A DNA stretch of 64,000 bases from Cupriavidus sp. YR651. Lineage in GTDB: Bacteria > Pseudomonadota > Gammaproteobacteria > Burkholderiales > Burkholderiaceae. Made by a program: the position numbers and the translations under genes. Below the pieces are notes generated by a model. That model worked only from the letters and a program-made list of their open reading frames with translations, made no database searches and was not told where the DNA came from. Location: positions 1,210,304 through 1,274,303 of the forward strand of contig NZ_FMYZ01000001.1 in assembly GCF_900101625.1 (NCBI RefSeq). The letters are read 5' to 3'. Numbering within the stretch: the first letter of the stretch is position 1; each line of letters opens with the position of its first letter. Below are positions 1 to 64,000 of this stretch, in pieces.

Positions 1-325
1 CGTGGCGGCCCACCATCACGTTTTCCAGCGCGGTCATGTCGCCGAACAGGCGGATGTTCTGGAACGTACGGGCGATACCGGTCTTGGCCACTTCATGCAC
101 GGCGGTCGGCTGGTACGGCTTGCCGCCCAGCACGAACTCGCCGGAATCCGGCGTGTACAGGCCCGTGATCACGTTGAAGAACGTGGTCTTGCCGGCGCCG
201 TTCGGGCCAATCAGGCCATAGATCTCGCCCGGCTTGATCTGCAGGCCCACATCGGAGAGCGCCTGCAGGCCACCGAAACGCTTGTTGACCCCCTGTACGG
301 ACAGGAGGATATCGTTGTTGCTCAT
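1..325 (-). CDS. livG: Branched-chain amino-acid ABC transporter ATP-binding protein LivG (N-terminal part)
   Basis: This is the cytoplasmic ATPase of a LivFGHMK-type importer for leucine, isoleucine and valine. The visible 108 residues hold a Walker A motif GPNGAGKT at about residues 40-47 and a Q-loop (TFQN, Gln about 89). The C-terminal part with signature and Walker B motifs lies beyond the window edge. The ATG at 325 follows a strong AGGAGG-like ribosome site and lies 13 nt after the livM stop, so it is translated from the same minus-strand operon. Family assignment is firm; substrate range (LIV-I, or urea or other amides in related systems) is inferred from neighbours. Confidence 0.93.
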   Translation of the reverse strand, partial: MSNNDILLSVQGVNKRFGGLQALSDVGLQIKPGEIYGLIGPNGAGKTTFFNVITGLYTPDSGEFVLGGKPYQPTAVHEVAKTGIARTFQNIRLFGDMTALENVMVGRH

Positions 326-338
326 GTTGTCCTCCTGA

Positions 339-1493
339 TCAGAATCGGCCTACGCTGCCCGGCCGGCGCACCACCGGACGGTCTTCCTTGCGCGGCGACG
401 GCCAGATGCCCGCCGGGCGATACAGCATCACGACAACCAGTGCCAGGCCGAACAGGAGCTGGCGCAGCACTTCGGCGTCGACGACGACGTGACCGAACAG
501 GCCCGTCTGCATCGGCTCCGCCACCACGCGCAGCAACTCCTGGAAGCCCACCAGCAGGATGCCGCCCAGGATCACGCCCGGGATATGGCCCATGCCGCCG
601 AGCACCACGATGGCGAGGATGTAGATCGATTCCCACAGCGTGAACGATTCCGGCGACACAAAGCCCTGGAACGCGCCGAACACGGAGCCCGACACGCCGC
701 CGAACGACGCACCCATGGCGAACGCCAGCAGCTTGACGTTACGCGTGTTGATGCCCATCGCCTTGGCGGCGATTTCGTCTTCGCGGATCGCCACCCATGC
801 GCGGCCGATGCGGGAGTTCTGCAGGCGCAGGCAGATGAACACGATGACGATCACCAGCGCTACCAGCAGGTAGTAGTACATGAACACCGGCGTGAACTTG
901 AGCCCGAAGATCTCGTGCGACTTCGAGAAATCGAAGCCGAAAATATGGACCGGGTCCACCGCGGTGATGCCCTTGGGACCGTTCGTGATGTTCAACGGGC
1001 GGTCCAGGTTGTTCATGAAGATCCGGATGATTTCACCGAAGCCCAGCGTCACGATGGCGAGGTAATCGCCCCGCAGCTTGAGCGTCGGCGCCCCGAGCAG
1101 CACGCCGAACGTGGCCGCCACACACACGGTGAGCGGTATCACGAACCACATCGACAAGTGCAGGCCGTTGGGGAACAACTGGTGGATCCACTCGAACTGG
1201 TTGGCCAGGTGCGGCGAGCCGAGCAGCGCCATCAGGTACGCGCCCACCGCGTAGAACGCGATGTAGCCCAGATCAAGCAGGCCGGCAAAGCCGACCACGA
1301 TGTTCAGGCCCAGCGCCAGCATGATGTAGAGCAGCGCGAAGTCCAGCACGCGCACCCAGTAGTTGCCGCCGAAGGTCTGCACGAAGAACGGGGCGCACAG
1401 GGCGACCACCAGGAAGGCCATCAGCGCGGCGAGGGTCTTGGCCGGAACGCGGGACGGTGCCGCGACGGCCGTGGATGGAATCGGAGTATTCAT
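339..1493 (-). CDS. livM: Branched-chain amino-acid ABC transporter permease LivM
   Basis: Inner-membrane permease of 384 residues with about ten hydrophobic segments. The stretch RAWVAIREDEIAAKAMG is the cytoplasmic coupling loop that contacts the LivG/LivF ATPases. I chose the ATG at 1493 because GAGGAG precedes it closely; an upstream in-frame ATG at 1559 would run into livH coding sequence. The stop is 13 nt before livG and the start is 13 nt after the livH stop, which is tight operon packing. LivM proteins usually run from 300 to over 400 residues, so length is normal. Confidence 0.94.
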   Translation of the reverse strand: MNTPIPSTAVAAPSRVPAKTLAALMAFLVVALCAPFFVQTFGGNYWVRVLDFALLYIMLALGLNIVVGFAGLLDLGYIAFYAVGAYLMALLGSPHLANQFEWIHQLFPNGLHLSMWFVIPLTVCVAATFGVLLGAPTLKLRGDYLAIVTLGFGEIIRIFMNNLDRPLNITNGPKGITAVDPVHIFGFDFSKSHEIFGLKFTPVFMYYYLLVALVIVIVFICLRLQNSRIGRAWVAIREDEIAAKAMGINTRNVKLLAFAMGASFGGVSGSVFGAFQGFVSPESFTLWESIYILAIVVLGGMGHIPGVILGGILLVGFQELLRVVAEPMQTGLFGHVVVDAEVLRQLLFGLALVVVMLYRPAGIWPSPRKEDRPVVRRPGSVGRF

Positions 1494-1506
1494 GGATTCG
1501 CTCTCC

Positions 1507-2442
1507 TCAGGCACGGTCTGCGACACGTTCGCCCATGATGCCGGACGGACGGAAGACAAGTACGGTAATCAGCACGATGAAGGCGAAGACGTCCTGGTAG
1601 TTCGAGCCGAACACGCCATTGGTCAGGTCGCCGATATAGCCGGCGCCCAGTGCCTCGATCAGGCCCAGCAGCATGCCGCCGACCATCGCGCCGGCCAGGT
1701 TGCCGATGCCGCCCAGCACCGCGGCGGTGAACGCCTTCAGGCCGGGGATGAAGCCCATGTAGAAGTGGGCGTTACCGTAGTTGGTGGCCATCATCACGCC
1801 CGCCAGCGCCGCCAGCGTGGCGCCGATCATGAACGTGGCCGAGATCACGAAGTTGGGGTTCACGCCCATCAGGCCCGCCACCTTCTGGTTCTCGGCGGTG
1901 GCGCGCATCGCGCGGCCGAGCTTGGTGCGGTTGACCAGGGCCAGCAGGCCGGCCATGACCATCACGGCCAGGCCGATGATGACCATTTCCTTGCCGGTGA
2001 TGGTGGCGCCGGTGGAGCCGATATCGATCGGTTCGGACGGCAGCAGCTGCGGGAACGTCAGCGGGTTGCGCGACCAGATCAGCATCCCCATGGTCTGGAG
2101 GATGATCGAAACGCCGATCGCGGTGATCAGCGGGGCCAGCCGGGGCGCATTGCGCAACGGTCGGTAGGCCACGCGCTCAATCGTGTAGGCAAGGACTGCA
2201 CAGACGGGCATGGCGATCAGCGTGGCGATCACCAGCGTCAGCCATTCGGGCAGACCGGGCGCGAATTTCTGCAGCCCAAGGATCGCTGACAAAGCGGTCA
2301 GCGCGCCAATCATCAGGACGTCGCCGTGTGCGAAGTTGATGATGCCCAGAATGCCGTAGACCATGGTGTAGCCCAGTGCGATCAGCGCGTAGATGCTGCC
2401 GAGCACCAGACCGTTCACGATCTGCTGGATAAAGATATCCAT
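1507..2442 (-). CDS. livH: Branched-chain amino-acid ABC transporter permease LivH
   Basis: Second inner-membrane permease of the importer, 311 residues, with the typical N-terminus (ALGYTMVYGILGIINFAHGD) and the coupling loop GRAMRATAENQKVAGLMGV. It pairs with LivM to form the channel. It is separated from livK by 216 nt that contain a terminator-like hairpin, so its expression probably depends on read-through from livK or on an internal promoter that I could not identify. Start is the ATG at 2442. Confidence 0.94.
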   Translation of the reverse strand: MDIFIQQIVNGLVLGSIYALIALGYTMVYGILGIINFAHGDVLMIGALTALSAILGLQKFAPGLPEWLTLVIATLIAMPVCAVLAYTIERVAYRPLRNAPRLAPLITAIGVSIILQTMGMLIWSRNPLTFPQLLPSEPIDIGSTGATITGKEMVIIGLAVMVMAGLLALVNRTKLGRAMRATAENQKVAGLMGVNPNFVISATFMIGATLAALAGVMMATNYGNAHFYMGFIPGLKAFTAAVLGGIGNLAGAMVGGMLLGLIEALGAGYIGDLTNGVFGSNYQDVFAFIVLITVLVFRPSGIMGERVADRA

Positions 2443-2599
2443 GAAAACTCCTGCTTCAGCCCCGCTCCGGTCGGCATGGTGTGGATGCCGCTGGTGGGAC
2501 GGTAATGTTGGATAGGTCGGGTAGTGTGGTGAGGTGGCTGGTGTGCTGCCCGCCCTGTTCCATCCATGGTAAGGATGCTGTTAACACGTTGGCGAGACT

Positions 2600-2637
2600 A
2601 AAAAGAACGGCACCGCAATGTCTTCACGGTGCCGTTC
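2600..2637 (-). terminator. Intercistronic hairpin between livK and livH
   Basis: A perfect 11-bp stem (2605-2615 with 2627-2637) encloses an 11-nt loop and is followed on the minus strand by a run of five T. It lies just after the livK stop and before livH. In binding-protein operons such hairpins often let the binding protein be made in excess over the permeases; that role is inferred here. Confidence 0.75.
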
Positions 2638-2658
2638 GGATGGGCCGGTAAGCCCTGA

Positions 2659-3867
2659 TTACATCTTCACGACGTCGAGGACGGACTTCTTCTTGTCCTT
2701 GTACTCGTACAGCGTGATGGTGCCTTCCTTCATGTCGCCCTTCTCGTCGAAGGCGATGTTGCCGATCACGCCCTTGTAGTTCGTCTTGGGCATTTCGGCC
2801 AGGATGGCCGCCGGCTCGGTCGAGTTGGCGCGCTTCATGGCGTCAACGACGACCATCACGGCGTCATAGGTGAACGGGGCGTAGATCTGCACCGGGGCGT
2901 TGAAACGAGCCTGGTAGCGCTTCTCGAAATCGGCGCCGGTTTCCATCTTCGACAGGGCCAGGCCAGCTTCCGAGCAGATGATGTTGGACACGGCATCGCC
3001 GGCCAGCTCAGCCACCTTGTCGGTACATACGCCGTCGCCGCCAACGATCTTGGACGAAATGCCCAGTTCCCTGGCTTGCTTGGCGAACGGGCCGCCGGTG
3101 GCGTCCATGCCGCCGTACATGATCACGTCCGGCTTCTTGCCCTTGATCTTGGTCAGAATGGCCTTGAAGTCGGTAGCCTTGTCGTTGGTGGCTTCACGCG
3201 CCACCACGTTCACGCCTGCCGCCTTGGCGGTCTTCTCGAACTCGTCGGCCAGGCCCTTGCCGTAGGCGGTGGCATCGTCAACGATGGCCACGCTCTTGGC
3301 GTGCAGGCTCTTGGCGGCGTAGTTGGCCAGCGCCGGACCCTGCTGGGCATCGGTGGCCACCACGCGGAAGGTGGTCTTGAAGCCTTGCTTGGTGTAGTCA
3401 GGGTTGGTCGACGACGGCGAGATCTGGACGATGCCGGCATCGCTATAGATCTTGGAGGCCGGGATCGATACGCCCGAGTTCAGGTGGCCGACCACGGCCG
3501 CGACCTTCGCGTCCACCAACTTCTGCGCCACGGCGGTGCCGGTCTTCGGGTCGCCCGCGTCGTCTTCGCCGACCAGTTCGAGCTTGATCTTCTTGCCGTT
3601 GATTTCCAGGCCGGCCTTGTTGACTTCTTCAACGGCCAGGCGGGCGCCGTTCTCGTTGTCCTTGCCAAGGTGAGCGATGCCGCCCGTCAGCGGTGCCGCG
3701 TGGCCGATCTTGACGACGGTTTCGCCACCGCCAGCGGCTGCGGGGGCAGCGGCTGCAGCAGGTGCCGATGCTGCCGCATCAGCCGGCTTTTCTTCCTTCT
3801 TGCCACATGCGGCGACCAGCGCCACTGCGGCCGCGATCGGCAGAATCTTGGCAAACGTGAATTGCAT
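2659..3867 (-). CDS. livK: Branched-chain amino-acid ABC transporter substrate-binding lipoprotein
   Basis: Periplasmic binding protein of the Leu/Ile/Val type, 402 residues. The N-terminus MQFTFAKILPIAAAV leads to a lipobox LVAAC, giving a predicted lipidated Cys21, followed by a charged segment and an Ala/Pro-rich linker of about 30 residues. The body has a periplasmic-binding fold (GHAAPLTGGIAHLGKDNENG; VVGHLNSGVSIPASKIY). I chose the ATG at 3867 because it has an AGGAG site and gives a proper signal peptide; the longer frame from 3924 adds an implausible leader. It is first gene of the livKHMG cluster and has its own promoter and palindrome upstream. Confidence 0.93.
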   Translation of the reverse strand: MQFTFAKILPIAAAVALVAACGKKEEKPADAAASAPAAAAAPAAAGGGETVVKIGHAAPLTGGIAHLGKDNENGARLAVEEVNKAGLEINGKKIKLELVGEDDAGDPKTGTAVAQKLVDAKVAAVVGHLNSGVSIPASKIYSDAGIVQISPSSTNPDYTKQGFKTTFRVVATDAQQGPALANYAAKSLHAKSVAIVDDATAYGKGLADEFEKTAKAAGVNVVAREATNDKATDFKAILTKIKGKKPDVIMYGGMDATGGPFAKQARELGISSKIVGGDGVCTDKVAELAGDAVSNIICSEAGLALSKMETGADFEKRYQARFNAPVQIYAPFTYDAVMVVVDAMKRANSTEPAAILAEMPKTNYKGVIGNIAFDEKGDMKEGTITLYEYKDKKKSVLDVVKM

Positions 3868-3945
3868 GAGTGATCTCCTAGGATTCACAAAAACAGGGAA
3901 ATAAACTGCGCCTCCCGGACGCACTCCCTGGACCGCCCTTGTTTA

Positions 3946-3960
3946 GTTTCAATTTGAAAC
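3946..3960. promoter_or_regulatory. Palindromic operator candidate at the livK transcription start
   Basis: The sequence GTTTCAATTTGAAAC is an inverted repeat with two 7-bp arms around one central base. It begins 6 bp downstream of the predicted livK -10 box, so it would cover the transcription start, a position typical of repressor sites. The regulator is unknown. Confidence 0.55.
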
Positions 3961-3966
3961 GCGCGC

Positions 3967-3994
3967 ATTGTATCCCCTTTCTTTGCAGATGCAA
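3967..3994 (-). promoter_or_regulatory. Sigma-70-type promoter of livK
   Basis: Read on the minus strand, TTGCAT (3994-3989) and TACAAT (3972-3967) are separated by 16 bp. Each box matches the consensus at four or five of six positions. The predicted start lies near 3960, about 93 nt before the livK ATG. Confidence 0.65.
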
Positions 3995-4579
3995 TATGCG
4001 ACGCAACAACCTGAACCATTTACCCACCAAATGAGCTAGGGAATTTCCCCAATGCACAGATTGGGGCAATCTCCGCCCATTCGGCGGACCCGTCCTTTAC
4101 CCTTACAAGAATCGTGCCTAGGGCCCGGCGGGGCCTCATGCGGCACCAATTAAGCCGCGTCGGCGCCACCCATAATGACACGTTATTAATTAGGTATTTC
4201 ATTTCAATTACCGGGCAACTTCTCTAATGTGCAGAATGTAGCGTCGCACCATAATAGGGAAAACCCCATTCTCGGGGATTACCCTGATATTGTCTGGGTG
4301 TTAAGACAGGTATTGAAAAGCAAATCGGCGGGATACGGGTTTCCGGGCGGGAAATGTCTGTAGCCAGCAATCGTCCGCGCGCAGACCCTATACGCCATGC
4401 GCACCGGGACCGTGCAACGGAGCGGACTGCTCAGGCACTGGAAAAACGGGGAAAGAGGAAGGACTGCGGGCGAGGCCGCGTTGGCGGTGATGCCGAGGGT
4501 GACGCAGAGGGTGGCTACAGCGGGATGCGGCGGAAGGATCGCGGACGTTGCCGCCAGGGCAACGTCCGGGTCGCGAAGA
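3995..4579. other. Noncoding region between livK promoter and ispH
   Basis: I see no convincing gene here; the open frames are shadows without ribosome sites or family resemblance. The part from about 4140 to 4330 is clearly richer in A+T than its surroundings. It contains several short inverted repeats, for example CCCCAAT/ATTGGGG at 4047-4066, and two degenerate copies (about 73% identical over 26 nt) at 4039-4064 and 4213-4239. These could be regulator sites for livK or remnants of a noncoding RNA. Confidence 0.4.
4542..4568 (-). terminator. Stable hairpin downstream of ispH
   Basis: A perfect 11-bp stem (4542-4552 with 4558-4568) and 5-nt loop lies 11 nt after the ispH stop. It lacks a following T run, so it may be a mRNA-stabilising hairpin or a Rho-assisted end rather than an intrinsic terminator. 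Confidence 0.5.
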
Positions 4580-5572
4580 TCAGGACTTCACGGACACGCT
4601 GGCAAGGCCGCGCGGCAGCGGGAAGGACATGTTTTCCTCCACGCCTTCCAGCGCGCGCACGTTCTTGATGCCAAACGTACGCAGGCGCTCGACGATGGCC
4701 TGGGCCAGCGCCTCCGGCGCCGAAGCGCCGGCGGTCAGGCCGATGCGGCGCTTGCCCGCCACCCACTCGGGTTTGAGCTGCTCCGGATCGTCGATCATGT
4801 AGGCAGGTACGCCCAGACGGTCCGCCAGTTCGCGCAGGCGGTTGGAGTTGGAGCTGTTCGGGCTGCCCACCACGATCACGACTTCCACCTGCGGCGCCAT
4901 GAACTTCACGGCGTCTTGCCGGTTCTGCGTGGCGTAGCAGATGTCCTGCTTCTTGGGCTCGCGGATCTCGGGGAAGCGCGCCTTCAGCGCGGCCACGATC
5001 TCGGCGGTCTCGTCCACGGACAGCGTGGTCTGCGTGACGTAGGCCAGTTGCAGCGGATCGCGCACGGCCAGCTGATTCACGTCCTCGACCGACTCCACCA
5101 GCAGCATGCCCAGCTCGGACTGGCCCATCGTGCCTTCGACCTCGGGATGCCCCTTGTGGCCGATCATGATGATCTCGCAGCCCTCGGCGCGCATCTTCCC
5201 GACTTCCACGTGCACCTTGGTCACCAGCGGGCAGGTGGCGTCAAACACGTTCAGGCCGCGCGCAGTGGCATCGGCACGTACTTCCTTGGAGACCCCGTGG
5301 GCGCTGAAGATGACGGTCGATCCCTCGGGCACCTCGTCAAGTTCGTCCACGAAGACGGCGCCCTTGCGGCGCAGGTCGGCCACCACGTAGGCGTTGTGGA
5401 CGATCTCGTGGCGCACGTAGATCGGCGCACCAAACCGGGACAGGGCGCGCTCGACGATCTCGATCGCGCGGTCCACGCCGGCACAGAAGCCGCGCGGTTG
5501 CGCCATCAGGATCTCGGCGTCGCTGGAGATGGTCATTTCGTGCATGCGGTGGTCCGACTCGACGACTGACAT
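4580..5572 (-). CDS. ispH: 4-hydroxy-3-methylbut-2-enyl diphosphate reductase IspH
   Basis: Last enzyme of the methylerythritol phosphate pathway: reduces HMBPP to isopentenyl and dimethylallyl diphosphate with a [4Fe-4S] cluster. The three cluster cysteines are visible at about Cys30 ([11 protein letters not shown]), Cys113 (DATCPLVTK) and Cys212 ([10 protein letters not shown]); the substrate-site motif SSNSNR is near 240. With the ATG at 5572 the protein has 330 residues; its start shares one base with the fkpB stop (TGATG), arguing for translational coupling. A later ATG at 5545 is possible and would remove nine residues. Confidence 0.95.
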
Positions 5573-6063
5573 CAGAGAATTCCGATCAACTGGACGTCGA
5601 ACAAGATGGTCTGTCCGGCCAGTGGGTGGTTGAAATCGAACAATGCCGCGGTGTCTCCGAATTCCTTGAGCACGCCGGCGTACTTCCCGCCGCCAGGTGC
5701 ATTGAATTCGACCAGATCGCCTGGCGAATAGTCTTCCTCGAACGAACTGTTCTCGCGCAGCGTGGCCAGCGAAACCCACTGCAGCAATTCAGGATTGCGC
5801 GGCCCGAACGCATGCTCGGGCGCCAGGCGATAGGTCGTGCGCTCGCCCTCGGGCATGCCGAGCAGGGCCTGTTCCAGCGTAGGGGCCAACTGGCCCTGGC
5901 CGAGCAGCAACGTGGCGGGCTTTTCCTCGAACGTGCTCACGACTTCGGTGCCGTTCTCGAGGGCGATACTGTAGTGAAGCGTCAGGAACGAGTCCGCCCC
6001 GACAGTCTTGCGGGCAGCCGCGTCGCCGCCTGCCGCTTCCGACGCAAAAGTTTGCAGATTCAT
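5572..6063 (-). CDS. fkpB: FKBP-type peptidyl-prolyl cis-trans isomerase (SlpA/FkpB-like)
   Basis: Cytoplasmic prolyl isomerase and chaperone of the SlyD/SlpA group, 163 residues. The FKBP core is split by the insert-in-flap region, with the segments [30 protein letters not shown] and [15 protein letters not shown]. It lacks the His-rich metal-binding tail of SlyD, which fits FkpB. The gene pair fkpB-ispH is also adjacent in enterobacteria. The start is the ATG at 6063; about 20 residues precede the FKBP core. Confidence 0.9.
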
Positions 6064-6179
6064 GGGTGCTCAACCGGTCAACAACCCGTATTGTATTCGA
6101 CTGGACCAACCGACGCCGACGCGCCGCCCTCCGTGTCGCCATCCTGCCGCCAAGTGTGGCGCTGAACGGAGACGATTCG

Positions 6180-6947
6180 ATGTCAATTCCCCAATGGCCC
6201 GCCTGCGAGCGGCCGCGCGAAAAACTGCTGAAATCCGGCGCCAGCGCGCTGTCCGACGCCGAATTGCTGGCCGTCTTCCTGCGCGTGGGCAGCGCGGGCA
6301 AAAACGCTGTCGATCTGGCCCGTGAACTCCTGACGAGCTTTGGATCGCTGACGCAGCTATTCGCCGCGGATGGCGATGCCCTTGCCGGCGTCAAGGGCAT
6401 GGGTGCAGTGAAGTACGCACAGTTGCGGGTCGTGCCGGAGCTGGCGCGGCGATCGCTGGCGGAAACGCTCAAGGAATCCGGGGGGCTCGATTCGTCTCGC
6501 GCGGTCCGCGCCTACCTGCGGCTGACGCTGGCCCACCTGCCCTATGAAGTCTTCCACTGCCTCTACCTGGATTCCCGCTACCGGCTGCTGGCCAGCGTGG
6601 AACTGGCGCGCGGGTCGCTGCGCGAAGCCGTGGTCTACCCGCGCGAAGTGGCCCGCGAGGCCCTGGTGCACAACGCCGCCTACGTGATCGTGGCCCACAA
6701 CCACCCGGGCGGGGAAGCCGTGCCAAGCCGCAGCGATCTCACCAGCACACGGGCCCTGGCACGGACGCTGTCCGTGCTGGACATCGAGCTGCTGGACCAT
6801 TACATTGTCGCCGGCAGCGATATCTACTCGTTCGCAGAGCATGACCGGCTCCCCTCGCCTCACTCGCGTGACGCAAGCGGCACGGCGCAACACCTCCTTC
6901 CGAAAAGTACGGAAGGCGTTGATCCGCCAATCGTTTCCGGTCTATAA
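6180..6947 (+). CDS. radC: RadC family JAB/MPN-domain protein
   Basis: RadC-type protein of 255 residues: an N-terminal helix-hairpin-helix region followed by a JAB1/MPN domain with the metal-site motif HNHPGGEAVPSRSD (HxH...D). The true biochemical role of RadC is unsettled; it was once linked to DNA repair. I chose the ATG at 6180 because GGAG precedes it and the sequence MSIPQWPACERPREKLL is the usual start. Compared with typical RadC proteins of about 225 residues, there is a C-terminal tail of roughly 30 residues after SFAEHDRL, encoded over the rpmB promoter. Confidence 0.92.
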   Translation: MSIPQWPACERPREKLLKSGASALSDAELLAVFLRVGSAGKNAVDLARELLTSFGSLTQLFAADGDALAGVKGMGAVKYAQLRVVPELARRSLAETLKESGGLDSSRAVRAYLRLTLAHLPYEVFHCLYLDSRYRLLASVELARGSLREAVVYPREVAREALVHNAAYVIVAHNHPGGEAVPSRSDLTSTRALARTLSVLDIELLDHYIVAGSDIYSFAEHDRLPSPHSRDASGTAQHLLPKSTEGVDPPIVSGL

Positions 6948-6948
6948 T
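6919..6948 (+). promoter_or_regulatory. Promoter of rpmB-rpmG inside the radC 3' end
   Basis: TTGATC (6919-6924) and TATAAT (6943-6948) are separated by 18 bp. The -10 box is a perfect match and overlaps the radC stop codon. The predicted start near 6955 leaves a leader of about 95 nt before rpmB, long enough for ribosomal-protein feedback. Confidence 0.7.
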
Positions 6949-7048
6949 GCTCGTTTTGCTGAAGTCTCAATCCGCTGCAGTCCGGGCCCGCGCGCCTTTT
7001 GTTGATCTGTTGCGAACATTGTCCACGAATAAGATTTAGGAGTGCTTC

Positions 7049-7282
7049 ATGGCACGCGTCTGTCAAGTGACCGGGAAAGCGCCGATGGTCGGCAACAACG
7101 TTTCCCACGCAAACAACAAGACCAAGCGCCGCTTTCTGCCCAACCTGCAGAATCGCCGCTTCTTCGTTGAATCGGAAAACCGCTGGGTGAGCCTGCGCGT
7201 CTCGAACGCCGGCCTGCGCCTGATCGACAAGAAAGGCATCGACTCCGTGCTCGCCGACCTGCGCGCACGCGGCGAAGTCTAA
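7049..7282 (+). CDS. rpmB: 50S ribosomal protein L28
   Basis: Large-subunit ribosomal protein of 77 residues, the usual length. The N-terminus [20 protein letters not shown] and the basic core [13 protein letters not shown] are diagnostic. TAGGAG lies before the ATG. It is followed after 17 nt by rpmG, an arrangement conserved in most proteobacteria. Confidence 0.98.
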
Positions 7283-7299
7283 ATAAGTAGGAGTACACC

Positions 7300-7470
7300 A
7301 TGGCCAGCAAAGGCGGACGCGACAAGATCAAGCTGGAATCGACCGCAGGTACGGGTCATTTCTACACGACCACCAAGAACAAGCGCACCATGCCGGAAAA
7401 GATGGAGATCTCGAAGTTCGATCCCGTCGCCCGCAAGCACGTGCCCTACAAGGAAACCAAGATCAAGTAA
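7300..7470 (+). CDS. rpmG: 50S ribosomal protein L33
   Basis: Large-subunit protein of 56 residues, with the sequence [19 protein letters not shown] at the start and the C-terminal block [17 protein letters not shown] typical of proteobacterial L33. It lacks the zinc-binding CxxC pairs, so it is the zinc-independent form. TAGGAG precedes the ATG and a strong terminator follows. Confidence 0.98.
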
Positions 7471-7490
7471 TTGATCCGGTTTTCTGGCAG

Positions 7491-7520
7491 AAAGCCCCGC
7501 TCCAAGCGGGGCTTTTTGTT
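7491..7520 (+). terminator. Intrinsic terminator of rpmB-rpmG
   Basis: An 11-bp stem (7491-7501 with 7505-7515) with the tight loop CCA ends in a T run. It lies 20 nt after the rpmG stop. Confidence 0.9.
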
Positions 7521-7670
7521 TTTGCGGCCGGCGGAAGCCCGCTCGAAGTTTGGGGTGACTACGCGGCAAACCCTTGCGCCACAAGGGATTGAGAGCACGC
7601 CGGGATGCATGCGGGTGTACACTTGCCAGCTTTCCCCAACGCTCTTTCGCCCCCACGCGATCCCTGCACC

Positions 7671-9290
7671 ATGAACTTCGATGTCGCGATCGTCGGCAGC
7701 GGGCTGGCCGGCCTCACCGTCGCGCTGCAGCTGGCCGATACCCACCGGGTTGTCATTCTCAGCAAGCGCGCCATGACACAAGGCGCCAGCGACTGGGCCC
7801 AGGGCGGGATCGCCGCGGTACTGGATTCCGGCGACAGCCATGACGAACACACGCAGGACACGCTCGTTGCCGGCGCAGGCCTTTGCGACGAAGACGCGAC
7901 GCGCTACATCGTCGAGCATGGCCGCGAAGCCATCCAGTGGCTGATCGACCGGGGCGTGCCGTTCACGCGCGACGCGCAGGCCGAGCTGGGCTTCCACCTG
8001 ACCCGCGAAGGTGGCCACAGCCGCCGCCGGATCATCCACGCGGCGGACGCCACCGGCCATGCCGTGGTGACCACGCTGGCCGAGCAGGCGCGGCAGCACC
8101 CCAATATCACGATTATCGAGGACCATTTCGCGATCGACCTGATCACGGCCAGCAAGCTGGGCCTGCCGGGCAATCGCTGCTATGGCCTCTACGTGCTCAA
8201 TGACGCCACGGGCGACGTTCGCACGATCACGGCCACGCACACGGTGCTGGCCGCCGGTGGCGCCGGCAAGGTCTATCTCTACACGACCAACCCGGACACG
8301 GCCACGGGCGACGGCATCGCCATGGCCTGGCGCGCGGGCTGCCGTGTGTCAAACATGGAATTCATCCAGTTCCACCCGACCTGCCTCTACCACCCATACG
8401 CCAAGTCCTTCCTGATTTCCGAAGCGGTGCGAGGCGAAGGCGGGCTGCTGAAGCTGCCGGACGGCACCCGCTTCATGCCGGAACACGACGCACGCGCCGA
8501 ACTCGCGCCGCGCGACGTGGTGGCCCGGGCGATCGACTTCGAGATCAAGAAGCGTGGCCTGGATTGCGTGTACCTGGACATCACGCACCAACCGGAGTCG
8601 TTCCTGAAGGAACACTTCCCGACGATCCACGCGCGCTGCCTGGAGTTTGGCATCGACATCGCGCGCGAGCCGATTCCCGTTGTGCCCGCGGCCCACTACA
8701 CGTGTGGCGGCGTGGTGACCGATACGTCCGGACGCACGGACATCGCCAACTTGTATGCCGTGGGCGAAACGGCCTGCACGGGCCTGCACGGCGCCAATCG
8801 CCTGGCATCGAATTCGCTGCTGGAATGCATGGTGATCGGCCGAGCCGCAGCCGAGGACATCGCCGCGCAGGACAAGGCCGGCGCGCCGGACATCGCACTG
8901 CCGGCATGGGATGAAAGCCGCGTCTCGGATGCTGACGAAGAAGTGGTCGTGTCCCACAACTGGGACGAGCTGCGCCGCATGATGTGGAACTACGTGGGCA
9001 TCGTGCGTACCGACAAGCGCCTGGAGCGCGCCCAGCACCGCATCGGGTTGCTGCGCGAGGAAATCGCCGAGTATTACGCAAACTTCCGCGTCACGCGGGA
9101 CCTGCTGGAGTTGCGCAACCTGGTCGAAGTGGCATCGCTGATCGTCGATAGCGCGTACTCGCGCCACGAAAGCCGCGGCCTGCATTTCAGCCGTGACTAT
9201 CCGGACACGCTGCCCAAGGCGCTGCCGACGGTGCTGCAACCGCTGACCGGCCGCGCCGCGCAGCATCGACAGAAAAAACAAAAGGCCTGA
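7671..9290 (+). CDS. nadB: L-aspartate oxidase NadB
   Basis: Flavoenzyme that oxidises L-aspartate to iminoaspartate, the first step of de novo NAD synthesis. The 539-residue protein starts with a dinucleotide-binding motif (VAIVGSGLAGL, residues 5-15), then SKRAMTQGASDWAQGGIAA; the C-terminal capping region holds HGANRLASNSLLE and a helical tail typical of the succinate dehydrogenase/aspartate oxidase family. I chose the ATG at 7671, since earlier in-frame codons give a non-homologous leader. The gene converges on nadC-nadA rather than forming one operon with them. Confidence 0.96.
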   Translation: MNFDVAIVGSGLAGLTVALQLADTHRVVILSKRAMTQGASDWAQGGIAAVLDSGDSHDEHTQDTLVAGAGLCDEDATRYIVEHGREAIQWLIDRGVPFTRDAQAELGFHLTREGGHSRRRIIHAADATGHAVVTTLAEQARQHPNITIIEDHFAIDLITASKLGLPGNRCYGLYVLNDATGDVRTITATHTVLAAGGAGKVYLYTTNPDTATGDGIAMAWRAGCRVSNMEFIQFHPTCLYHPYAKSFLISEAVRGEGGLLKLPDGTRFMPEHDARAELAPRDVVARAIDFEIKKRGLDCVYLDITHQPESFLKEHFPTIHARCLEFGIDIAREPIPVVPAAHYTCGGVVTDTSGRTDIANLYAVGETACTGLHGANRLASNSLLECMVIGRAAAEDIAAQDKAGAPDIALPAWDESRVSDADEEVVVSHNWDELRRMMWNYVGIVRTDKRLERAQHRIGLLREEIAEYYANFRVTRDLLELRNLVEVASLIVDSAYSRHESRGLHFSRDYPDTLPKALPTVLQPLTGRAAQHRQKKQKA

Positions 9291-9302
9291 CGAGCAGGCC
9301 TT
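9273..9302 (-). terminator. Intrinsic terminator of nadA-nadC overlapping the nadB stop
   Basis: A perfect 8-bp stem (9282-9289 with 9295-9302) with a 5-nt loop is followed on the minus strand by TTGTTTTTT. The hairpin includes the nadB stop codon, so the two convergent transcription units overlap at their 3' ends. Confidence 0.8.
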
Positions 9303-9319
9303 CCTTCCACAACCGAGCA

Positions 9320-9343
9320 TCGGGCCCGCATTGCCGGGCCCGA
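9320..9343 (+). terminator. Possible terminator of nadB
   Basis: A 9-bp GC-rich stem (9320-9328 with 9335-9343) follows nadB by 30 nt. It is followed only by CTGCTTTC, so termination would be weak or Rho-assisted. Confidence 0.45.
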
Positions 9344-9349
9344 CTGCTT

Positions 9350-10213
9350 TCAGCCGATGATCCGCAACGAGTAGTCCGTCGCGCGCACGTCCTTCGTGAG
9401 CGCACCCACCGAGATGCGATCCACGCCCGTTTCCGCAAATGCGCGGATCGTCTCGTAGTTCACGCCGCCAGACACCTCCAGCAATGCCCGCTCTCGATTG
9501 ATCGCCACGGCCTCGCGCATCATCTCGAGCGTGAAGTTGTCGATCAGGATCGACTTCGCACCGGCATTGAGCGCTTCCTCAAGCTCGGCAATCGACTCGA
9601 CTTCGACCTGCACCGTCGCATCGCTGCCCAGCGCAAAGGCCGCCTGCATCGCAGCCGTGATGCTGCCGGCTGCGGCGATATGGTTTTCCTTGATCAGGAT
9701 GCCGTCATAGAGCGCCAGGCGCTGATTCTCGCCTCCGCCCAGCTTGACCGCATACTTCTGCGCCAGCCGCAGCCCGGGCAGCGTCTTGCGTGTATCGAGC
9801 ACCCGTGCCCGGGTGCCCGCGATCAGGTCAGCGTATCGGCGCGTGGCTGTGGCAACGCCGGACAGCAGTTGCAGGAAATTCAGCGATGGCCGCTCGGCAG
9901 TCAGCAAGGCACGGGCCGGGCCGGTGATTTCGCAAACCGCGTCGTCGGGCGCCATGCGCGCGCCCTCTTCCTTGAGCCAGCGCACCTGCAAGCGCGAATC
10001 GACGGCCGTCATGCAGGCCTCGAACCACGGCTGACCGCACAGCACGGCGGGCTCTCGCACGATCACGCGCGCGCGCGCCAGCTTCTCGGCCGGCACCAGG
10101 AGGCCGGTCAGGTCACCGCTGCCGACGTCCTCGGCAATTGCCGCCTTGACGTTCGCTTCCAGCGCCGCACGCAGCGCCGGGCCGTAACTGTCGAATACCG
10201 GATTCACGCTCAT
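9350..10213 (-). CDS. nadC: Nicotinate-nucleotide pyrophosphorylase (carboxylating) NadC
   Basis: Quinolinate phosphoribosyltransferase, which turns quinolinate and PRPP into nicotinate mononucleotide. The 287-residue protein contains [10 protein letters not shown] near the start, the block [20 protein letters not shown] with catalytic basic residues, HLI-type motif [12 protein letters not shown], and the C-terminal barrel motif [19 protein letters not shown]. Its ATG at 10213 overlaps the nadA stop by 4 nt (ATGA), indicating translational coupling. Confidence 0.96.
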
Positions 10214-11364
10214 GCCGGGCCCACTCCCTGGAACAGCGCGGCCTCTTTGGCGAGGTCGGCGACGGGGCGGACGTTGGCCTTCTGTTGCGCGGCAAAATCG
10301 AGCATGCGATCGATGCAGGTGACGGCGCGCCGGCCGATGGCCGGGTCGACGTGAATCTCGTTGCGGCCAGTCTCCAGGACTTCGGCCAGATTGGTCAGCG
10401 CGTTCATGGCCATCCACGGGCAGTGCGCGCAGCTCTTGCACGTCGCGCTGTTGCCGGCAGTCGGCGCCTCGATAAACAACTTGCCGGGCGCGGCCATGCG
10501 CATCTTGTGCAGGATGCCATTGTCGGTGGCGACGATGAACTCGTTGGCGTCCAGCGTCTGGGCGGCAGCGATCAGCTGGCTGGTGGAGCCGACCACATCG
10601 GCTTGCGACACCACATTGGCCGGCGATTCCGGATGCACCAGGATCTTGGCGTTCGGATGTTCCTTGCGCAGTAGATCCAGTTCAATGCCCTTGAATTCGT
10701 CGTGCACCAGGCAAGAGCCTTGCCACAGCAGCATGTCGGCCCCCGTCTGTTTCTGGATGTAGCTGCCGAGGTGCTTGTCCGGCGCCCACAGAATCTTCTC
10801 GCCACGGGCGTGCAGATGCTCAACGATCTTCAGGCCGATGCTCGAAGTCACCATCCAGTCCGCGCGCGCCTTTACGGCAGCACTGGTGTTGGCGTAGACC
10901 ACGACAGTGCGGTCCGGATGTGCGTCGCAGAACGCGGCGAACTCGTCAGCCGGACAACCCAGATCCAGCGAGCACGTGGCGTCCAGGTCGGGCATCAGGA
11001 TGGTTTTTTCCGGGCTCAGGATCTTGGCGGTTTCGCCCATGAAGCGCACACCAGCCACCACCAGCGTCCTGGCTTCGTGGTCGCGACCGAAGCGGGCCAT
11101 TTCCAGTGAATCGGACACACAGCCGCCGGTCTCCTCGGCCAGGTCCTGCAAGTCGCCGTCGACGTAATAGTGCGCGACGAGGACCGCGTTGCGTTCCTTC
11201 AGCAGGCGGCGGATACGCGCCTTGAGCGCCTGGCGTTCATCGGGCGTCAGCACCGGAGGCACTTTGGCCCAGGCATGCGCCACACAGCTTGCGCCTGCGG
11301 CGTTCTCGGCATCCACCAGGTTCGGCTTTTCGAACTCGACGGTCTTGATCGTTTGTGGGGTCAT
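10210..11364 (-). CDS. nadA: Quinolinate synthase NadA
   Basis: Condenses iminoaspartate with dihydroxyacetone phosphate to quinolinate, using a [4Fe-4S] cluster. The 384-residue protein shows [43 protein letters not shown] and, near the C-terminus, [13 protein letters not shown]; these hold the cluster cysteines. It is slightly longer at the N-terminus than the E. coli enzyme (347 residues). The start at 11364 has AGGAGT about 10 nt upstream. It is transcribed with nadC toward nadB. Confidence 0.96.
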
Positions 11365-11450
11365 CTCTGCAGTACTCCTCGGTGCACCCGTAGGCCGCCG
11401 CGCTTGACGTCACGCGATCTGACCAGGACATGGGGGAGTTTAGCGAAAAG

Positions 11451-11477
11451 AAAAGCCCCGCCAGGGGCGGGGCTTTT
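11451..11477 (-). terminator. Intrinsic terminator downstream of the desaturase gene
   Basis: A perfect 12-bp stem (11451-11462 with 11466-11477) with a 3-nt loop; on the minus strand it is followed by further T-rich sequence. It separates the desaturase gene from nadA. Confidence 0.9.
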
Positions 11478-11504
11478 AGCCATGCGGGCGCGTCGGTGAT
11501 TGTA

Positions 11505-12695
11505 TCAGGCGTACCGGCGCAGGCGCAGGGAAAACTCCTGCAGCGCCTGGATACCGCTGGCCTCGGCGCGGTGGCACCAGGCCTGCAGTTGCTGCAGCAG
11601 TTGCTCGCGCGTCAGGTTGGAGCGACCCCAGATCGCGGACAGTTCGCGGCGCATTTCCACGAAGGTATGCAGCGCCTTGTTCTGTTCCACGATGCTGGCC
11701 AGTTGCTGGCGCTGCGGCGCGGCCAGCTTGGCTTCCTCGCGGTGGAACCACTTGCGGGCCGGCTTGAAGTTGCTGTACTCGGCCGTGCGGCCTTCCTTCA
11801 GCTTCTGCAGTTCTTCCCGGTACGCGGACTTCACGGCCTTGGCATAGCGGGCCATGACGTCGTAACGATTGGCGATGATCGCCTCCAGCGTGTTGTGGTC
11901 GACCGGGCGGGCATCCCCCAGGCGTGCCTTGGGCGGGGTCTTCTTGACCTTGGCCAGGCCAACCGACTGCATCGCACGGATGTACCACCAGCCCACGTCG
12001 ATCTCGTACCACTTGATCGAGAACTTGGCCGACGTCGGGTACGTGTGGTGATTGTTGTGCAGTTCCTCGCCACCGATGATGAAGCCCCACGGCGACACGT
12101 TGGTCGAAGCGTCCTCGCAATCGTAGTTGCGATAGCCCCACCAGTGACCCAGGCCGTTGATGATGCCGGCGGCGTGGATCGGGATCCAGAGCATCTGCAC
12201 GGCCCATACCGACATGCCGACCAGACCGAACAGCGCCAGGTCGATGATCAGCATCAGGCCGACGCCCTGCCAGCCAAAGCGCGAGTACACGTTGCGCTCG
12301 ACCCAGTCATTGGGCGTGCCATGGCCGAACTTGGCGATGGTTTCCTTGTTCTTGGCCTCGGCGCGATACAGCTCGGCGCCTTCCAGCAGCACCTTGCGGA
12401 TGCCGCGGGTCTGCGGGCTGTGGGGATCGTCCTCGGTCTCGCACTTGGCGTGGTGCTTGCGGTGGATCGCCGTCCATTCCTTGGTGACCATACCTGTGGT
12501 CAGCCACAGCCAGAAACGGAAGAAATGCTGGGCAATCGGGTGCAGATCCAGCGACCGGTGCGCCATGCAACGGTGCAGGAAGATGGTCACGCCGGCGATC
12601 GTGATGTGCGTCACCACGAGGGTGTAGATCACGATCTCCCACCAGGACCAGTTGGCAAGGCCGTTCGCGGCCCAGTCAAGAATTGAGTCGAACAA
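11505..12695 (-). CDS. Membrane fatty acid desaturase (DesA/acyl-CoA delta-9 type)
   Basis: Integral-membrane di-iron desaturase of 396 residues. The three His boxes are complete: HRCMAH (His41-His46), HRKHH (78-82) and HNNHH (213-217), with hydrophobic segments between them. It probably introduces a double bond into membrane acyl chains, adjusting fluidity; the exact position is inferred. The last 120 residues form a soluble helical extension beyond the classic desaturase core. The start codon is TTG at 12695, preceded by GGAG; no suitable ATG is nearby. A weak -10-like TATAAC sits at 12715-12710. Confidence 0.88.
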   Translation of the reverse strand: MFDSILDWAANGLANWSWWEIVIYTLVVTHITIAGVTIFLHRCMAHRSLDLHPIAQHFFRFWLWLTTGMVTKEWTAIHRKHHAKCETEDDPHSPQTRGIRKVLLEGAELYRAEAKNKETIAKFGHGTPNDWVERNVYSRFGWQGVGLMLIIDLALFGLVGMSVWAVQMLWIPIHAAGIINGLGHWWGYRNYDCEDASTNVSPWGFIIGGEELHNNHHTYPTSAKFSIKWYEIDVGWWYIRAMQSVGLAKVKKTPPKARLGDARPVDHNTLEAIIANRYDVMARYAKAVKSAYREELQKLKEGRTAEYSNFKPARKWFHREEAKLAAPQRQQLASIVEQNKALHTFVEMRRELSAIWGRSNLTREQLLQQLQAWCHRAEASGIQALQEFSLRLRRYA

Positions 12696-13010
12696 ACTGT
12701 TCTCCGTCGGTTATACAGGGGTCTTGCTATGCGGCACGCAGTGCAACGCATCTAACGCGCAGAAAAAGGACTGCAAAATCAGCGATTGCGATTGCTTTCT
12801 GGCGCCTGGCAAAACCCTTGGGGGTGCCGGGCGAAGGCACGAACCGCTGCAATCTGGCGGTTGTCTGGTGTGGGGTGGCGGGCTGCATCGCAAACCCGCG
12901 ACAACCCGGTATTCTACCGGATCGCGGCGGCAGGGACATCCGCTTTTTCCCCGATTTGGAGGCCCCGCCAAGGCTTTCGTTCCCGGTGTGCCGCCAGCGC
13001 CGCCCGGCAC
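12696..13010. other. Spacer between MscS-type gene and desaturase gene
   Basis: This 315-nt stretch holds the desaturase ribosome site and a -10-like box (TATAAC at 12715-12710, minus strand) without a convincing -35. I see no gene, tRNA or clear terminator for the upstream gene. Confidence 0.4.
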
Positions 13011-14372
13011 TCACTCTCCCGCGGAGGCGCCTTCCAGGACAGATGGCACCGCCTGCGCCCGACTCAACACCCGGACTTCGCGCTGGGGATAGGGGATGGA
13101 GATGCCGTGCTGCTGGAACGTACGCCAGATTGCGCGGTTCATCGCCGATTGCACACCGAGTTTCCCGTTCTGCGGATCGGCGATGTTGACGGCCACTTCG
13201 TACTCGATACCGCTTTCGCCAAACAGGACCAGGAAGGCCGCTGGGGCCGGATCGGGCAGCACACGTGGCAGATCACGCACACACTCCTGCAGCAGCGCGA
13301 TCACCGTCTCGGGATCGGCACTGTAGTCAGCCTGCACTCGGGTGGCAACGCGCACATTGGTGCCGGAGAACGAGTGGTTCTGGACCGACTGGGCAACAAG
13401 TTGCTCATTCGGCACAAGCGTCTCACCATCCCCGTTCCGTACAACGGTATAGCGCGTGCGGATCTGCGACACGATGCCGGTGTACTTGTCCACTGTGATC
13501 TGATCGCCCAGCTTGACCGAGCGGTCCAGCAGGATGATGAAGCCCGAGATGTAGTTGCTGGCGATCTTCTGGAGACCCAGACCCAGACCCACACCCAGCG
13601 CCCCACCGAAGACCGACAGCACGGTGAGGTCGATCCCCACCAGCGACAGGCTCAACAGCAGCGACACCAGCAGCAGCAACGCCTTGGCGATACGCGTCAG
13701 CACCACCTTGAGATTGGTGTCCAGGCTCGGGGCGCGCATCAGCCGGTCCTCGAGCCAGGAACCGAACCACATGGCCACCAGCACGGTCAGCAGGATCCAG
13801 ACCACCGCCATCAGCGTATCGGCCAGATTGATGTGCTGCTTGCCACCGATGGAGAAGCGCACCGCCTGCATCCATGCGATGACGTCCGGCAGGACGCCAA
13901 GTACGTACAGTGCCATGCCGATCCACACCAGCGTGGTCAGCACCTTCTCCACCAGAACCAGCATGCCGTGCAATTGCCCGTTGCCGGACATCACGCGCCG
14001 CAGGATGTAGAAGGTGACGTACAGCGAGGTGATGCCAAACAGCGGCACCAGCGCCAGCCGCAGCACGCTGACCGACGCCAGTGGCGCCAGCGCGAAGCGC
14101 GCCGTCAACACCAGTAGCCAGCCGAACAGCGGGAACATGGCCCGCTCCAGGCTGACGACAGCCAGACGAAGCGAAAAGCTCGACGTCTCGTAGCGCGCAT
14201 CCAGACGCTTGACCACGAAGCGCGCCAGCGGCCATGCCACCAGCAGGCAGCCGGCCAGCACACCGAGCTGCCAGAAGAAGCCAGGCCCGCCCGCATCGCG
14301 GATCAGGTCATCGAGCATCTTGCCAAACATGGAATGCGACATCCTGAGCTGTTCCAGTGAATCCGGGCTCAT
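13011..14372 (-). CDS. MscS-family mechanosensitive ion channel
   Basis: Inner-membrane small-conductance mechanosensitive channel relative, 453 residues. Several hydrophobic helices in the first 280 residues precede the pore-lining TM3 region (SVFGGALGVGLGLGLQ, then KIASNYISGFIILLDRS) and the beta domain (VKLGDQITVDKYTGIV; LVPNEQLVAQSV). It is longer than E. coli MscS (286 residues) by extra N-terminal membrane helices. The start lies 3 nt after the rsmB stop, so it is in one operon with purN and rsmB. Role in osmotic down-shock release is known for the family; here it is inferred. Confidence 0.9.
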   Translation of the reverse strand: MSPDSLEQLRMSHSMFGKMLDDLIRDAGGPGFFWQLGVLAGCLLVAWPLARFVVKRLDARYETSSFSLRLAVVSLERAMFPLFGWLLVLTARFALAPLASVSVLRLALVPLFGITSLYVTFYILRRVMSGNGQLHGMLVLVEKVLTTLVWIGMALYVLGVLPDVIAWMQAVRFSIGGKQHINLADTLMAVVWILLTVLVAMWFGSWLEDRLMRAPSLDTNLKVVLTRIAKALLLLVSLLLSLSLVGIDLTVLSVFGGALGVGLGLGLQKIASNYISGFIILLDRSVKLGDQITVDKYTGIVSQIRTRYTVVRNGDGETLVPNEQLVAQSVQNHSFSGTNVRVATRVQADYSADPETVIALLQECVRDLPRVLPDPAPAAFLVLFGESGIEYEVAVNIADPQNGKLGVQSAMNRAIWRTFQQHGISIPYPQREVRVLSRAQAVPSVLEGASAGE

Positions 14373-14375
14373 GAA

Positions 14376-15779
14376 TCAGCGCGTGCGTTCCAGCACGGCG
14401 GCAAAGAAGCCATCCGTCTGGTGGATGTGCGGATACAACGCCAACATGCCGCCTTCTGCCGGCAAAGACGGGATATCGATCTTCTGCTCGGCCAGCACCT
14501 CGGCTACCGGCACGAGGCGGAAATTCTCGTGGCTCGCGAGGAAATCGCGGATGATCGCCTCGTTTTCCGCCTCCAGCACGCTGCAGGTGGCGTAGACCAC
14601 GCGTCCGCCGCCCTTCACCAGGCGTGCAGCGGAGTCGAGGATTGCGCTCTGCTTGGCGGTCAGTTCCAGCACCGATTCCGGCGTCTGGCGCCATTTCAGG
14701 TCCGGATTGCGGCGCAGCGTGCCCAAGCCGCTGCACGGCGCATCGACCAGCACGCGGTCGATCTTGCCAGCCAGTCGCTTGATTTTGGCGTCACGTTCGG
14801 AGTCGATGAGTACAGGATGCACGTTCGACAGGCCGCTGCGCGCCAGCCGGGGCTTCAGGTTGGCCAGGCGCTTTTCCGACACATCGAAAGCATAGAGACG
14901 GCCGGTCGAGCGCATCGCCACGCCCAGTGCCAGTGTCTTGCCGCCAGCGCCGGCACAGAAGTCCACCACCATCTCGCCGCGCTTGGGGGCCACCAGGTGG
15001 CACAGCAGCTGGCTGCCTTCGTCCTGCACTTCCACGCCGCCATTGATGAACAGCGGCAGTTGGTTCAGCGCAGGTTTCCCCTTCAGGCGAATACCGGCCG
15101 GAGCCATCGGGGCCAGTTCCGCGGCAATGCCCGCGGTTTCCAGTTCAGCCAGCGCCTCTTCACGCGACAGCTTTGCCGTGTTGACCCGCAGGTCCAGCGG
15201 CGCCGGACGCAGCCATGCGTCGCCCAGGGCGGAGGTGAAGGCCTCGCCATGGCGCCCGACCAGATCGTCGTACAGCCATTCCGGCAGGTTGGTGCGCACG
15301 CGCGGGGACAGACTGGAGCGTTCGATCGTCGTGAGCCGGTCCAGCCAGGTGGCCTCTTCGGGATACAGGAACGGGCTCAGCACATCCCGACCCAGCGTGG
15401 CAGCAAGCCCGAGCAGGCCCAGCCGGCGCGCGGCCGCACCCGAGCCGCTCTCGGCAAACTGACCGAATTCGACGCGTCGACGCAACACTGCAAAGATCGC
15501 CTCGGCGATGATGCCGCGGTCGCGATGACCCAGTTTGTTGTTCTCGCGGAAGTAGTGGCTCACCACGGCATCGGAGGGACGCGCGAACAACAGGACCTTG
15601 CCCAGCAGGCGGTCGATGTGTTGCAGATGGAAAGCCTGCAGCCCACCCGGCGCGCGGCCGTGCGCGCCATCCACACCTTGCGGGCGCGGCGTGGACGGCC
15701 TGCGGATGGGGCTCGACTTGCCCTTGCTGGCACGCGAACGCTGACGGTTGTCCTGGGGTGTTGCGGGATTACGACTCAT
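14376..15779 (-). CDS. rsmB: RsmB-family 16S rRNA (cytosine-5-)-methyltransferase
   Basis: S-adenosylmethionine-dependent RNA m5C methyltransferase of 467 residues. The N-terminal NusB-like region is followed by the methyltransferase core with the SAM site DFCAGAGGKTLAL and the two catalytic cysteine motifs DAPCSGLG and YATCSVLE. Expected target is C967 of 16S rRNA by analogy with E. coli RsmB; a related NSUN/RsmF target is possible. The ATG at 15779 overlaps the purN stop by 4 nt. The first 50 residues are basic and probably disordered. Confidence 0.88.
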   Translation of the reverse strand: MSRNPATPQDNRQRSRASKGKSSPIRRPSTPRPQGVDGAHGRAPGGLQAFHLQHIDRLLGKVLLFARPSDAVVSHYFRENNKLGHRDRGIIAEAIFAVLRRRVEFGQFAESGSGAAARRLGLLGLAATLGRDVLSPFLYPEEATWLDRLTTIERSSLSPRVRTNLPEWLYDDLVGRHGEAFTSALGDAWLRPAPLDLRVNTAKLSREEALAELETAGIAAELAPMAPAGIRLKGKPALNQLPLFINGGVEVQDEGSQLLCHLVAPKRGEMVVDFCAGAGGKTLALGVAMRSTGRLYAFDVSEKRLANLKPRLARSGLSNVHPVLIDSERDAKIKRLAGKIDRVLVDAPCSGLGTLRRNPDLKWRQTPESVLELTAKQSAILDSAARLVKGGGRVVYATCSVLEAENEAIIRDFLASHENFRLVPVAEVLAEQKIDIPSLPAEGGMLALYPHIHQTDGFFAAVLERTR

Positions 15780-16435
15780 GGCTGATTTCCTGCCGCCTTG
15801 GCGGAGATGGCCATGAACCACTGTGGCTCGGCCGGTTGAACTTGAACGACACCGTTCTGCACATGCAGGCGGTCTTCGACGAACCAGCGCACTGCGCGCG
15901 GGTAGATGACATGCTCGCTGTCGAGCAAACGCTCGGCCAGCAACTCCGGAGTATCGCCAGGCAGAATATCAAGTGCCGCCTGAATCACGATTGGACCGTG
16001 ATCGAGTTCCGGAGTGACAAAATGGACCGTCGCGCCATGCAGTTTGACACCGGCTTCCAGAGCCTGGCGGTGCGTGTGCAGGCCGGGAAAACTGGGCAGC
16101 AGCGACGGGTGAATGTTGAGCATCCGCTCCGAATAATGCTCGACGAACTCAGGCGTCAGAATCCGCATGAAGCCAGCCAGGATGACGAGGTCGGGCTGAT
16201 AGCTGTCGATGACGTCGCGCATCGCGGCATCAAAACTGGCACGATCGGGGTGCTGCTTGTGGTCCACCACGCCGGTGGCGATGCCATGTTCGGCGGCAAA
16301 CTGCAGGCCGGAAGCGTCCGGGCGATTCGAGAGCACTGCGGCCACGCGTGCCGGCCATCGCTCGGCTCCGCAGGCACGGACGATGGCTTCCATGTTGCTT
16401 CCACGCCCGGAAATCAGGATCACAATATTTTTCAT
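15776..16435 (-). CDS. purN: Phosphoribosylglycinamide formyltransferase PurN
   Basis: Folate-dependent GAR transformylase, third step of purine synthesis, 219 residues. It shows the nucleotide loop SGRGSNM (residues 9-15), the catalytic block LNIHPSLLPSFPGLHTH, and the C-terminal D in VTPELDHGPI. I chose the ATG at 16435 since the preceding in-frame ATG at 16474 adds a non-homologous leader. There is no clear ribosome site, and a TAGAAT box ends only 7 nt before the ATG. Confidence 0.95.
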   Translation of the reverse strand: MKNIVILISGRGSNMEAIVRACGAERWPARVAAVLSNRPDASGLQFAAEHGIATGVVDHKQHPDRASFDAAMRDVIDSYQPDLVILAGFMRILTPEFVEHYSERMLNIHPSLLPSFPGLHTHRQALEAGVKLHGATVHFVTPELDHGPIVIQAALDILPGDTPELLAERLLDSEHVIYPRAVRWFVEDRLHVQNGVVQVQPAEPQWFMAISAKAAGNQP

Positions 16436-16442
16436 CGGCGCG

Positions 16443-16448
16443 ATTCTA
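16443..16448 (-). promoter_or_regulatory. -10 box of purN, close to the start codon
   Basis: TAGAAT on the minus strand matches five of six consensus positions and is followed by 7 nt and then the purN ATG. No good -35 is present at the normal spacing. If active, the mRNA would begin at or next to the start codon. Confidence 0.4.
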
Positions 16449-16567
16449 CCAAGCTGGGATGCAAACTCTTGCAAAGCGAGCGCATTAGGTACTTAATTCA
16501 CGCCAAACCCCGCACGGAGGCTGCACCATATGCATGCAGTAGGATGCATATACCCCCGTGTGATGGA

Positions 16568-16596
16568 TTGTGACGCCTCACCCGCTCTGATAGAGT
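16568..16596 (+). promoter_or_regulatory. Possible promoter of the response regulator gene
   Basis: TTGTGA (16568-16573) and TAGAGT (16591-16596) are 17 bp apart. Each matches four of six consensus positions. The predicted leader is about 70 nt. Confidence 0.45.
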
Positions 16597-16673
16597 GGGC
16601 CCTACGTCCACGCGCCCCCTTCTGCAAGGTAGGTGACAACAAGGACGAGACGGGAAATTAGACGGGAATACGC

Positions 16674-17333
16674 ATGTCGAACGCTGCACCGACTTTGTTG
16701 GTGGTCGATGATCATCCTATGGCCCTCTCTGGTACTACCGCGTTTCTCGCGGAAGTCATGCCCGATGTCGCAGTCCATGCTGCCGGCAGCGCCAAGGAAG
16801 CTCTCCATTCACTGCACCAGGGACTTCGTCCCGATATCGTGCTGCTTGATATCTGGCTGAACGACGGCACTGGCTTCGATGCCATGCAGACGTTCAAGAC
16901 CGTGATTCCGGCCGCGCGTTTCATTTTCATGTCGGCCGAGGCCACGCCGGAAATCGTGGGCCGCGCCCGCGCGCTGTCCGCGTGCGGCTTCGTCGGCAAG
17001 CACCTCGATGCCAACGCCTTCACCGCGGCCGTACGCAAGGTCCTGGCCGGCGACACCAGCTTCCCTTCCGACGAAGCACTTTCCGGCCGCTCCCAGTCAT
17101 TCGGCCCCGCGCATGGCATTCCGGTCACGCCGGCCGAACTGGGCCTGACGCCGCGCCAGGGTTCCGTGCTGGCGCTGGTGCTCGAAGGACTGCCGAACAA
17201 GGTCATCGCCCGCAAGCTGGGCCTGACCGAGAACACGGTCAAGGAACACGTGTCCGCGATCCTGCAAAGGCTGGGCGTGCGCACCCGCATGCAAGTCATG
17301 TCACGCATGGAACGATTCCGCCTGCGTCAGTAA
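16674..17333 (+). CDS. NarL/FixJ-family two-component response regulator
   Basis: Transcription factor of 219 residues with an N-terminal receiver domain (acidic pair Asp12-Asp13, phosphoacceptor Asp59 in LLDIWLNDGTG, conserved Lys in VGKH) and a C-terminal LuxR-type helix-turn-helix (LTPRQGSVLALVLEG, then NKVIARKLGLTENTVKEHVS). It converges on a hybrid histidine kinase gene, which is its likely partner. The input signal and target genes are unknown. Confidence 0.92.
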   Translation: MSNAAPTLLVVDDHPMALSGTTAFLAEVMPDVAVHAAGSAKEALHSLHQGLRPDIVLLDIWLNDGTGFDAMQTFKTVIPAARFIFMSAEATPEIVGRARALSACGFVGKHLDANAFTAAVRKVLAGDTSFPSDEALSGRSQSFGPAHGIPVTPAELGLTPRQGSVLALVLEGLPNKVIARKLGLTENTVKEHVSAILQRLGVRTRMQVMSRMERFRLRQ

Positions 17334-17366
17334 AGGCGACTCGCGCATCCGACGCCAGCAAAAACA

Positions 17367-17388
17367 AACGCCGCCCTCGGGCGGCGTT
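17367..17388. terminator. Bidirectional terminator between response regulator and kinase genes
   Basis: AACGCCGCCC pairs with GGGCGGCGTT; A- and T-rich flanks exist on both sides, so it can serve both convergent genes. Confidence 0.85.
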
Positions 17389-17420
17389 TTGCATGGCGGA
17401 ACGATACCCCATCCATACCA

Positions 17421-19277
17421 TTACGCCGGGTGCAACCACCGCCGCAGCAGCATGCGCAGGTTGGCGGGATCCACCGGCTTGGGAAGCACGAAGTAGCCCG
17501 CCTCCTCCGCAGCGTTCAATGCGGCGGATTTCAGGTCGCCCGTCAGCAACGCGCTGCGTGCCTGCGGCTGCGTGGTCTGCCATCGTTCCAGCAAGTCCAG
17601 GCCATTTTCGCTGCCGGGCAGCCGCAGATCGCAGAAGATGATGTCCGGTTTCAAGCCTTTGGCAAACAGGGCGTCGGCGTCGGCGCCATGCGCGGCACAA
17701 GCGACGCGAATCCCCCACGCCTCCATCAGCGCAATCCACGCCTTGCGGATCTGGCTGTCGTCATCGACGACCAGCACCGTACCGCGCAAGCGCTCCGGCT
17801 TGGCTTCCGCCGCCTGCGCATTGGCCCGCATCGCCCGCACGCTCGCCACGGTCTCGGCCGGCACCGGCGCCAGCGCGAACCAGAATACCGAACCCTTGCC
17901 GGGCACCGAGCGCACGCCGTACGTACCGCGCATCAGTCGGACGCATTCCTTGAAGATGGCCAACCCGAGGCCCAGTCCCTGCGACGGATCGCGCTGCGGG
18001 TTATGAACCTGGTAATACGGCGAGAAAATGTCCGGCAGATGTTCGGGTGTAATGCCCGCGCCGGTATCCCACACCTCCAGCCGGATATGTTTGCGACGCT
18101 GGCGCGCGGTCACCAGGATTCCGCCGCGTTTGGTGTATCGCAGCGCGTTCTGCACCAGGTTGAACAGCGCGCGCCGCAGCAGTACCGGCTCGGCCATGGC
18201 ATAAAGTTCGTCCGGCACGCGCGGATTCAGCGACAGCCCGCTTTCGCGCGCATCGGCGGCAAACTGGCTCATGACATCGTTGATCAGCGCCCCCAGCTCG
18301 CACGGCTCGAGCGTCGGCAAGACCTTGCGGCCTTCGAGCTTCGACAGGTCCAGCAGCGATCGGAACAGCAGGTCGATGGTCTGGGTGCCGGCGGCCACCT
18401 GCTCCACCAGCGGATGCAGGGAACTCGACTGGTTGCGCGCACGCAACGCTTCCACCAGCATCACCAGCGCGTGAACCGGCTGCCGCAGGTCGTGGCTGGC
18501 CGCCGCCAGGAAGCGGGATTTCTCCTCGCTCGCATGCAACGCCCGTTCTTTTTCTTCCTGGAACTGCTTGGCGAGCCGCCGGCTGCCGCTTTCCAGCTGG
18601 ATAGCGCGCACCAGCGTCTGCTGCAAGTTGAGCGCGTGGCGCGCCAGCATCAGCGCGTAGACGGCCAGCAACAACTGGACATAGCCGCCGTGTCCCGGGA
18701 AAGCGAAATCGGCCAGCAACACATTGGGCACGAGGATCGGCACGCCGGCAAAGACCAGGTTCGATGGCACCGGCGACTGCGAGGTCGCCCCGCCCGCCAG
18801 CACGCCCAGTGTCAGCAGGTAGAGCACGCTGGAAAACACCACCGAGCTCGTGTACAGGTGCAGCAGCGCCGAACTGCCCCAGGTCAGCCCGGTCAGGAAC
18901 GCGATGGCGCGCATGTTGTTCCACCACTTGCGCGTGTGCGCCGAGCGGCTCATTTTGCCGCTGTCACGCTGGTAGCCGAGGTAGAACCAGGTGCCTCCGG
19001 CAGTCAGTGCCAGCATGATGGCGCACCAGATGACCAGCGCGACGTGGCTGGCCTCGTTCCAGAAGGCGGCAGCCGTCAACGCCGGCAGCAGGACCGATGC
19101 GGCAATACCCGTCGGAGATACCCGGTGGACGGTGGCCAGCAGCTTGGCCCGTGTCTCGGTGTCGAGTTGTGGCCCGGGTGGGGGCAGCAATTTGTTGAGC
19201 AGCGCGTTCAAGTGTGGCCCAGGCAAGGAAGGCGAAGACATTGGCTGCAAGACGGCGCCGTGGCCGGAGGCCTGCAT
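17421..19277 (-). CDS. Hybrid sensor histidine kinase with C-terminal receiver domain
   Basis: Membrane kinase of 618 residues (606 if the ATG at 19241 is used; neither start has a good ribosome site). The first 230 residues hold about six hydrophobic segments with no large periplasmic loop, so it may sense within the membrane. The dimerisation/phosphotransfer box SHDLRQPVHAL carries His262. The ATPase domain has NLVQNALRYTKRGG, DTGAGI and GLGLGLAIF. The receiver domain has a VVDDDSQIRKAW start, phosphoacceptor Asp550 (CDLRLPG) and KPVDP. It lacks a separate Hpt domain. The neighbouring regulator gene is the likely output; this is inferred. Confidence 0.9.
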   Translation of the reverse strand: MQASGHGAVLQPMSSPSLPGPHLNALLNKLLPPPGPQLDTETRAKLLATVHRVSPTGIAASVLLPALTAAAFWNEASHVALVIWCAIMLALTAGGTWFYLGYQRDSGKMSRSAHTRKWWNNMRAIAFLTGLTWGSSALLHLYTSSVVFSSVLYLLTLGVLAGGATSQSPVPSNLVFAGVPILVPNVLLADFAFPGHGGYVQLLLAVYALMLARHALNLQQTLVRAIQLESGSRRLAKQFQEEKERALHASEEKSRFLAAASHDLRQPVHALVMLVEALRARNQSSSLHPLVEQVAAGTQTIDLLFRSLLDLSKLEGRKVLPTLEPCELGALINDVMSQFAADARESGLSLNPRVPDELYAMAEPVLLRRALFNLVQNALRYTKRGGILVTARQRRKHIRLEVWDTGAGITPEHLPDIFSPYYQVHNPQRDPSQGLGLGLAIFKECVRLMRGTYGVRSVPGKGSVFWFALAPVPAETVASVRAMRANAQAAEAKPERLRGTVLVVDDDSQIRKAWIALMEAWGIRVACAAHGADADALFAKGLKPDIIFCDLRLPGSENGLDLLERWQTTQPQARSALLTGDLKSAALNAAEEAGYFVLPKPVDPANLRMLLRRWLHPA

Positions 19278-19458
19278 GAGGCGGTCGTTGCAGGGATCGC
19301 GCGGTTGTGATCTGAGTCGCGCATATCATGCCGCCTTTTGCGGCGCCGCGCCACGCCCCGGCAGCCGAATTCCGCACAAATCGGCCAGTTGTGGGCAGGC
19401 CGCATCCCCGGCGGGCACGCGCCTGCCGCCAACAGGGGAGAAGCCGGGTCATTCGCCT

Positions 19459-19464
19459 TATAAT
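19459..19464 (+). promoter_or_regulatory. -10 box upstream of ribF
   Basis: A perfect TATAAT is located 36 nt before the ribF start; no good -35 sits at 16-18 bp. It probably drives ribF-ileS-lspA. Confidence 0.45.
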
Positions 19465-19500
19465 GCTCCCTTTACCCAAATCGCATTTTTCGCCGTCCTC

Positions 19501-20490
19501 GTGAAAGTCTTCCGCGGCTTGCCCAACGCCGAGAGCCGGGCGCCCTGCGCGCTCACCATCGGCAATTTCGACGGTGTGCATCGCGGCCACCAGTCGTTGC
19601 TCGCACGCGCCCGCGCGGCCGCGGATGCCCGCGGCCTGCCGTTATGCGTGATGACCTTTGAGCCCCACCCGCGGGAATTCTTCGCGCCGGAGCACGCCCC
19701 CACCCGCATCGCCCTGCTGCGCGACAAGCTGGACGCCCTGCGCCGCAATGGTGTGGATCGCGTGGTGGTGGAGCATTTCAACGCCCATTTCGCCGCACAG
19801 TCTCCGCAAGCCTTCGTGGAAAACGTGCTCTGGCATGGCCTGCACACGCGCTGGTTGCTGGTGGGCGATGACTTCCGCTTTGGCGCCAAACGCGCCGGTG
19901 ACTTCAATTACCTGCGGGAAGCGGGCCGCCAGTACGGATTCGACGTCGAGCAAATGGGCTCCGTCTCCGAGGGCGGCATCCGGATTTCCAGCTCGGCCGT
20001 GCGCCAGGCGCTGGCCGGTGGCGACCTCGAACACGCGCGCCGGCTGCTGGGCCACGGCTATGCCATCAGCGGCCACGTGATCCACGGCCGCAAGCTGGGC
20101 CGGGACCTCGGCTTTCCCACGCTGAACCTGAAGATTTCGCACAAGCGTCCCGCCGTCAACGGCATTTTCGTCGTGCAGGTGCACGGTCTTGCCGACCACC
20201 CGCTCCCCGGCGTGGCCAGCATTGGCGTGCGCCCGACCGTGGAAGACGCGGGCCGCGTGCTGCTGGAAGTCCACCTGTTCGACTTCAACGAAAACCTGTA
20301 CGGCAAGCTGGTGCGGGTGGAATTCATGAAGAAGCTGCGCGACGAGGAACGCTTCGACACCCTTGACGCGCTGACGGCCGCCATCGCGAAGGACACCCTC
20401 GACGCTCGCGCGTTCTTTGGCCTGACCGCGCCCGACGCCGCCGCAGGCCGGCGCGACTTCGCCACTTCCGCCACCGACCGAATTAGCTAG
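19501..20490 (+). CDS. ribF: Bifunctional riboflavin kinase/FAD synthetase RibF
   Basis: Makes FMN from riboflavin and then FAD, 329 residues. The N-terminal adenylyltransferase half has IGNFDGVHRGHQ (nucleotide site) and RISSSAVRQAL; the C-terminal kinase half has GRKLGRDLGFPTLNL and the family block ASIGVRPTV. The start is GTG at 19501; the longer open frame to the left is antisense to the kinase gene and not used. It lies ahead of ileS and lspA, the conserved proteobacterial order ribF-ileS-lspA. Confidence 0.94.
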   Translation: MKVFRGLPNAESRAPCALTIGNFDGVHRGHQSLLARARAAADARGLPLCVMTFEPHPREFFAPEHAPTRIALLRDKLDALRRNGVDRVVVEHFNAHFAAQSPQAFVENVLWHGLHTRWLLVGDDFRFGAKRAGDFNYLREAGRQYGFDVEQMGSVSEGGIRISSSAVRQALAGGDLEHARRLLGHGYAISGHVIHGRKLGRDLGFPTLNLKISHKRPAVNGIFVVQVHGLADHPLPGVASIGVRPTVEDAGRVLLEVHLFDFNENLYGKLVRVEFMKKLRDEERFDTLDALTAAIAKDTLDARAFFGLTAPDAAAGRRDFATSATDRIS

Positions 20491-20604
20491 CGGCCGGCAG
20501 CGCTGCGCACCGCAGCTGCCGGGACCCGCCCTGCCTGACCTCACTGACACGCGCACGGCGGTCATCCGACCGACGCGCCCGACTGAATTGCCCCGAGAAT
20601 TGAC

Positions 20605-23484
20605 ATGTCCGACGACAAACGCGCCAAGCCCGAGAAAAGCAAGTACCCGGTCAACCTGCTGGATACCCCGTTCCCCATGCGTGGCGACCTGCCCAAGCGC
20701 GAGCCGCTGTGGGTCAGGCAATGGCAAGACAAGCAGCTCTACAAGAAGATCCGCGCGGCGCGCAAGGGCGCGAAGAAATTCGTGCTGCATGACGGCCCTC
20801 CGTACGCCAACGGCGACATCCACATCGGCCATGCCGTCAACAAGGTCCTGAAGGACATGATCGTGAAGGCCCGTGGTCTGACCGGCCTGGACGCGGTCTA
20901 CGTGCCGGGCTGGGACTGCCACGGCATGCCGATCGAGATCCAGATCGAAAAGCAGTTCGGCAAGGGCTTGCCCGTCCAGGAAGTCCAGTCCAAGGCGCGC
21001 ACCTATGCCACCGAGCAGATCGCCCGCCAGAAGAAGGATTTCGAGCGCCTGGGCGTGCTGGGCGACTGGGACAACCCGTACCTGACCATGAACTACAGCA
21101 ACGAAGCCGACGAGCTGCGTGCGCTGGGCAAGATCATGGAAAAGGGCTACGTCTTCCGCGGCCTGAAACCCGTGAACTGGTGCTTCGACTGCGGATCGGC
21201 GCTCGCCGAGGCCGAGGTCGAGTACAAGGACAAGACTGATTTGTCGATCGACGTGGGCTTCCCGTTCGCGGAGGCCGACAAGCTCGCTCACGCCTTCCAC
21301 GTGCCGCTGGCACAGTTGCAAGGCAAGCCCGGCTGGGTCGTGATCTGGACCACCACGCCGTGGACGATCCCGTCCAACCAGGCGCTGAACATGCACCCGG
21401 AAGTGGAATACGCGCTGGTGGACACCCCGCGCGGCTTCCTGATCCTGGCGAAGGATCGCGTCGAGGAACAGCTCAAGACCTACGCGCTGCAGGGCCAGGT
21501 CGTGGCCACCGCACGTGGCGACGCCCTGTCGGAAATCCGCTTCCATCATCCGCTGGCCAAGATGGATGCCGGCTATGCGCGTACCGCGCCGGTCTACCTG
21601 GGCGACTATGTGACCACCGACACGGGTACCGGCATCGTCCACTCGGCACCGGCCTACGGCGTGGAAGACTTCCAGTCGTGCAAGGCGCACGGCATGCCCG
21701 ATTCGGAAATCATCAGCCCGGTGATGGGCGATGGCGTCTACGCCAGCACGTTGCCGCTGTTCGGCGGCCTGTCGATCTGGGATGCCAATCCGAAGATCGT
21801 CGACGTGCTGCGCGAATCCGGCAACCTGTTCAACTCGCACAAGTACGAGCACAGCTACATGCACTGCTGGCGTCACAAGACGCCGATCATCTACCGGGCC
21901 ACGTCGCAATGGTTCGCGGGGATGGACGTGGATCCGGTGGACAACGGCCCGACCCTGCGCGAGACCGCGCTGGCCGGCATCGAGGCCACCGAGTTCTTCC
22001 CGGCCTGGGGCAAGCAGCGCCTGCACAACATGATCGCCAACCGCCCGGACTGGACGCTGTCCCGCCAGCGCCAGTGGGGCGTGCCGATGGCCTTCTTCCT
22101 GCACAAGGAAACCGGCGCGCTGCACCCGCGCACGCCGGAATTGCTGGAAGAAATCGCCAGGCGCGTCGAGCAGCATGGCATCGAGGCCTGGCAGACGCTG
22201 GATCCGAAGGAACTGCTCGGCGAGGAAGCCGCGCTGTATGAAAAGAACCGCGACACGCTGGACGTGTGGTTCGACTCCGGTACCACGCACTGGACCGTGA
22301 TCCGTGGATCCCACCGTGAAGATCTCTACGATCCTTCCGCCGACGAGCCGGACGGTCGCCTGGCCGACCTGTACCTGGAAGGCTCGGACCAGCATCGCGG
22401 CTGGTTCCATTCGTCGCTGCTGACCGCGTCGATGCTGTATGGCAAGCCGCCGTACAAGGCGCTGCTGACCCACGGCTTCACCGTGGACGGCGAAGGCCGC
22501 AAGATGTCGAAGTCGGTCGGCAACACGGTGTCTCCGCAGGATGTCGCCAACAAGATGGGTGCCGAAATCATCCGCCTGTGGGTGGCCTCGACGGACTACT
22601 CGGGCGAACTGTCGATCTCTGACGAAATCCTGAAGCGCGTGGTGGAGGGCTACCGCCGCATCCGCAACACGCTGCGCTTCCTGCTGGCCAACCTGACCGA
22701 CTACGATCACGGCAAGCACGCGCTGCCGCCATCGGAATGGCTGGAGATCGACCGCTACGCCGTGGCCCTGACGGACCGGCTGCAGAAGGAAGTGCTGTCG
22801 CACTATCAGTCGTACGAATTCCACCCGGTGGTCGCCAAGCTGCAGACGTTCTGCTCCGAAGACCTGGGCGGCTTCTACCTGGACGTGCTGAAGGACCGCC
22901 TGTACACCACGGCACCGGACTCGAAGGCCCGCCGCGCCGCGCAGAACGCGCTGTACCACATCACGCAGGCGATGCTGCACTGGATGGCACCATTCCTGTC
23001 GTTCACGGCCGAGGAAGCGTGGCAGATCTTCGCGCACGGCACGGAACACAAGGACACCATCTTCACCAGCACCTACTACGATGTGCCGGCCATCGACGAC
23101 GCCGATACGCTGATGCAGAAGTGGCACGATATCCGTGACGTGCGCGCGGAGGTCACCAAGCAACTCGAAGCGGTGCGTGTGGAAGGCGAGATCGGCTCGT
23201 CGCTGCAGGCCGAGGTCACCATCGCGGCCGGCGGCCCGGTACTGGCCGCCTTGCAGAGCCTGCACGACGACTTGCGCTTCGTGCTGCTGACGTCGGCGGC
23301 CAAGGTCGCGGCCGCGCCGGAAGGCGGGGACCTGATGGTCACGGTGACGCCGTCCGCGCACGCCAAGTGCGAACGCTGCTGGCACTACCGCGCCGACGTT
23401 GGCCACAACCCGGAACATCCCACCCTTTGCGGCCGCTGCGACAGCAATCTGTTCGGCGCCGGTGAACACAGGAGCCACGCCTGA
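20605..23484 (+). CDS. ileS: Isoleucyl-tRNA synthetase
   Basis: Class I aminoacyl-tRNA synthetase charging tRNA-Ile, 959 residues, normal for the bacterial type. The HIGH signature is at residues 73-76 and KMSKS at 633-637; between them lies the editing domain ([14 protein letters not shown]). The C-terminus has a zinc knuckle with CERCW and CGRC. The gene ends with TGATG, sharing one base with lspA. Confidence 0.98.
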
Positions 23485-24020
23485 TGGCATCGTCTTCCAC
23501 CCGCCCGGCGCGATCGACGCCCGCCCGCAGCAAGAGCAAAGGCAGCAGCAACGTTACCCCGTGGCTGTGGATGGCCTTTGCGCTGCTGGTGGTGATGATC
23601 GACCAGTTCTTCAAGGTCGTGATCACGCGATCGTTCCAGTATGGCGAGTCGCGTCCCGTGACCCGCTTCTTCAACCTGGTGCTGGTCTATAACAAGGGGG
23701 CCGCGTTCAGCTTCCTGGCCGATGCCGGCGGCTGGCAGCGATGGTTCTTCACGCTGCTGGGCGTGGTGGTCGGTGCGTTCATCGTCTGGCTGCTGTATCG
23801 CCACACGGGCCAGAAGCTGTTTTGCCTGGCGGTATCGCTGATCCTTGGCGGCGCCGTCGGCAACGTGGTGGATCGCATCATCCACGGCCACGTGATCGAT
23901 TTCCTGGACTTCCACCTGCGCAACACGCACTTCCCCGCGTTCAACGTGGCGGATTGCGCGATCACGGTGGGCGCCGTATTGCTGATCGTGGACGAACTGC
24001 GGCGCGTGCGCAGGCACTGA
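23484..24020 (+). CDS. lspA: Lipoprotein signal peptidase (signal peptidase II)
   Basis: Inner-membrane aspartyl protease that cleaves prolipoproteins after lipidation, 178 residues with four hydrophobic helices. The two catalytic aspartates are in GNVVDRI and FNVADCAI. The first 25 residues are an extra Ser/Arg/Lys-rich cytoplasmic stretch. Translation is coupled to ileS by the one-base overlap. The stop codon lies in the first unit of a short tandem repeat. Confidence 0.96.
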
Positions 24021-24058
24021 AGCAGCACTGAGGCGACACTGCGGCGGCACTGCGCCGC
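24015..24058 (+). repeat. Four imperfect 11-nt tandem units at the end of lspA
   Basis: Units CACTGAAGCAG, CACTGAGGCGA, CACTGCGGCGG and CACTGCGCCGC follow each other without spacers. The first contains the lspA His178 codon and stop. This looks like replication slippage downstream of the gene. Confidence 0.7.
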
Positions 24059-24181
24059 CAGCCCGCCAGACGCCGGGCCACGCTCCTTGTGGCCCGGACC
24101 TCCCCCCCCGATTGCCGCCTTCGGCACGTCCGCCGTCCCGGCGGTATCATGCGAAACCCCCGTTTTCAGAAGAGTCCTCCC

Positions 24182-25381
24182 ATGGATTTGAGCGGCAAGC
24201 ACATCGTCCTTGGCCTGACCGGCGGCATCGCCTGCTACAAGTCGGCCGAGCTGGTCCGGCTGCTCACCAAGGCCGGCGCCACCGTGCAGGTGGCGATGAC
24301 CGAGGCGGCGACCCACTTCATCACGCCCGTGACCATGCAGGCGCTGTCCGGACGACCCGTGTTCCTGTCGCAGTGGGATGCCCGCATCGACAACAACATG
24401 GCGCATATCGACCTCTCGCGCGAGGCCGACGCCATCCTCATCGCCCCCGCCTCCACCGACTTCCTGGCCAGGCTGGCCAACGGTCTCTGCGACGACCTGC
24501 TGACCACGCTGTGCATCGCGCGCGAATGCCCGCTGCTGGTGGCACCGGCCATGAATCGCCAGATGTGGGCCGCCGCGCCCACGCAACGCAATGCGGCACA
24601 GTTGCGTGCCGATGGCGTAGCGATTCTCGGCCCGGGCACCGGCGACCAGGCCTGCGGCGAAATCGGCGATGGCCGGATGCTGGAGCCGGAAGAAATCGTC
24701 GAGGACCTGATTGCGTTCTTCCTGCCCAAGCCACTGGCCGGCAAACGCGTGCTGATCACCGCCGGCCCGACGTTCGAGGCCATCGACCCGGTACGCGGCA
24801 TCACCAACCTGTCATCAGGCAAGATGGGCTTTTCGATTGCCCGCGCGGCCCGCGAGGCCGGCGCCGAGGTGCTGCTGGTGGCGGGCCCCACCGCACTGGA
24901 CACGCCACGCGGCGTGGTCCGCACCGACGTGCGCAGCGCCCAGCAGATGCACGACACCGTGATGGCCCAGTTGCGCGACGTGGATGTTTTTGTCGCCGTG
25001 GCAGCCGTCGCCGACTGGCGTCCCGCCGAGGTGGCCGGACAAAAGCTCAAGAAAGCCAACGACACCGACACCCCGACACTGCAGTTCGTGCAAAACCCGG
25101 ACATCCTGGCCACGGTGGCGGCGCGCGCCCATGCGCCGTATTGCGTCGGTTTTGCCGCCGAGAGCGAGAACCTGGAGCAGTACGGCGAGCAGAAGCGTCA
25201 ACGCAAGGGCGTGCCGCTGCTGGTCGGCAATATCGGCCACCACACGTTCGGCATGGACGACAACGAGATCGTGCTGTTCGATGCCAACGGCATGACGCGC
25301 CTGCCCCGGGCGGACAAGCTTTCGCTCGCTCGCCAGTTGGTAGCGGCCATCGGCCAGCGCCTGCCGCGCAAGCCGGTCTGA
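24182..25381 (+). CDS. coaBC: Bifunctional phosphopantothenoylcysteine decarboxylase/synthetase CoaBC
   Basis: Two steps of coenzyme A synthesis in one protein of 399 residues. The N-terminal CoaC half is a flavoprotein (LGLTGGIACYKSAEL; APAMNRQMW with the catalytic region); the C-terminal CoaB half begins near VLITAGPTFEAIDPVRGITN and contains the CTP-dependent synthetase fold. The ATG at 24182 gives the standard start; the longer frame from 24089 is not supported. Older name dfp. Confidence 0.95.
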   Translation: MDLSGKHIVLGLTGGIACYKSAELVRLLTKAGATVQVAMTEAATHFITPVTMQALSGRPVFLSQWDARIDNNMAHIDLSREADAILIAPASTDFLARLANGLCDDLLTTLCIARECPLLVAPAMNRQMWAAAPTQRNAAQLRADGVAILGPGTGDQACGEIGDGRMLEPEEIVEDLIAFFLPKPLAGKRVLITAGPTFEAIDPVRGITNLSSGKMGFSIARAAREAGAEVLLVAGPTALDTPRGVVRTDVRSAQQMHDTVMAQLRDVDVFVAVAAVADWRPAEVAGQKLKKANDTDTPTLQFVQNPDILATVAARAHAPYCVGFAAESENLEQYGEQKRQRKGVPLLVGNIGHHTFGMDDNEIVLFDANGMTRLPRADKLSLARQLVAAIGQRLPRKPV

Positions 25382-25453
25382 GCCGGGCACCTTTCCAACT
25401 TCATCTGTTTCATCGCGCGCGTCGCTGCGCGTTTCACTGGGCCTATCGTCGCC

Positions 25454-26479
25454 ATGTCTGAGAATCGTCCGAAGCTGCGCCTCTCGGTGCTGGATCAGAG
25501 CCCGGTCATCGCCGGCCACACTGCCCGCGATGCGCTGGCGGCTACCGTCGACCTGGCGCAGCTTGCCGATGACCTCGGCTACACGCGCTACTGGTGCGCC
25601 GAACACCACGGCCTGCACGGCGTCTGCAACCCGGCGCCCGAGGTCATGCTCGCCCGCCTGGGCAGCGTCACAAAACGTATCCGGATCGGTTCGGGCGGTG
25701 TGATGCTGCCCTACTACAGCCCGTTCAAGGTGGCCGAGCAATTCCGCATGCTCGAAGGCCTGTTCCCGAACCGGATCGACCTGGGCGTGGGCCGCGCGCC
25801 GGGCGGCGACATGCGCACCGCGCAGGCCGTGGCGATGGGCCTGTACAACCGTGGCGACCAGTTTCCGCAGCAGGTGCAGGATCTGGTCTGGCTGCTGCGC
25901 GGCGAGGTACCCCCCGACCACCTTGCCGAAGGCGTGCTGCTGCAGCCGGCCATCGATACCCGGCCGGAACTCTGGGTGCTGGGATCGAGCGACTTCGGCG
26001 GCGCGCTGGCGGCCCGCCTCGGCCTGCGCTTCGCCTTCGCCCACTTCATCAATGCGCAAGGCGGCCATGCGGTGGCCCAGCAGTACCGGGAGGAATTCGA
26101 ACCCGGCTACGAGGACCAGCCGTATAGCGCGGCCGCGATTTTCGTGATTTGCGCGGATACCGACGAGGAAGCCGAGGCGCTGGAACGCGCCGTCGACGTG
26201 CGGCGGCTGCAGATGGCCTATGGCGTCAACGCGCCGATCCCGTCGCTGGCGCAGGCCGCCGACTTCACGCCCACCGAGCGCGACCGCATGATCATCGAAC
26301 GCGAGCGGCCCCGCACGATCTGCGGCACGCCGGAGCGCGTGGCCGCGCGGATGATGGCGCTGCGCGAGCGCTTTGCCGCCGATGAGCTGGTGGTGCTGAG
26401 CGTGGCCGCGTCGTACCAGGCGCGCCTGCGCACCTACCAGTTGCTGGCGGAAGCGTTCGAGCTCTCCCCGGGCGCCTGA
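25454..26479 (+). CDS. LLM-class (luciferase-like) flavin-dependent monooxygenase
   Basis: Protein of 341 residues of the bacterial luciferase fold, near the E. coli YhbW group. Recognisable blocks are LSVLDQSPVIAG, YWCAEHHGLHGV, IGSGGVMLPYYSPFKVAEQF and DLGVGRAPGGD. These bind reduced FMN in the family. The substrate is unknown. It sits between coaBC and dut without a close functional link. Confidence 0.88.
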   Translation: MSENRPKLRLSVLDQSPVIAGHTARDALAATVDLAQLADDLGYTRYWCAEHHGLHGVCNPAPEVMLARLGSVTKRIRIGSGGVMLPYYSPFKVAEQFRMLEGLFPNRIDLGVGRAPGGDMRTAQAVAMGLYNRGDQFPQQVQDLVWLLRGEVPPDHLAEGVLLQPAIDTRPELWVLGSSDFGGALAARLGLRFAFAHFINAQGGHAVAQQYREEFEPGYEDQPYSAAAIFVICADTDEEAEALERAVDVRRLQMAYGVNAPIPSLAQAADFTPTERDRMIIERERPRTICGTPERVAARMMALRERFAADELVVLSVAASYQARLRTYQLLAEAFELSPGA

Positions 26480-26543
26480 GCGCCGCGGGCTGCCGACGCG
26501 GTAAGATGCCGCCTTTGTCAGATTTTTGCAGGAAACCGAACCC

Positions 26544-27041
26544 ATGACCGCTCCCCTGAACCCGTCCGTCGAGATCAAGGTGCTGGACGCCCGCCTGAAC
26601 GATTGGGGCCTGCCCGCCTACCAGAGCGACATGGCCGCGGCCATCGACCTGCACGCCTGCGTGGACGGCCCCGTGACAATCGAGGCCGGCACGCCCGCGC
26701 AACTGGTGCCGGCAGGCATCGCCGTGCACATGGGCAATCCGTACATGGCGGCAACGATCGTGCCGCGCTCGGGCCTGGGTCACAAGAAGGGCCTGGTGCT
26801 GGGCAATTCGATTGGTGTCATCGATGCCGATTACCAGGGTCAGATCATGGTCAGCGTGTGGAATCGCAATGCCGCCGGCTCCGAGCCGATCGTGATCCAG
26901 CCCGGCGAGCGTATCGCGCAGATGATGTTCGTGCCGGTGCTGCGCCCGGTGTTCACCACCGTCACCGAGTTCTCGGAAGATTCCGCCCGCGGTGCTGGCG
27001 GCTTTGGCTCGACCGGCGTCGCCCACGTGAAGGCGGGCTAA
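26544..27041 (+). CDS. dut: Deoxyuridine 5'-triphosphate nucleotidohydrolase
   Basis: dUTPase that removes dUTP and supplies dUMP, active as a trimer, 165 residues. All five motifs are present: AAIDLHAC, PRSGLG, GVIDADYQG, GERIAQMMF and the C-terminal GGFGSTG. The ATG at 26544 is preceded by AGGAA; an upstream in-frame ATG at 26526 is less likely. The coaBC-dut neighbourhood is conserved in many bacteria. Confidence 0.97.
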   Translation: MTAPLNPSVEIKVLDARLNDWGLPAYQSDMAAAIDLHACVDGPVTIEAGTPAQLVPAGIAVHMGNPYMAATIVPRSGLGHKKGLVLGNSIGVIDADYQGQIMVSVWNRNAAGSEPIVIQPGERIAQMMFVPVLRPVFTTVTEFSEDSARGAGGFGSTGVAHVKAG

Positions 27042-27065
27042 GAGGTCGAACTGCCTCCCGAACGC

Positions 27066-27932
27066 TCAGGCTGCTTGCTCGAAGATCAGCGCCACGCCGT
27101 TGGCGCTGTCGGCGGGAACCAGTGACGTGGCTGGCGTCAGGTCGATCGACTGCGCCTGGTTCGCCGCCCAGTGAGCGCGTGCTTTCGCCAGGTCACTGGT
27201 GCGTAGCCGGATGGCCGCATAGCCGGGCGCCACGCGGCGGATCTGGGGCACACCGGTCGCAGACGCCAGCGCCTGCGGCGTGGCAATCACCAGCGCCGCG
27301 CCGTCGATCGCGACGCTGGCGATTTGGTCACCGGCTTGCGCCGGTGGCGCCGGCATCGTCAGTGCCCCGCCGGTCATCTCGGCATAGGCCTTTGCGGCTG
27401 CCTCCACCTGCCCTGCCTCCACCACCAGATACATTGCCGCGATGGCATTGGCGCCGTTGGCGTGCGTCATCCATTCGGGACGCCACAACAGTTCGGGCGT
27501 CCGGTGCTCGCAGACGAAATAGCGGGCACCGGGGGCGTCATCCAGCGCCGTGACGCGGAATGTGGCCGGCTGCTCACTGCCATCGTCGAGCCGGACGGGC
27601 CGAGAGAATTCGATCGGGTCCGAAGTCTTGTAGCCAGCCGCGCGCAGGCGGTCAGCCGTGGCAAATGCGTCACGGCTCTTGCATGACGTGGCCGCGCACC
27701 CGCCGCCCCGCTGCTGGGCGTCCCAGTAATACTGGCGGCTGGGGCTGGGCGCCGTGACGTGCAGGAGCTCCAGGTAGTCGCGCGCCAGCATGATGCAGTG
27801 GTTCTGCGACCCGAGCGTGTGATACCCGCGCGGCGTCAGCGTAAAACCCAGCGCACGCCAGTTGCCCGCGGCGGCGTCCAGATCGCCGCAGACCACCACG
27901 GCGTGGTCAAACGGTTCCAATGGCTGATGCAT
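27066..27932 (-). CDS. VOC (glyoxalase/dioxygenase fold) family protein, two-domain
   Basis: Protein of 288 residues starting with HAVVVCGDLDAAAGNWRALGF, the usual start of a vicinal-oxygen-chelate domain; a second half-repeat begins near residue 160 (AIAAMYLVVEAGQVEAAAKAY). Likely a metal-dependent isomerase, lyase or dioxygenase, but metal ligands and substrate cannot be assigned. It begins 3 nt after the Bug-type gene stop, so both are one transcription unit. Confidence 0.78.
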   Translation of the reverse strand: MHQPLEPFDHAVVVCGDLDAAAGNWRALGFTLTPRGYHTLGSQNHCIMLARDYLELLHVTAPSPSRQYYWDAQQRGGGCAATSCKSRDAFATADRLRAAGYKTSDPIEFSRPVRLDDGSEQPATFRVTALDDAPGARYFVCEHRTPELLWRPEWMTHANGANAIAAMYLVVEAGQVEAAAKAYAEMTGGALTMPAPPAQAGDQIASVAIDGAALVIATPQALASATGVPQIRRVAPGYAAIRLRTSDLAKARAHWAANQAQSIDLTPATSLVPADSANGVALIFEQAA

Positions 27933-27935
27933 GGC

Positions 27936-28943
27936 TTAGTCGAACTGGATGTTGGCCTTGCGGGCAACCGCCTGCCATTTGTCGTGTTCGTGCCGCACCA
28001 GGTTGCCAAGTTCCGTCGGCGTGCCGACGGCGATCTCAAACCCCTGCGCCGACAGCGCCTCCACCACCTTGGGCTGGCGAATCGAACCGGCCAGCGCGTC
28101 ATGCAGGCGGGCAACGGTCTCTTGCGGCATGCCGGCCGGGCCGAACACACCGATCCACGAATAGGCCTCGAAGCCCTTGAAGCCCTGCTCGGCCACGGTC
28201 GGCACTTGCGGCATCTGCTTGATCCGGTTGGTACCCGTCACGCCGAGCACCTTGATGGTCTTGGCCGCGATGTGGGCCTGGACGGCCGCGAAGCTGCTGA
28301 AGAACAGGTCGACCTCACCGGCCAGCACGGCCTGCACGGCCGGGCCGCCGCCCTTGTAGGGTACGTGGAGGAAATGCACGCCGGCCTCGGTGGCCAGCGC
28401 CTCGGCGGCCAGCTGGTTCAGGCTGCCGATGCCCGAAGACGCGTAGCGCACGCCGTTCGGCTTGGCACGGGCCAGCTCGATCAGCTCCCTGACGTTCGAC
28501 GCGGGCAGCGCAGGATTCGCCGCGATCACCAGGGGAAAACGCACCAACTGGGTAATCGGCGTGAAGTCCTTGAAAGTGTCGTAGGGCAGATTCTTGTATG
28601 CAAACGGGTTGATCGCGTGGGTATCAAACGCCATCAGCAGCGTATTGCCGTCCGGCTTGGCGCGGGCCACCACATTGCTGGCGATCAGTCCGCCCGCGCC
28701 GGGCTTGTTATCCACCACCACGGTCTGCCCGAGGCCCGCTTTCAGGCCCGGCTGCAACTGGCGCGCCACGATGTCCACGCTGCCACCAGGCGGAAACGGC
28801 AACACCATCGAGATCGGACGGCCGCCGGCAGCGGTCTCGGCTTGGGCGAAGGAAGCAAGCGACGCCAGTGAGGCGGGCATGACACCCATCGGCAGCGACT
28901 TGAGCAGCATGCGGCGCAGCCGCGTGCGTTCGGCAGAAGACAT
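27936..28943 (-). CDS. Bug-family (tripartite tricarboxylate) extracytoplasmic binding protein
   Basis: Periplasmic binding protein of the Bug/TctC family, 335 residues, a group greatly expanded in Burkholderiales. Typical blocks are VLPFPPGGSVDIVARQL, VDNKPGAGGLIASNVVA and FLHVPYKGGGPAVQA, where ligand carboxylates bind. The N-terminus RTRLRRMLLKSL resembles a twin-arginine signal, ending near ASFAQA. No TctA/TctB membrane genes are adjacent, so it is an orphan binding protein. I chose the ATG at 28943; one at 29000 lies inside a terminator-like hairpin. Confidence 0.85.
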   Translation of the reverse strand: MSSAERTRLRRMLLKSLPMGVMPASLASLASFAQAETAAGGRPISMVLPFPPGGSVDIVARQLQPGLKAGLGQTVVVDNKPGAGGLIASNVVARAKPDGNTLLMAFDTHAINPFAYKNLPYDTFKDFTPITQLVRFPLVIAANPALPASNVRELIELARAKPNGVRYASSGIGSLNQLAAEALATEAGVHFLHVPYKGGGPAVQAVLAGEVDLFFSSFAAVQAHIAAKTIKVLGVTGTNRIKQMPQVPTVAEQGFKGFEAYSWIGVFGPAGMPQETVARLHDALAGSIRQPKVVEALSAQGFEIAVGTPTELGNLVRHEHDKWQAVARKANIQFD

Positions 28944-28980
28944 CAGGGACTCGGGCTGGGCGGCCAGGCGACCGCGGTAC

Positions 28981-29009
28981 AAAAAAGAAAAAGGCGGCAT
29001 GATGCCGCC
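28981..29009 (-). terminator. Terminator-like hairpin in front of the Bug gene
   Basis: A perfect 8-bp inverted repeat (28993-29000 with 29002-29009) around one base is followed on the minus strand by a T-rich tract (TTTTTCTTTTTT). The folded stem would need to open by a few pairs to form a loop. It ends 38 nt before the gene start, so it may be a second clpA terminator or an attenuator. Confidence 0.6.
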
Positions 29010-29075
29010 CTGTATTTTGCCCGATGATCGCCCACGTTGCAGGCGAAGGCGCCGCTGATCGCCCAGAAGTGAAAC

Positions 29076-29102
29076 AATCGGCCGGGATCTACCCGGCCGA
29101 TT
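29076..29102 (-). terminator. Terminator of clpS-clpA
   Basis: An 11-bp perfect stem (29076-29086 with 29092-29102), 5-nt loop, followed on the minus strand by GTTTCACTT. It lies 33 nt after the clpA stop. Confidence 0.7.
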
Positions 29103-29135
29103 GCATTTTCAACCCCGCTCATCCAGCCCCGTGCG

Positions 29136-31433
29136 TCAGGCTTCGGCGCGCTGTTCGCTCTCCGGGGCCTCCGGCGGTTCGGGGTCGGCCTCGGAGAAGG
29201 TCAGCTTGACCTGGTCGCTGTCGTCCAGGTCCACGGCCACCTTGCCGCCCGATACCAGCTTGCCGAACAGCAGTTCGTCGGCCAGCGCCTTGCGGATCAT
29301 GTCCTGAATCAGGCGCTGCATCGGACGGGCACCCATCATCGGATCGAAGCCCTTCTTCGCCAGGAACTTGCGCAGCTTCTCGGTAAAGCTGGCTTCCACC
29401 TTCTTCTCGTGCAGCTGCTCTTCCAGCTGCATCAGGAACTTGTCCACCACGCGCAGGATGATTTCCTCGTCCAGCGAGCGGAAGCTGATGGTGGCGTCCA
29501 GGCGGTTGCGGAACTCCGGCGTGAACATGCGCTTGATGTCGGCCATCTCGTCGCCCTGCTCGCGGGCGCTGGTAAAGCCGATCGTGGCGCGGTTCATGGT
29601 CTCCGCCCCCGCGTTCGTCGTCATGATGATGATGACGTTGCGGAAGTCGGCGCGACGACCGTTGTTGTCGGTCAGCGAACCATGGTCCATCACTTGCAGC
29701 AGGATATTGAAGATATCCGGATGCGCCTTTTCGATCTCATCCAGCAGCAGCACGCAGTGCGGCTTCTTGGTGACTGCCTCGGTCAGCAGGCCGCCCTGGT
29801 CAAACCCGACATAGCCCGGCGGCGCGCCGATCAGTCGGCTGACCGCATGACGTTCCATGTATTCGGACATGTCGAAGCGCAGCAGCTCGATGCCCATGAT
29901 GAACGCGAGCTGCTTGGCCACTTCGGTCTTGCCGACACCCGTCGGCCCCGAGAACAGGAACGAACCGATCGGCTTGTCCGTCTTGCCCAGCCCGGCGCGC
30001 GACATCTTGATCGCGGATGCCAGCGCCTCGATCGCCGGGTCCTGGCCGAACACCACCGATTTCAGGTCGCGTTCCAGGGTCTGCAGCTTGCTGCGGTCGT
30101 CCTGGTTGACGCTCTGCGGCGGAATGCGGGCGATGCGGGAAACGATGTCCTCGATCTCGGTCTTGCCGATGGTCTTCTTCTGCTTGGACTTCGGCAGGAT
30201 GCGTTGCGCGGCGCCAGCCTCATCGATCACGTCGATGGCCTTGTCCGGCAGGTGACGGTCGGTGATGAAGCGGGCCGACAGTTCCGCGGCAGCCGTCAGC
30301 GCTGACGCTGCGTACTTGACGCCGTGGTGCTCCTCGAACCGCGACTTCAGGCCTCGCAGGATCTGGACGGTCTGGTCGACGGACGGCTCCACCACGTCGA
30401 TCTTCTGGAAACGACGGGAGAGTGCCGCATCCTTTTCGAAGATGCCGCGATATTCCGTGAACGTGGTGGCACCCACGCACTTGAGCTGGCCCGACGACAG
30501 CGCCGGCTTGAGCAGGTTGCTGGCGTCCAGCGTACCGCCCGAGGCGGCGCCCGCGCCGATCAGCGTGTGGATCTCGTCGATGAACAGGATCGCGTTGGGA
30601 TTGTCCTTGAGGGACTTCAGAACGCCCTTCAGGCGCTGCTCGAAATCGCCACGATACTTGGTGCCGGCCAGCAGCGCGCCCATGTCGAGCGAGTAGACGA
30701 CCGCCTTTTCCAGGATGTCGGGCACTTCGTTCTTGGTGATGCGCCATGCCAGACCTTCGGCGATGGCGGTCTTGCCCACGCCGGCTTCGCCCACCAGCAG
30801 CGGGTTGTTCTTGCGCCGGCGGCAGAGCACCTGCACCACGCGCTCGACTTCGCTCTCGCGGCCGATCAGCGGATCGATCTTGCCGGCCTTGGCCAGCGAG
30901 TTCAGGTTCTGGGTGTACTGCTCGAGCGGGCTTTCCTTGCCGTCGCCGCCCTCGCCTTCGGCATTGCCCTCACCATGCTTGGCCGGCTCCGCCTGGTCCT
31001 TGCGGATACCGTGGCTGATGAAATTGACGACATCCAGGCGCGTCACACCCTGCTGCTGCAGGTAGTAGACGGCATGGGAGTCCTTCTCGCCGAAGATCGC
31101 CACCAGGACGTTGGCGCCGGTGACTTCCTTCTTGCCGTTGGACGTGGATTGCACATGCATGATCGCGCGCTGGATCACACGCTGGAAACCCAGCGTAGGT
31201 TGCGTGTCCACCTCGTCCGTGCCGGGTACGACCGGCGTGTTGTCGGCAATGAAGTTCTTCAGGCTGGTGCGCAAGTCCTCGATGTTGGCCGCGCAAGCGC
31301 GCAGCACTTCGGCAGCCGTGGGGTTGTCGAGCAACGCCAGCAGCAGGTGTTCCACGGTAATGAACTCGTGGCGCGCCTGGCGGGCTTCGACAAAAGCCAT
31401 ATGAAGGCTCACTTCCAATTCTTGCGCAATCAT
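29136..31433 (-). CDS. clpA: ATP-dependent Clp protease ATP-binding subunit ClpA
   Basis: AAA+ unfoldase of 765 residues that feeds substrates to ClpP. It has the N-domain ([20 protein letters not shown]), a first nucleotide domain with [13 protein letters not shown], and a second with [13 protein letters not shown]; there is no long coiled middle domain, which distinguishes it from ClpB and ClpC. The ATG at 31433 overlaps the clpS stop by 4 nt and follows GGAGGA. ClpS, its N-end-rule adaptor, is therefore translationally coupled. Confidence 0.96.
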
Positions 31434-31756
31434 GCTTCCTCCATCACGCACTGCAACGGGTGCCCCGCCTGCCGCGCATGGGTTGATACAAGCTCGACCT
31501 TGGTCGCCGCGATATCTCTCGTATAGATACCACAGACGCCCTTGCCTTCCCGGTGAACGGTCAGCATGATCTGCGTCGCCGTTTCCCGGTCCCTGCTGAA
31601 ATACTGCTGCAGGATCATCACGACGAACTCCATCGGAGTGTAGTCGTCGTTGAGGAGGACCACCTTGTACATCGCAGGCGGCTTGAGCTGCTGCTCTTTC
31701 CGCTCGATGACAGTGCCTGCCTCGCGTTGTGGGGTATTCGCCAGCCGTGTCGCCAT
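31430..31756 (-). CDS. clpS: ATP-dependent Clp protease adaptor ClpS
   Basis: Adaptor of 108 residues that delivers N-degron substrates to ClpA. The substrate pocket and core are clear: [20 protein letters not shown], followed by a [18 protein letters not shown] block. The ATG at 31756 gives the normal family N-terminus but has no ribosome site, and a -10 box ends 6 nt before it, suggesting a leaderless transcript. Confidence 0.95.
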
Positions 31757-31762
31757 GGCTTT

Positions 31763-31790
31763 ATTCTAACTCTTACTCGCAAGTCTGCAA
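31763..31790 (-). promoter_or_regulatory. Promoter of clpS-clpA directly abutting the start codon
   Basis: TTGCAG (31790-31785) and TAGAAT (31768-31763) are spaced by 16 bp on the minus strand. The usual 7-nt distance from the -10 box puts the transcription start on the A of the clpS ATG. Confidence 0.6.
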
Positions 31791-32318
31791 TTTGGGGAAA
31801 TGGGCACGTATTCAAGGCCCCACTCATCGGAAAATTCTTACGTGCCCAGCCGCACAGAGGGCGTTAGGCGCACGTTGCTGGTGCATGGATCCTGACCTGA
31901 CATGCCGGCTTTGGTGCCCACCACCGGTGCCCGCGAACGCGAATCCACCATCCCGCCAAAGGTACCATTCCACGCCGTTTCAATCCCACCACACCCTACG
32001 CCGAGTGGGGAATCTGCCAGCTTGACAGTATGTTGGTTTGACAGAAAAATCGGTCGCACATCCAGGCCCGGCCAGCGAGCCAAGCGAATAAGGCCGGCCA
32101 GGATGATTCCGTGAGCAGGGAGGCCCACGACCGGCGTCGGCAAACCGTTTTCCGCCAATTGACCTGGCGGTTTCAGGCGGATTGCCCCGCGAATTCCATT
32201 CAGCGACGCATTCTGGTCCGCCGGATCCGACAGGACCGGTCCGGCATGCGCGCCGACGTGTCATTCGGCTGGCCATCGGTTTCCCCGCTTGAAATCAGCT
32301 TTTTCGTTGGGGGAGTTT
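31791..32318. other. Long spacer between clpS and the cold-shock gene
   Basis: No gene is supported here. It includes a candidate promoter at 32022-32050 and what would be a leader of about 260 nt for the cold-shock gene. Several short GC-rich inverted repeats occur near 32210-32260. Long structured leaders are normal for cold-shock genes. Confidence 0.4.
32022..32050 (+). promoter_or_regulatory. Possible promoter of the cold-shock gene
   Basis: A consensus TTGACA (32022-32027) is followed after 17 bp by AAAAAT (four of six matches). A second TTGACA lies at 32038-32043 but without a good -10. Confidence 0.4.
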
Positions 32319-32528
32319 ATGGCAAGCGGTATCGTCAAATGGTTCAATGACGCCAAGGGTTTCGGCTTTATCAAGCCGGACGATGGCGAGGAAGAACTGT
32401 TTGCGCACTTTTCGGCAATCCAGATGGCGGGCTTCAAGACGCTGAAGGAAGGCCAGCGCGTCGTGTTCGAAGTGGTTCAGGGCCCCAAGGGCAAGCAAGC
32501 CACCAACATCCAGGACGCCGCACAGTAA
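32319..32528 (+). CDS. Cold-shock domain protein (CspA/CspD family)
   Basis: Single cold-shock domain of 69 residues that binds single-stranded RNA and DNA. RNP1 is KGFGFI and RNP2 is LFAHFSAI; the N-terminus [17 protein letters not shown] is diagnostic. GGGGGAG precedes the ATG at 32319. The location beside clpS-clpA parallels the cspD-clpS-clpA order of enterobacteria, though here the two are divergent. Confidence 0.95.
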
Positions 32529-32671
32529 AAGAGCGCCGCGACCGCACCGGACGCAGAGCCGCGGCGGTCACCAGGATGCGAGGGGGGCACTGTCCCCCGG
32601 AACGGGATCCTGTGTCACGACATGGCAATGCCTGCCGGGACACGCTGCAAGGCGGTACGCTACGCATCCGA

Positions 32672-32702
32672 CAAGACGCCCGGTGATGAGCCGGGCGTCT
32701 TG
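32672..32702 (+). terminator. Terminator downstream of the cold-shock gene
   Basis: A perfect 12-bp stem (32672-32683 with 32691-32702) with a 7-nt loop; the following CTTTGGGG is only weakly T-rich. Confidence 0.6.
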
Positions 32703-32786
32703 CTTTGGGGCTGTCCATGCCGTTCGCGCGATTTGTGCGACCCGACCGACCGGTCGGCCGGTTGATTCCCCCACGCTGCATCTCCC

Positions 32787-33251
32787 TCATTCGGACCAGC
32801 CGTCGATCTTCAGCCCGCTGGCCTTTTCGGCCTCCTCGCGACTGAGCTTCCGCACCGACTGGCCGAAGCTCCAGACGTGCCCCTCCGGATCCCGGGCGGC
32901 ATAGACCCTGTCCCCATAAAACTGGTCCTCCGGCTCCCTGACGATGGTCGCGCCGGCCGCCCGGGCGCGCTCGCAATGCGCGTCCAGCCCATCCGACATA
33001 TGAACATGGACGGACTGCGTGTTCTTGCCGCCTAGCGACGCCGGGCTGGCCGTGTACTCCGCCCACTCGCTGCCGACCATCAGATAGCTGTCGCGGAAGC
33101 GCATTTCCGAATGAACAAGCTTGCCGTCCTGATCCGAGATCACCATCACGCGTCGGAAGCCGAACGCACGTTCGAGCCAGTCCAGCGCGGCCACCGGATC
33201 CTTGTAATAGACCGCGGCCCCGAAAGCCGTGCGTCGGAAGGGGTCTTCCAT
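32787..33251 (-). CDS. VOC family protein (PhnB/glyoxalase-like)
   Basis: Small VOC-fold protein of 154 residues with VYYKDPVAALDWLERAFGF and, near the end, DRVYAARDPEGHVWSFGQ, the typical second betaalphabetabetabeta unit. It resembles uncharacterised PhnB-like glyoxalase relatives; function is unknown. The ATG at 33251 has a GAGGAGG ribosome site. It stands alone between the cold-shock gene and icd. Confidence 0.82.
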   Translation of the reverse strand: MEDPFRRTAFGAAVYYKDPVAALDWLERAFGFRRVMVISDQDGKLVHSEMRFRDSYLMVGSEWAEYTASPASLGGKNTQSVHVHMSDGLDAHCERARAAGATIVREPEDQFYGDRVYAARDPEGHVWSFGQSVRKLSREEAEKASGLKIDGWSE

Positions 33252-33411
33252 GTGAGCCTCCTCATCTATCAGCCAATCCTGATGTTGTAGTGGATGGCTT
33301 CGCATGCCGCCAGCGCCTCGGTTCAGAGGCGCTGCATCGGCAGCTGTCACGAAGGGAAAGGAGTTCAGGAGTTCGGATGGTCGACAGGGCGTCTGGGTGT
33401 CTGGGCGTCTG

Positions 33412-33452
33412 GCAACAAAAAACCCCGGAGGCCGTCTGACCGCCCGGGGTTT
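33412..33452 (-). terminator. Intrinsic terminator of icd
   Basis: AAACCCCGG (33420-33428) pairs with CCGGGGTTT (33444-33452) around a 15-nt GC-rich loop, and a run of six T (TTTTTTG) follows on the minus strand. It lies about 35 nt after the icd stop. Confidence 0.8.
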
Positions 33453-33485
33453 CGCGCAGCAGGCCGAATGCAGCCTGAGAGCCCG

Positions 33486-34736
33486 TTACATGTTGTCGAC
33501 CATCACCTGGCCGAAGCCCGAGCACGATACCTGCGTCGCGCCTTCCAGCAGGCGGGCAAAGTCGTACGTAACCTTCTTCGACAGGATCGACTTCTCCATC
33601 GACGAAATGATCAGGTCCGCTGCTTCGGTCCAGCCCATGTGGCGCAACATCATTTCGGCCGACAGGATTTCCGAACCCGGATTCACATAGTCCTTGCCCG
33701 CGTACTTCGGCGCCGTACCGTGCGTGGCTTCGAACATCGCCACCGAATCCGACATGTTCGCACCCGGGGCGATGCCGATGCCGCCCACCTGCGCGGCCAG
33801 TGCGTCCGAAACGTAGTCGCCATTCAGGTTCAGCGTGGCAATCACCGAATACTCGGCCGGGCGCAGCAGGATCTGCTGCAGGAACGCGTCGGCGATGGCG
33901 TCCTTGATGACGATGTCCTTGCCGGTCTTCGGGTTCTTGAACTTGCACCACGGGCCGCCGTCCACCAGCGCGGCTCCGAATTCCTTCTGCGCCAGCTCGT
34001 AGCCCCAGTCACGGAAGCCACCTTCGGTGAACTTCATGATGTTGCCCTTGTGCACCAGCGTCACCGACGGCTTGTCGTTGTCGATCGCATACTGGATGGC
34101 CTTGCGCACCAGGCGCTGGGTGCCCTGCTTCGACACCGGCTTGACGCCAATCCCCGAAGTCTCCGGGAAGCGGATCTTCTTCACGCCCATTTCGTTCTGC
34201 AGGAAGGCAATCAGCTTCTTCGCGCCCTCGCTCTCGGCTTCCCATTCGATACCGGCATAAATGTCCTCCGAGTTCTCACGGAAGATCACCATGTCGGTCT
34301 TTTCCGGCTCGCGCACAGGCGACGGCACGCCCTTGAAATAGCGTACCGGGCGCAGGCAAACGTAGAGGTCAAGCTGCTGGCGCAGCGCGACATTCAGAGA
34401 GCGGATGCCGCCACCGACCGGCGTGGTCAGCGGGCCCTTGATCGACACCACGTATTCCTTGAGCACGTCCAGCGTTTCGTCCGGCAGCCAGACGTCCGGG
34501 CCGTACACCCGGGTGGACTTCTCGCCCGCATAAATCTCCATCCAGGCGATCTTGCGCTTGCCGGCGTAGGCCTTTTCCACGGCCGCGTCCACGACCTTGA
34601 TCATCACCGGCGTGATATCGAGACCGGTGCCGTCACCTTCGATATAGGGGATGATGGGATTGTCCGGCACGTTGAGCGAGTAATCGGCATTCACCGTAAT
34701 CTTCTCGCCTGCCGGGACCTTGATGTGCTGGTACAT
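33486..34736 (-). CDS. icd: NADP-dependent isocitrate dehydrogenase
   Basis: TCA-cycle enzyme converting isocitrate to 2-oxoglutarate, 416 residues, the dimeric E. coli type. Motifs include [15 protein letters not shown], the substrate loop [14 protein letters not shown] with the regulatory Ser, [12 protein letters not shown], and the NADP-binding region [13 protein letters not shown]. The ATG at 34736 is the normal start ([13 protein letters not shown]). The upstream region holds a 12-bp palindrome shared with another promoter in this window. Confidence 0.97.
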
Positions 34737-34886
34737 GGACGTCTCCACTACGGAACGGGGTTGTGACGGTCGCCAGGCATGTGGTCCGGCAACGCGATGC
34801 AAAGGGGCCGCGAGGCATTGTAACGGGCGTTCTCGGTTCGGCCCGTGACTCACCATGTCGCGCCGCACCACAGATGATCGACTATG

Positions 34887-34909
34887 AGTCTTATATAAGA
34901 CATAAGACT
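34887..34909. promoter_or_regulatory. Conserved palindromic element, icd/rluE intergenic copy
   Basis: The core TCTTATATAAGA (34889-34900) is a perfect 12-bp palindrome, extended to 14 bp by G and C at the ends. The 23-bp segment matches the one at 39857-39879 at 21 positions. On the icd strand, TTGCTG and TTATGT lie just upstream with 18-bp spacing, so a regulator bound here would sit near the icd start site. Confidence 0.65.
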
Positions 34910-34976
34910 AATCTCATATTATGCAGCAATCTGCGATCGTCCGCCAACTTGACGGGTTGGGGCATACTTCGCGCCC

Positions 34977-35702
34977 ATGACGCTGATCACCCTCAACAAA
35001 CCCTTCAACACAATGAGCCAGTTCTCGGCGCACCCCACGCGGCCGACCCTGGCCGATTGCGTGTCCGTGCCGGACGTCTACCCGGCGGGGCGACTCGATG
35101 CCGACAGCGAAGGTTTGCTGCTGCTGACCGATGACGGCGCACTACAGGCGCGCATCGCCGATCCGCTCCACAAGCTCGTCAAGACCTACCTCGCACAGGT
35201 GGAAGGCGTGCCGGACGCTGCCGCGCTGGCGCAGTTGCGCACGGGGGTGGACCTGGGCGATTTCCGCACGTTACCTGCGGCGGCTCGCGTGGTCGATGAA
35301 CCGGCATGGCTGTGGCCGCGCCACCCGCCGATTCGCTACCGCGCAGCCATTCCCACGTCGTGGGTGGAACTGCAGATTCGCGAAGGCAAGAATCGACAGG
35401 TTCGTCGCATGACCGCTGCCGTCGGTTTCCCCACCTTGCGGCTGATACGCGTGGCGATCGGTAATCTGTCGCTGCCAGCGCTGGGGCTGGAGCCGGGCCA
35501 ATGGTGCGAAATCGATCCGGGCGTGGTGGGGCTACCCAGCCCGACCGCTCGCCCGCCCGCGACGATGGCGCGCAGCCCGGGCACGAGAAAGCCGGCTGTG
35601 AAACGAGCGGAAAAACAGGGGGGCAATCGGGGGAACAAACAGGTGGATACACAGACGGCGCAACGGCCGGCAGCACCGGTAAGACGCCGTTACAAATCCT
35701 GA
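34977..35702 (+). CDS. rluE: 23S rRNA pseudouridine synthase, RluE type
   Basis: Pseudouridine synthase of the RsuA/RluB/E/F family, 241 residues. The catalytic motif GRLDADSEGLLLLTDDG carries Asp41; NRQVRRMTAAVGFPTLRLIR is the family C-motif. There is no N-terminal S4 domain, matching RluE, which modifies U2457 in E. coli 23S rRNA. A basic, low-complexity tail of about 50 residues follows the fold. It diverges from icd, as in several proteobacteria. Confidence 0.9.
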   Translation: MTLITLNKPFNTMSQFSAHPTRPTLADCVSVPDVYPAGRLDADSEGLLLLTDDGALQARIADPLHKLVKTYLAQVEGVPDAAALAQLRTGVDLGDFRTLPAAARVVDEPAWLWPRHPPIRYRAAIPTSWVELQIREGKNRQVRRMTAAVGFPTLRLIRVAIGNLSLPALGLEPGQWCEIDPGVVGLPSPTARPPATMARSPGTRKPAVKRAEKQGGNRGNKQVDTQTAQRPAAPVRRRYKS

Positions 35703-35807
35703 CAACTCCGACGTCAACGCCCCGCTCGGACATCCCGTTTTTGTGGCTGACACGTCAATACGCGTCAACTCTCCAAATACTGGACAAATATCCTCGAGGT
35801 ACTCGCA

Positions 35808-35999
35808 ATGAAAAAACTGATCGCTGCCCTGGTTGTTGGCCTGTTCGCTACCGGCGCTTTCGCCCAGGCTTCGGCTCCTGCTGCTGACGCCGCCGCGCCG
35901 GCCGCCAAGGAAGCTGCGAAGCCCGCGAAGACCAGCAAGAAGCACAGCAAGAAGCACGCCTCCAAGAAGGCGGCAGCTTCGGCTCCGGCCGCGCAGTAA
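35808..35999 (+). CDS. Small exported Lys/His/Ala-rich protein
   Basis: 63-residue product with a clear Sec signal peptide (MKKLIAALVVGLFATGAFA, cut after Ala19). The 44-residue mature part is almost only Ala, Lys, Pro, Ser and His, with two SKKH units (TSKKHSKKHASKK), so it is strongly basic and probably disordered. GAGGT precedes the ATG and a strong terminator follows, so it is its own unit. Composition resembles acid-shock-type proteins, but I cannot assign a function. Confidence 0.8.
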   Translation: MKKLIAALVVGLFATGAFAQASAPAADAAAPAAKEAAKPAKTSKKHSKKHASKKAAASAPAAQ

Positions 36000-36048
36000 G
36001 GCGGCAGCGCGACGGGCGCCGGCGACATGCCGGGGCCGTTTGCGCATC

Positions 36049-36083
36049 AAAGGCAGGTTCGCCCCGTGCGACCTGCCTTTTTT
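36049..36083 (+). terminator. Terminator of the small exported protein gene
   Basis: AAAGGCAGGT (36049-36058) pairs with ACCTGCCTTT (36071-36080), followed by more T. Confidence 0.85.
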
Positions 36084-36156
36084 CATGCGCGCACGCTTTT
36101 GACGGGCTGCGCTATGCTCTCGCCTGCGGTTGAACCTCCAACTCCAGTCCTTCGCC

Positions 36157-36606
36157 ATGCACCCTGTGCTTAAAATCCTCGTGGCCGTCGGCGCCACCGT
36201 CCTGACGACCCTTGCGCAGGCGCAGTCCGCGCTGCCCGTCGTCTCGCTGACAGCCGGCATGTACGCCATCAAGGCAGAAGTCGCGGCCTCTCCGGAAGCG
36301 CGCGAGCGCGGCCTGATGTACCGGCAGTCGATGCCCGCCAATACCGGCATGCTGTTCGTGTTCGAGGAAAAGGCCGGCCACTGCTTCTGGATGAAGAATA
36401 CGAACCTGCCGCTCTCCATCGCCTTCCTGGCCGATGACGGCAGCATCGTGAACATCGAGGACATGGCACCGCAGACCGAGGACAACCACTGCCCGCGCGC
36501 GGCCGTGCGCTATGCGCTGGAGATGAACAAGGGGTGGTTCGCGCAGAAGGGCATCAAGCCTGGCGCAAAGATTGGCGGCCTGCCGCAGTCGAGGCCCGCG
36601 CAGTAA
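36157..36606 (+). CDS. Exported DUF192 family protein
   Basis: 149-residue protein with a signal peptide (cut near AQA, Ala22) and a DUF192 domain: ERGLMYRQSMPANTGMLFVFEE, the central CFWMKNTNLPLSIAFL and the tail RYALEMNKGWFAQKGIKPG. The family is widespread and of unknown role. I chose the ATG at 36157; an in-frame TTG at 36130 would spoil the signal peptide. Confidence 0.85.
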   Translation: MHPVLKILVAVGATVLTTLAQAQSALPVVSLTAGMYAIKAEVAASPEARERGLMYRQSMPANTGMLFVFEEKAGHCFWMKNTNLPLSIAFLADDGSIVNIEDMAPQTEDNHCPRAAVRYALEMNKGWFAQKGIKPGAKIGGLPQSRPAQ

Positions 36607-36614
36607 GACAGGAC

Positions 36615-36636
36615 GGCGCGGCGGGTTGGCCGCGCC
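36615..36636. terminator. GC-rich hairpin between convergent DUF192 and yajQ genes
   Basis: GGCGCGGC pairs with GCCGCGCC around a 6-nt loop. No T run follows on either strand, so its role in termination is uncertain. Confidence 0.4.
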
Positions 36637-36657
36637 CTGACGACTGGCCTGCGAGGC

Positions 36658-37143
36658 TCAGTCGCGGAAGTTGTTGAAGTCCAGCGGGGCCTCGGAAACG
36701 TCCTTGCGCAGCAGCGCGATCACGGATTGCAGGTCATCGCGCTTGGTGCCGGACACGCGCACAGCGTCGCCCTGGATGCTGGCCTGGACCTTGATCTTGC
36801 TGTCCTTGATCATGCGCACGATCTTCTTGGCCAGGTCACCGGTCACGCCTTTCTTGATCGTGATGACCTGCTTGACCTTGTCGCCGCTGATCTTGTCGGT
36901 CTTGCCGTAGTCCAGGAAGCGCACGTCCACGTTGCGCTTGGCCATCTTGTTGATCAGCACATCCTTGACTTGATCGAGCTTGAAGTCATCGTCGGCAAAC
37001 GCGGTCAGTTCGTTTTCCTTGTGTTCGACCCGGGCGTCCGAGCCCTTGAAGTCGAAGCGCGTGGAAATTTCCTTGTTGGATTGCTCCACGGCATTCTTCA
37101 CTTCGACCATGTTTGCTTCGCACACTACGTCAAACGACGGCAT
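36658..37143 (-). CDS. yajQ: YajQ family cyclic-di-GMP/nucleotide-binding protein
   Basis: 161-residue DUF520 protein with two ferredoxin-like domains. Typical blocks are [33 protein letters not shown] and [21 protein letters not shown]. Xanthomonas and Pseudomonas members bind cyclic di-GMP; whether this one does is unknown. AGGAGA precedes the ATG at 37143. Confidence 0.93.
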
Positions 37144-37205
37144 TTCGATTCTCCTGGTGTTGCGCATCCGCCGGCTGTTGCGGCGGATTGTCCATAACGG
37201 TTACG

Positions 37206-37211
37206 TATAAT
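37206..37211 (+). promoter_or_regulatory. -10 box upstream of murB
   Basis: A perfect TATAAT lies 55 nt before the murB ATG. No -35 box is recognisable at normal spacing; TTGTCC sits only 12 bp away. Confidence 0.4.
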
Positions 37212-37266
37212 CGGGCCTACCCGCAGTCTAGGTCGCCCGCCGTGGCGGCCAGAATCCCTTCCTTGC

Positions 37267-38301
37267 ATGGCAGATTTCCACGAATTCTATCCCCTGCGTC
37301 GACACAATACATTCGGTTTCGACGTACGCGCGCGGCTGGCCGCCCACATCCGCAGCGAGTCAGACCTCGTCGCCGCGCTGGCGGACCCGCGCGCCAGCAC
37401 GCTGCCAGTGGTGGTGCTGGGCGGCGGTAGCAATGTGGTGCTGACCGGCGACCTGGACGCGCTGGTGCTCCTGATGGAGATCCCCGGCTACGAAGTGACG
37501 GAAACCCTGGCGGATGACGCCACGGACAAGCATGCCAGCTGGCGGGTTACCGTGGGCGCCGGCGAGAACTGGCATGCCTTGGTCGGGCGGACCATCGCAG
37601 ACGGCCTGCCCGGCCTCGAGAACCTCGCCCTGATCCCCGGCACCGCTGGCGCGGCCCCGATCCAGAACATCGGCGCCTATGGCGTGGAGTTGCGCGAGCG
37701 ATTCGCCGGCCTGCGGGCCTATGACCGCCAGACTGGCGATTTCGTGACGCTGGACCTGGAGCAGTGTGCCTTTGGCTACCGGGACAGCCTGTTCAAGCGC
37801 GCCGGGCGCGACCGCTACATCATCACCGCCGTCACATTGCGTCTGCCCAAAGCGTGGCAGCCAGTGCTGAACTACGGCGAGCTGGCGCGCGAGCTGGAAG
37901 GCGTCGATTCGCCCGGCGCATCGCAAATCCGCGACGCCGTGATTGCCGTCCGTTCGCGGAAGCTGCCCGATCCCGCACAGGTGGGCAACGCCGGCAGCTT
38001 CTTCAAGAATCCCGTGGTCGATGCGGCCACGCGCGACGCGCTGCTGGCCGCGCATCCGACGCTGGTCAGCTACCCGCAGCCCGACGGCGGCTACAAGCTG
38101 GCGGCGGGCTGGCTGATCGATCAATGCGGGTTCAAGGGGCTCGACGACGGCCCGGTGGGCGTCTATGGCAAGCAGGCGCTGGTGCTGGTGCACCACGGCG
38201 GCGGCACGGGCGCCACGTTGCTGAAACTGGCGGACCGTATCGCGGATACGGTCCAGGCACGCTTTGGCGTACGGATCGAGCCGGAGCCCGTCATTCTGTA
38301 G
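37267..38301 (+). CDS. murB: UDP-N-acetylenolpyruvoylglucosamine reductase MurB
   Basis: FAD enzyme of peptidoglycan precursor synthesis, 344 residues, type I (E. coli-like). Motifs are [20 protein letters not shown] (FAD site), [19 protein letters not shown], and the catalytic serine region [13 protein letters not shown]; the C-terminal [16 protein letters not shown] is also diagnostic. It converges on ppnP with only 22 nt between the stops. Confidence 0.97.
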
Positions 38302-38323
38302 GCGACGTTTGCTTCGGACGGAA

Positions 38324-38635
38324 TCAGCCGAAGTGGCAGACGTAGTCCAGCGTCTCGGTCACTTCGATGTCGAACTTGCTGTTGCCCGGCACGCTGAACT
38401 GCTGACCGGCGCCATACGTCTTCCACTCTTCCGAGCCGGCCAGGCGCACGCGGCAGCTGCCTGCGTTGACTTCCATGATCTCCGGCGCGCCGGTGCCGAA
38501 GGTCAGCGTCGCCGGGAAAATCACACCCAGCGTCTTGCGGGTGCCATCCGGAAACAGCACCGTGTGGCTCACGCACTTGCCGTCGAAGTACAGGTTGGCC
38601 TTCTTGACGACGGACACGTTGTCGAACTGACTCAT
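38324..38635 (-). CDS. ppnP: Pyrimidine/purine nucleoside phosphorylase PpnP
   Basis: 103-residue cupin of the former DUF1255 family, which phosphorolyses nucleosides. The blocks [31 protein letters not shown] and the C-terminus ETLDYVCHF are diagnostic. The ATG at 38635 follows GAGGAGAG. It lies downstream of argF in the same direction. Confidence 0.92.
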
Positions 38636-38672
38636 TCTCACTCTCCTCGGATCTTTCGGTTTCGATAGACGT

Positions 38673-38697
38673 AGAAAAGGGGCCATGGCGGCCCCTT
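38673..38697 (-). terminator. Terminator downstream of argF
   Basis: AAGGGGCC pairs with GGCCCCTT around ATGGC (38677-38697); on the minus strand TTCTAC follows. It separates argF from ppnP. Confidence 0.55.
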
Positions 38698-38719
38698 CGA
38701 TCGGCTCACGCCGGCACGT

Positions 38720-39643
38720 TCAGTAACGGCCGCAGAGCAGGTATTCCATCAGTGCTTTCTGGACGTGCAGGCGGTTTTCCGCCTCTTCCCACACCACGCT
38801 GCGCGGGCCGTCGATCACGGCCGCTTCCACTTCCTCGCCGCGGTGCGCCGGCAGGCAGTGCATGAACAGCGCATCGGCGGCAGCACGATCCATCATCGCG
38901 GTAGTCACCATCCAGTCCTTGAACGCGCGCTTGCGCGCCTCGTTCTCGGCTTCGAAGCCCATGCTGGTCCAGACGTCGGTCGTCACCAGGTGCGCACCCA
39001 GGCAAGCGTCGAGCGGGTTGTCGAACACCTTGACCCGGCTGGCAGCGGAGGCCGGCACCATCGCCGGATCGAGCTGGTAGCCCGCGGGCGCCGAGAAATG
39101 GAACGTGAAGTCCAGGCGTTCCGCAGCCTGAATCCACGTATAGGCCATGTTATTGGCATCGCCGATCCACGCCACCGTCTTGCCGGCAATGCTGCCGCGC
39201 TGCTCGATGTACGTGAAGATGTCGGCCAGCACCTGGCACGGGTGGTATTCGTTGGTCAGCCCGTTGATGACCGGCACGCGCGAATGGGCCGCAAAGCGTT
39301 CCAGGATGTCCTGACCGAACGTGCGGATCATGATGATGTCCACCATCCGGGAGATCACCTGCGCGGCGTCCTCGATCGGCTCGCCACGGCCGAGTTGCGA
39401 ATCGCGCGTGTTCAGGAACACGGCGTGGCCGCCCAACTGGTGGATGCCGGCTTCGAACGACAGGCGCGTACGCGTGGAATTCTTCTCGAAGATCATGGCC
39501 AGCGTGCGGTCATGCAACGGGTGCCATGTCTCGTAGTTCTTGAACTTGGCCTTGAGGATCCGCGCGCGGTCCAGCAGGTACTCGTACTCGTCGGCACTAA
39601 GGTCGCTGAACTGGAGGTAATGCTTGATCGGGGTTGAGCTCAT
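38720..39643 (-). CDS. argF: Ornithine carbamoyltransferase
   Basis: Arginine-pathway enzyme making citrulline from ornithine and carbamoyl phosphate, 307 residues. The carbamoyl phosphate motif STRTR is at 56-60, HPCQ occurs near 134, and the ornithine-site motif HCLPAHRGEEV is near the C-terminus. It is divergent from the DUF3579 gene, an arrangement seen in Burkholderiales. Confidence 0.97.
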   Translation of the reverse strand: MSSTPIKHYLQFSDLSADEYEYLLDRARILKAKFKNYETWHPLHDRTLAMIFEKNSTRTRLSFEAGIHQLGGHAVFLNTRDSQLGRGEPIEDAAQVISRMVDIIMIRTFGQDILERFAAHSRVPVINGLTNEYHPCQVLADIFTYIEQRGSIAGKTVAWIGDANNMAYTWIQAAERLDFTFHFSAPAGYQLDPAMVPASAASRVKVFDNPLDACLGAHLVTTDVWTSMGFEAENEARKRAFKDWMVTTAMMDRAAADALFMHCLPAHRGEEVEAAVIDGPRSVVWEEAENRLHVQKALMEYLLCGRY

Positions 39644-40067
39644 AAAACAAAGAAGGCGACTCGCTGGGGACTCGCGGCCCGGATGCCTGGGGAGGTCATG
39701 CCGGAGGGCCGGAGCGTTTCGCGGAGCCGCCTTTCGCGTCGCTTACGCAATGTAATTGCAAGAATCATAAGGGATTATTCCAGCTTTGGCGAGCCCGGGC
39801 CGACCCGGCCCTGGCGGCCAATGACAGGTTTCCGACAGGATTCGCCCCTATGCGCAAGTCTTATATAAGATATAATACTGGCTGATTCACGCGGGGCCCG
39901 GCATACCCATGCCACCGCCCGCCGCCGGCATCAAAAGTGCCCCCGCCGACACCGACGCCCCGCTTTCCCGTCTGGATGAGCGCGAACCAATCGCCCTCCG
40001 GCCGCGTCAAACGGGCGCCCGTCCGGCGGGTTTACCGTCGAGTCACCAGCCTGATCCCCGCAGTCCC
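39644..40067. other. Divergent argF/DUF3579 intergenic region
   Basis: It holds the second copy of the palindromic element at 39857-39879 and A+T-rich sequence near 39750-39785 that may contain the argF promoter. An in-frame ATG at 39909 could extend the DUF3579 protein, but that segment is Pro/Arg-rich and lacks a ribosome site. Confidence 0.45.
39857..39879. promoter_or_regulatory. Conserved palindromic element, argF/DUF3579 copy
   Basis: TCTTATATAAGA (39859-39870) is identical to the core upstream of icd. Directly after it, TATAAT (39871-39876) is a perfect -10 box for the plus strand, so a bound regulator would block or assist RNA polymerase at the DUF3579 promoter. Confidence 0.65.
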
Positions 40068-40373
40068 ATGACCACCCCCAACGTTCGCGAATACTTCATC
40101 CAAGGCATTACCAAGGAAGGCAAGACCTTCCGACCGAGCGACTGGGCTGAACGGCTGTGCGGCGTGATGGCGCAATTCCGTCCCGAGGGCGATACCGGGG
40201 ATCCCCGCCTGACCTACTCGCCGTACGTGCGGCCGGTCATCGTTGCCGGGATCAAGAACGTGGTGGTCGATACGCGGCTGCGCGCCATCGAGCCCAAGGC
40301 GCTCGACTTCGTCCTGAATTTCGCCCGCGACAATAACCTGCAGGTGGTGGAAGCCTGCTCGCTGGGCGACTGA
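40068..40373 (+). CDS. DUF3579 domain protein
   Basis: 101-residue protein starting MTTPNVREYFIQGITKEGK and containing FRPSDWAERLCGVMAQF and YSPYVRPV, the conserved core of a betaproteobacterial family without known function. The ATG at 40068 lacks a strong ribosome site. Its promoter overlaps the shared palindrome. Confidence 0.85.
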   Translation: MTTPNVREYFIQGITKEGKTFRPSDWAERLCGVMAQFRPEGDTGDPRLTYSPYVRPVIVAGIKNVVVDTRLRAIEPKALDFVLNFARDNNLQVVEACSLGD

Positions 40374-40483
40374 CCGGCGCAGCGACGTCCGGGAGGATGC
40401 CCGGGCAACAGGGCGGGAGAGAAGCAGGGACCAGGGATCACGCCACGGAACGACACACCAGGCAGATCCGGTCGCCGGAAAAC

Positions 40484-40514
40484 AAAAAAGCTCGTCGCGA
40501 TGACGAGCTTTTTT
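40484..40514. terminator. Bidirectional terminator between DUF3579 gene and rpsT
   Basis: A perfect 13-bp stem, AAAAAAGCTCGTC with GACGAGCTTTTTT, and a 5-nt loop serve both convergent genes. Confidence 0.93.
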
Positions 40515-40573
40515 CATGCCGGGGTCGAAACCCCGACCGTACCGCTGGGCCGCCGTGGCGACCCGGGCAGCTA

Positions 40574-40840
40574 TCAGACGGCCATGGCCTTGATAGCAGC
40601 CGACAGGCGCGACTTGTGACGTGCAGCCTTGTTCTTGTGCACGATCTTCTTGTCGGCGATGCTGTCGATCACGGTTTGCGACTGCTTGAAGATTTCAGCA
40701 GCGGCAGCCTTGTCGCCGGCGTCGATGGCCTTGCGAACAGCCTTGACGGCGGTGCGCAGACGCGAGCGCAGGCTGGAGTTATGAGCGTTCTGGGCGACGG
40801 CTTGACGCGCGCGCTTGCGAGCTTGTGCGGAATTTGCCAT
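40574..40840 (-). CDS. rpsT: 30S ribosomal protein S20
   Basis: Small-subunit protein of 88 residues binding 16S rRNA. The basic helical sequence [18 protein letters not shown] and the tail [18 protein letters not shown] are typical. A leader of about 125 nt precedes it; in E. coli S20 represses its own translation. Confidence 0.98.
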
Positions 40841-40973
40841 GTAGATATCTTCCTGAATTCAGAATGCGCGCCCGGGGACGCAATAATTTGGGACGCAACA
40901 ATTAAGTCACATCGTGCGACCCGGGATGCTCTGACACACGAATCCGGAACGCGACTGTCCTTGCGAATCGGCG

Positions 40974-41003
40974 ATTATACACACACGCTGCACGCGTAGG
41001 CAA
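40974..41003 (-). promoter_or_regulatory. Promoter of rpsT
   Basis: On the minus strand, TTGCCT (41003-40998) and a perfect TATAAT (40979-40974) are 18 bp apart. Confidence 0.65.
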
Positions 41004-41052
41004 GGATGATCCGTGCCTGCCGCGCGACGGGCGTGGTGGGCGGGCCGATCCG

Positions 41053-41058
41053 TATAAT
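41053..41058 (+). promoter_or_regulatory. -10 box upstream of murJ
   Basis: A perfect TATAAT lies 123 nt before the proposed murJ start; a matching -35 is not evident. Confidence 0.4.
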
Positions 41059-41181
41059 AGGCGCCACATTCCCGGCCGGGCGTGGCGTTGCGGCAACTTT
41101 ACGGCCCAATGCACGTCTGAAATGCGGTCGCCGGCCGGTCGTTCCGGTGGCCCGGCCCCACGCACCCCTTCCCGATTCATC

Positions 41182-42732
41182 TTGAACCTGCTCAAAGCGC
41201 TTGCCACTATCAGCAGCCTGACGATGCTCTCGCGCATCACAGGGCTGGTGCGCGAAATCCTGATTGCCCGGGCGTTCGGCGCCTCGGACATGACCGACGC
41301 CTTCAACGTGGCGTTCCGCATTCCCAACCTGCTGCGCCGCGTGTTCGCCGAAGGCGCCTTCTCGCAGGCATTCGTGCCCATCCTGAACGAGTACCACGGC
41401 AAGCGCGGGCCCGACGAGACCCGGCACCTGGTGGACGCCGTGGCCACGGTGATGACCTGGGTGCTGATGGGCGTGTCGCTGCTGGGCGTGATCGCCGCGC
41501 CGCTTGTGATGACCGTGGTGGCCACCGGTTTCCGGGGCGATTCCGAAACGTACGACGCCGCCGTCTTCATGACGCGCGTGATGTTTCCGTACATCGGCCT
41601 GATCTCGCTGGTCGCCCTGGCGTCCGGCATTCTCAATACGTGGCGCAATTTCGCCGTGCCTGCGTTCACGCCGGTACTGCTGAACCTGTGCCTGATCATT
41701 GCCGCACTGTTTGTCGGCCCGCACATGAGCCAGCCAATTTACGCGCAGGCGTGGGGCGTGCTGGCGGGCGGCGTGCTGCAACTGGCGATCCAGGTTCCCG
41801 CGCTGCGCAAGCTCGGCGTGATGCCCCGCGTGTCCATCAACCTGCGCGCCGCCTGGTCTGACGCCGGCGTGCGCCGCGTGATCCGGCAGATGCTGCCGGC
41901 GCTGCTGGCGGTATCGGTGGCCCAGATCAGCCTGATCATCAACACCAATATCGCCTCGCACCTGGCCGCGGGCAGCGTCTCGTACCTGACCTATGCGGAC
42001 CGGCTGATGGAATTCCCCACGGCGCTGCTGGGCGTCGCGCTGGGCACGATCCTGCTGCCCAGCTTGTCGCGCGCCAGCGCCGAGGACAATCGCGAGGAAT
42101 ATTCGGGGCTGCTGGACTGGGGCCTGCGCCTGACGTTCCTGCTGGCCGTGCCGTGCGCGGTGGGCCTGTTCGTCTTCGGCACGCCGCTGACCGCCGTGCT
42201 GTTCAATTACGGCAAATTCAATGCCCACGCGGTGGAGATGACGCGTCAGGCGCTGGTGTCGTACGGCGTGGGGCTGCTCGGCCTCATCCTGATCAAGATC
42301 CTGACGCCCGGCTTCTACGCCCGCCAGGACATCCGCACGCCGGTCAAGATCGCCTTGCTGGTGCTGGTCATCACGCAGGCGTCTAACTATGTCTTCGTGC
42401 CGATCTTCGGCCATGCGGGACTGGCGCTGTCGATCAGCTTTGGCGCCACGGTCAACGCCCTGCTGCTGTTCTTCGGCCTGCGCCGCCGCGGCTTCTACCG
42501 GCCCGCGCCGGGCTGGGGCCTGTTCCTGGCAAGACTGCTGGCGGCCGTGCTGCTTCTGGCCGGCATGCTGCTCTGGTTTGCCCGCAACTTCGACTGGGTC
42601 GGCATGGGCGCCACGCCAGCGCTGCGGATCGCGCTGATGGCCTCGTGCCTGGTACTTGCGGCGGTGGTCTACTTCGGTACACTGTGGCTCATGGGCCTGC
42701 GCTATGCAGCCTTCCGGCGTCGCGCCGGCTAG
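41182..42732 (+). CDS. murJ: Lipid II flippase MurJ
   Basis: Inner-membrane MOP-superfamily flippase for peptidoglycan lipid II, 516 residues with about 14 hydrophobic helices. Diagnostic blocks are ISSLTMLSRITGLVREILIA and VFAEGAFSQAFVPIL. I place the start at TTG 41182, giving the usual N-terminus (M)NLLKALATISS; an upstream ATG at 41122 would add 20 Arg/Pro-rich residues. Neither has a strong ribosome site. Older name mviN. Confidence 0.93.
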   Translation: MNLLKALATISSLTMLSRITGLVREILIARAFGASDMTDAFNVAFRIPNLLRRVFAEGAFSQAFVPILNEYHGKRGPDETRHLVDAVATVMTWVLMGVSLLGVIAAPLVMTVVATGFRGDSETYDAAVFMTRVMFPYIGLISLVALASGILNTWRNFAVPAFTPVLLNLCLIIAALFVGPHMSQPIYAQAWGVLAGGVLQLAIQVPALRKLGVMPRVSINLRAAWSDAGVRRVIRQMLPALLAVSVAQISLIINTNIASHLAAGSVSYLTYADRLMEFPTALLGVALGTILLPSLSRASAEDNREEYSGLLDWGLRLTFLLAVPCAVGLFVFGTPLTAVLFNYGKFNAHAVEMTRQALVSYGVGLLGLILIKILTPGFYARQDIRTPVKIALLVLVITQASNYVFVPIFGHAGLALSISFGATVNALLLFFGLRRRGFYRPAPGWGLFLARLLAAVLLLAGMLLWFARNFDWVGMGATPALRIALMASCLVLAAVVYFGTLWLMGLRYAAFRRRAG

Positions 42733-42745
42733 TCAGGAACCCGCA

Positions 42746-43594
42746 ATGACATCCACGAAAGTCCTGGATTACTTCGCCAGCCTCGTGGCGGACGAAGACG
42801 GCATTCCGCTCACGGAAACCGCCCTCTCCATCGCCCAGGACGCCTACCCGGACCTCGACCTGCAAGCCGAACTCGCCGCGCTGGATGTGCTGGCCATGCG
42901 GCTCAAGCGGCGGATCGCCGAAGGCACTCCGGCCATTCAGCGCCTGCGCCTGCTCAATCATTTCTTCTACCGCGACCTGGGTTTCGGCGCCAACGCCAAC
43001 GACTACTACGACCCCGACAACTCGTACCTGAACGTGGTGGTCAGGCAGCGCCGGGGCATCCCGATTTCGCTGGCGGTGCTGTACATGGAGCTGGGCCAGC
43101 AGATCGGCCTTCCTCTCAAGGGCGTGTCGTTCCCCAACCATTTCCTGGTGCGGATGTCGATTCCGGCCGGCGAAGTGGTGCTCGATCCGCTGACCGGCGA
43201 GACCCTATCCAAGGAACAGTTGCAGGAGATGCTGGACCCCTACCTCGAACGGGAGGGCATTTCGGACCCGAACCAGGTCCCGCTGGGGCTGTTCCTGCAG
43301 ATGGCCAGCCACCGCGAGATCATTGCCCGCATGCTGCGCAACCTGAAGGCGATCTACCTGCAGGAATCGCGCTGGCAGCGCTTGCTGGCCGTGCAGAACC
43401 GCCTGGTGATCCTGTTGCCGAACTCGATCGAGGAAGTGCGCGACCGAGGCCTGGCCTATGCCAACCTGGAATGCTTCCGGCCGGCGCTGGAAGACCTGGA
43501 AGCCTACCTCCAGGCCCGCCCCGATGCGGCCGACACGACCCAGATCCGGGATCGCATGCCGGCCCTGCGGATGATGAGCCGCAGCCTCAACTAG
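42746..43594 (+). CDS. SirB1 family transglutaminase-like/TPR protein
   Basis: 282-residue protein with the transglutaminase-like SirB1 core (LNHFFYRDLGFGANANDYYDP; RRGIPISLAVLYMELGQQIGL; FPNHFLVR) and a C-terminal TPR-like helical part. The catalytic Cys of true transglutaminases is not seen, so it may be non-enzymatic. It follows murJ by 13 nt and is probably cotranscribed. Its TAG stop overlaps that of the convergent dedA gene. Confidence 0.85.
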   Translation: MTSTKVLDYFASLVADEDGIPLTETALSIAQDAYPDLDLQAELAALDVLAMRLKRRIAEGTPAIQRLRLLNHFFYRDLGFGANANDYYDPDNSYLNVVVRQRRGIPISLAVLYMELGQQIGLPLKGVSFPNHFLVRMSIPAGEVVLDPLTGETLSKEQLQEMLDPYLEREGISDPNQVPLGLFLQMASHREIIARMLRNLKAIYLQESRWQRLLAVQNRLVILLPNSIEEVRDRGLAYANLECFRPALEDLEAYLQARPDAADTTQIRDRMPALRMMSRSLN

Positions 43595-44253
43595 TGATTG
43601 TCGGCGGATGCGCGGGTCTTGCCGCGCACCAGCTTCCACAACCCGCCCAGCACCAGCGGCACCACCGCCGCGCCGATCCCCGCCAGCACGATCAGGTTCA
43701 GGTACTGCTTGATGAACGGCAGGTTGCCGAAGAAGTAGCCCGCGAACACCAGGCCGAACACCCAGGCCACCGCGCCGATCAGGTTGAACATCTGGAAGCG
43801 CGCAAACGTCATCTGCGACACCCCGGCCACGAACGGCGCAAAGGTCCGCACGATCGGGATGAAACGCGCCATCACCAGCGTCTTGCCGCCGTGACGTTCA
43901 TAGAAGTCATGCGTCTTGCGCAGCGCGCGCTGGTCCAGGAAACGCCATTGATGGTCAAACACCTTGGGCCCGATCCAGCTGCCCACAAAATAGTTGACCG
44001 TGTTTCCGGTCACGGCGGCCACCAGCAGCAGCCCCGCCAGCATCCATTCGTTCATCGCGCCCGTGGCGCACATCGCGCCGGCGATAAACAGGAGCGAATC
44101 GCCCGGCAGGAATGGCAGCACCACCAGGCCCGTCTCGGCAAATACGATCGCGAACAGGATGCCGTACACCCAGACGCCGTAGTCCTGGACGAACTGGCCA
44201 AGGAATTTGTCGACGTGCAGGACCATGTCGATCAGTTGCAATGCGGTATCCAA
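43591..44253 (-). CDS. DedA family membrane protein
   Basis: 220-residue inner-membrane protein of the DedA/VTT family, which takes part in lipid carrier or phospholipid transport and envelope homeostasis. Typical blocks are FAETGLVVLPFLPGDSLLF, GNTVNYFVGSWIG, HGGKTLVMARFIPIVRTFAP and the FxxxR region. I chose TTG at 44253 (GGGGA upstream, conserved DTALQLIDMVL); an ATG at 44226 is an alternative, nine residues shorter. It is divergent from mutL. Confidence 0.9.
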   Translation of the reverse strand: MDTALQLIDMVLHVDKFLGQFVQDYGVWVYGILFAIVFAETGLVVLPFLPGDSLLFIAGAMCATGAMNEWMLAGLLLVAAVTGNTVNYFVGSWIGPKVFDHQWRFLDQRALRKTHDFYERHGGKTLVMARFIPIVRTFAPFVAGVSQMTFARFQMFNLIGAVAWVFGLVFAGYFFGNLPFIKQYLNLIVLAGIGAAVVPLVLGGLWKLVRGKTRASADNH

Positions 44254-44353
44254 ATCTGTCCCCAATCCAAGAAGGTCTTCATCATACAAGAGCGCCCGGG
44301 CGTAGCCGTCACCCTGGCCGGTTCGCTGTGCCGAAAACGTGTCCGGCCGCACG

Positions 44354-44359
44354 TATAAT
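44354..44359 (+). promoter_or_regulatory. -10 box of mutL close to the start codon
   Basis: A perfect TATAAT ends 6 nt before the mutL ATG. No Shine-Dalgarno sequence fits between them. A -35 is not obvious. Confidence 0.45.
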
Positions 44360-44365
44360 CGCCGA

Positions 44366-46321
44366 ATGCCTGCAGACGCCCACCGCACCGCCCAGCCCAG
44401 CCGCCCGATCCGTCCCCTGCCGGACCAGTTGATCAGCCAGATCGCCGCCGGCGAAGTGGTGGAGCGGCCGGCCTCGGTCGTCAAAGAACTGCTGGAAAAC
44501 GCACTCGATGCCGGCGCCACGCAGCTTGGCATCCGGCTGGAGGAAGGCGGCGTGCGGCGTATTGTCATCACCGACAACGGCTGCGGCATTCCGGCCGACG
44601 AACTGCCCGTCGCCCTGATGCGCCACGCCACCAGCAAGATCGCCTCGCTCGACGAACTGGAGTCCGTGCTGACGCTCGGCTTCCGCGGCGAGGCACTGGC
44701 CTCGATCGCGTCCGTTTCCCATCTCGTGCTGACCAGCCGCACGGCCGACGCAGCCCACGCCACGCAGGTCAGCGCAGACACCGGCCACCTGCAACCCGCC
44801 TCCGGCGGCGTCGGCACGATGATCGACGTGCAGCACCTGTACTTCAACACGCCGGCGCGCCGAAAGTTCCTGAAATCGGAACAAACCGAGCTGGGCCACT
44901 GCCTGGAGATGATCCGGCGAGCGGCCCTGGCGCGGCCCGACGTCACGATTTCCGTCCACCATAACGGCAAGCCGCTCGAGCACTGGAATGCCGGCGACGT
45001 CGCCGCACGCACGGCGCAGGTGCTCGGCGGCGATTTCTCCCGCGCCCGGCTGCCGCTGGACGAGGAAGCCGGCACGCTGCATCTGTATGGCTTTGCCGGC
45101 CTGCCCACGGCTTCGCGCGGGCGGCCCGACCAGCAATACTTCTTCGTCAACGGCCGCTTCGTGCGCGACAAGCTGCTCACCCATGCGGTGCGCAGCGCGT
45201 ACCAGGATGTGCTCCACGGCGACCGCTTCCCGTCGTACGTGCTGTGCCTGGACCTGCCGCCCGAAATGGTCGACGTGAACGTGCATCCGTCCAAGATCGA
45301 GGTGCGCTTCCGCGAATCGCGCGCGGTGCACCAGTTTGTCTATCACGCGGTGCAACGCTGCCTGGCGCGCCAGGCCGGCGAACAGGGCGACAGCCTGCAT
45401 ACGGACGGTGAGGCGATGGCCGCGGCACGTCCCGCCTTCGACGGCGCGCGCCCCGGTGGTGTGCCTGGGGCCGCCCCGCAATGGATCAACTATTCCGCTG
45501 GCCGCCAGACCGAACTCGGCATCGCCCAGCCCCGTCAGGCGTATCTGGGCATGGTGCGCGATGCCACTGGCGACGCCGATGGCGGCACGCGCCCGTGGCA
45601 GCCCGCCGCGCGGCCGCCCGCCTGGCTGGCTGACGCGCAGGCCGCCCGTGCCGATGAACCGCCCAGCCTGCTGGACAGTTTGCCGGCGCGCACGGCGTCG
45701 CCGTTCAACGATGCCGCCGAAGACGCGAGCGACGCCGACCACCCGCTCGGTTACGCCGTGGCCCAGTTGCATGGCATCTACGTGCTGGCTCAGAACGCGC
45801 GCGGGCTTGTGCTGGTCGACATGCACGCGGCCCACGAACGCATCCTCTACGAACAGATCAAGACCGCGCTCGACGCCCGCGAACTGGCCGTCCAGCCGCT
45901 GCTGATTCCGGTCACGCTGCCCGCCAACCCGGTGGAGATCGGCGCGGCCGAGGAGCATCAGGCAACGCTGCAGTTGCTCGGTTTCGATATCGCCCCGGTT
46001 TCGCCGACCACCCTGGCCGTGCGCGCCATCCCGGCCCTGCTCCGGCAAGCCGACGCCGAGGCGCTGGCCCGCGACGTGCTGCGCGACTTGCAGGCCTACG
46101 GCGGCTCGCGCGTGCTGGCCGAGCGCCAGAACGAACTGCTGGCGACACTGGCCTGCCATAGCGCCGTACGCGCCAATCGCAAGCTCACGCTGGAAGAGAT
46201 GAACGCGCTGCTGCGCCAGATGGAGCAAACCGAGCGTGCGGACCAATGCAACCACGGCCGTCCGACCTGGGTGCAACTGACGGTGGCGGAGCTGGACCGC
46301 CTGTTCCTGCGCGGCCAATAA
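44366..46321 (+). CDS. mutL: DNA mismatch repair protein MutL
   Basis: GHKL ATPase linking MutS mismatch recognition to strand incision, 651 residues. The N-terminal ATPase motifs are ELLENALDAG (catalytic Glu about 41), DNGCGIP, and GFRGEALASI; a Pro/Ala-rich linker (about 340-450) leads to the C-terminal dimerisation domain (VLAQNARGLVLVDMHAAHERI). No DQHAx2Ex4E endonuclease motif is complete (DMHAAHERILYE is close), as in MutH-type systems. miaA follows, as in E. coli. Confidence 0.96.
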   Translation: MPADAHRTAQPSRPIRPLPDQLISQIAAGEVVERPASVVKELLENALDAGATQLGIRLEEGGVRRIVITDNGCGIPADELPVALMRHATSKIASLDELESVLTLGFRGEALASIASVSHLVLTSRTADAAHATQVSADTGHLQPASGGVGTMIDVQHLYFNTPARRKFLKSEQTELGHCLEMIRRAALARPDVTISVHHNGKPLEHWNAGDVAARTAQVLGGDFSRARLPLDEEAGTLHLYGFAGLPTASRGRPDQQYFFVNGRFVRDKLLTHAVRSAYQDVLHGDRFPSYVLCLDLPPEMVDVNVHPSKIEVRFRESRAVHQFVYHAVQRCLARQAGEQGDSLHTDGEAMAAARPAFDGARPGGVPGAAPQWINYSAGRQTELGIAQPRQAYLGMVRDATGDADGGTRPWQPAARPPAWLADAQAARADEPPSLLDSLPARTASPFNDAAEDASDADHPLGYAVAQLHGIYVLAQNARGLVLVDMHAAHERILYEQIKTALDARELAVQPLLIPVTLPANPVEIGAAEEHQATLQLLGFDIAPVSPTTLAVRAIPALLRQADAEALARDVLRDLQAYGGSRVLAERQNELLATLACHSAVRANRKLTLEEMNALLRQMEQTERADQCNHGRPTWVQLTVAELDRLFLRGQ

Positions 46322-46358
46322 GCGTCGCCAAATAAGCGTCGCCAGATAGGGGTCGCAA
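46317..46358 (+). repeat. 14-nt tandem repeat across the mutL stop
   Basis: Two perfect copies of AATAAGCGTCGCCA are followed by a third copy with four changes. The mutL TAA stop is within the first copy. Confidence 0.7.
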
Positions 46359-46465
46359 ACAGGCGGCACCGACACGCGCCACAAGCGCGCACGGCTAACA
46401 AGCGCGGCCAGCATATCCGGCCGGCCAGCGGCGATCCCCAGGCACGGTCAACCACAAGCGTCACG

Positions 46466-47425
46466 ATGTCCCTGCAATCCTCCTCATCCGATCACCCGCC
46501 GGTCGTCTGCCTGCTGGGCCCGACCGCCTCCGGCAAGACGGCCGCCGCGCTGGCGCTGGCTGCGCGTACGCCCGTCGAAATCATCAGCCTGGACTCCGCG
46601 CTGGTCTATCGCGAGATGGACATTGGCACCGCCAAGCCGACGGCGGCCGAACTGGCCAGCGTGCCCCACCATCTGATCGACATCATCGATCCGGCCGACA
46701 GCTATTCGGCGGCGCAATTCGTGACCGATGCGGAGCGGCTGATCGTGGAGATCCGCACCCGGGGCCGCACGCCGCTGATCGTCGGTGGCACGATGCTGTA
46801 CTACAAGGCGCTGACGCAGGGCCTGAACGACCTGCCGCAGGCGGATGCGGCGGTGCGCGCGGAACTCGATGCGCTGGCGGCGGAGCGCGGCTGGCCGGCA
46901 TTGCACGCGATGCTGGCCGGGGTCGATCCCGTGACGGCGGCACGGCTGGCGCCGAACGACGCGCAGCGTATCCAGCGCGCGCTGGAAATCCACCGCCTGA
47001 CCGGCCAGCCGATGTCCGCCCTGCTCGTCCGCCAGGCCGACGCCCGCACGTTCACCGGCGCCGCGGACGCGCGCTTCCGCGTGATCGCGCTGGAGCCTTC
47101 GGATCGCGCGGTGCTGCACACCCGTATCGCCGACCGCTTCGATGCCATGCTGTCCGGCGGCCTGATCGGGGAAGTGGAACGCCTGCGCGCGCGCGGCGAC
47201 CTGAATCCGGGCCTGCCGTCGATCCGCTGCGTGGGCTATCGGCAAGTGTGGGAATACCTCGATGGCGACTGTGACTACGCCACGATGCGCGAGCGCGGCA
47301 TTGCGGCAACCCGCCAGCTCTGCAAGCGGCAGCTGACCTGGCTGCGCAGCACGCCCGAGCGTCTGGCCGTGGACTGCCTGGCGCCCGACTACGTCGCGCA
47401 GGTCGCGCGCGCCGCGGGATGGTGA
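46466..47425 (+). CDS. miaA: tRNA dimethylallyltransferase MiaA
   Basis: Adds the isopentenyl group to A37 of tRNAs reading UNN codons, 319 residues. The P-loop GPTASGKT is at 18-25; [40 protein letters not shown] and the tail [11 protein letters not shown] are family motifs. Its substrate dimethylallyl diphosphate comes from IspH, also in this window. It is 144 nt downstream of mutL. Confidence 0.96.
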
Positions 47426-47531
47426 AGACCGACGCATCGACGCACGATGGTGAGCGTGCGAGGAGATAAGAGAGGTGAGCGCGCGAGGCATCGACGATAA
47501 TCGTCGTTCCGACTGATCCCCGCATCGCCCC

Positions 47532-48035
47532 ATGACCGCCACAGCCTTCACGATCCGCCCCGCCACGCCGGCCGACAGCGAGACGCTGTTCCGCCTGATC
47601 CACGCATTGGCCGAGTACGAAAAGCTGACGCACCTGGTCGAAGCCACGCCGCAGAAAATCGGCGACGCACTGTTTGGCCCGCGCCCGCATGCCGAGGCTG
47701 TGCTCGTGGAAGTGGACGCCGACGGCAGCAAGCAGGCCGTTGGCTTTGCCCTCTTCTTCCACAATTTCTCAACGTTCCTGGCCAAGCCGGGGCTGTACCT
47801 CGAAGACCTGTTCGTCGATCCCGCCTGGCGCGGCCATGGGCTGGGCAAGGCGCTGCTTCGGCATCTGGCGGCGATTGCCGTGGAACGCGGCTGTGGCCGC
47901 TTTGAATGGTCGGTGCTGGACTGGAACCAGCCGTCGATCGATTTCTACCGGGCGATGGGCGCCGACGTGATGCCTGACTGGCGCATCTGCCGGGTCACCG
48001 GCGACGCATTGACGCAACTGGGCCGGCCGGATTAA
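47532..48035 (+). CDS. GNAT family N-acetyltransferase
   Basis: 167-residue acetyltransferase with the acetyl-CoA loop RGHGLGKALLRHL and the C-terminal motif WSVLDWNQPSIDFYRAMGA. This form resembles the spermidine/thialysine N-acetyltransferase-like branch (LYLEDLFVDP), but the acceptor cannot be assigned. It is followed by a shared terminator with purM. Confidence 0.88.
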   Translation: MTATAFTIRPATPADSETLFRLIHALAEYEKLTHLVEATPQKIGDALFGPRPHAEAVLVEVDADGSKQAVGFALFFHNFSTFLAKPGLYLEDLFVDPAWRGHGLGKALLRHLAAIAVERGCGRFEWSVLDWNQPSIDFYRAMGADVMPDWRICRVTGDALTQLGRPD

Positions 48036-48057
48036 GCCGACGACGCGCCAATAAAAA

Positions 48058-48084
48058 AACGCCCGATGCATGACATCGGGCGTT
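48058..48084. terminator. Bidirectional terminator between GNAT gene and purM
   Basis: AACGCCCGATG pairs with CATCGGGCGTT around CATGA, with A-rich and T-rich flanks. Confidence 0.9.
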
Positions 48085-48138
48085 CTCTTTTGTCGACGCG
48101 GACGGCGCGTGGCGCACCGCCGATCCATGCTCAGGCCA

Positions 48139-49191
48139 TCAGACCACCACGGTCTGCGCCTGGCCTTCCTCGCGTTCCTTGATCTCGCCGATCTGCCACA
48201 CGGCCTCGCCGGCCGCTTGCAGGTGGCGAATCGCGCGTTCGGCGTCTTCCTTGGCGACGATCACGACCATGCCGATGCCGCAGTTGAACACGCGGTGCAT
48301 CTCGGCATCGGCCACACGGCCTTGCGCCTGCAGCCACTGGAACAGCGGCGGCAGCGTCCAGGCGTCCTGGCGGATCACGGCGGTGACGTTGTCGGCCAGC
48401 ACGCGCGGCACGTTCTCGGTCAGGCCACCGCCGGTGATGTGGGCCATGCCCTTGACCGGCAGCGTCTCGATCAGCGACAGCAGCGGCTTCACGTAGATCC
48501 GCGTCGGCGCCATGATGGCGTCCTGCAGGCGCTGGCCGTGGAAATCGGCGTTCAGGTCCGGCTTGGCGACCTCGATGATCTTGCGCACCAGCGAATAGCC
48601 ATTGGAGTGGGCGCCCGACGAGGCCAGGCCCAGCACCACGTCGCCCGGGACGATCGTGCTGCCGTCGATGATCTTGCGCTTTTCCACCGCGCCGACCGCA
48701 AAGCCGGCCAGGTCGTACTCGCCGTCCGGGTACATGCTCGGCATTTCGGCGGTCTCGCCGCCGATCAGCGCGCAGCCGGCCAGTTCGCAACCGCGGGCGA
48801 TGCCCTGGATCACGGTGGCGGCGGTGTCCACGTCCAGCTTGCCGCAAGCGAAGTAGTCGAGGAAGAACAGCGGCTCGGCACCCTGCACCAGGATGTCGTT
48901 GACGCTCATGGCCACCAGGTCCTGGCCCACGGTGTCGTGGCGGTTCAGCTGGAAGGCCAGCTTGAGCTTGGTGCCAACGCCGTCCGTGCCGGACACCAGA
49001 ACCGGTTCCTGGTACTTCTTCGACAGTTCGAACAGCGCGCCAAACCCGCCGATACCGGCCATCACGCCCTCGCGCATGGTGCGCTTGGCAAACGGCTTGA
49101 TGCGGTCGACCAGCGCGTCGCCGGCATCGATGTCAACACCGGCGTCGCGGTAGGAAAGGCCTGCCTGGCCGGCGGTCGGGGATGCGCTCAT
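48139..49191 (-). CDS. purM: Phosphoribosylformylglycinamidine cyclo-ligase PurM
   Basis: AIR synthetase, fifth step of purine synthesis, 350 residues. Family motifs include [20 protein letters not shown], the glycine-rich ATP block [23 protein letters not shown] and [13 protein letters not shown]. It is divergent from perM, as in many proteobacteria where purM, perM and hda are neighbours. Confidence 0.97.
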
Positions 49192-49419
49192 GAGATCCTG
49201 CTTGTCTTTGAGGAGGTGAAGTGTGGTATCCGGCGCTCGACGAAGGCACCTTGGGCGCGAACCGGGGCGGCATACATCGATATAAGCCGCCGGATCGGGC
49301 GCGGAGTGCGGGCGCGAGTCCAGTAGAATCGCAATTTTAACGGATACAGGCTCCCGGCTACCAGTTTTGCGGCCATTCCCTGCCAGCGGACCGCCAACTG
49401 CCCGCCCCGGACCCTATCG

Positions 49420-50490
49420 ATGAACGCCCCCCTGCTCTCGCAAGATTCCAAACGTATCCTGCTCTGGATCGTCGTGGCCGCGGGCCTGTTCGCCACCATC
49501 GTGGCGCTGGCGCCCGTGCTCACGCCGTTCCTGTTCGCCTTTATCTTCGCGTACATCCTCACGCCCGGCGTGGATTGGCTGCAGCGCCACCGCGTGCCGC
49601 GCGCCATCGGCGTGGCGCTGATGATCGGGCTGCTGGCGGTGATCCTGGTGTTGCTGGTGCTGCTGCTGATTGCCGTGCTCCAGCGCGAAATTCCGCAGGT
49701 GCGCGAGCAATTGCCGATCCTGTTGCAGAAGCTCAACAAACTGGTGGCTCCGCGCCTGGCGGAGCTTGGCGTGCGCGTGCGCTTTGACTTTCCGGGCCTG
49801 CGCAACATGCTGCAGGACCGCTTTGCGGCCAGCCCGGAAGACCTGCTGCAGGTGTTGCTGGCGTACGCCAAGGTCTCCGGCTCGGCGCTGATCAGCGTCG
49901 CCGGGATGCTGTTCATCATCCCCATCGTCATGTTCTACCTGATGATGGACTGGCACATGGTCATGCGGCGCATCGAGCGCCTGGTGCCGCGCCGCTGGGT
50001 GCCGAAGGTGCGCGAGCTGTCCAACGAGACCGATGCGCTGCTGTCGCAATACCTGCGCGGCCAGATCCTGGTGATGGTGATCTTGGCGGCGCTTTATGCG
50101 ATCGGCCTGACCATCGCCGGATTCGAAGTGGGCGTGCCGGTGGGCGTGTTCACCGGGCTGGCCGTGTTCATCCCCTACATTGGCTTCGGGCTGGGCCTGG
50201 CGCTGGCGATCCTGGCCGCGCTGCTGCAGTTCGGCAACTGGTACGGGCTCGGTGCCGTCGCGGTGGTATACGGCATCGGCCAGTTCGTGGAAAGCTTCTA
50301 CCTGACGCCGCGCCTGGTCGGCGAGCGCATCGGGCTGCACCCGCTGGTGGTGATCTTTGCCCTGCTGGCGTTCGGGCAGCTGTTTGGCTTCTTCGGGGTG
50401 CTGCTGGCGCTGCCGACCTGTGCCGTACTGCTGGTCGGCGCCCGTCAGGTGCGGCGCGTTTATATGGCCAGCGATCTGTATCGAAACTGA
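49420..50490 (+). CDS. AI-2E family transporter (PerM-like permease)
   Basis: 356-residue inner-membrane protein with about seven or eight helices and the family tail (FIPYIGFGLGLALAILAALLQ; FYLTPRLVGERIGLHPLVVIFALL). Members include autoinducer-2 exporters and Na+/H+ antiporters; this one is of the PerM branch with unknown substrate. It starts the run perM-hda-HAD-pcnB-folK. Confidence 0.9.
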   Translation: MNAPLLSQDSKRILLWIVVAAGLFATIVALAPVLTPFLFAFIFAYILTPGVDWLQRHRVPRAIGVALMIGLLAVILVLLVLLLIAVLQREIPQVREQLPILLQKLNKLVAPRLAELGVRVRFDFPGLRNMLQDRFAASPEDLLQVLLAYAKVSGSALISVAGMLFIIPIVMFYLMMDWHMVMRRIERLVPRRWVPKVRELSNETDALLSQYLRGQILVMVILAALYAIGLTIAGFEVGVPVGVFTGLAVFIPYIGFGLGLALAILAALLQFGNWYGLGAVAVVYGIGQFVESFYLTPRLVGERIGLHPLVVIFALLAFGQLFGFFGVLLALPTCAVLLVGARQVRRVYMASDLYRN

Positions 50491-50520
50491 GGCGTGCCTC
50501 GCGCAAGTAACGAATCCGTC

Positions 50521-51228
50521 ATGTCATCGCGTCAAAAGCAGCTCTCTCTCGAACTTGGCAGCCCGCCGCCGTCCACGTTCGAGAATTTCTATGTGGCCGC
50601 CAACCGCGAGCCGGTGCAGCGCCTGCGCGAACTGCCGGGCCTGATCGCTCAGGAGCACGCCACCGACCGGCTGATCTACCTGTGGGGCGAGGTCGGCTCC
50701 GGCCGCACTCACCTGCTGCATGCGGTCTGCGACGCGGCGCTGCATACCGGCCTGAACTGCCGCTACCTGAGCCCGCACCACGCGCTGTCCGATTTCATCT
50801 TCGACCCGTCCTGCCAGCTTTACACCGTCGACGACGTGGAATTGCTGGACGAGGCGCGCCAGATCGCGGTGTTCTCGCTGTACAACGAAGTCCGCGCGCA
50901 CGTCCGGACCGCCCTTGTCGTGGCGGGCGGCCTGGCGCCGCGAGCCATGCCCGTGCGTGAAGATCTGCGCACACGGCTGGGCTGGGGCCTGGTCTACCAG
51001 GTCGCATCCCTGTCCGATGACGACAAGGTGGCGGCGCTGCTACAGGCCGCGCGCGAGCGCGGGCTGCAGTTATCGCCTGAAATCCCGCACTGGCTGGTGA
51101 CGCGCCACTACCGCGACATGCCGAGCCTGATGGCCTTGCTCGATGCCCTGGACACCTATTCGCTGGAGCGCAAGCGTGCCGTCACGCTGCCGCTGCTGCG
51201 CGAGATGTTCGCCGAATTCCGGGAATAA
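50521..51228 (+). CDS. hda: DnaA regulatory inactivator Hda
   Basis: DnaA-related AAA+ protein of 235 residues that, with the sliding clamp, promotes hydrolysis of DnaA-ATP after initiation. The N-terminal clamp-binding peptide QLSLEL lies at residues 7-12. The modified P-loop GEVGSGRTHLLHA has Arg in place of Lys, as in other Hda proteins. The ATG at 50521 gives this N-terminus; an earlier in-frame start at 50494 adds nine residues. Confidence 0.93.
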   Translation: MSSRQKQLSLELGSPPPSTFENFYVAANREPVQRLRELPGLIAQEHATDRLIYLWGEVGSGRTHLLHAVCDAALHTGLNCRYLSPHHALSDFIFDPSCQLYTVDDVELLDEARQIAVFSLYNEVRAHVRTALVVAGGLAPRAMPVREDLRTRLGWGLVYQVASLSDDDKVAALLQAARERGLQLSPEIPHWLVTRHYRDMPSLMALLDALDTYSLERKRAVTLPLLREMFAEFRE

Positions 51229-51342
51229 GCGTCCGCCCCCTGATACCCGCATTTGCGCCTGATCCTGGCAAAAAACCCGCTCCACGTGCGCCCGGGCCCC
51301 TTTATCGGCCCTGGCCGCCCGGACCGCCCCCTGAACGTCATG

Positions 51343-51348
51343 TAAAAT
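51343..51348 (+). promoter_or_regulatory. -10-like box just before the HAD gene
   Basis: TAAAAT (five of six matches) ends 8 nt before the ATG, again leaving almost no leader. The -35 is unclear. Confidence 0.35.
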
Positions 51349-51356
51349 CGCCGCCC

Positions 51357-52031
51357 ATGAATCTGGCACTGTTTGACCTCGACCACACCCTGATCCCCAC
51401 CGACAGCGACCACGAATGGGGCCGCTTCCTGGTCCGCATGGGCGTTGTCGACGAGGAATCCTATCGCCGCAAGAACGACGAGTTCTATGGCCAATACAAG
51501 GCGGGCACCCTGGATATCCAGGCGTTCCTGCGCTTTGCGCTGGCGCCGCTGGCCGCCAATCCTCGCGATCGCCTGGACGAGTGGCGCAGCCGCTTCATGC
51601 GCGAGGTTATCGACCCCGTCATCACCCCGCAGGCCCGGGCACTGGTCTACAAGCACCTGGAAGCCGGCGACCTGTGCGCGGTGGTCACCGCCACCAACAG
51701 CTTTGTCACGGCGCCGATCGCGCAGGCCTTCGGCATCAAGCACCTGATCGCCACGGAGCCCGCCACGCTGGACGGCAAGGCCGAGAGCGCCTTCACGGGC
51801 GAGGTCTTCGGCGTGCCGAGCTTCCGCGAGGGCAAGATCACCCGCGTGGAGAGCTGGCTCAAGAGCCTGGGCGCCAAGTGGGAAGACTTCGGGACCACGA
51901 CGTTCTACAGCGATTCCGCCAACGACCTGCCGCTGCTGGAAAAGGTCAGCGAGCCGATCGCCGCCAACCCCGACGACCGCCTGCGCCACCATGCGGCCGC
52001 GGCCGGCTGGCGCATCATGGACCTGTTCTGA
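51357..52031 (+). CDS. HAD-superfamily IB hydrolase (SerB-like)
   Basis: 224-residue phosphatase-like protein. Motif I is DLDHTLIP (Asp7 nucleophile, Asp9), motif II is VVTATNS, and motif IV is YSDSANDLPLLE. It belongs to the HAD-IB subgroup that includes phosphoserine phosphatase-like and CicA-like proteins. The substrate is unknown. pcnB starts one base after its stop, so the two are coupled. Confidence 0.88.
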   Translation: MNLALFDLDHTLIPTDSDHEWGRFLVRMGVVDEESYRRKNDEFYGQYKAGTLDIQAFLRFALAPLAANPRDRLDEWRSRFMREVIDPVITPQARALVYKHLEAGDLCAVVTATNSFVTAPIAQAFGIKHLIATEPATLDGKAESAFTGEVFGVPSFREGKITRVESWLKSLGAKWEDFGTTTFYSDSANDLPLLEKVSEPIAANPDDRLRHHAAAAGWRIMDLF

Positions 52032-52032
52032 C

Positions 52033-53568
52033 GTGATCAAGAAGCTCATCAACCGGCTGCTCGGCAAACCTGGCCCGAAGCAGCGTCGCACCGGGCGCGC
52101 GCATGCGCCGCGCATCGTCGGCGTGGACGAACACCAGATCGACCCTACGCTGATCTCGCGCAACGCCGTCAAGGTCACCTCCACGCTGCAGCAGGCCGGC
52201 TTCCAGGCCTTCATCGTGGGCGGCGCCGTGCGCGACCTGCTGGTAGGCATCAAGCCCAAGGACTTCGACGTGGCGACCAACGCCACGCCCGACCAGGTGC
52301 AGGCGCTGTTCCGCCGCTCGCGCATCATCGGCCGGCGCTTCCAGATCGTGCACGTGACGTTCTACGGTGGGCGGGAGCAGGAGATCATCGAGGTCTCCAC
52401 GTTCCGCGCACTGGTCGACGCAATCGCCAGCGAGACGCTGCCCGAGGGCCGCCGCCTGAAGCGCGCCGAACTCGACACCAAGACCCATGCGATCGACGCC
52501 AGCGGCCGCGTGCTGCGCGACAACGTGTGGGGATCGCAGGCGGAAGACGCGGAGCGCCGCGACTTCACCATCAACGCGATGTACTACGATCCCGCCGCGC
52601 AAACCGTGCATGACTACCATCACGGCATGGAAGACATCCGCGCGCGCACGCTGCGCATGATCGGCGACCCGCTCACGCGCTACCGTGAAGATCCGGTGCG
52701 GATGCTGCGCGTGGTGCGCTTCGCGGCCAAGACCGGTTTCTCGATCGATGAGGCCACGCGCGAGCCCATCGCCGGGCTGGCCACGCTGATCCACAACGTG
52801 CCAAGCGCGCGCCTGTTCGACGAAATGCTCAAGCTGCTGATGTCCGGCCACGCCTGGGCATCGCTGCAGGAACTGCGCAAGGCGGGCCTGCACAAGGGCC
52901 TGCTGCCGCTGCTCGACGTGGCGCTGGAACAGCCGATGGGCCAGCGCTTCGTGCAACTGGCGCTGGACAACACCGACCGCCGCGTGCAGGCCGGCAAGCC
53001 GGTTTCGCCAGGCTTCCTGTTTGCGGCGTTGCTGTGGCACCACGTGCTGCAACGCTGGAACAAGCAGCGCGACGAAGGCGAGCATCCGATCGCCGCGCTC
53101 AATACGGCCATGGACATGGTGCTGGAAAAGCAGACTGGCCAACTGGCCATCCAGCGCCGCTTCGTGACCGACATGCGCGATATCTGGGGCATGCAGCCGC
53201 GCTTCGAGAAGCGCGTGGGCCGCATGCCATTCCGCCTGCTGGAATCGCCCCGCTTCCGCGCGGGTTACGACTTCCTGCAACTGCGCTGCGAATCCGGCGA
53301 ACAACCGGCCGAACTGGGCCAGTGGTGGACCGATTTCCAGAACGCGCCGCCCGAGGAGCGTGAGGACCTGATCGACGCCGTTCGCCAGACACGCGGCAAG
53401 GGCGGCCCGGAGGGCCAGGGCGGGCCCGATGGCGAGGGCCCGGCGCGCAAGAAGCGCCGTCGGCGCAGTCCGCGGAAATCAGATAAAGTTTCTTCCCGGG
53501 GCGACACGGACGCGGCAGGAGGGGGTCAGGCCGCAGACCAGTCCGGCCGCGCCCAGCCGGAGGAATAA
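52033..53568 (+). CDS. pcnB: Poly(A) polymerase I
   Basis: Adds poly(A) tails that mark RNA for decay, 511 residues. The nucleotidyltransferase core has FIVGGAVRDLLVG and KDFDVATNATP (catalytic Asp pair), with RRDFTINAM and the RNA-binding helix region EDPVRMLRVVRFAAK. The start is GTG 52033. The C-terminal 70 residues are Gly/Arg/Lys-rich and likely disordered, as in other poly(A) polymerases. A pcnB-folK pair is conserved in proteobacteria. Confidence 0.94.
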   Translation: MIKKLINRLLGKPGPKQRRTGRAHAPRIVGVDEHQIDPTLISRNAVKVTSTLQQAGFQAFIVGGAVRDLLVGIKPKDFDVATNATPDQVQALFRRSRIIGRRFQIVHVTFYGGREQEIIEVSTFRALVDAIASETLPEGRRLKRAELDTKTHAIDASGRVLRDNVWGSQAEDAERRDFTINAMYYDPAAQTVHDYHHGMEDIRARTLRMIGDPLTRYREDPVRMLRVVRFAAKTGFSIDEATREPIAGLATLIHNVPSARLFDEMLKLLMSGHAWASLQELRKAGLHKGLLPLLDVALEQPMGQRFVQLALDNTDRRVQAGKPVSPGFLFAALLWHHVLQRWNKQRDEGEHPIAALNTAMDMVLEKQTGQLAIQRRFVTDMRDIWGMQPRFEKRVGRMPFRLLESPRFRAGYDFLQLRCESGEQPAELGQWWTDFQNAPPEEREDLIDAVRQTRGKGGPEGQGGPDGEGPARKKRRRRSPRKSDKVSSRGDTDAAGGGQAADQSGRAQPEE

Positions 53569-53569
53569 C

Positions 53570-54088
53570 ATGACACTGGCCTACATCGGTATCGGCGCCA
53601 ATCTTGGCGACGCCCGCCAGGCTTTGAAGGATGCCATCGTGTGCCTGGCCCAGCAGGTCGGCATCACGGTGGCCGCCAAGTCTTCGTTCTATCGCACCGC
53701 GCCGGTCGACGCCACCGGCGGGGACTACTTCAATGCCGTCGTCAGGATCGAGACGTCCTTCACGGCATTGCAGTTGCTGCGCATCTGTCACCACATCGAA
53801 GACCAGTTCGGCCGCGAGCGCCCGTTCCGCAACGCGCCGCGCACGCTGGACCTGGACGTGCTGCTCTTCGGCGCGGAAACCATCAATACCGAGCACCTCA
53901 CGGTGCCACATCCCCGCATCACCGAACGCGCATTCGTGCTCGTGCCGCTGATCGAACTCGATGCCAGCCTCGCCATCCCGGGCCGCGGCCCCGCCGCCAG
54001 TTTCCTGGCCGGCGTGCAGGACCAGCGCATCGAGAAATTCTCCTCATGCAAGTGTTCGCGCCTGCAGGAAGGCGGCACTCAGGCATGA
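53570..54088 (+). CDS. folK: 2-amino-4-hydroxy-6-hydroxymethyldihydropteridine pyrophosphokinase
   Basis: HPPK of folate synthesis, 172 residues. Motifs are YIGIGANLGD, SSFYRTAPVD, FRNAPRTLDLDVLLFG and PHPRITERAFVLVPL. The ATG follows GGAGGAATAAC. The last 15 residues after the fold are Cys/Lys-rich and may be non-conserved. Its product joins 4-aminobenzoate from the pabBC product also in this window. Confidence 0.96.
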   Translation: MTLAYIGIGANLGDARQALKDAIVCLAQQVGITVAAKSSFYRTAPVDATGGDYFNAVVRIETSFTALQLLRICHHIEDQFGRERPFRNAPRTLDLDVLLFGAETINTEHLTVPHPRITERAFVLVPLIELDASLAIPGRGPAASFLAGVQDQRIEKFSSCKCSRLQEGGTQA

Positions 54089-54111
54089 TGGCAACGCGCC
54101 ACGCCTGACCC

Positions 54112-54753
54112 ATGCTCGATCATCTGCGCCGCATCGTCGTCGAAGGCCCTGTCGGCTCGGGCAAGAGCGCGCTGGCCCAACGGCTCGCACAATACCTGCA
54201 CGCGGGCGAACTGCCCGACGGCGCGCGCCACAACCCCTTCCTCGAACGCTTCTACCGCGAGCCGCAGCGCTATGCCCTGCCGATGCAGCTGGCCTGCCTC
54301 AACCAGCGCGCCACGCAGCTTGCGCAGTGGCACGCCGCGCTGCTTGCCAGCCAGCGCATGGTCACCAACTTCCTCTACGCGCGCGATCGCCTGTACGCCT
54401 CGCTGACGCTCGAGGAAGACGAACTCGCCCTCTACGATGCGCTCGTCGCCCGCATGCAGCTGCCCGCCCAGCGCGTGGACCTGGTCATCATGCTGCAGGC
54501 CACGCCCTCGCTGCTGCGCGAACGCATCGCGCGCCGCGGCCTGGCGGGCGAAGCCAATATCGACGAGCACTACCTGCAGCGCCTGACGGAAGCGTACGGC
54601 GAACTGTTCCATCGCTACGACGACGCACCGGTGCTGATCGTGGACACGGCACGTTTCAATCCGGTGGACAACGACGGCGATTTCCGTACACTACTGTCGC
54701 GCATCGAGAACATGCGGGGCCGCAAGGCCTTCCTGAATCTCGCGGCGCCCTGA
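54112..54753 (+). CDS. Deoxynucleoside kinase family protein
   Basis: 213-residue P-loop kinase with VEGPVGSGKSALAQRLA (Walker A near residues 11-18) and the lid/ERS-like motif LLRERIARRGLAGE. It belongs to the deoxyadenosine/deoxyguanosine kinase family; the nucleoside specificity cannot be read. It lies between folK and panB, a conserved position in Burkholderiales. Confidence 0.85.
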   Translation: MLDHLRRIVVEGPVGSGKSALAQRLAQYLHAGELPDGARHNPFLERFYREPQRYALPMQLACLNQRATQLAQWHAALLASQRMVTNFLYARDRLYASLTLEEDELALYDALVARMQLPAQRVDLVIMLQATPSLLRERIARRGLAGEANIDEHYLQRLTEAYGELFHRYDDAPVLIVDTARFNPVDNDGDFRTLLSRIENMRGRKAFLNLAAP

Positions 54754-54917
54754 ACGCCTCAGGCCCAGGCAGCACAACACGATAACGACAGCGGTCGCCG
54801 CCGGAACCGATTCCGGGAGGCCACCGCCGGCCGCACCGCCGCGCCCGGCCTTCTTCCGGCGTCCTGATGCCGATGAATGCCACGCGCAGCACGGCCGTCA
54901 CATCCACGGGCACTGCC

Positions 54918-55739
54918 ATGAGTTACCTCCTCGATCCCTCCCGCAAGACCGTCACCATTCCCAAACTGCAGGCCATGCGCGCCGCCGACGAGAAAATCGT
55001 CATGCTGACCGCGTACGACTCCAGCTTCGCCGCGTTGCTCGACTACTGCGGCGTGGAAGTCATCCTGGTCGGCGATTCGCTCGGCAACGTGATGCAGGGC
55101 CAGCAGACCACGCTGCCGGTGACGCTGGACCATATGGTCTATCACACCGAATGCGTGGCGCGCGGCAACCAGACCGCGCTGCTGGTATCGGACCTGCCCT
55201 TCGGCACCTACCCGACCCCGGAGCGCGCATTCGAGAGCGCCGCGGCGCTGATGCGCGCCGGCGCGCAGATGGTCAAGCTGGAAGGCGGCGACTGGCTGGC
55301 CCCGACCGTGAAATTCCTGGTGGAGCGCAGCATCCCGGTGTGCGCCCACATCGGCCTGACGCCGCAGTCCGTGCACGCGCTGGGCGGCTTCAAGGTCCAG
55401 GGCAAGACCGACGAGGGCGCGGCCCAGCTCAAGCGCGACGCACTGGCGCTGCAGGCCGCGGGCGCGCAACTGATCGTGATGGAGGCGGTGCCGGCCACGC
55501 TGGCCGCCGAGGTGACGGCCCAGCTGACGATTCCGACCATCGGCATCGGCGCGGGTGTGGAATGCTCCGGCCAAGTGCTGGTGCTGCAGGACATGATCAA
55601 CATCTACCCGGGCCGCAAGGCCAAGTTCGTGCGCAACTTCATGGAGGGCCAGACCTCGGTCGAAGCTGCCGTGCGCGCTTATGTGGCCGCGGTGAAGGAC
55701 CGCAGCTTCCCGGCGGCGGAACACACGTTCTCGGCCTGA
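54918..55739 (+). CDS. panB: 3-methyl-2-oxobutanoate hydroxymethyltransferase PanB
   Basis: First step of pantothenate synthesis, 273 residues. Motifs are [43 protein letters not shown] and [15 protein letters not shown] (magnesium and ketoacid site). I chose the ATG at 54918; in-frame ATGs at 54867 and 54873 add a Thr-rich leader. coaBC for the later CoA steps is also in this window; no panC follows here. Confidence 0.95.
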
Positions 55740-55746
55740 GCGCCAC

Positions 55747-56445
55747 GTGGAGATCGGCACCGCGACGCTCGCCGCTTTCCGCCTGCTGGCCAGTGGCGAC
55801 GGCGCGCTGTGGTTCATCGTCTGGACCTCGCTGATGGTGGCCGTGTCGGGCCTCGCACTGGCCACCGTGCCGGCCATCGGCGCCGCGTACCTGGTTGCCA
55901 CGCATCAGTTCCCGGGCCGGCGCGCGGTGGTGGTGGTGGCGCAGGCCACCCTCTCGTTTCCGACCGTGCTGGTCGGACTGATTCTCTACCTGCTGTTCAC
56001 GCGCCAGGGGCCGCTGGGCGGCTTTGGGCTGCTGTTCACGCCGGCGGGCATGGTGCTCGGGCAGGCCGTGATTGCGTTTCCGGTGATTCTGGCGTTCTCG
56101 CTTTCCGCGCTGCAGGCAGCCGACCCGCGCCTGCGGGAAACCGCATGGGTGCTGGGTGCAAGCCGCTGGTGCACCTTCCTGACCGTGCTGCGTGAGTTGC
56201 GATTTGGTCTGATGGCGGCCGTGGTGGCCGGTTTCGGGCGCGTGATCGCCGAAGTAGGCTCCGCGCTGATGATCGGCGGCAATATCGAAGGCTCCACGCG
56301 CACGATCACCACCGCCATCGCGCTGGAAACCAGCAAGGGCGAATTCGCGCAAGGGATTGCGCTGGGCATCGTGCTGGTGGGACTGGCATTGATCGTCAAC
56401 GTGCTGATGGCGTGGCTGCAAGGCGCCGGAGGATTCCGCCGATGA
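55747..56445 (+). CDS. ABC transporter permease, TupB-like (tungstate/anion)
   Basis: 232-residue permease with about five helices and the coupling motif LRETAWVLGASRWCTFLTVLRE. Features such as VGLILYLLFTRQGPLGG and IAEVGSALMIGGNI match tungstate (TupB) or related anion permeases. The start is GTG at 55747, 7 nt after panB. The ATPase gene overlaps it by 4 nt. No binding-protein gene is adjacent, so the substrate is inferred. Confidence 0.8.
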   Translation: MEIGTATLAAFRLLASGDGALWFIVWTSLMVAVSGLALATVPAIGAAYLVATHQFPGRRAVVVVAQATLSFPTVLVGLILYLLFTRQGPLGGFGLLFTPAGMVLGQAVIAFPVILAFSLSALQAADPRLRETAWVLGASRWCTFLTVLRELRFGLMAAVVAGFGRVIAEVGSALMIGGNIEGSTRTITTAIALETSKGEFAQGIALGIVLVGLALIVNVLMAWLQGAGGFRR

Positions 56446-57131
56446 CCGAATCCACTCATGCGCCGCTCCTGACGGTGCGCGGGCTGACGCGACGCGTCGG
56501 CACGCGGCATCTGTTCGACATTGCCGAGCTGGTATTTCGGCGCGCGACGGCGGTGGCGCTGACCGGCGTGAATGGCGCGGGCAAATCCACGTTGCTGCGC
56601 ATGATCGCGGGGCTGGAGCCCGCGCCGGGCGCCACGGTGACGTGGACCGAAGCCGATGGCACGCCGCGCACGACACCGCTGACACCCCTGCCGCAGGCGC
56701 TGCGCCGGCAGGTCGCCTACATGCACCAGCACCCCTACCTGTTCCGGACCTCGGTACGGGACAACATCGCCTACGGTCTGCGCGCACGCGGACTGCCGCA
56801 CGACGAGATCAACCGCCGCGTGGGCGCGGCGCTGGGCTGGGCCGGCATCGTACACGTGCAGGACACCGCGCCAGACAAGCTGTCGGGGGGCGAGATCCAG
56901 CGCGTGGCACTGGCGCGGGCGAAGGTTCTGGAACCCGAACTGTTGTTGCTCGACGAACCGACGTCGAGCCTCGACGGTCACGCACGCGAACAGGTGATCG
57001 CGCTGATCAGCGAACTGGCGGCGGAGGGCCGCTGCGTCGTGATGGTGTGTCACGACCGCGAGCTGATCAACCTGCCCGGTGTGGTGCGATGGAAGCTGGG
57101 CGAGGGACAGCTCGATACGAAACACCGCTAG
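56442..57131 (+). CDS. ABC transporter ATP-binding protein, TupC-like
   Basis: 229-residue ATPase with Walker A GVNGAGKST, Q-loop YMHQHPYLF, signature LSGGEIQRVALARA, Walker B LLLLDEPTS and H-loop CHDRE. It forms an importer with the preceding permease. The ATGA overlap indicates coupled translation. No molybdate-type C-terminal regulatory domain is present. Confidence 0.88.
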   Translation: MTESTHAPLLTVRGLTRRVGTRHLFDIAELVFRRATAVALTGVNGAGKSTLLRMIAGLEPAPGATVTWTEADGTPRTTPLTPLPQALRRQVAYMHQHPYLFRTSVRDNIAYGLRARGLPHDEINRRVGAALGWAGIVHVQDTAPDKLSGGEIQRVALARAKVLEPELLLLDEPTSSLDGHAREQVIALISELAAEGRCVVMVCHDRELINLPGVVRWKLGEGQLDTKHR

Positions 57132-57161
57132 CGGTTGCCGCGCCGGCCGGCGCCCCTCGCC

Positions 57162-59057
57162 TCAGCGCAACCGCGCGCGCATCGTTCCACGCAAGGCATT
57201 GGCGATCACGATCGCCCCGGCGCGCCGCACCATCTCGCGCGTCACCACGACTTCCTCGACCGGCCCGTCGATCAACGCGTCGCCCGCTTCCAGCACGACC
57301 GCCCGCATCACACCCGGCAGGATGTCCGCCGACAGCGGCGGCGTCAGCCATCGGCCATCCACCTTGAGGAACACCGAGCTGCGTCCGCCTTCCAGCAATT
57401 CGTCGCGCGTGTTGAAGAACAGGCAATCGAAGCCGCCCGCGCGCTCGGCCGCCTGCCAGCCTGCGTCGAACGTCGCACGGGCACTGGTCTTGTGGCGGCG
57501 CATCGGGTCGGCGTCGACCAACGGGGTATCGGCCAGATCCAGCGTGACAATCGTCTCCGCCAGCGGCGCCAGCGCACCGCTCGCAAACGCCAATGTGCCT
57601 GCCTTGCCCACGCTCATGCGCAAGCGCCAGTCGCCATCGCCCAGTCGCGCCGCCTCGGCCTGCAGGGCCGCCCGTGCGGCGGGCAGGTCAAGCGCATAGC
57701 CGAATGTCGCCGCCGAATGCCCGAGCCGCGCGAGGTGGCGCTCGCGATGCAGTACGACGCCATCGTGCGCGTGCATGGTCTCGAACAATGTGAAACCGGG
57801 ATCGTGGCCGGTCAGGAAGCGGGCCTTCCAGCCGCACTCCGCATATTCGTCGTCGGCCACGCTGTCATGAACGATGCCGCCGCCCACGCCCATCTCGCCC
57901 CGACGCAGCCCATCGTGGCCGCGCGGGCCAAGGACCAGCGTGCGGATCGCCACGGACATCCCGAACGCACCACAACCGCCGGGCCCGACTGGTGCGTCCA
58001 TCCAGCCGATGGCCCCCGTATAGAGTCCGCGTGGAGCCGACTCCAGCTCGGCAATGATCTGCATGGTGCGGCGCTTCGGCGCGCCCGTGATCGATCCACA
58101 CGGGAACAGCGCGCGCATCAGTGCGCCGAATCCCGTATCGGTCCGCGCGGTGGCCGTCACGGTCGAAGTCATTTGCAGCACGCGGCCAAACGGCTGCACG
58201 ACAAAGCGATCCGGCACCGCCACGCTGCCGGGCACGGCGACGCGCCCCAGGTCATTGCGCAACAGGTCGACGATCATCACGTTCTCGGCGCGATTCTTGG
58301 CGTCGGCGGCCAGCCTCCGCGCCGCGCGCGCATCCTCCTCCGCATCGCCCGATCGCGGCGCCGTGCCTTTCATCGGCCGGGCCACCAGGTGCCCCGCGCC
58401 GTCATGCTCGACGAACAACTCCGGCGACAGCGACAGCACCCAGCCATCGCCCGGCAATTGCGCGAGCACGCCAAACGGCACCGGCTGCGCCGCACGCAGC
58501 GCGGCGTAGAACGCGACAGGGTCCCCGAATGCGGAAAACCGCAGCCGTTGCGTGAAGTTGACCTGGTAGGTATCGCCGGCCTCGATGTAGTCGTGGATAC
58601 GGGCGATGGCTTCGGCATAGGCCTGGCGCGACGTATCGGCCTGCACGTCCATCGCCCCCGCAGGGCCCGCGTGGGCGTTCGCGGCCAGCCACGCGGCCAC
58701 GCCGCCGGTGTCCAGCCGTGCCATGTGCCGGAACCACAGCAGGCGCAGCGCGCCATCGTGGAACGGCAGCGCGTCGCCCACGTGCACGGGCGCGCCGACA
58801 ATCGCGCCGCCGAACTCATAGGGCGCGAACAGCGTCGCCTGCAGGCCGTCGCGCCAGCCCTGGGCGAGCAGCCCGTCCAGCGCGGCGGGGTCTGTGCCCT
58901 GCGGGACGATGTCCTCGCGAACAAGACCGGTGTACAGGCGCGATGCGGCCACGCCGGGCGCGGCGGCGGCATCGTCCAGCAGGACGAACGGAGAGGGAAT
59001 GAGGGACTGCGGTACCACGAGAGAGAAACGCAGAGGGGAAGACTCTGCAGGATGCAT
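57162..59057 (-). CDS. pabBC: Fused aminodeoxychorismate synthase component I / aminodeoxychorismate lyase (PabB-PabC)
   Basis: Protein of 631 residues. Residues 1 to about 390 form the chorismate-binding PabB part (GDTYQVNFTQRLRF; SPELFV; RPMKGTAPR; AENVMIVDLLRNDLGRV; CGSITGAPKRRTMQII). From about 410 a PabC-like class IV PLP domain follows (FTLFETMHAHDGVVLHRERHLARL; a Lys in RRHKTSARATFD is the candidate PLP site; FFNTRDELLEGGRSSVF). Together they turn chorismate and glutamine-derived ammonia into 4-aminobenzoate. The glutaminase PabA is not in the window. Confidence 0.9.
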   Translation of the reverse strand: MHPAESSPLRFSLVVPQSLIPSPFVLLDDAAAAPGVAASRLYTGLVREDIVPQGTDPAALDGLLAQGWRDGLQATLFAPYEFGGAIVGAPVHVGDALPFHDGALRLLWFRHMARLDTGGVAAWLAANAHAGPAGAMDVQADTSRQAYAEAIARIHDYIEAGDTYQVNFTQRLRFSAFGDPVAFYAALRAAQPVPFGVLAQLPGDGWVLSLSPELFVEHDGAGHLVARPMKGTAPRSGDAEEDARAARRLAADAKNRAENVMIVDLLRNDLGRVAVPGSVAVPDRFVVQPFGRVLQMTSTVTATARTDTGFGALMRALFPCGSITGAPKRRTMQIIAELESAPRGLYTGAIGWMDAPVGPGGCGAFGMSVAIRTLVLGPRGHDGLRRGEMGVGGGIVHDSVADDEYAECGWKARFLTGHDPGFTLFETMHAHDGVVLHRERHLARLGHSAATFGYALDLPAARAALQAEAARLGDGDWRLRMSVGKAGTLAFASGALAPLAETIVTLDLADTPLVDADPMRRHKTSARATFDAGWQAAERAGGFDCLFFNTRDELLEGGRSSVFLKVDGRWLTPPLSADILPGVMRAVVLEAGDALIDGPVEEVVVTREMVRRAGAIVIANALRGTMRARLR

Positions 59058-59087
59058 CGATGCCGCATTATCGCCGCCGCGGGCGAA

Positions 59088-59121
59088 AAAAAACCGGCCA
59101 CGCTTGTCACGTAGCCGGTTT
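59088..59121 (-). terminator. Terminator of dnaJ
   Basis: AAACCGGC (59091-59098) pairs with GCCGGTTT (59114-59121) around a 15-nt loop, and a run of about eight T follows on the minus strand. Confidence 0.8.
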
Positions 59122-59168
59122 CATCGTCCCGCCAGCGGATCGATCCGCTGCCGATGGCGGGGGCGGGA

Positions 59169-60305
59169 TCAGCTGAAGAAGCTCTTCACCTTGTCCAGCC
59201 AGGATTGCTCCTGCGGGCTGTGGCGCGATCCGCCCTCGTGCACCGAGCGGTCGAACTGACGCAGCATGTCCTTCTGGGCGTCGGTCAGCTTCACCGGCGT
59301 TTCCACGTTCACGTGCACGTAGAGGTCGCCCGGATAGCCCGATCGCACGCCCTTGATGCCCTTGCCGCGCAGGCGGAAGGTCTTGCCGGCCTGCGTGCCT
59401 TCCGGCACCGGGAAGCTGGCGCGACCGCCCAGCGTCGGCACCTCGAGATCGCCACCCAGCGCCGCGGTGGCAAACGAGATCGGCATCTGGCAGTGCAGGT
59501 CGTCCCCGTCGCGCTCAAACACCGTGTGCGGCTTGATGTGCACCTCGACATAGAGGTCGCCCGGCGGGCCGCCATTGATGCCCGGTTCGCCGTTGCCGGA
59601 GGACCGGATGCGCATGCCTTCGTCGATGCCGGCGGGGATCTTCACCTCCAGCGTCTTCTGCGACTTGAGCTTGCCCTGGCCGTGGCACTTGGTGCACGGC
59701 TTGGGAATGAACTTGCCGCTGCCGTGACACTTCGGGCAGGTCTGCTGCATCGTGAAGAAGCCTTGCGACACGCGCACCTGGCCCACGCCGTTACAGGTCG
59801 GGCAGGTTTCCACCGACGATCCCGGCTCGGCGCCGTTGCCGTGGCAGTGTTCGCAGTCGTCCCAGTGCGGCACGCGGATCTGCGCCTCGTGGCCATGCGC
59901 GGCCTGCTCCAGCGAGATCTCCATGCTGTAGCGCAGGTCGGCGCCACGGTAGGCCTGCGGGCCATTGCCGCGACGGCCACCGGCCTGCTGGCCGAAGATG
60001 TCGCCGAAGATGTCGCCGAACGCCTCGGCGAAGCCGCCACCGCCAAACCCGCCGCCGCCGAAGCCGCCGGCCATGTTCGGGTCCACGCCGGCGTGGCCAT
60101 ACTGGTCGTAGGCCGCCCGCTTCTCGGTGTCGGAGAGCATCTCGTAGGCCTCCTTGACCTCCTTGAAATGCTCCTCGGCGTCCTTGCTGTCCGGATTGCG
60201 GTCCGGGTGATACTTCATCGCGAGCTTGCGATAGGCCTTCTTGATCTCGTCGTCGCTCGCGTTCTTGCCTACCCCGAGCACTTCGTAGTAGTCACGTTTT
60301 GCCAT
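59169..60305 (-). CDS. dnaJ: Chaperone protein DnaJ
   Basis: Hsp40 co-chaperone of 378 residues that stimulates DnaK ATPase. The J domain has HPD at 33-35; a Gly/Phe-rich region follows (about 75-110); the zinc domain has four CxxCxGxG-type repeats ([32 protein letters not shown]). It follows dnaK by 172 nt in the usual order. Confidence 0.98.
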
Positions 60306-60477
60306 GGTGGCTCTTACCTCATTGGCCCGGCGGGCAAGTCCTGTACCCGCCTGGCGATAAGCAAAAAAGCCGAGCGCGGCGTCCGACCGCGGTTTTCACC
60401 TTGGATCAGATCACCATCGCCCGGCGTCGGGACGGGGGCGGCGCCGGCATCACCCGCGCCGCCGCCCGCAACCCCGC

Positions 60478-62439
60478 TTACTTCTTGTCGTTTACTTCCT
60501 TGAACTCGGCATCCACGACGTTATCGTCCTGCGGCTGGGCATGCTGCTGGCCACCCGCGGCGCCCGCACCTGCGGCACCCGCTGCACCGGCCGCGCCGGC
60601 TTCACCAGCCTGCGCCTGCATGTCGGCGTAGACCTTCTCGCCCAGCTTCTGGCTGACTTCGGACAGCGCGTTGATCTTGGTCTCGATCTCGGCCTTGTCG
60701 CCGCCGCGCACGGCGTCTTCCAGGTCCTTGATCGCCACTTCGATCTTTTCCTTCTCGCCGGCTTCCAGCTTGTCGCCGTGCTCGGTCAGCGCCTTGCGCG
60801 TCGAGTGCACCAGGCCGTCCGCCTGATTACGGGCGTCGGCCAGCTCGCGGGCGCGCTTGTCTTCCTCGGCATTGGCCTCGGCATCCTTCACCATGCGCTG
60901 GATTTCGTCTTCCGACAGACCCGAGTTCGCCTTGATGGTGATGCGGTTTTCCTTGCCGGTGGCCTTGTCCTTGGCGCCCACGTGCAGAATGCCGTTGGCG
61001 TCGATGTCGAACGAGACCTCGATCTGCGGCATGCCGCGCGGCGACGGCGGAATGCCTTCCAGGTTGAACTCGCCCAGCAGCTTGTTGCCGGTGGCCATCT
61101 CGCGCTCGCCCTGGAAGACCTTGATGGTCACCGCGGGCTGGTTGTCGTCAGCCGTCGAGAACACCTGGGCATGCTTGGTCGGGATGGTCGTGTTCTTGCT
61201 GATCATCTTGGTCATCACGCCACCCAGCGTCTCGATGCCCAGCGACAGCGGCGTCACGTCCAGCAGCAGCACGTCGGTGCGGTCGCCCGACAGCACGGAA
61301 CCCTGGATCGCGGCACCCACGGCCACGGCTTCGTCCGGGTTCACGTCCTTGCGCGCTTCCTTGCCGAAGAACTCGCGGACCTGTTCCTGCACCTTGGGCA
61401 TGCGGGTCATGCCGCCCACCAGGATCACGTCGTCGATCTCGCTGACCTTGACGCCCGCATCCTTGATGGCGGTGCGGCACGGTTCGATCGTGCGGGTGAT
61501 CAGTTCCTCGACCAGCGCTTCCAGCTTGGCGCGCGTGATCTTCAGGTTCAAGTGCTTCGGACCGGAGGCGTCCGCCGTGATGTACGGCAGGTTGATTTCG
61601 GTCTGCTGCGAACTCGACAGTTCGATCTTGGCCTTTTCGGCGGCTTCCTTCAGGCGTTGCAGCGCCAGCACGTCCTTCGACAGGTCGACGCCCTGGTCCT
61701 TCTTGAACTCGCCGATGATGTAGTCGATGATGCGCTGGTCGAAGTCCTCGCCACCGAGGAACGTGTCGCCGTTGGTCGACAGCACTTCGAACTGCTTCTC
61801 GCCGTCCACGTCGGCGATCTCGATGATCGAGATGTCGAACGTACCGCCGCCGAGGTCATACACGGCGATCTTGCGGTCGCCCTTCTCGTTCTTGTCCATG
61901 CCGAACGCCAGCGCGGCGGCGGTCGGCTCGTTGATGATGCGCTTCACGTCCAGGCCGGCGATGCGGCCCGCGTCCTTGGTCGCCTGGCGCTGCGAGTCGT
62001 TGAAGTAAGCCGGCACGGTGATCACGGCCTCGGTCACCGGCTCGCCCAGGTAGTCCTCGGCGGTCTTCTTCATCTTGCGCAGGACTTCGGCGGACACCTG
62101 CGGCGGCGCCAGCTTCTGGTCGCGCACACCCACCCATGCGTCGCCGTTGTCGGCCTTGACGATGGAATACGGCATCAGGCCGATGTCCTTCTGGACTTCC
62201 TTCTCTTCGAACTTGCGGCCGATCAGGCGCTTCACGGCGTACAGCGTGTTGCGCGGATTCGTGACGGCCTGGCGCTTGGCGGGGGCACCGACCAGGATCT
62301 CGCCATCTTCCATGTAGGCGATGATCGAGGGCGTGGTGCGTGCGCCTTCCGAGTTTTCGATGACTTTCGGCGTGTTGCCTTCCAGCACGGACACGCAGCT
62401 GTTGGTGGTACCCAAGTCGATACCGATGATCTTACCCAT
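60478..62439 (-). CDS. dnaK: Chaperone protein DnaK (Hsp70)
   Basis: Hsp70 chaperone of 653 residues. The ATPase domain begins [13 protein letters not shown], with [20 protein letters not shown] and [12 protein letters not shown]; the linker [15 protein letters not shown] leads to the substrate domain, and the tail is Gly/Ala-rich with the usual acidic end ([16 protein letters not shown]). The ATG follows AGGAGAG. grpE is not next to it here. Confidence 0.98.
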
Positions 62440-62498
62440 AGTGTTCTCTCCTATTGAGTCCTGCGTCGTGGCAGGGACTGCAATTCAACCTGAGTGCG

Positions 62499-62526
62499 AA
62501 ATGTGGCCGGCCGAGGGCTTTTCAAG
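62499..62526 (-). promoter_or_regulatory. Heat-shock (sigma-32-type) promoter of dnaK
   Basis: On the minus strand CTTGAA (62526-62521) is a perfect -35 and CCACATTT (62506-62499) matches seven of eight positions of CCCCATNT, with 14-bp spacing. Both fit the heat-shock sigma factor consensus. Confidence 0.75.
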
Positions 62527-62606
62527 GGCAGAAATGGCAATTCCGAGTAATTTTCTCGGCTAATCGCCCCCGCGGCCCTCGCCCCATAAAGTGCTTTTTG
62601 AATAAC

Positions 62607-63164
62607 TTATGAGGATTGCCGGGCGCGTTGCCAGAGCACGTCGCTGCCGCCGGCGGAGCGGTTCAGCACGCGGGCCAGCACGAACAGCAGGTCGGACAGC
62701 CGGTTCAGGTACTGCCGGGGCGCCTCGTTGAGCGCCTCGGTCGCGCCGAGCGCCACCAGCGCCCGCTCGGCCCGCCGGCACACCGTGCGGCAGATATGGG
62801 CCTGGGCGGCGGCGCGGCTGCCGCCGGGCAGGATGAACTCCGCCAGGCGCGGCAGGTTGGCGTTGTAGTGCGCCAGCCAGTCGTCGAGTTGCGCCACCTG
62901 CTCCGGCTTCACCAGCGTGTATCCCGGGATGGACAGCTCGCCGCCCAGGTCGAACAGGTCGTGCTGGATATGGAGCAATGCGCCGCGCACGTCCTCCGGC
63001 AGGTCCGGCTCGGTCAGCAGCAGGCCGATGTGCGAGTTGAGCTCGTCAACGTCACCAATGGCCGCGATCCGCTGGCTGTTCTTGCCGGTGCGGCTGCCAT
63101 CGCCAAGCCCCGTGGTGCCGGCGTCGCCGGTGCGGGTGGCAATCTTGGACAGGCGGTTGCCCAT
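62607..63164 (-). CDS. ATP:cob(I)alamin adenosyltransferase, PduO type
   Basis: 185-residue protein that makes adenosylcobalamin. The start GNRLSKIATRTGDAGTTGLGDGS and the core NRLSDLLFVLARVLN, with conserved FILPGGSRAAA, are diagnostic for the PduO/MMAB family. The ATG at 63164 follows GGGAG. The longer frame to 63380 would cross the promoter of the divergent oxidase gene. Confidence 0.93.
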   Translation of the reverse strand: MGNRLSKIATRTGDAGTTGLGDGSRTGKNSQRIAAIGDVDELNSHIGLLLTEPDLPEDVRGALLHIQHDLFDLGGELSIPGYTLVKPEQVAQLDDWLAHYNANLPRLAEFILPGGSRAAAQAHICRTVCRRAERALVALGATEALNEAPRQYLNRLSDLLFVLARVLNRSAGGSDVLWQRARQSS

Positions 63165-63272
63165 GCCAGTCTCCCTTTGTCGATATCGAAGTGGCGCAAT
63201 TATGGCGCGCTTCGGCCCCCGCGGGGGTGGCTTCCCGGGGCGATGGCCGGCCGCCAGGTGACGCGGGCGGCG

Positions 63273-63278
63273 TAGAAT
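63273..63278 (+). promoter_or_regulatory. -10-like box upstream of the FAD oxidase gene
   Basis: TAGAAT lies about 105 nt before the ATG in the divergent region with the adenosyltransferase gene. Confidence 0.35.
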
Positions 63279-63382
63279 GGCGGCATTCGTTCCAATGCCA
63301 ACCGGGTCGCGCGCCAGTCGCCGGCAGGGGCCGGACCGCCGTCCGCCCGCCGCAAACCCGCACGGACCCGCCGGAGACACGC

Positions 63383-64000
63383 ATGAACCACCCCACCCCA
63401 GCCGCCGCGCTCACGCGCCGTCCGTTCCCGGCAGCATTGGCCGAGACCCTCTCCGCGCGCTTTGGCGACCGCTTTTCCACCTCCCCGGGCGTGCGCGAGC
63501 ACCATGGCCGCGACGAGTCGCCCTTCCCGCCTGCGCTGCCGGATGCCGTGGTGTTTGCCCACTCCACCGAGGAAGTGGCCGGCGTGGCCAGGCTCTGCAA
63601 CGAATATGGCGTGCCCCTGATCGCCTACGGCGCCGGGTCGTCGCTGGAAGGCCACCTGCTGGCCGTGGCCGGCGGCGTCAGCCTCGACCTGTCGCAGATG
63701 AACCGCGTGCTGACCGTGCATCCGGAGGACCTGACCGTCACCGTGCAGCCCGGCGTCACCCGCAAGCAGTTGAACCTGGAGATCAAGGACACCGGCCTGT
63801 TCTTCCCGATCGATCCGGGCGCCGATGCGTCGCTGGGCGGCATGTGCGCCACGCGCGCGTCCGGCACCAACGCGGTCCGCTACGGCACGATGCGCGAAAA
63901 CGTGCTGGCGCTGACCGTCGTGACGGCCGATGGCCGCGTCATCCGCACCGGCACCAATGCCCGCAAGTCGTCGGCCGGCTATGACCTGACGCGCCTGTTC
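63383..64000 (+). CDS. FAD-linked oxidase, D-lactate dehydrogenase/glycolate oxidase type (N-terminal part)
   Basis: Open frame from the ATG at 63383, with GGAG before it, running off the window after 206 codons. The visible part is the FAD-binding domain of the vanillyl-alcohol-oxidase fold: PLIAYGAGSSLEGH, VQPGVTRKQLN, FFPIDPGADASLGGM and ATRASGTNAVRYGTM. The closest known group is D-lactate dehydrogenase (cytochrome) / GlcD. The C-terminal substrate domain is not visible, so the substrate is open. Confidence 0.85.
   Translation, partial: MNHPTPAAALTRRPFPAALAETLSARFGDRFSTSPGVREHHGRDESPFPPALPDAVVFAHSTEEVAGVARLCNEYGVPLIAYGAGSSLEGHLLAVAGGVSLDLSQMNRVLTVHPEDLTVTVQPGVTRKQLNLEIKDTGLFFPIDPGADASLGGMCATRASGTNAVRYGTMRENVLALTVVTADGRVIRTGTNARKSSAGYDLTRLF

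Follow-up and report, generated by a model that had tools for sequence, protein, structure and literature searches.

Results

The icd palindrome and its copies in the genome

The palindrome TCTTATATAAGA upstream of icd, the gene for the NADP-dependent isocitrate dehydrogenase, is very probably an operator of SdhR, a regulator of the GntR family, and part of a TCA/glyoxylate cycle regulon; this prediction from sequence is the best explanation of the results as a whole. In the window, that is, the whole stretch of 64,000 nucleotides of Cupriavidus sp. YR651 that was analysed, the palindrome occurs exactly at 34889–34900, in the icd/rluE intergenic region, and again at 39859–39870, between argF and a gene encoding a DUF3579 protein. 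The first copy lies upstream of icd, 153 bp from its start (34736), and 77 bp from the start of rluE (34977). The locus contains the following features:

33486..34736, minus strand: icd, NADP-dependent isocitrate dehydrogenase (NF005425 and TIGR00183 above cut-off, run on 33486–34739)
34817..34822, minus strand: TACAAT, candidate −10 region of a putative second promoter for icd, P2 (seen by eye in 17 of the 18 sequences from the genus)
34889..34900, no strand: predicted SdhR-type operator core TCTTATATAAGA (exact match, genome scan, and motif given in PMC4494728)
34901..34907, plus strand: putative additional half-site CATAAGA beside the core (by comparison with the longer motif given in PMC4494728)
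34918..34947, minus strand: predicted icd promoter P1, TTGGCG (34947–34942), 18 nt, CATAAT (34923–34918) (promoter search)
34977..35702, plus strand: rluE-like pseudouridine synthase (scores above the cut-off of TIGR00093 and below that of the RluE model)

Two claims of the preliminary description, a perfect 12-bp palindrome in this intergenic region and a 23-bp segment that recurs with 21 matches, were borne out: positions 34887–34909 (AGTCTTATATAAGACATAAGACT) and 39857–39879 (AGTCTTATATAAGATATAATACT) agree at 21 of 23 positions. A third, that the core is AT-only, holds for the inner 8 bp but not for the full 12 bp. A mechanical open reading frame (orf) of 123 aa (34763–35134) spans the icd copy; it shares sequence with rluE in a different frame and appears to be spurious. 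The rluE gene is divergent from icd and is a possible collateral target.

Allowing up to two mismatches, the window holds two matches to TCTTATATAAGA, against a mean of 0.07 in shuffled sequences. The whole genome (6.96 Mb) contains five exact copies and six with at most one mismatch, compared to none for a reversed-pattern control; at up to two mismatches, there were 22 matches and 16 for the control, so matches of this kind are near background and were excluded as sites. The exact copies are located before aceA, between a GntR-type regulator gene and mdh, before icd, between argF and the DUF3579 gene, and before acnB, and the sixth copy, with one mismatch, precedes a gene for a monomeric isocitrate dehydrogenase (IDH). 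Judged by these neighbours, every locus except argF/DUF3579 belongs to the TCA or glyoxylate cycle. None of the six strong copies falls within a recognised gene, and each is upstream of a gene start; thus, copies are not found inside genes as often as upstream of them. In front of sdhC of this genome, there is no copy, even at up to two mismatches.

Conservation within the genus and the structure of the icd promoter

Among 30 genomes of the genus, the exact site was present at all aceA (29/29) and all acnB (28/28) genes found, and among 19 genomes at all 18 DUF3579 genes found. The icd site is kept in 13 of the 18 icd genes found in 19 same-genus genomes, and outside the genus in one of nine fetched loci (G030, from another family). 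Its retention in the genus, together with the upstream position of the strong copies, supports the earlier proposal that one factor controls icd and another locus. At the monomeric IDH gene, a one-mismatch site was found in nine of 27 same-genus genes and an exact site in none; this site is therefore lineage-specific, and we rejected monomeric IDH as a general target.

The promoter search found one icd promoter (P1) against 0.2 expected in shuffled sequences, a result that is weak taken alone. The distance from the P1 −10 region to the core is equal in 11 of the 14 icd promoters having the site, and the core would lie at about +11 to +22 relative to the predicted P1 start. In the five same-genus icd loci without the site (G001, G004, G005, G009, and G011), P1 and the operator appear by eye to be absent jointly, over a stretch of about 95 bp, as if the regulation had been lost as a module. 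The downstream TACAAT, again by eye, is kept in four of these five loci and in 13 of 13 others, so a further promoter, free of SdhR control, may serve icd. The icd site itself is ordinary.

The second operator and its likely target

The locus of the second palindrome contains the following features:

38720..39643, minus strand: argF, ornithine carbamoyltransferase (TIGR00658 above cut-off)
39764..39792, minus strand: TCGCCA-17-TATGAT, predicted as the promoter of argF and distinct from the operator (promoter search and conserved same-genus block)
39859..39870, no strand: second predicted SdhR-type operator core (exact, as in 18 of 18 same-genus DUF3579 loci)
39871..39876, plus strand: TATAAT abutting the core, predicted −10 region of the DUF3579 gene, with no clear −35 region (alignment of 24 loci)
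40068..40373, plus strand: gene for a DUF3579 protein of 101 aa (PF12112, on the longer orf 39909–40373)

We aligned 24 DUF3579 loci, which had been picked for an exact core, so only the sequence outside the core counts as evidence. TATAAT abuts the core downstream in 23 of them and TACAAT in one. In front of acnB, the hexamer just after the core is TATAAG, an outer half-site, compared to TATAAT, a −10 region, in front of the DUF3579 gene; half-site and −10 region thus differ by one base. The promoter search listed no promoter at the second operator, and for argF it found one against 0.3 expected in shuffled sequences.

The preliminary description had placed a second locus under the control of the same factor, which is likely, and the DUF3579 gene is its likely target, as judged from sequence. 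It is improbable that the second operator controls arginine synthesis through argF instead of, or besides, DUF3579: argF is divergent from the operator at a distance of 216 bp, and an ArgF match adjoins DUF3579 in 44 of 55 loci, but argF has its own conserved promoter-like block separate from the operator, the core abuts a TATAAT that reads into DUF3579, and in one genome (G002, locus L142) the site is kept at DUF3579 with no ArgF match within the stretch. We therefore ranked argF lower as the main target of this site.

In the family, DUF3579 matches were present in 54 of 60 genomes, and the counts come from 30 loci listed, 27 of them new. Among these matches listed, six of the 27 further loci have an exact site (one more of the genus Cupriavidus, and genera g20, g26, and g40), and 21 have none, three of the 21 being at one mismatch. 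None of ten loci fetched from outside the family has an exact site, and one (G030) has a one-mismatch site more than 400 bp upstream; the site also recurs in a second family (f48; genomes G133 and G170). The operator abuts TATAAT in four genera of one family, and the site is present in two genera of a second. These counts indicate that the site is fixed in the genus and near relatives and is not general. The DUF3579 protein had no match in NCBIfam, its relative in the PDB (2l9d_A) is a solved structure of an uncharacterized protein, and DUF3579 was named in no paper of the literature searched, outside which most subscription journals lie.

The published SdhR motif and the regulator of this genome

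SdhR is described as a GntR regulator of the HutC subfamily whose motif, TCTTATGTCTTATATAAGACATAAGA, is palindromic and has additional symmetry, and extra half-sites are reported near GntR-family sites in general (PMC4494728; Suvorova, Korostelev and Gelfand, 2015, citing Suvorova et al., 2012, for SdhR). This was the sole paper of the literature searched whose full text matched the 12-mer; its passages on SdhR give the motif and the extra symmetry, with no target list, and the name SdhR occurs once each in PMC7064253 and PMC8396210. The motif given in PMC4494728 contains TCTTATATAAGA, so that the core is identical, and the icd site has the core and one outer half-site of TCTTATGTCTTATATAAGACATAAGA. 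The site between the regulator gene and mdh in our genome, TCTTATGTCTTATATAAGACATATGA, agrees with the published motif at 25 of 26 positions, with one mismatch.

The regulator encoded beside this site contains a GntR helix-turn-helix domain (PF00392) and a UTRA domain (PF07702), both above cut-off. Among the 25 NCBIfam models listed for it, none reaches its cut-off; HutC, the histidine utilisation repressor, was rejected at 118.2 bits for TIGR02018 (cut-off 220). The gene is divergent from mdh and is followed downstream by sdhC, sdhD, sdhA, sdhB, and gltA (sdhC and sdhD identified from their position and by eye). A site in the promoter region of a regulator gene beside the sdh genes recurs across the order. 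The closest named relatives are from Cupriavidus, and the exact core is present in 69 of 80 named regulator loci, including all 17 from Cupriavidus/Ralstonia. The 11 loci without it are from three Burkholderiaceae assemblies (53–56 percent identity), two Pusillimonas, one other beta-proteobacterium, and five members of the Halomonas group. Collectively, SdhR is most likely the factor on the icd palindrome, and its predicted regulon is much larger than the two loci first described.

Co-occurrence of motif and regulator across the order

In a scan of 100 genomes from the order, 55 contained the exact motif, 11 contained the reversed control, so that some exact copies are background, and 68 contained a regulator relative at E ≤ 1e-20. 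Motif and regulator occurred together in 51 genomes, the motif alone in four, the regulator alone in 17, and neither in 28; the motif is thus present in 51/68 genomes with the regulator and in 4/32 without it (Fisher p = 3.5e-9, with kinship ignored, the genomes not being independent).

From among the matches listed, 62 sites were fetched in 60 stretches, leaving out the five own sites, two sites of G056, a third G030 site (L118), G179:C9, G149:C32, G157, G162, and G037; entries for rluE and aceA2 are the same sites counted under a neighbour or homologue. Among these matches listed, 49/62 sites lie at most 420 bp upstream of a reference-gene match: regulator (35), aceA (5), acnB (4), DUF3579 (2), acnA (1), icd (1), and monomeric IDH (1). 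For the 35 regulator sites, the distance to the start of the match does not exceed 237 bp, and 31 of these sites also precede mdh. Three further sites precede prpE, acs, and aceB, and ten had no recognised target, five of these ten being inside orfs (all among the matches listed).

Extra sites were fetched for G003, G013, and G021 only. All three genomes have a site before a second type of isocitrate lyase gene, and two of them, G013 and G021, also have one before a trans-aconitate 2-methyltransferase gene (tam), whose product acts on an aconitase inhibitor. Identity was tested for two of the three lyases and for one of the two tam genes (L155:2196–2966, with the site at the gene start); the other (L162) was assigned by likeness. 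Several single loci were also observed. In three genomes of the order (L353, L354, and L359), weak relatives of citrate synthase and isocitrate lyase, which we infer to be prpC/prpB-like, take the place of mdh as divergent neighbours of the regulator gene, with the motif in between. An exact site near position 2501 of L339 is directly upstream of a 699-aa orf with the look, by eye, of an AMP-dependent ligase. One genome (G125; L309 and L310) has three exact copies and no regulator relative at E ≤ 1e-20; two of the copies are inside long orfs with nearly equal flanks and are probably repeated coding sequence.

These data also bear on whether another transcription factor binds the palindrome, the neighbouring GntR gene being merely one of its targets. 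The assignment of the palindrome to SdhR is a prediction from sequence, and our genome has five further regulator matches at E ≤ 1e-20; even so, this reading is very unlikely, given the assignment of the motif to SdhR in the passages of PMC4494728, the co-occurrence of motif and regulator across the 100 genomes, and the closeness of the motif to the regulator at 35/62 sites (among the matches listed), even where the relatives are only 31–37 percent identical. Counting against the SdhR reading are the icd loci without an exact site (5/18 in the genus, 8/9 outside), the DUF3579 loci without it (21/27 further family loci, 10/10 outside the family), the regulator genomes without an exact copy (17/68), the named loci without the core (11/80), the ten fetched sites with no recognised target, the background shown by the reversed control, and the lack of a copy in front of sdhC.

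Site position relative to predicted promoters

In related sequences, we located promoter-like hexamers by a loose criterion and recorded their position relative to the core. The survey left out one aceA locus (L185 of G003, with two sites; hence 28/29), the icd loci without the site, and the 11 regulator loci without the motif, and mdh was assumed to be divergent in all 69 regulator loci. At aceA, the core is directly preceded by a −10 region such as TACACT in 15/28 sequences. At sdhR, a −10 region adjoins it downstream in 39/69, mostly outside Cupriavidus, and at our own sdhR, TTGATG-17-TATAAG runs into the core (by eye). At acnB (28/28) and mdh (67/69), the −10 region begins 43 to 49 bp past the core start, which places the core near −50, upstream of the −35 region. 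Judged by site position, SdhR would repress icd, aceA, sdhR, and DUF3579 and might, from near −50, activate mdh and acnB, the activating class being the less sure of these two predictions.

The reading that the repeats arose by chance, or are AT-rich sequence usual in promoters, with no dedicated factor, can be dismissed: they do sit in promoters, where TATAAG-like hexamers are common, and the reversed pattern appears in 11/100 genomes of the wider order, but chance is rejected in our own genome by the shuffled windows (two against 0.07) and the reversed control (none against six copies at up to one mismatch), and neither the exact conservation at acnB and aceA nor the differing core position relative to the −10 region at different targets fits this reading.

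Discussion

The operator is real, strongly conserved, and of a known regulator kind. It gives an orphan palindrome a named candidate factor, SdhR, places a large share of the TCA and glyoxylate cycle (mdh, the sdh–gltA unit, acnB, icd, aceA, and monomeric IDH) under one predicted regulator, and ties DUF3579, a conserved protein, to central metabolism. Both the regulator and its motif are known; what may be new is DUF3579 as a target, together with the position classes. The literature searched, which covers few of the subscription journals, yielded no mention of DUF3579, monomeric IDH, or tam among the targets of SdhR and none of either position class.

From the sites, their neighbours, their conservation, and their co-occurrence with the regulator, we infer binding, the sign of regulation, and an effector as follows. 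An SdhR dimer would bind the core, with a further subunit perhaps on the flanking half-site. At icd, where the core lies just downstream of the predicted P1 start, the bound dimer would act as a roadblock and block P1; at aceA, sdhR, and DUF3579, where it lies over the −10 or start region, it would repress; and at mdh and acnB, where it lies upstream of the −35 region at about −50, it could act as an activator. Expression of the TCA and glyoxylate cycle genes would be set by a small-molecule ligand of the UTRA domain, which may be a TCA intermediate. A wider proposal is tentative, and we would not expect all of it to hold: in Burkholderiales, SdhR would govern the TCA and glyoxylate cycles as a master switch with dual action, repressing icd P1, aceA, sdhR, and DUF3579 and activating mdh and acnB, and DUF3579 would be a hitherto unrecognised part of TCA cycle or respiratory control.

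The regulator of Cupriavidus sp. YR651 resembles SdhR in its GntR and UTRA domains, and in having its gene beside sdh, a location that for SdhR itself is suggested by its name. If the position of the site determines whether it represses or activates a promoter, SdhR would also act like FadR of E. coli, a GntR-family protein that differs from it in subfamily, motif, and pathway.
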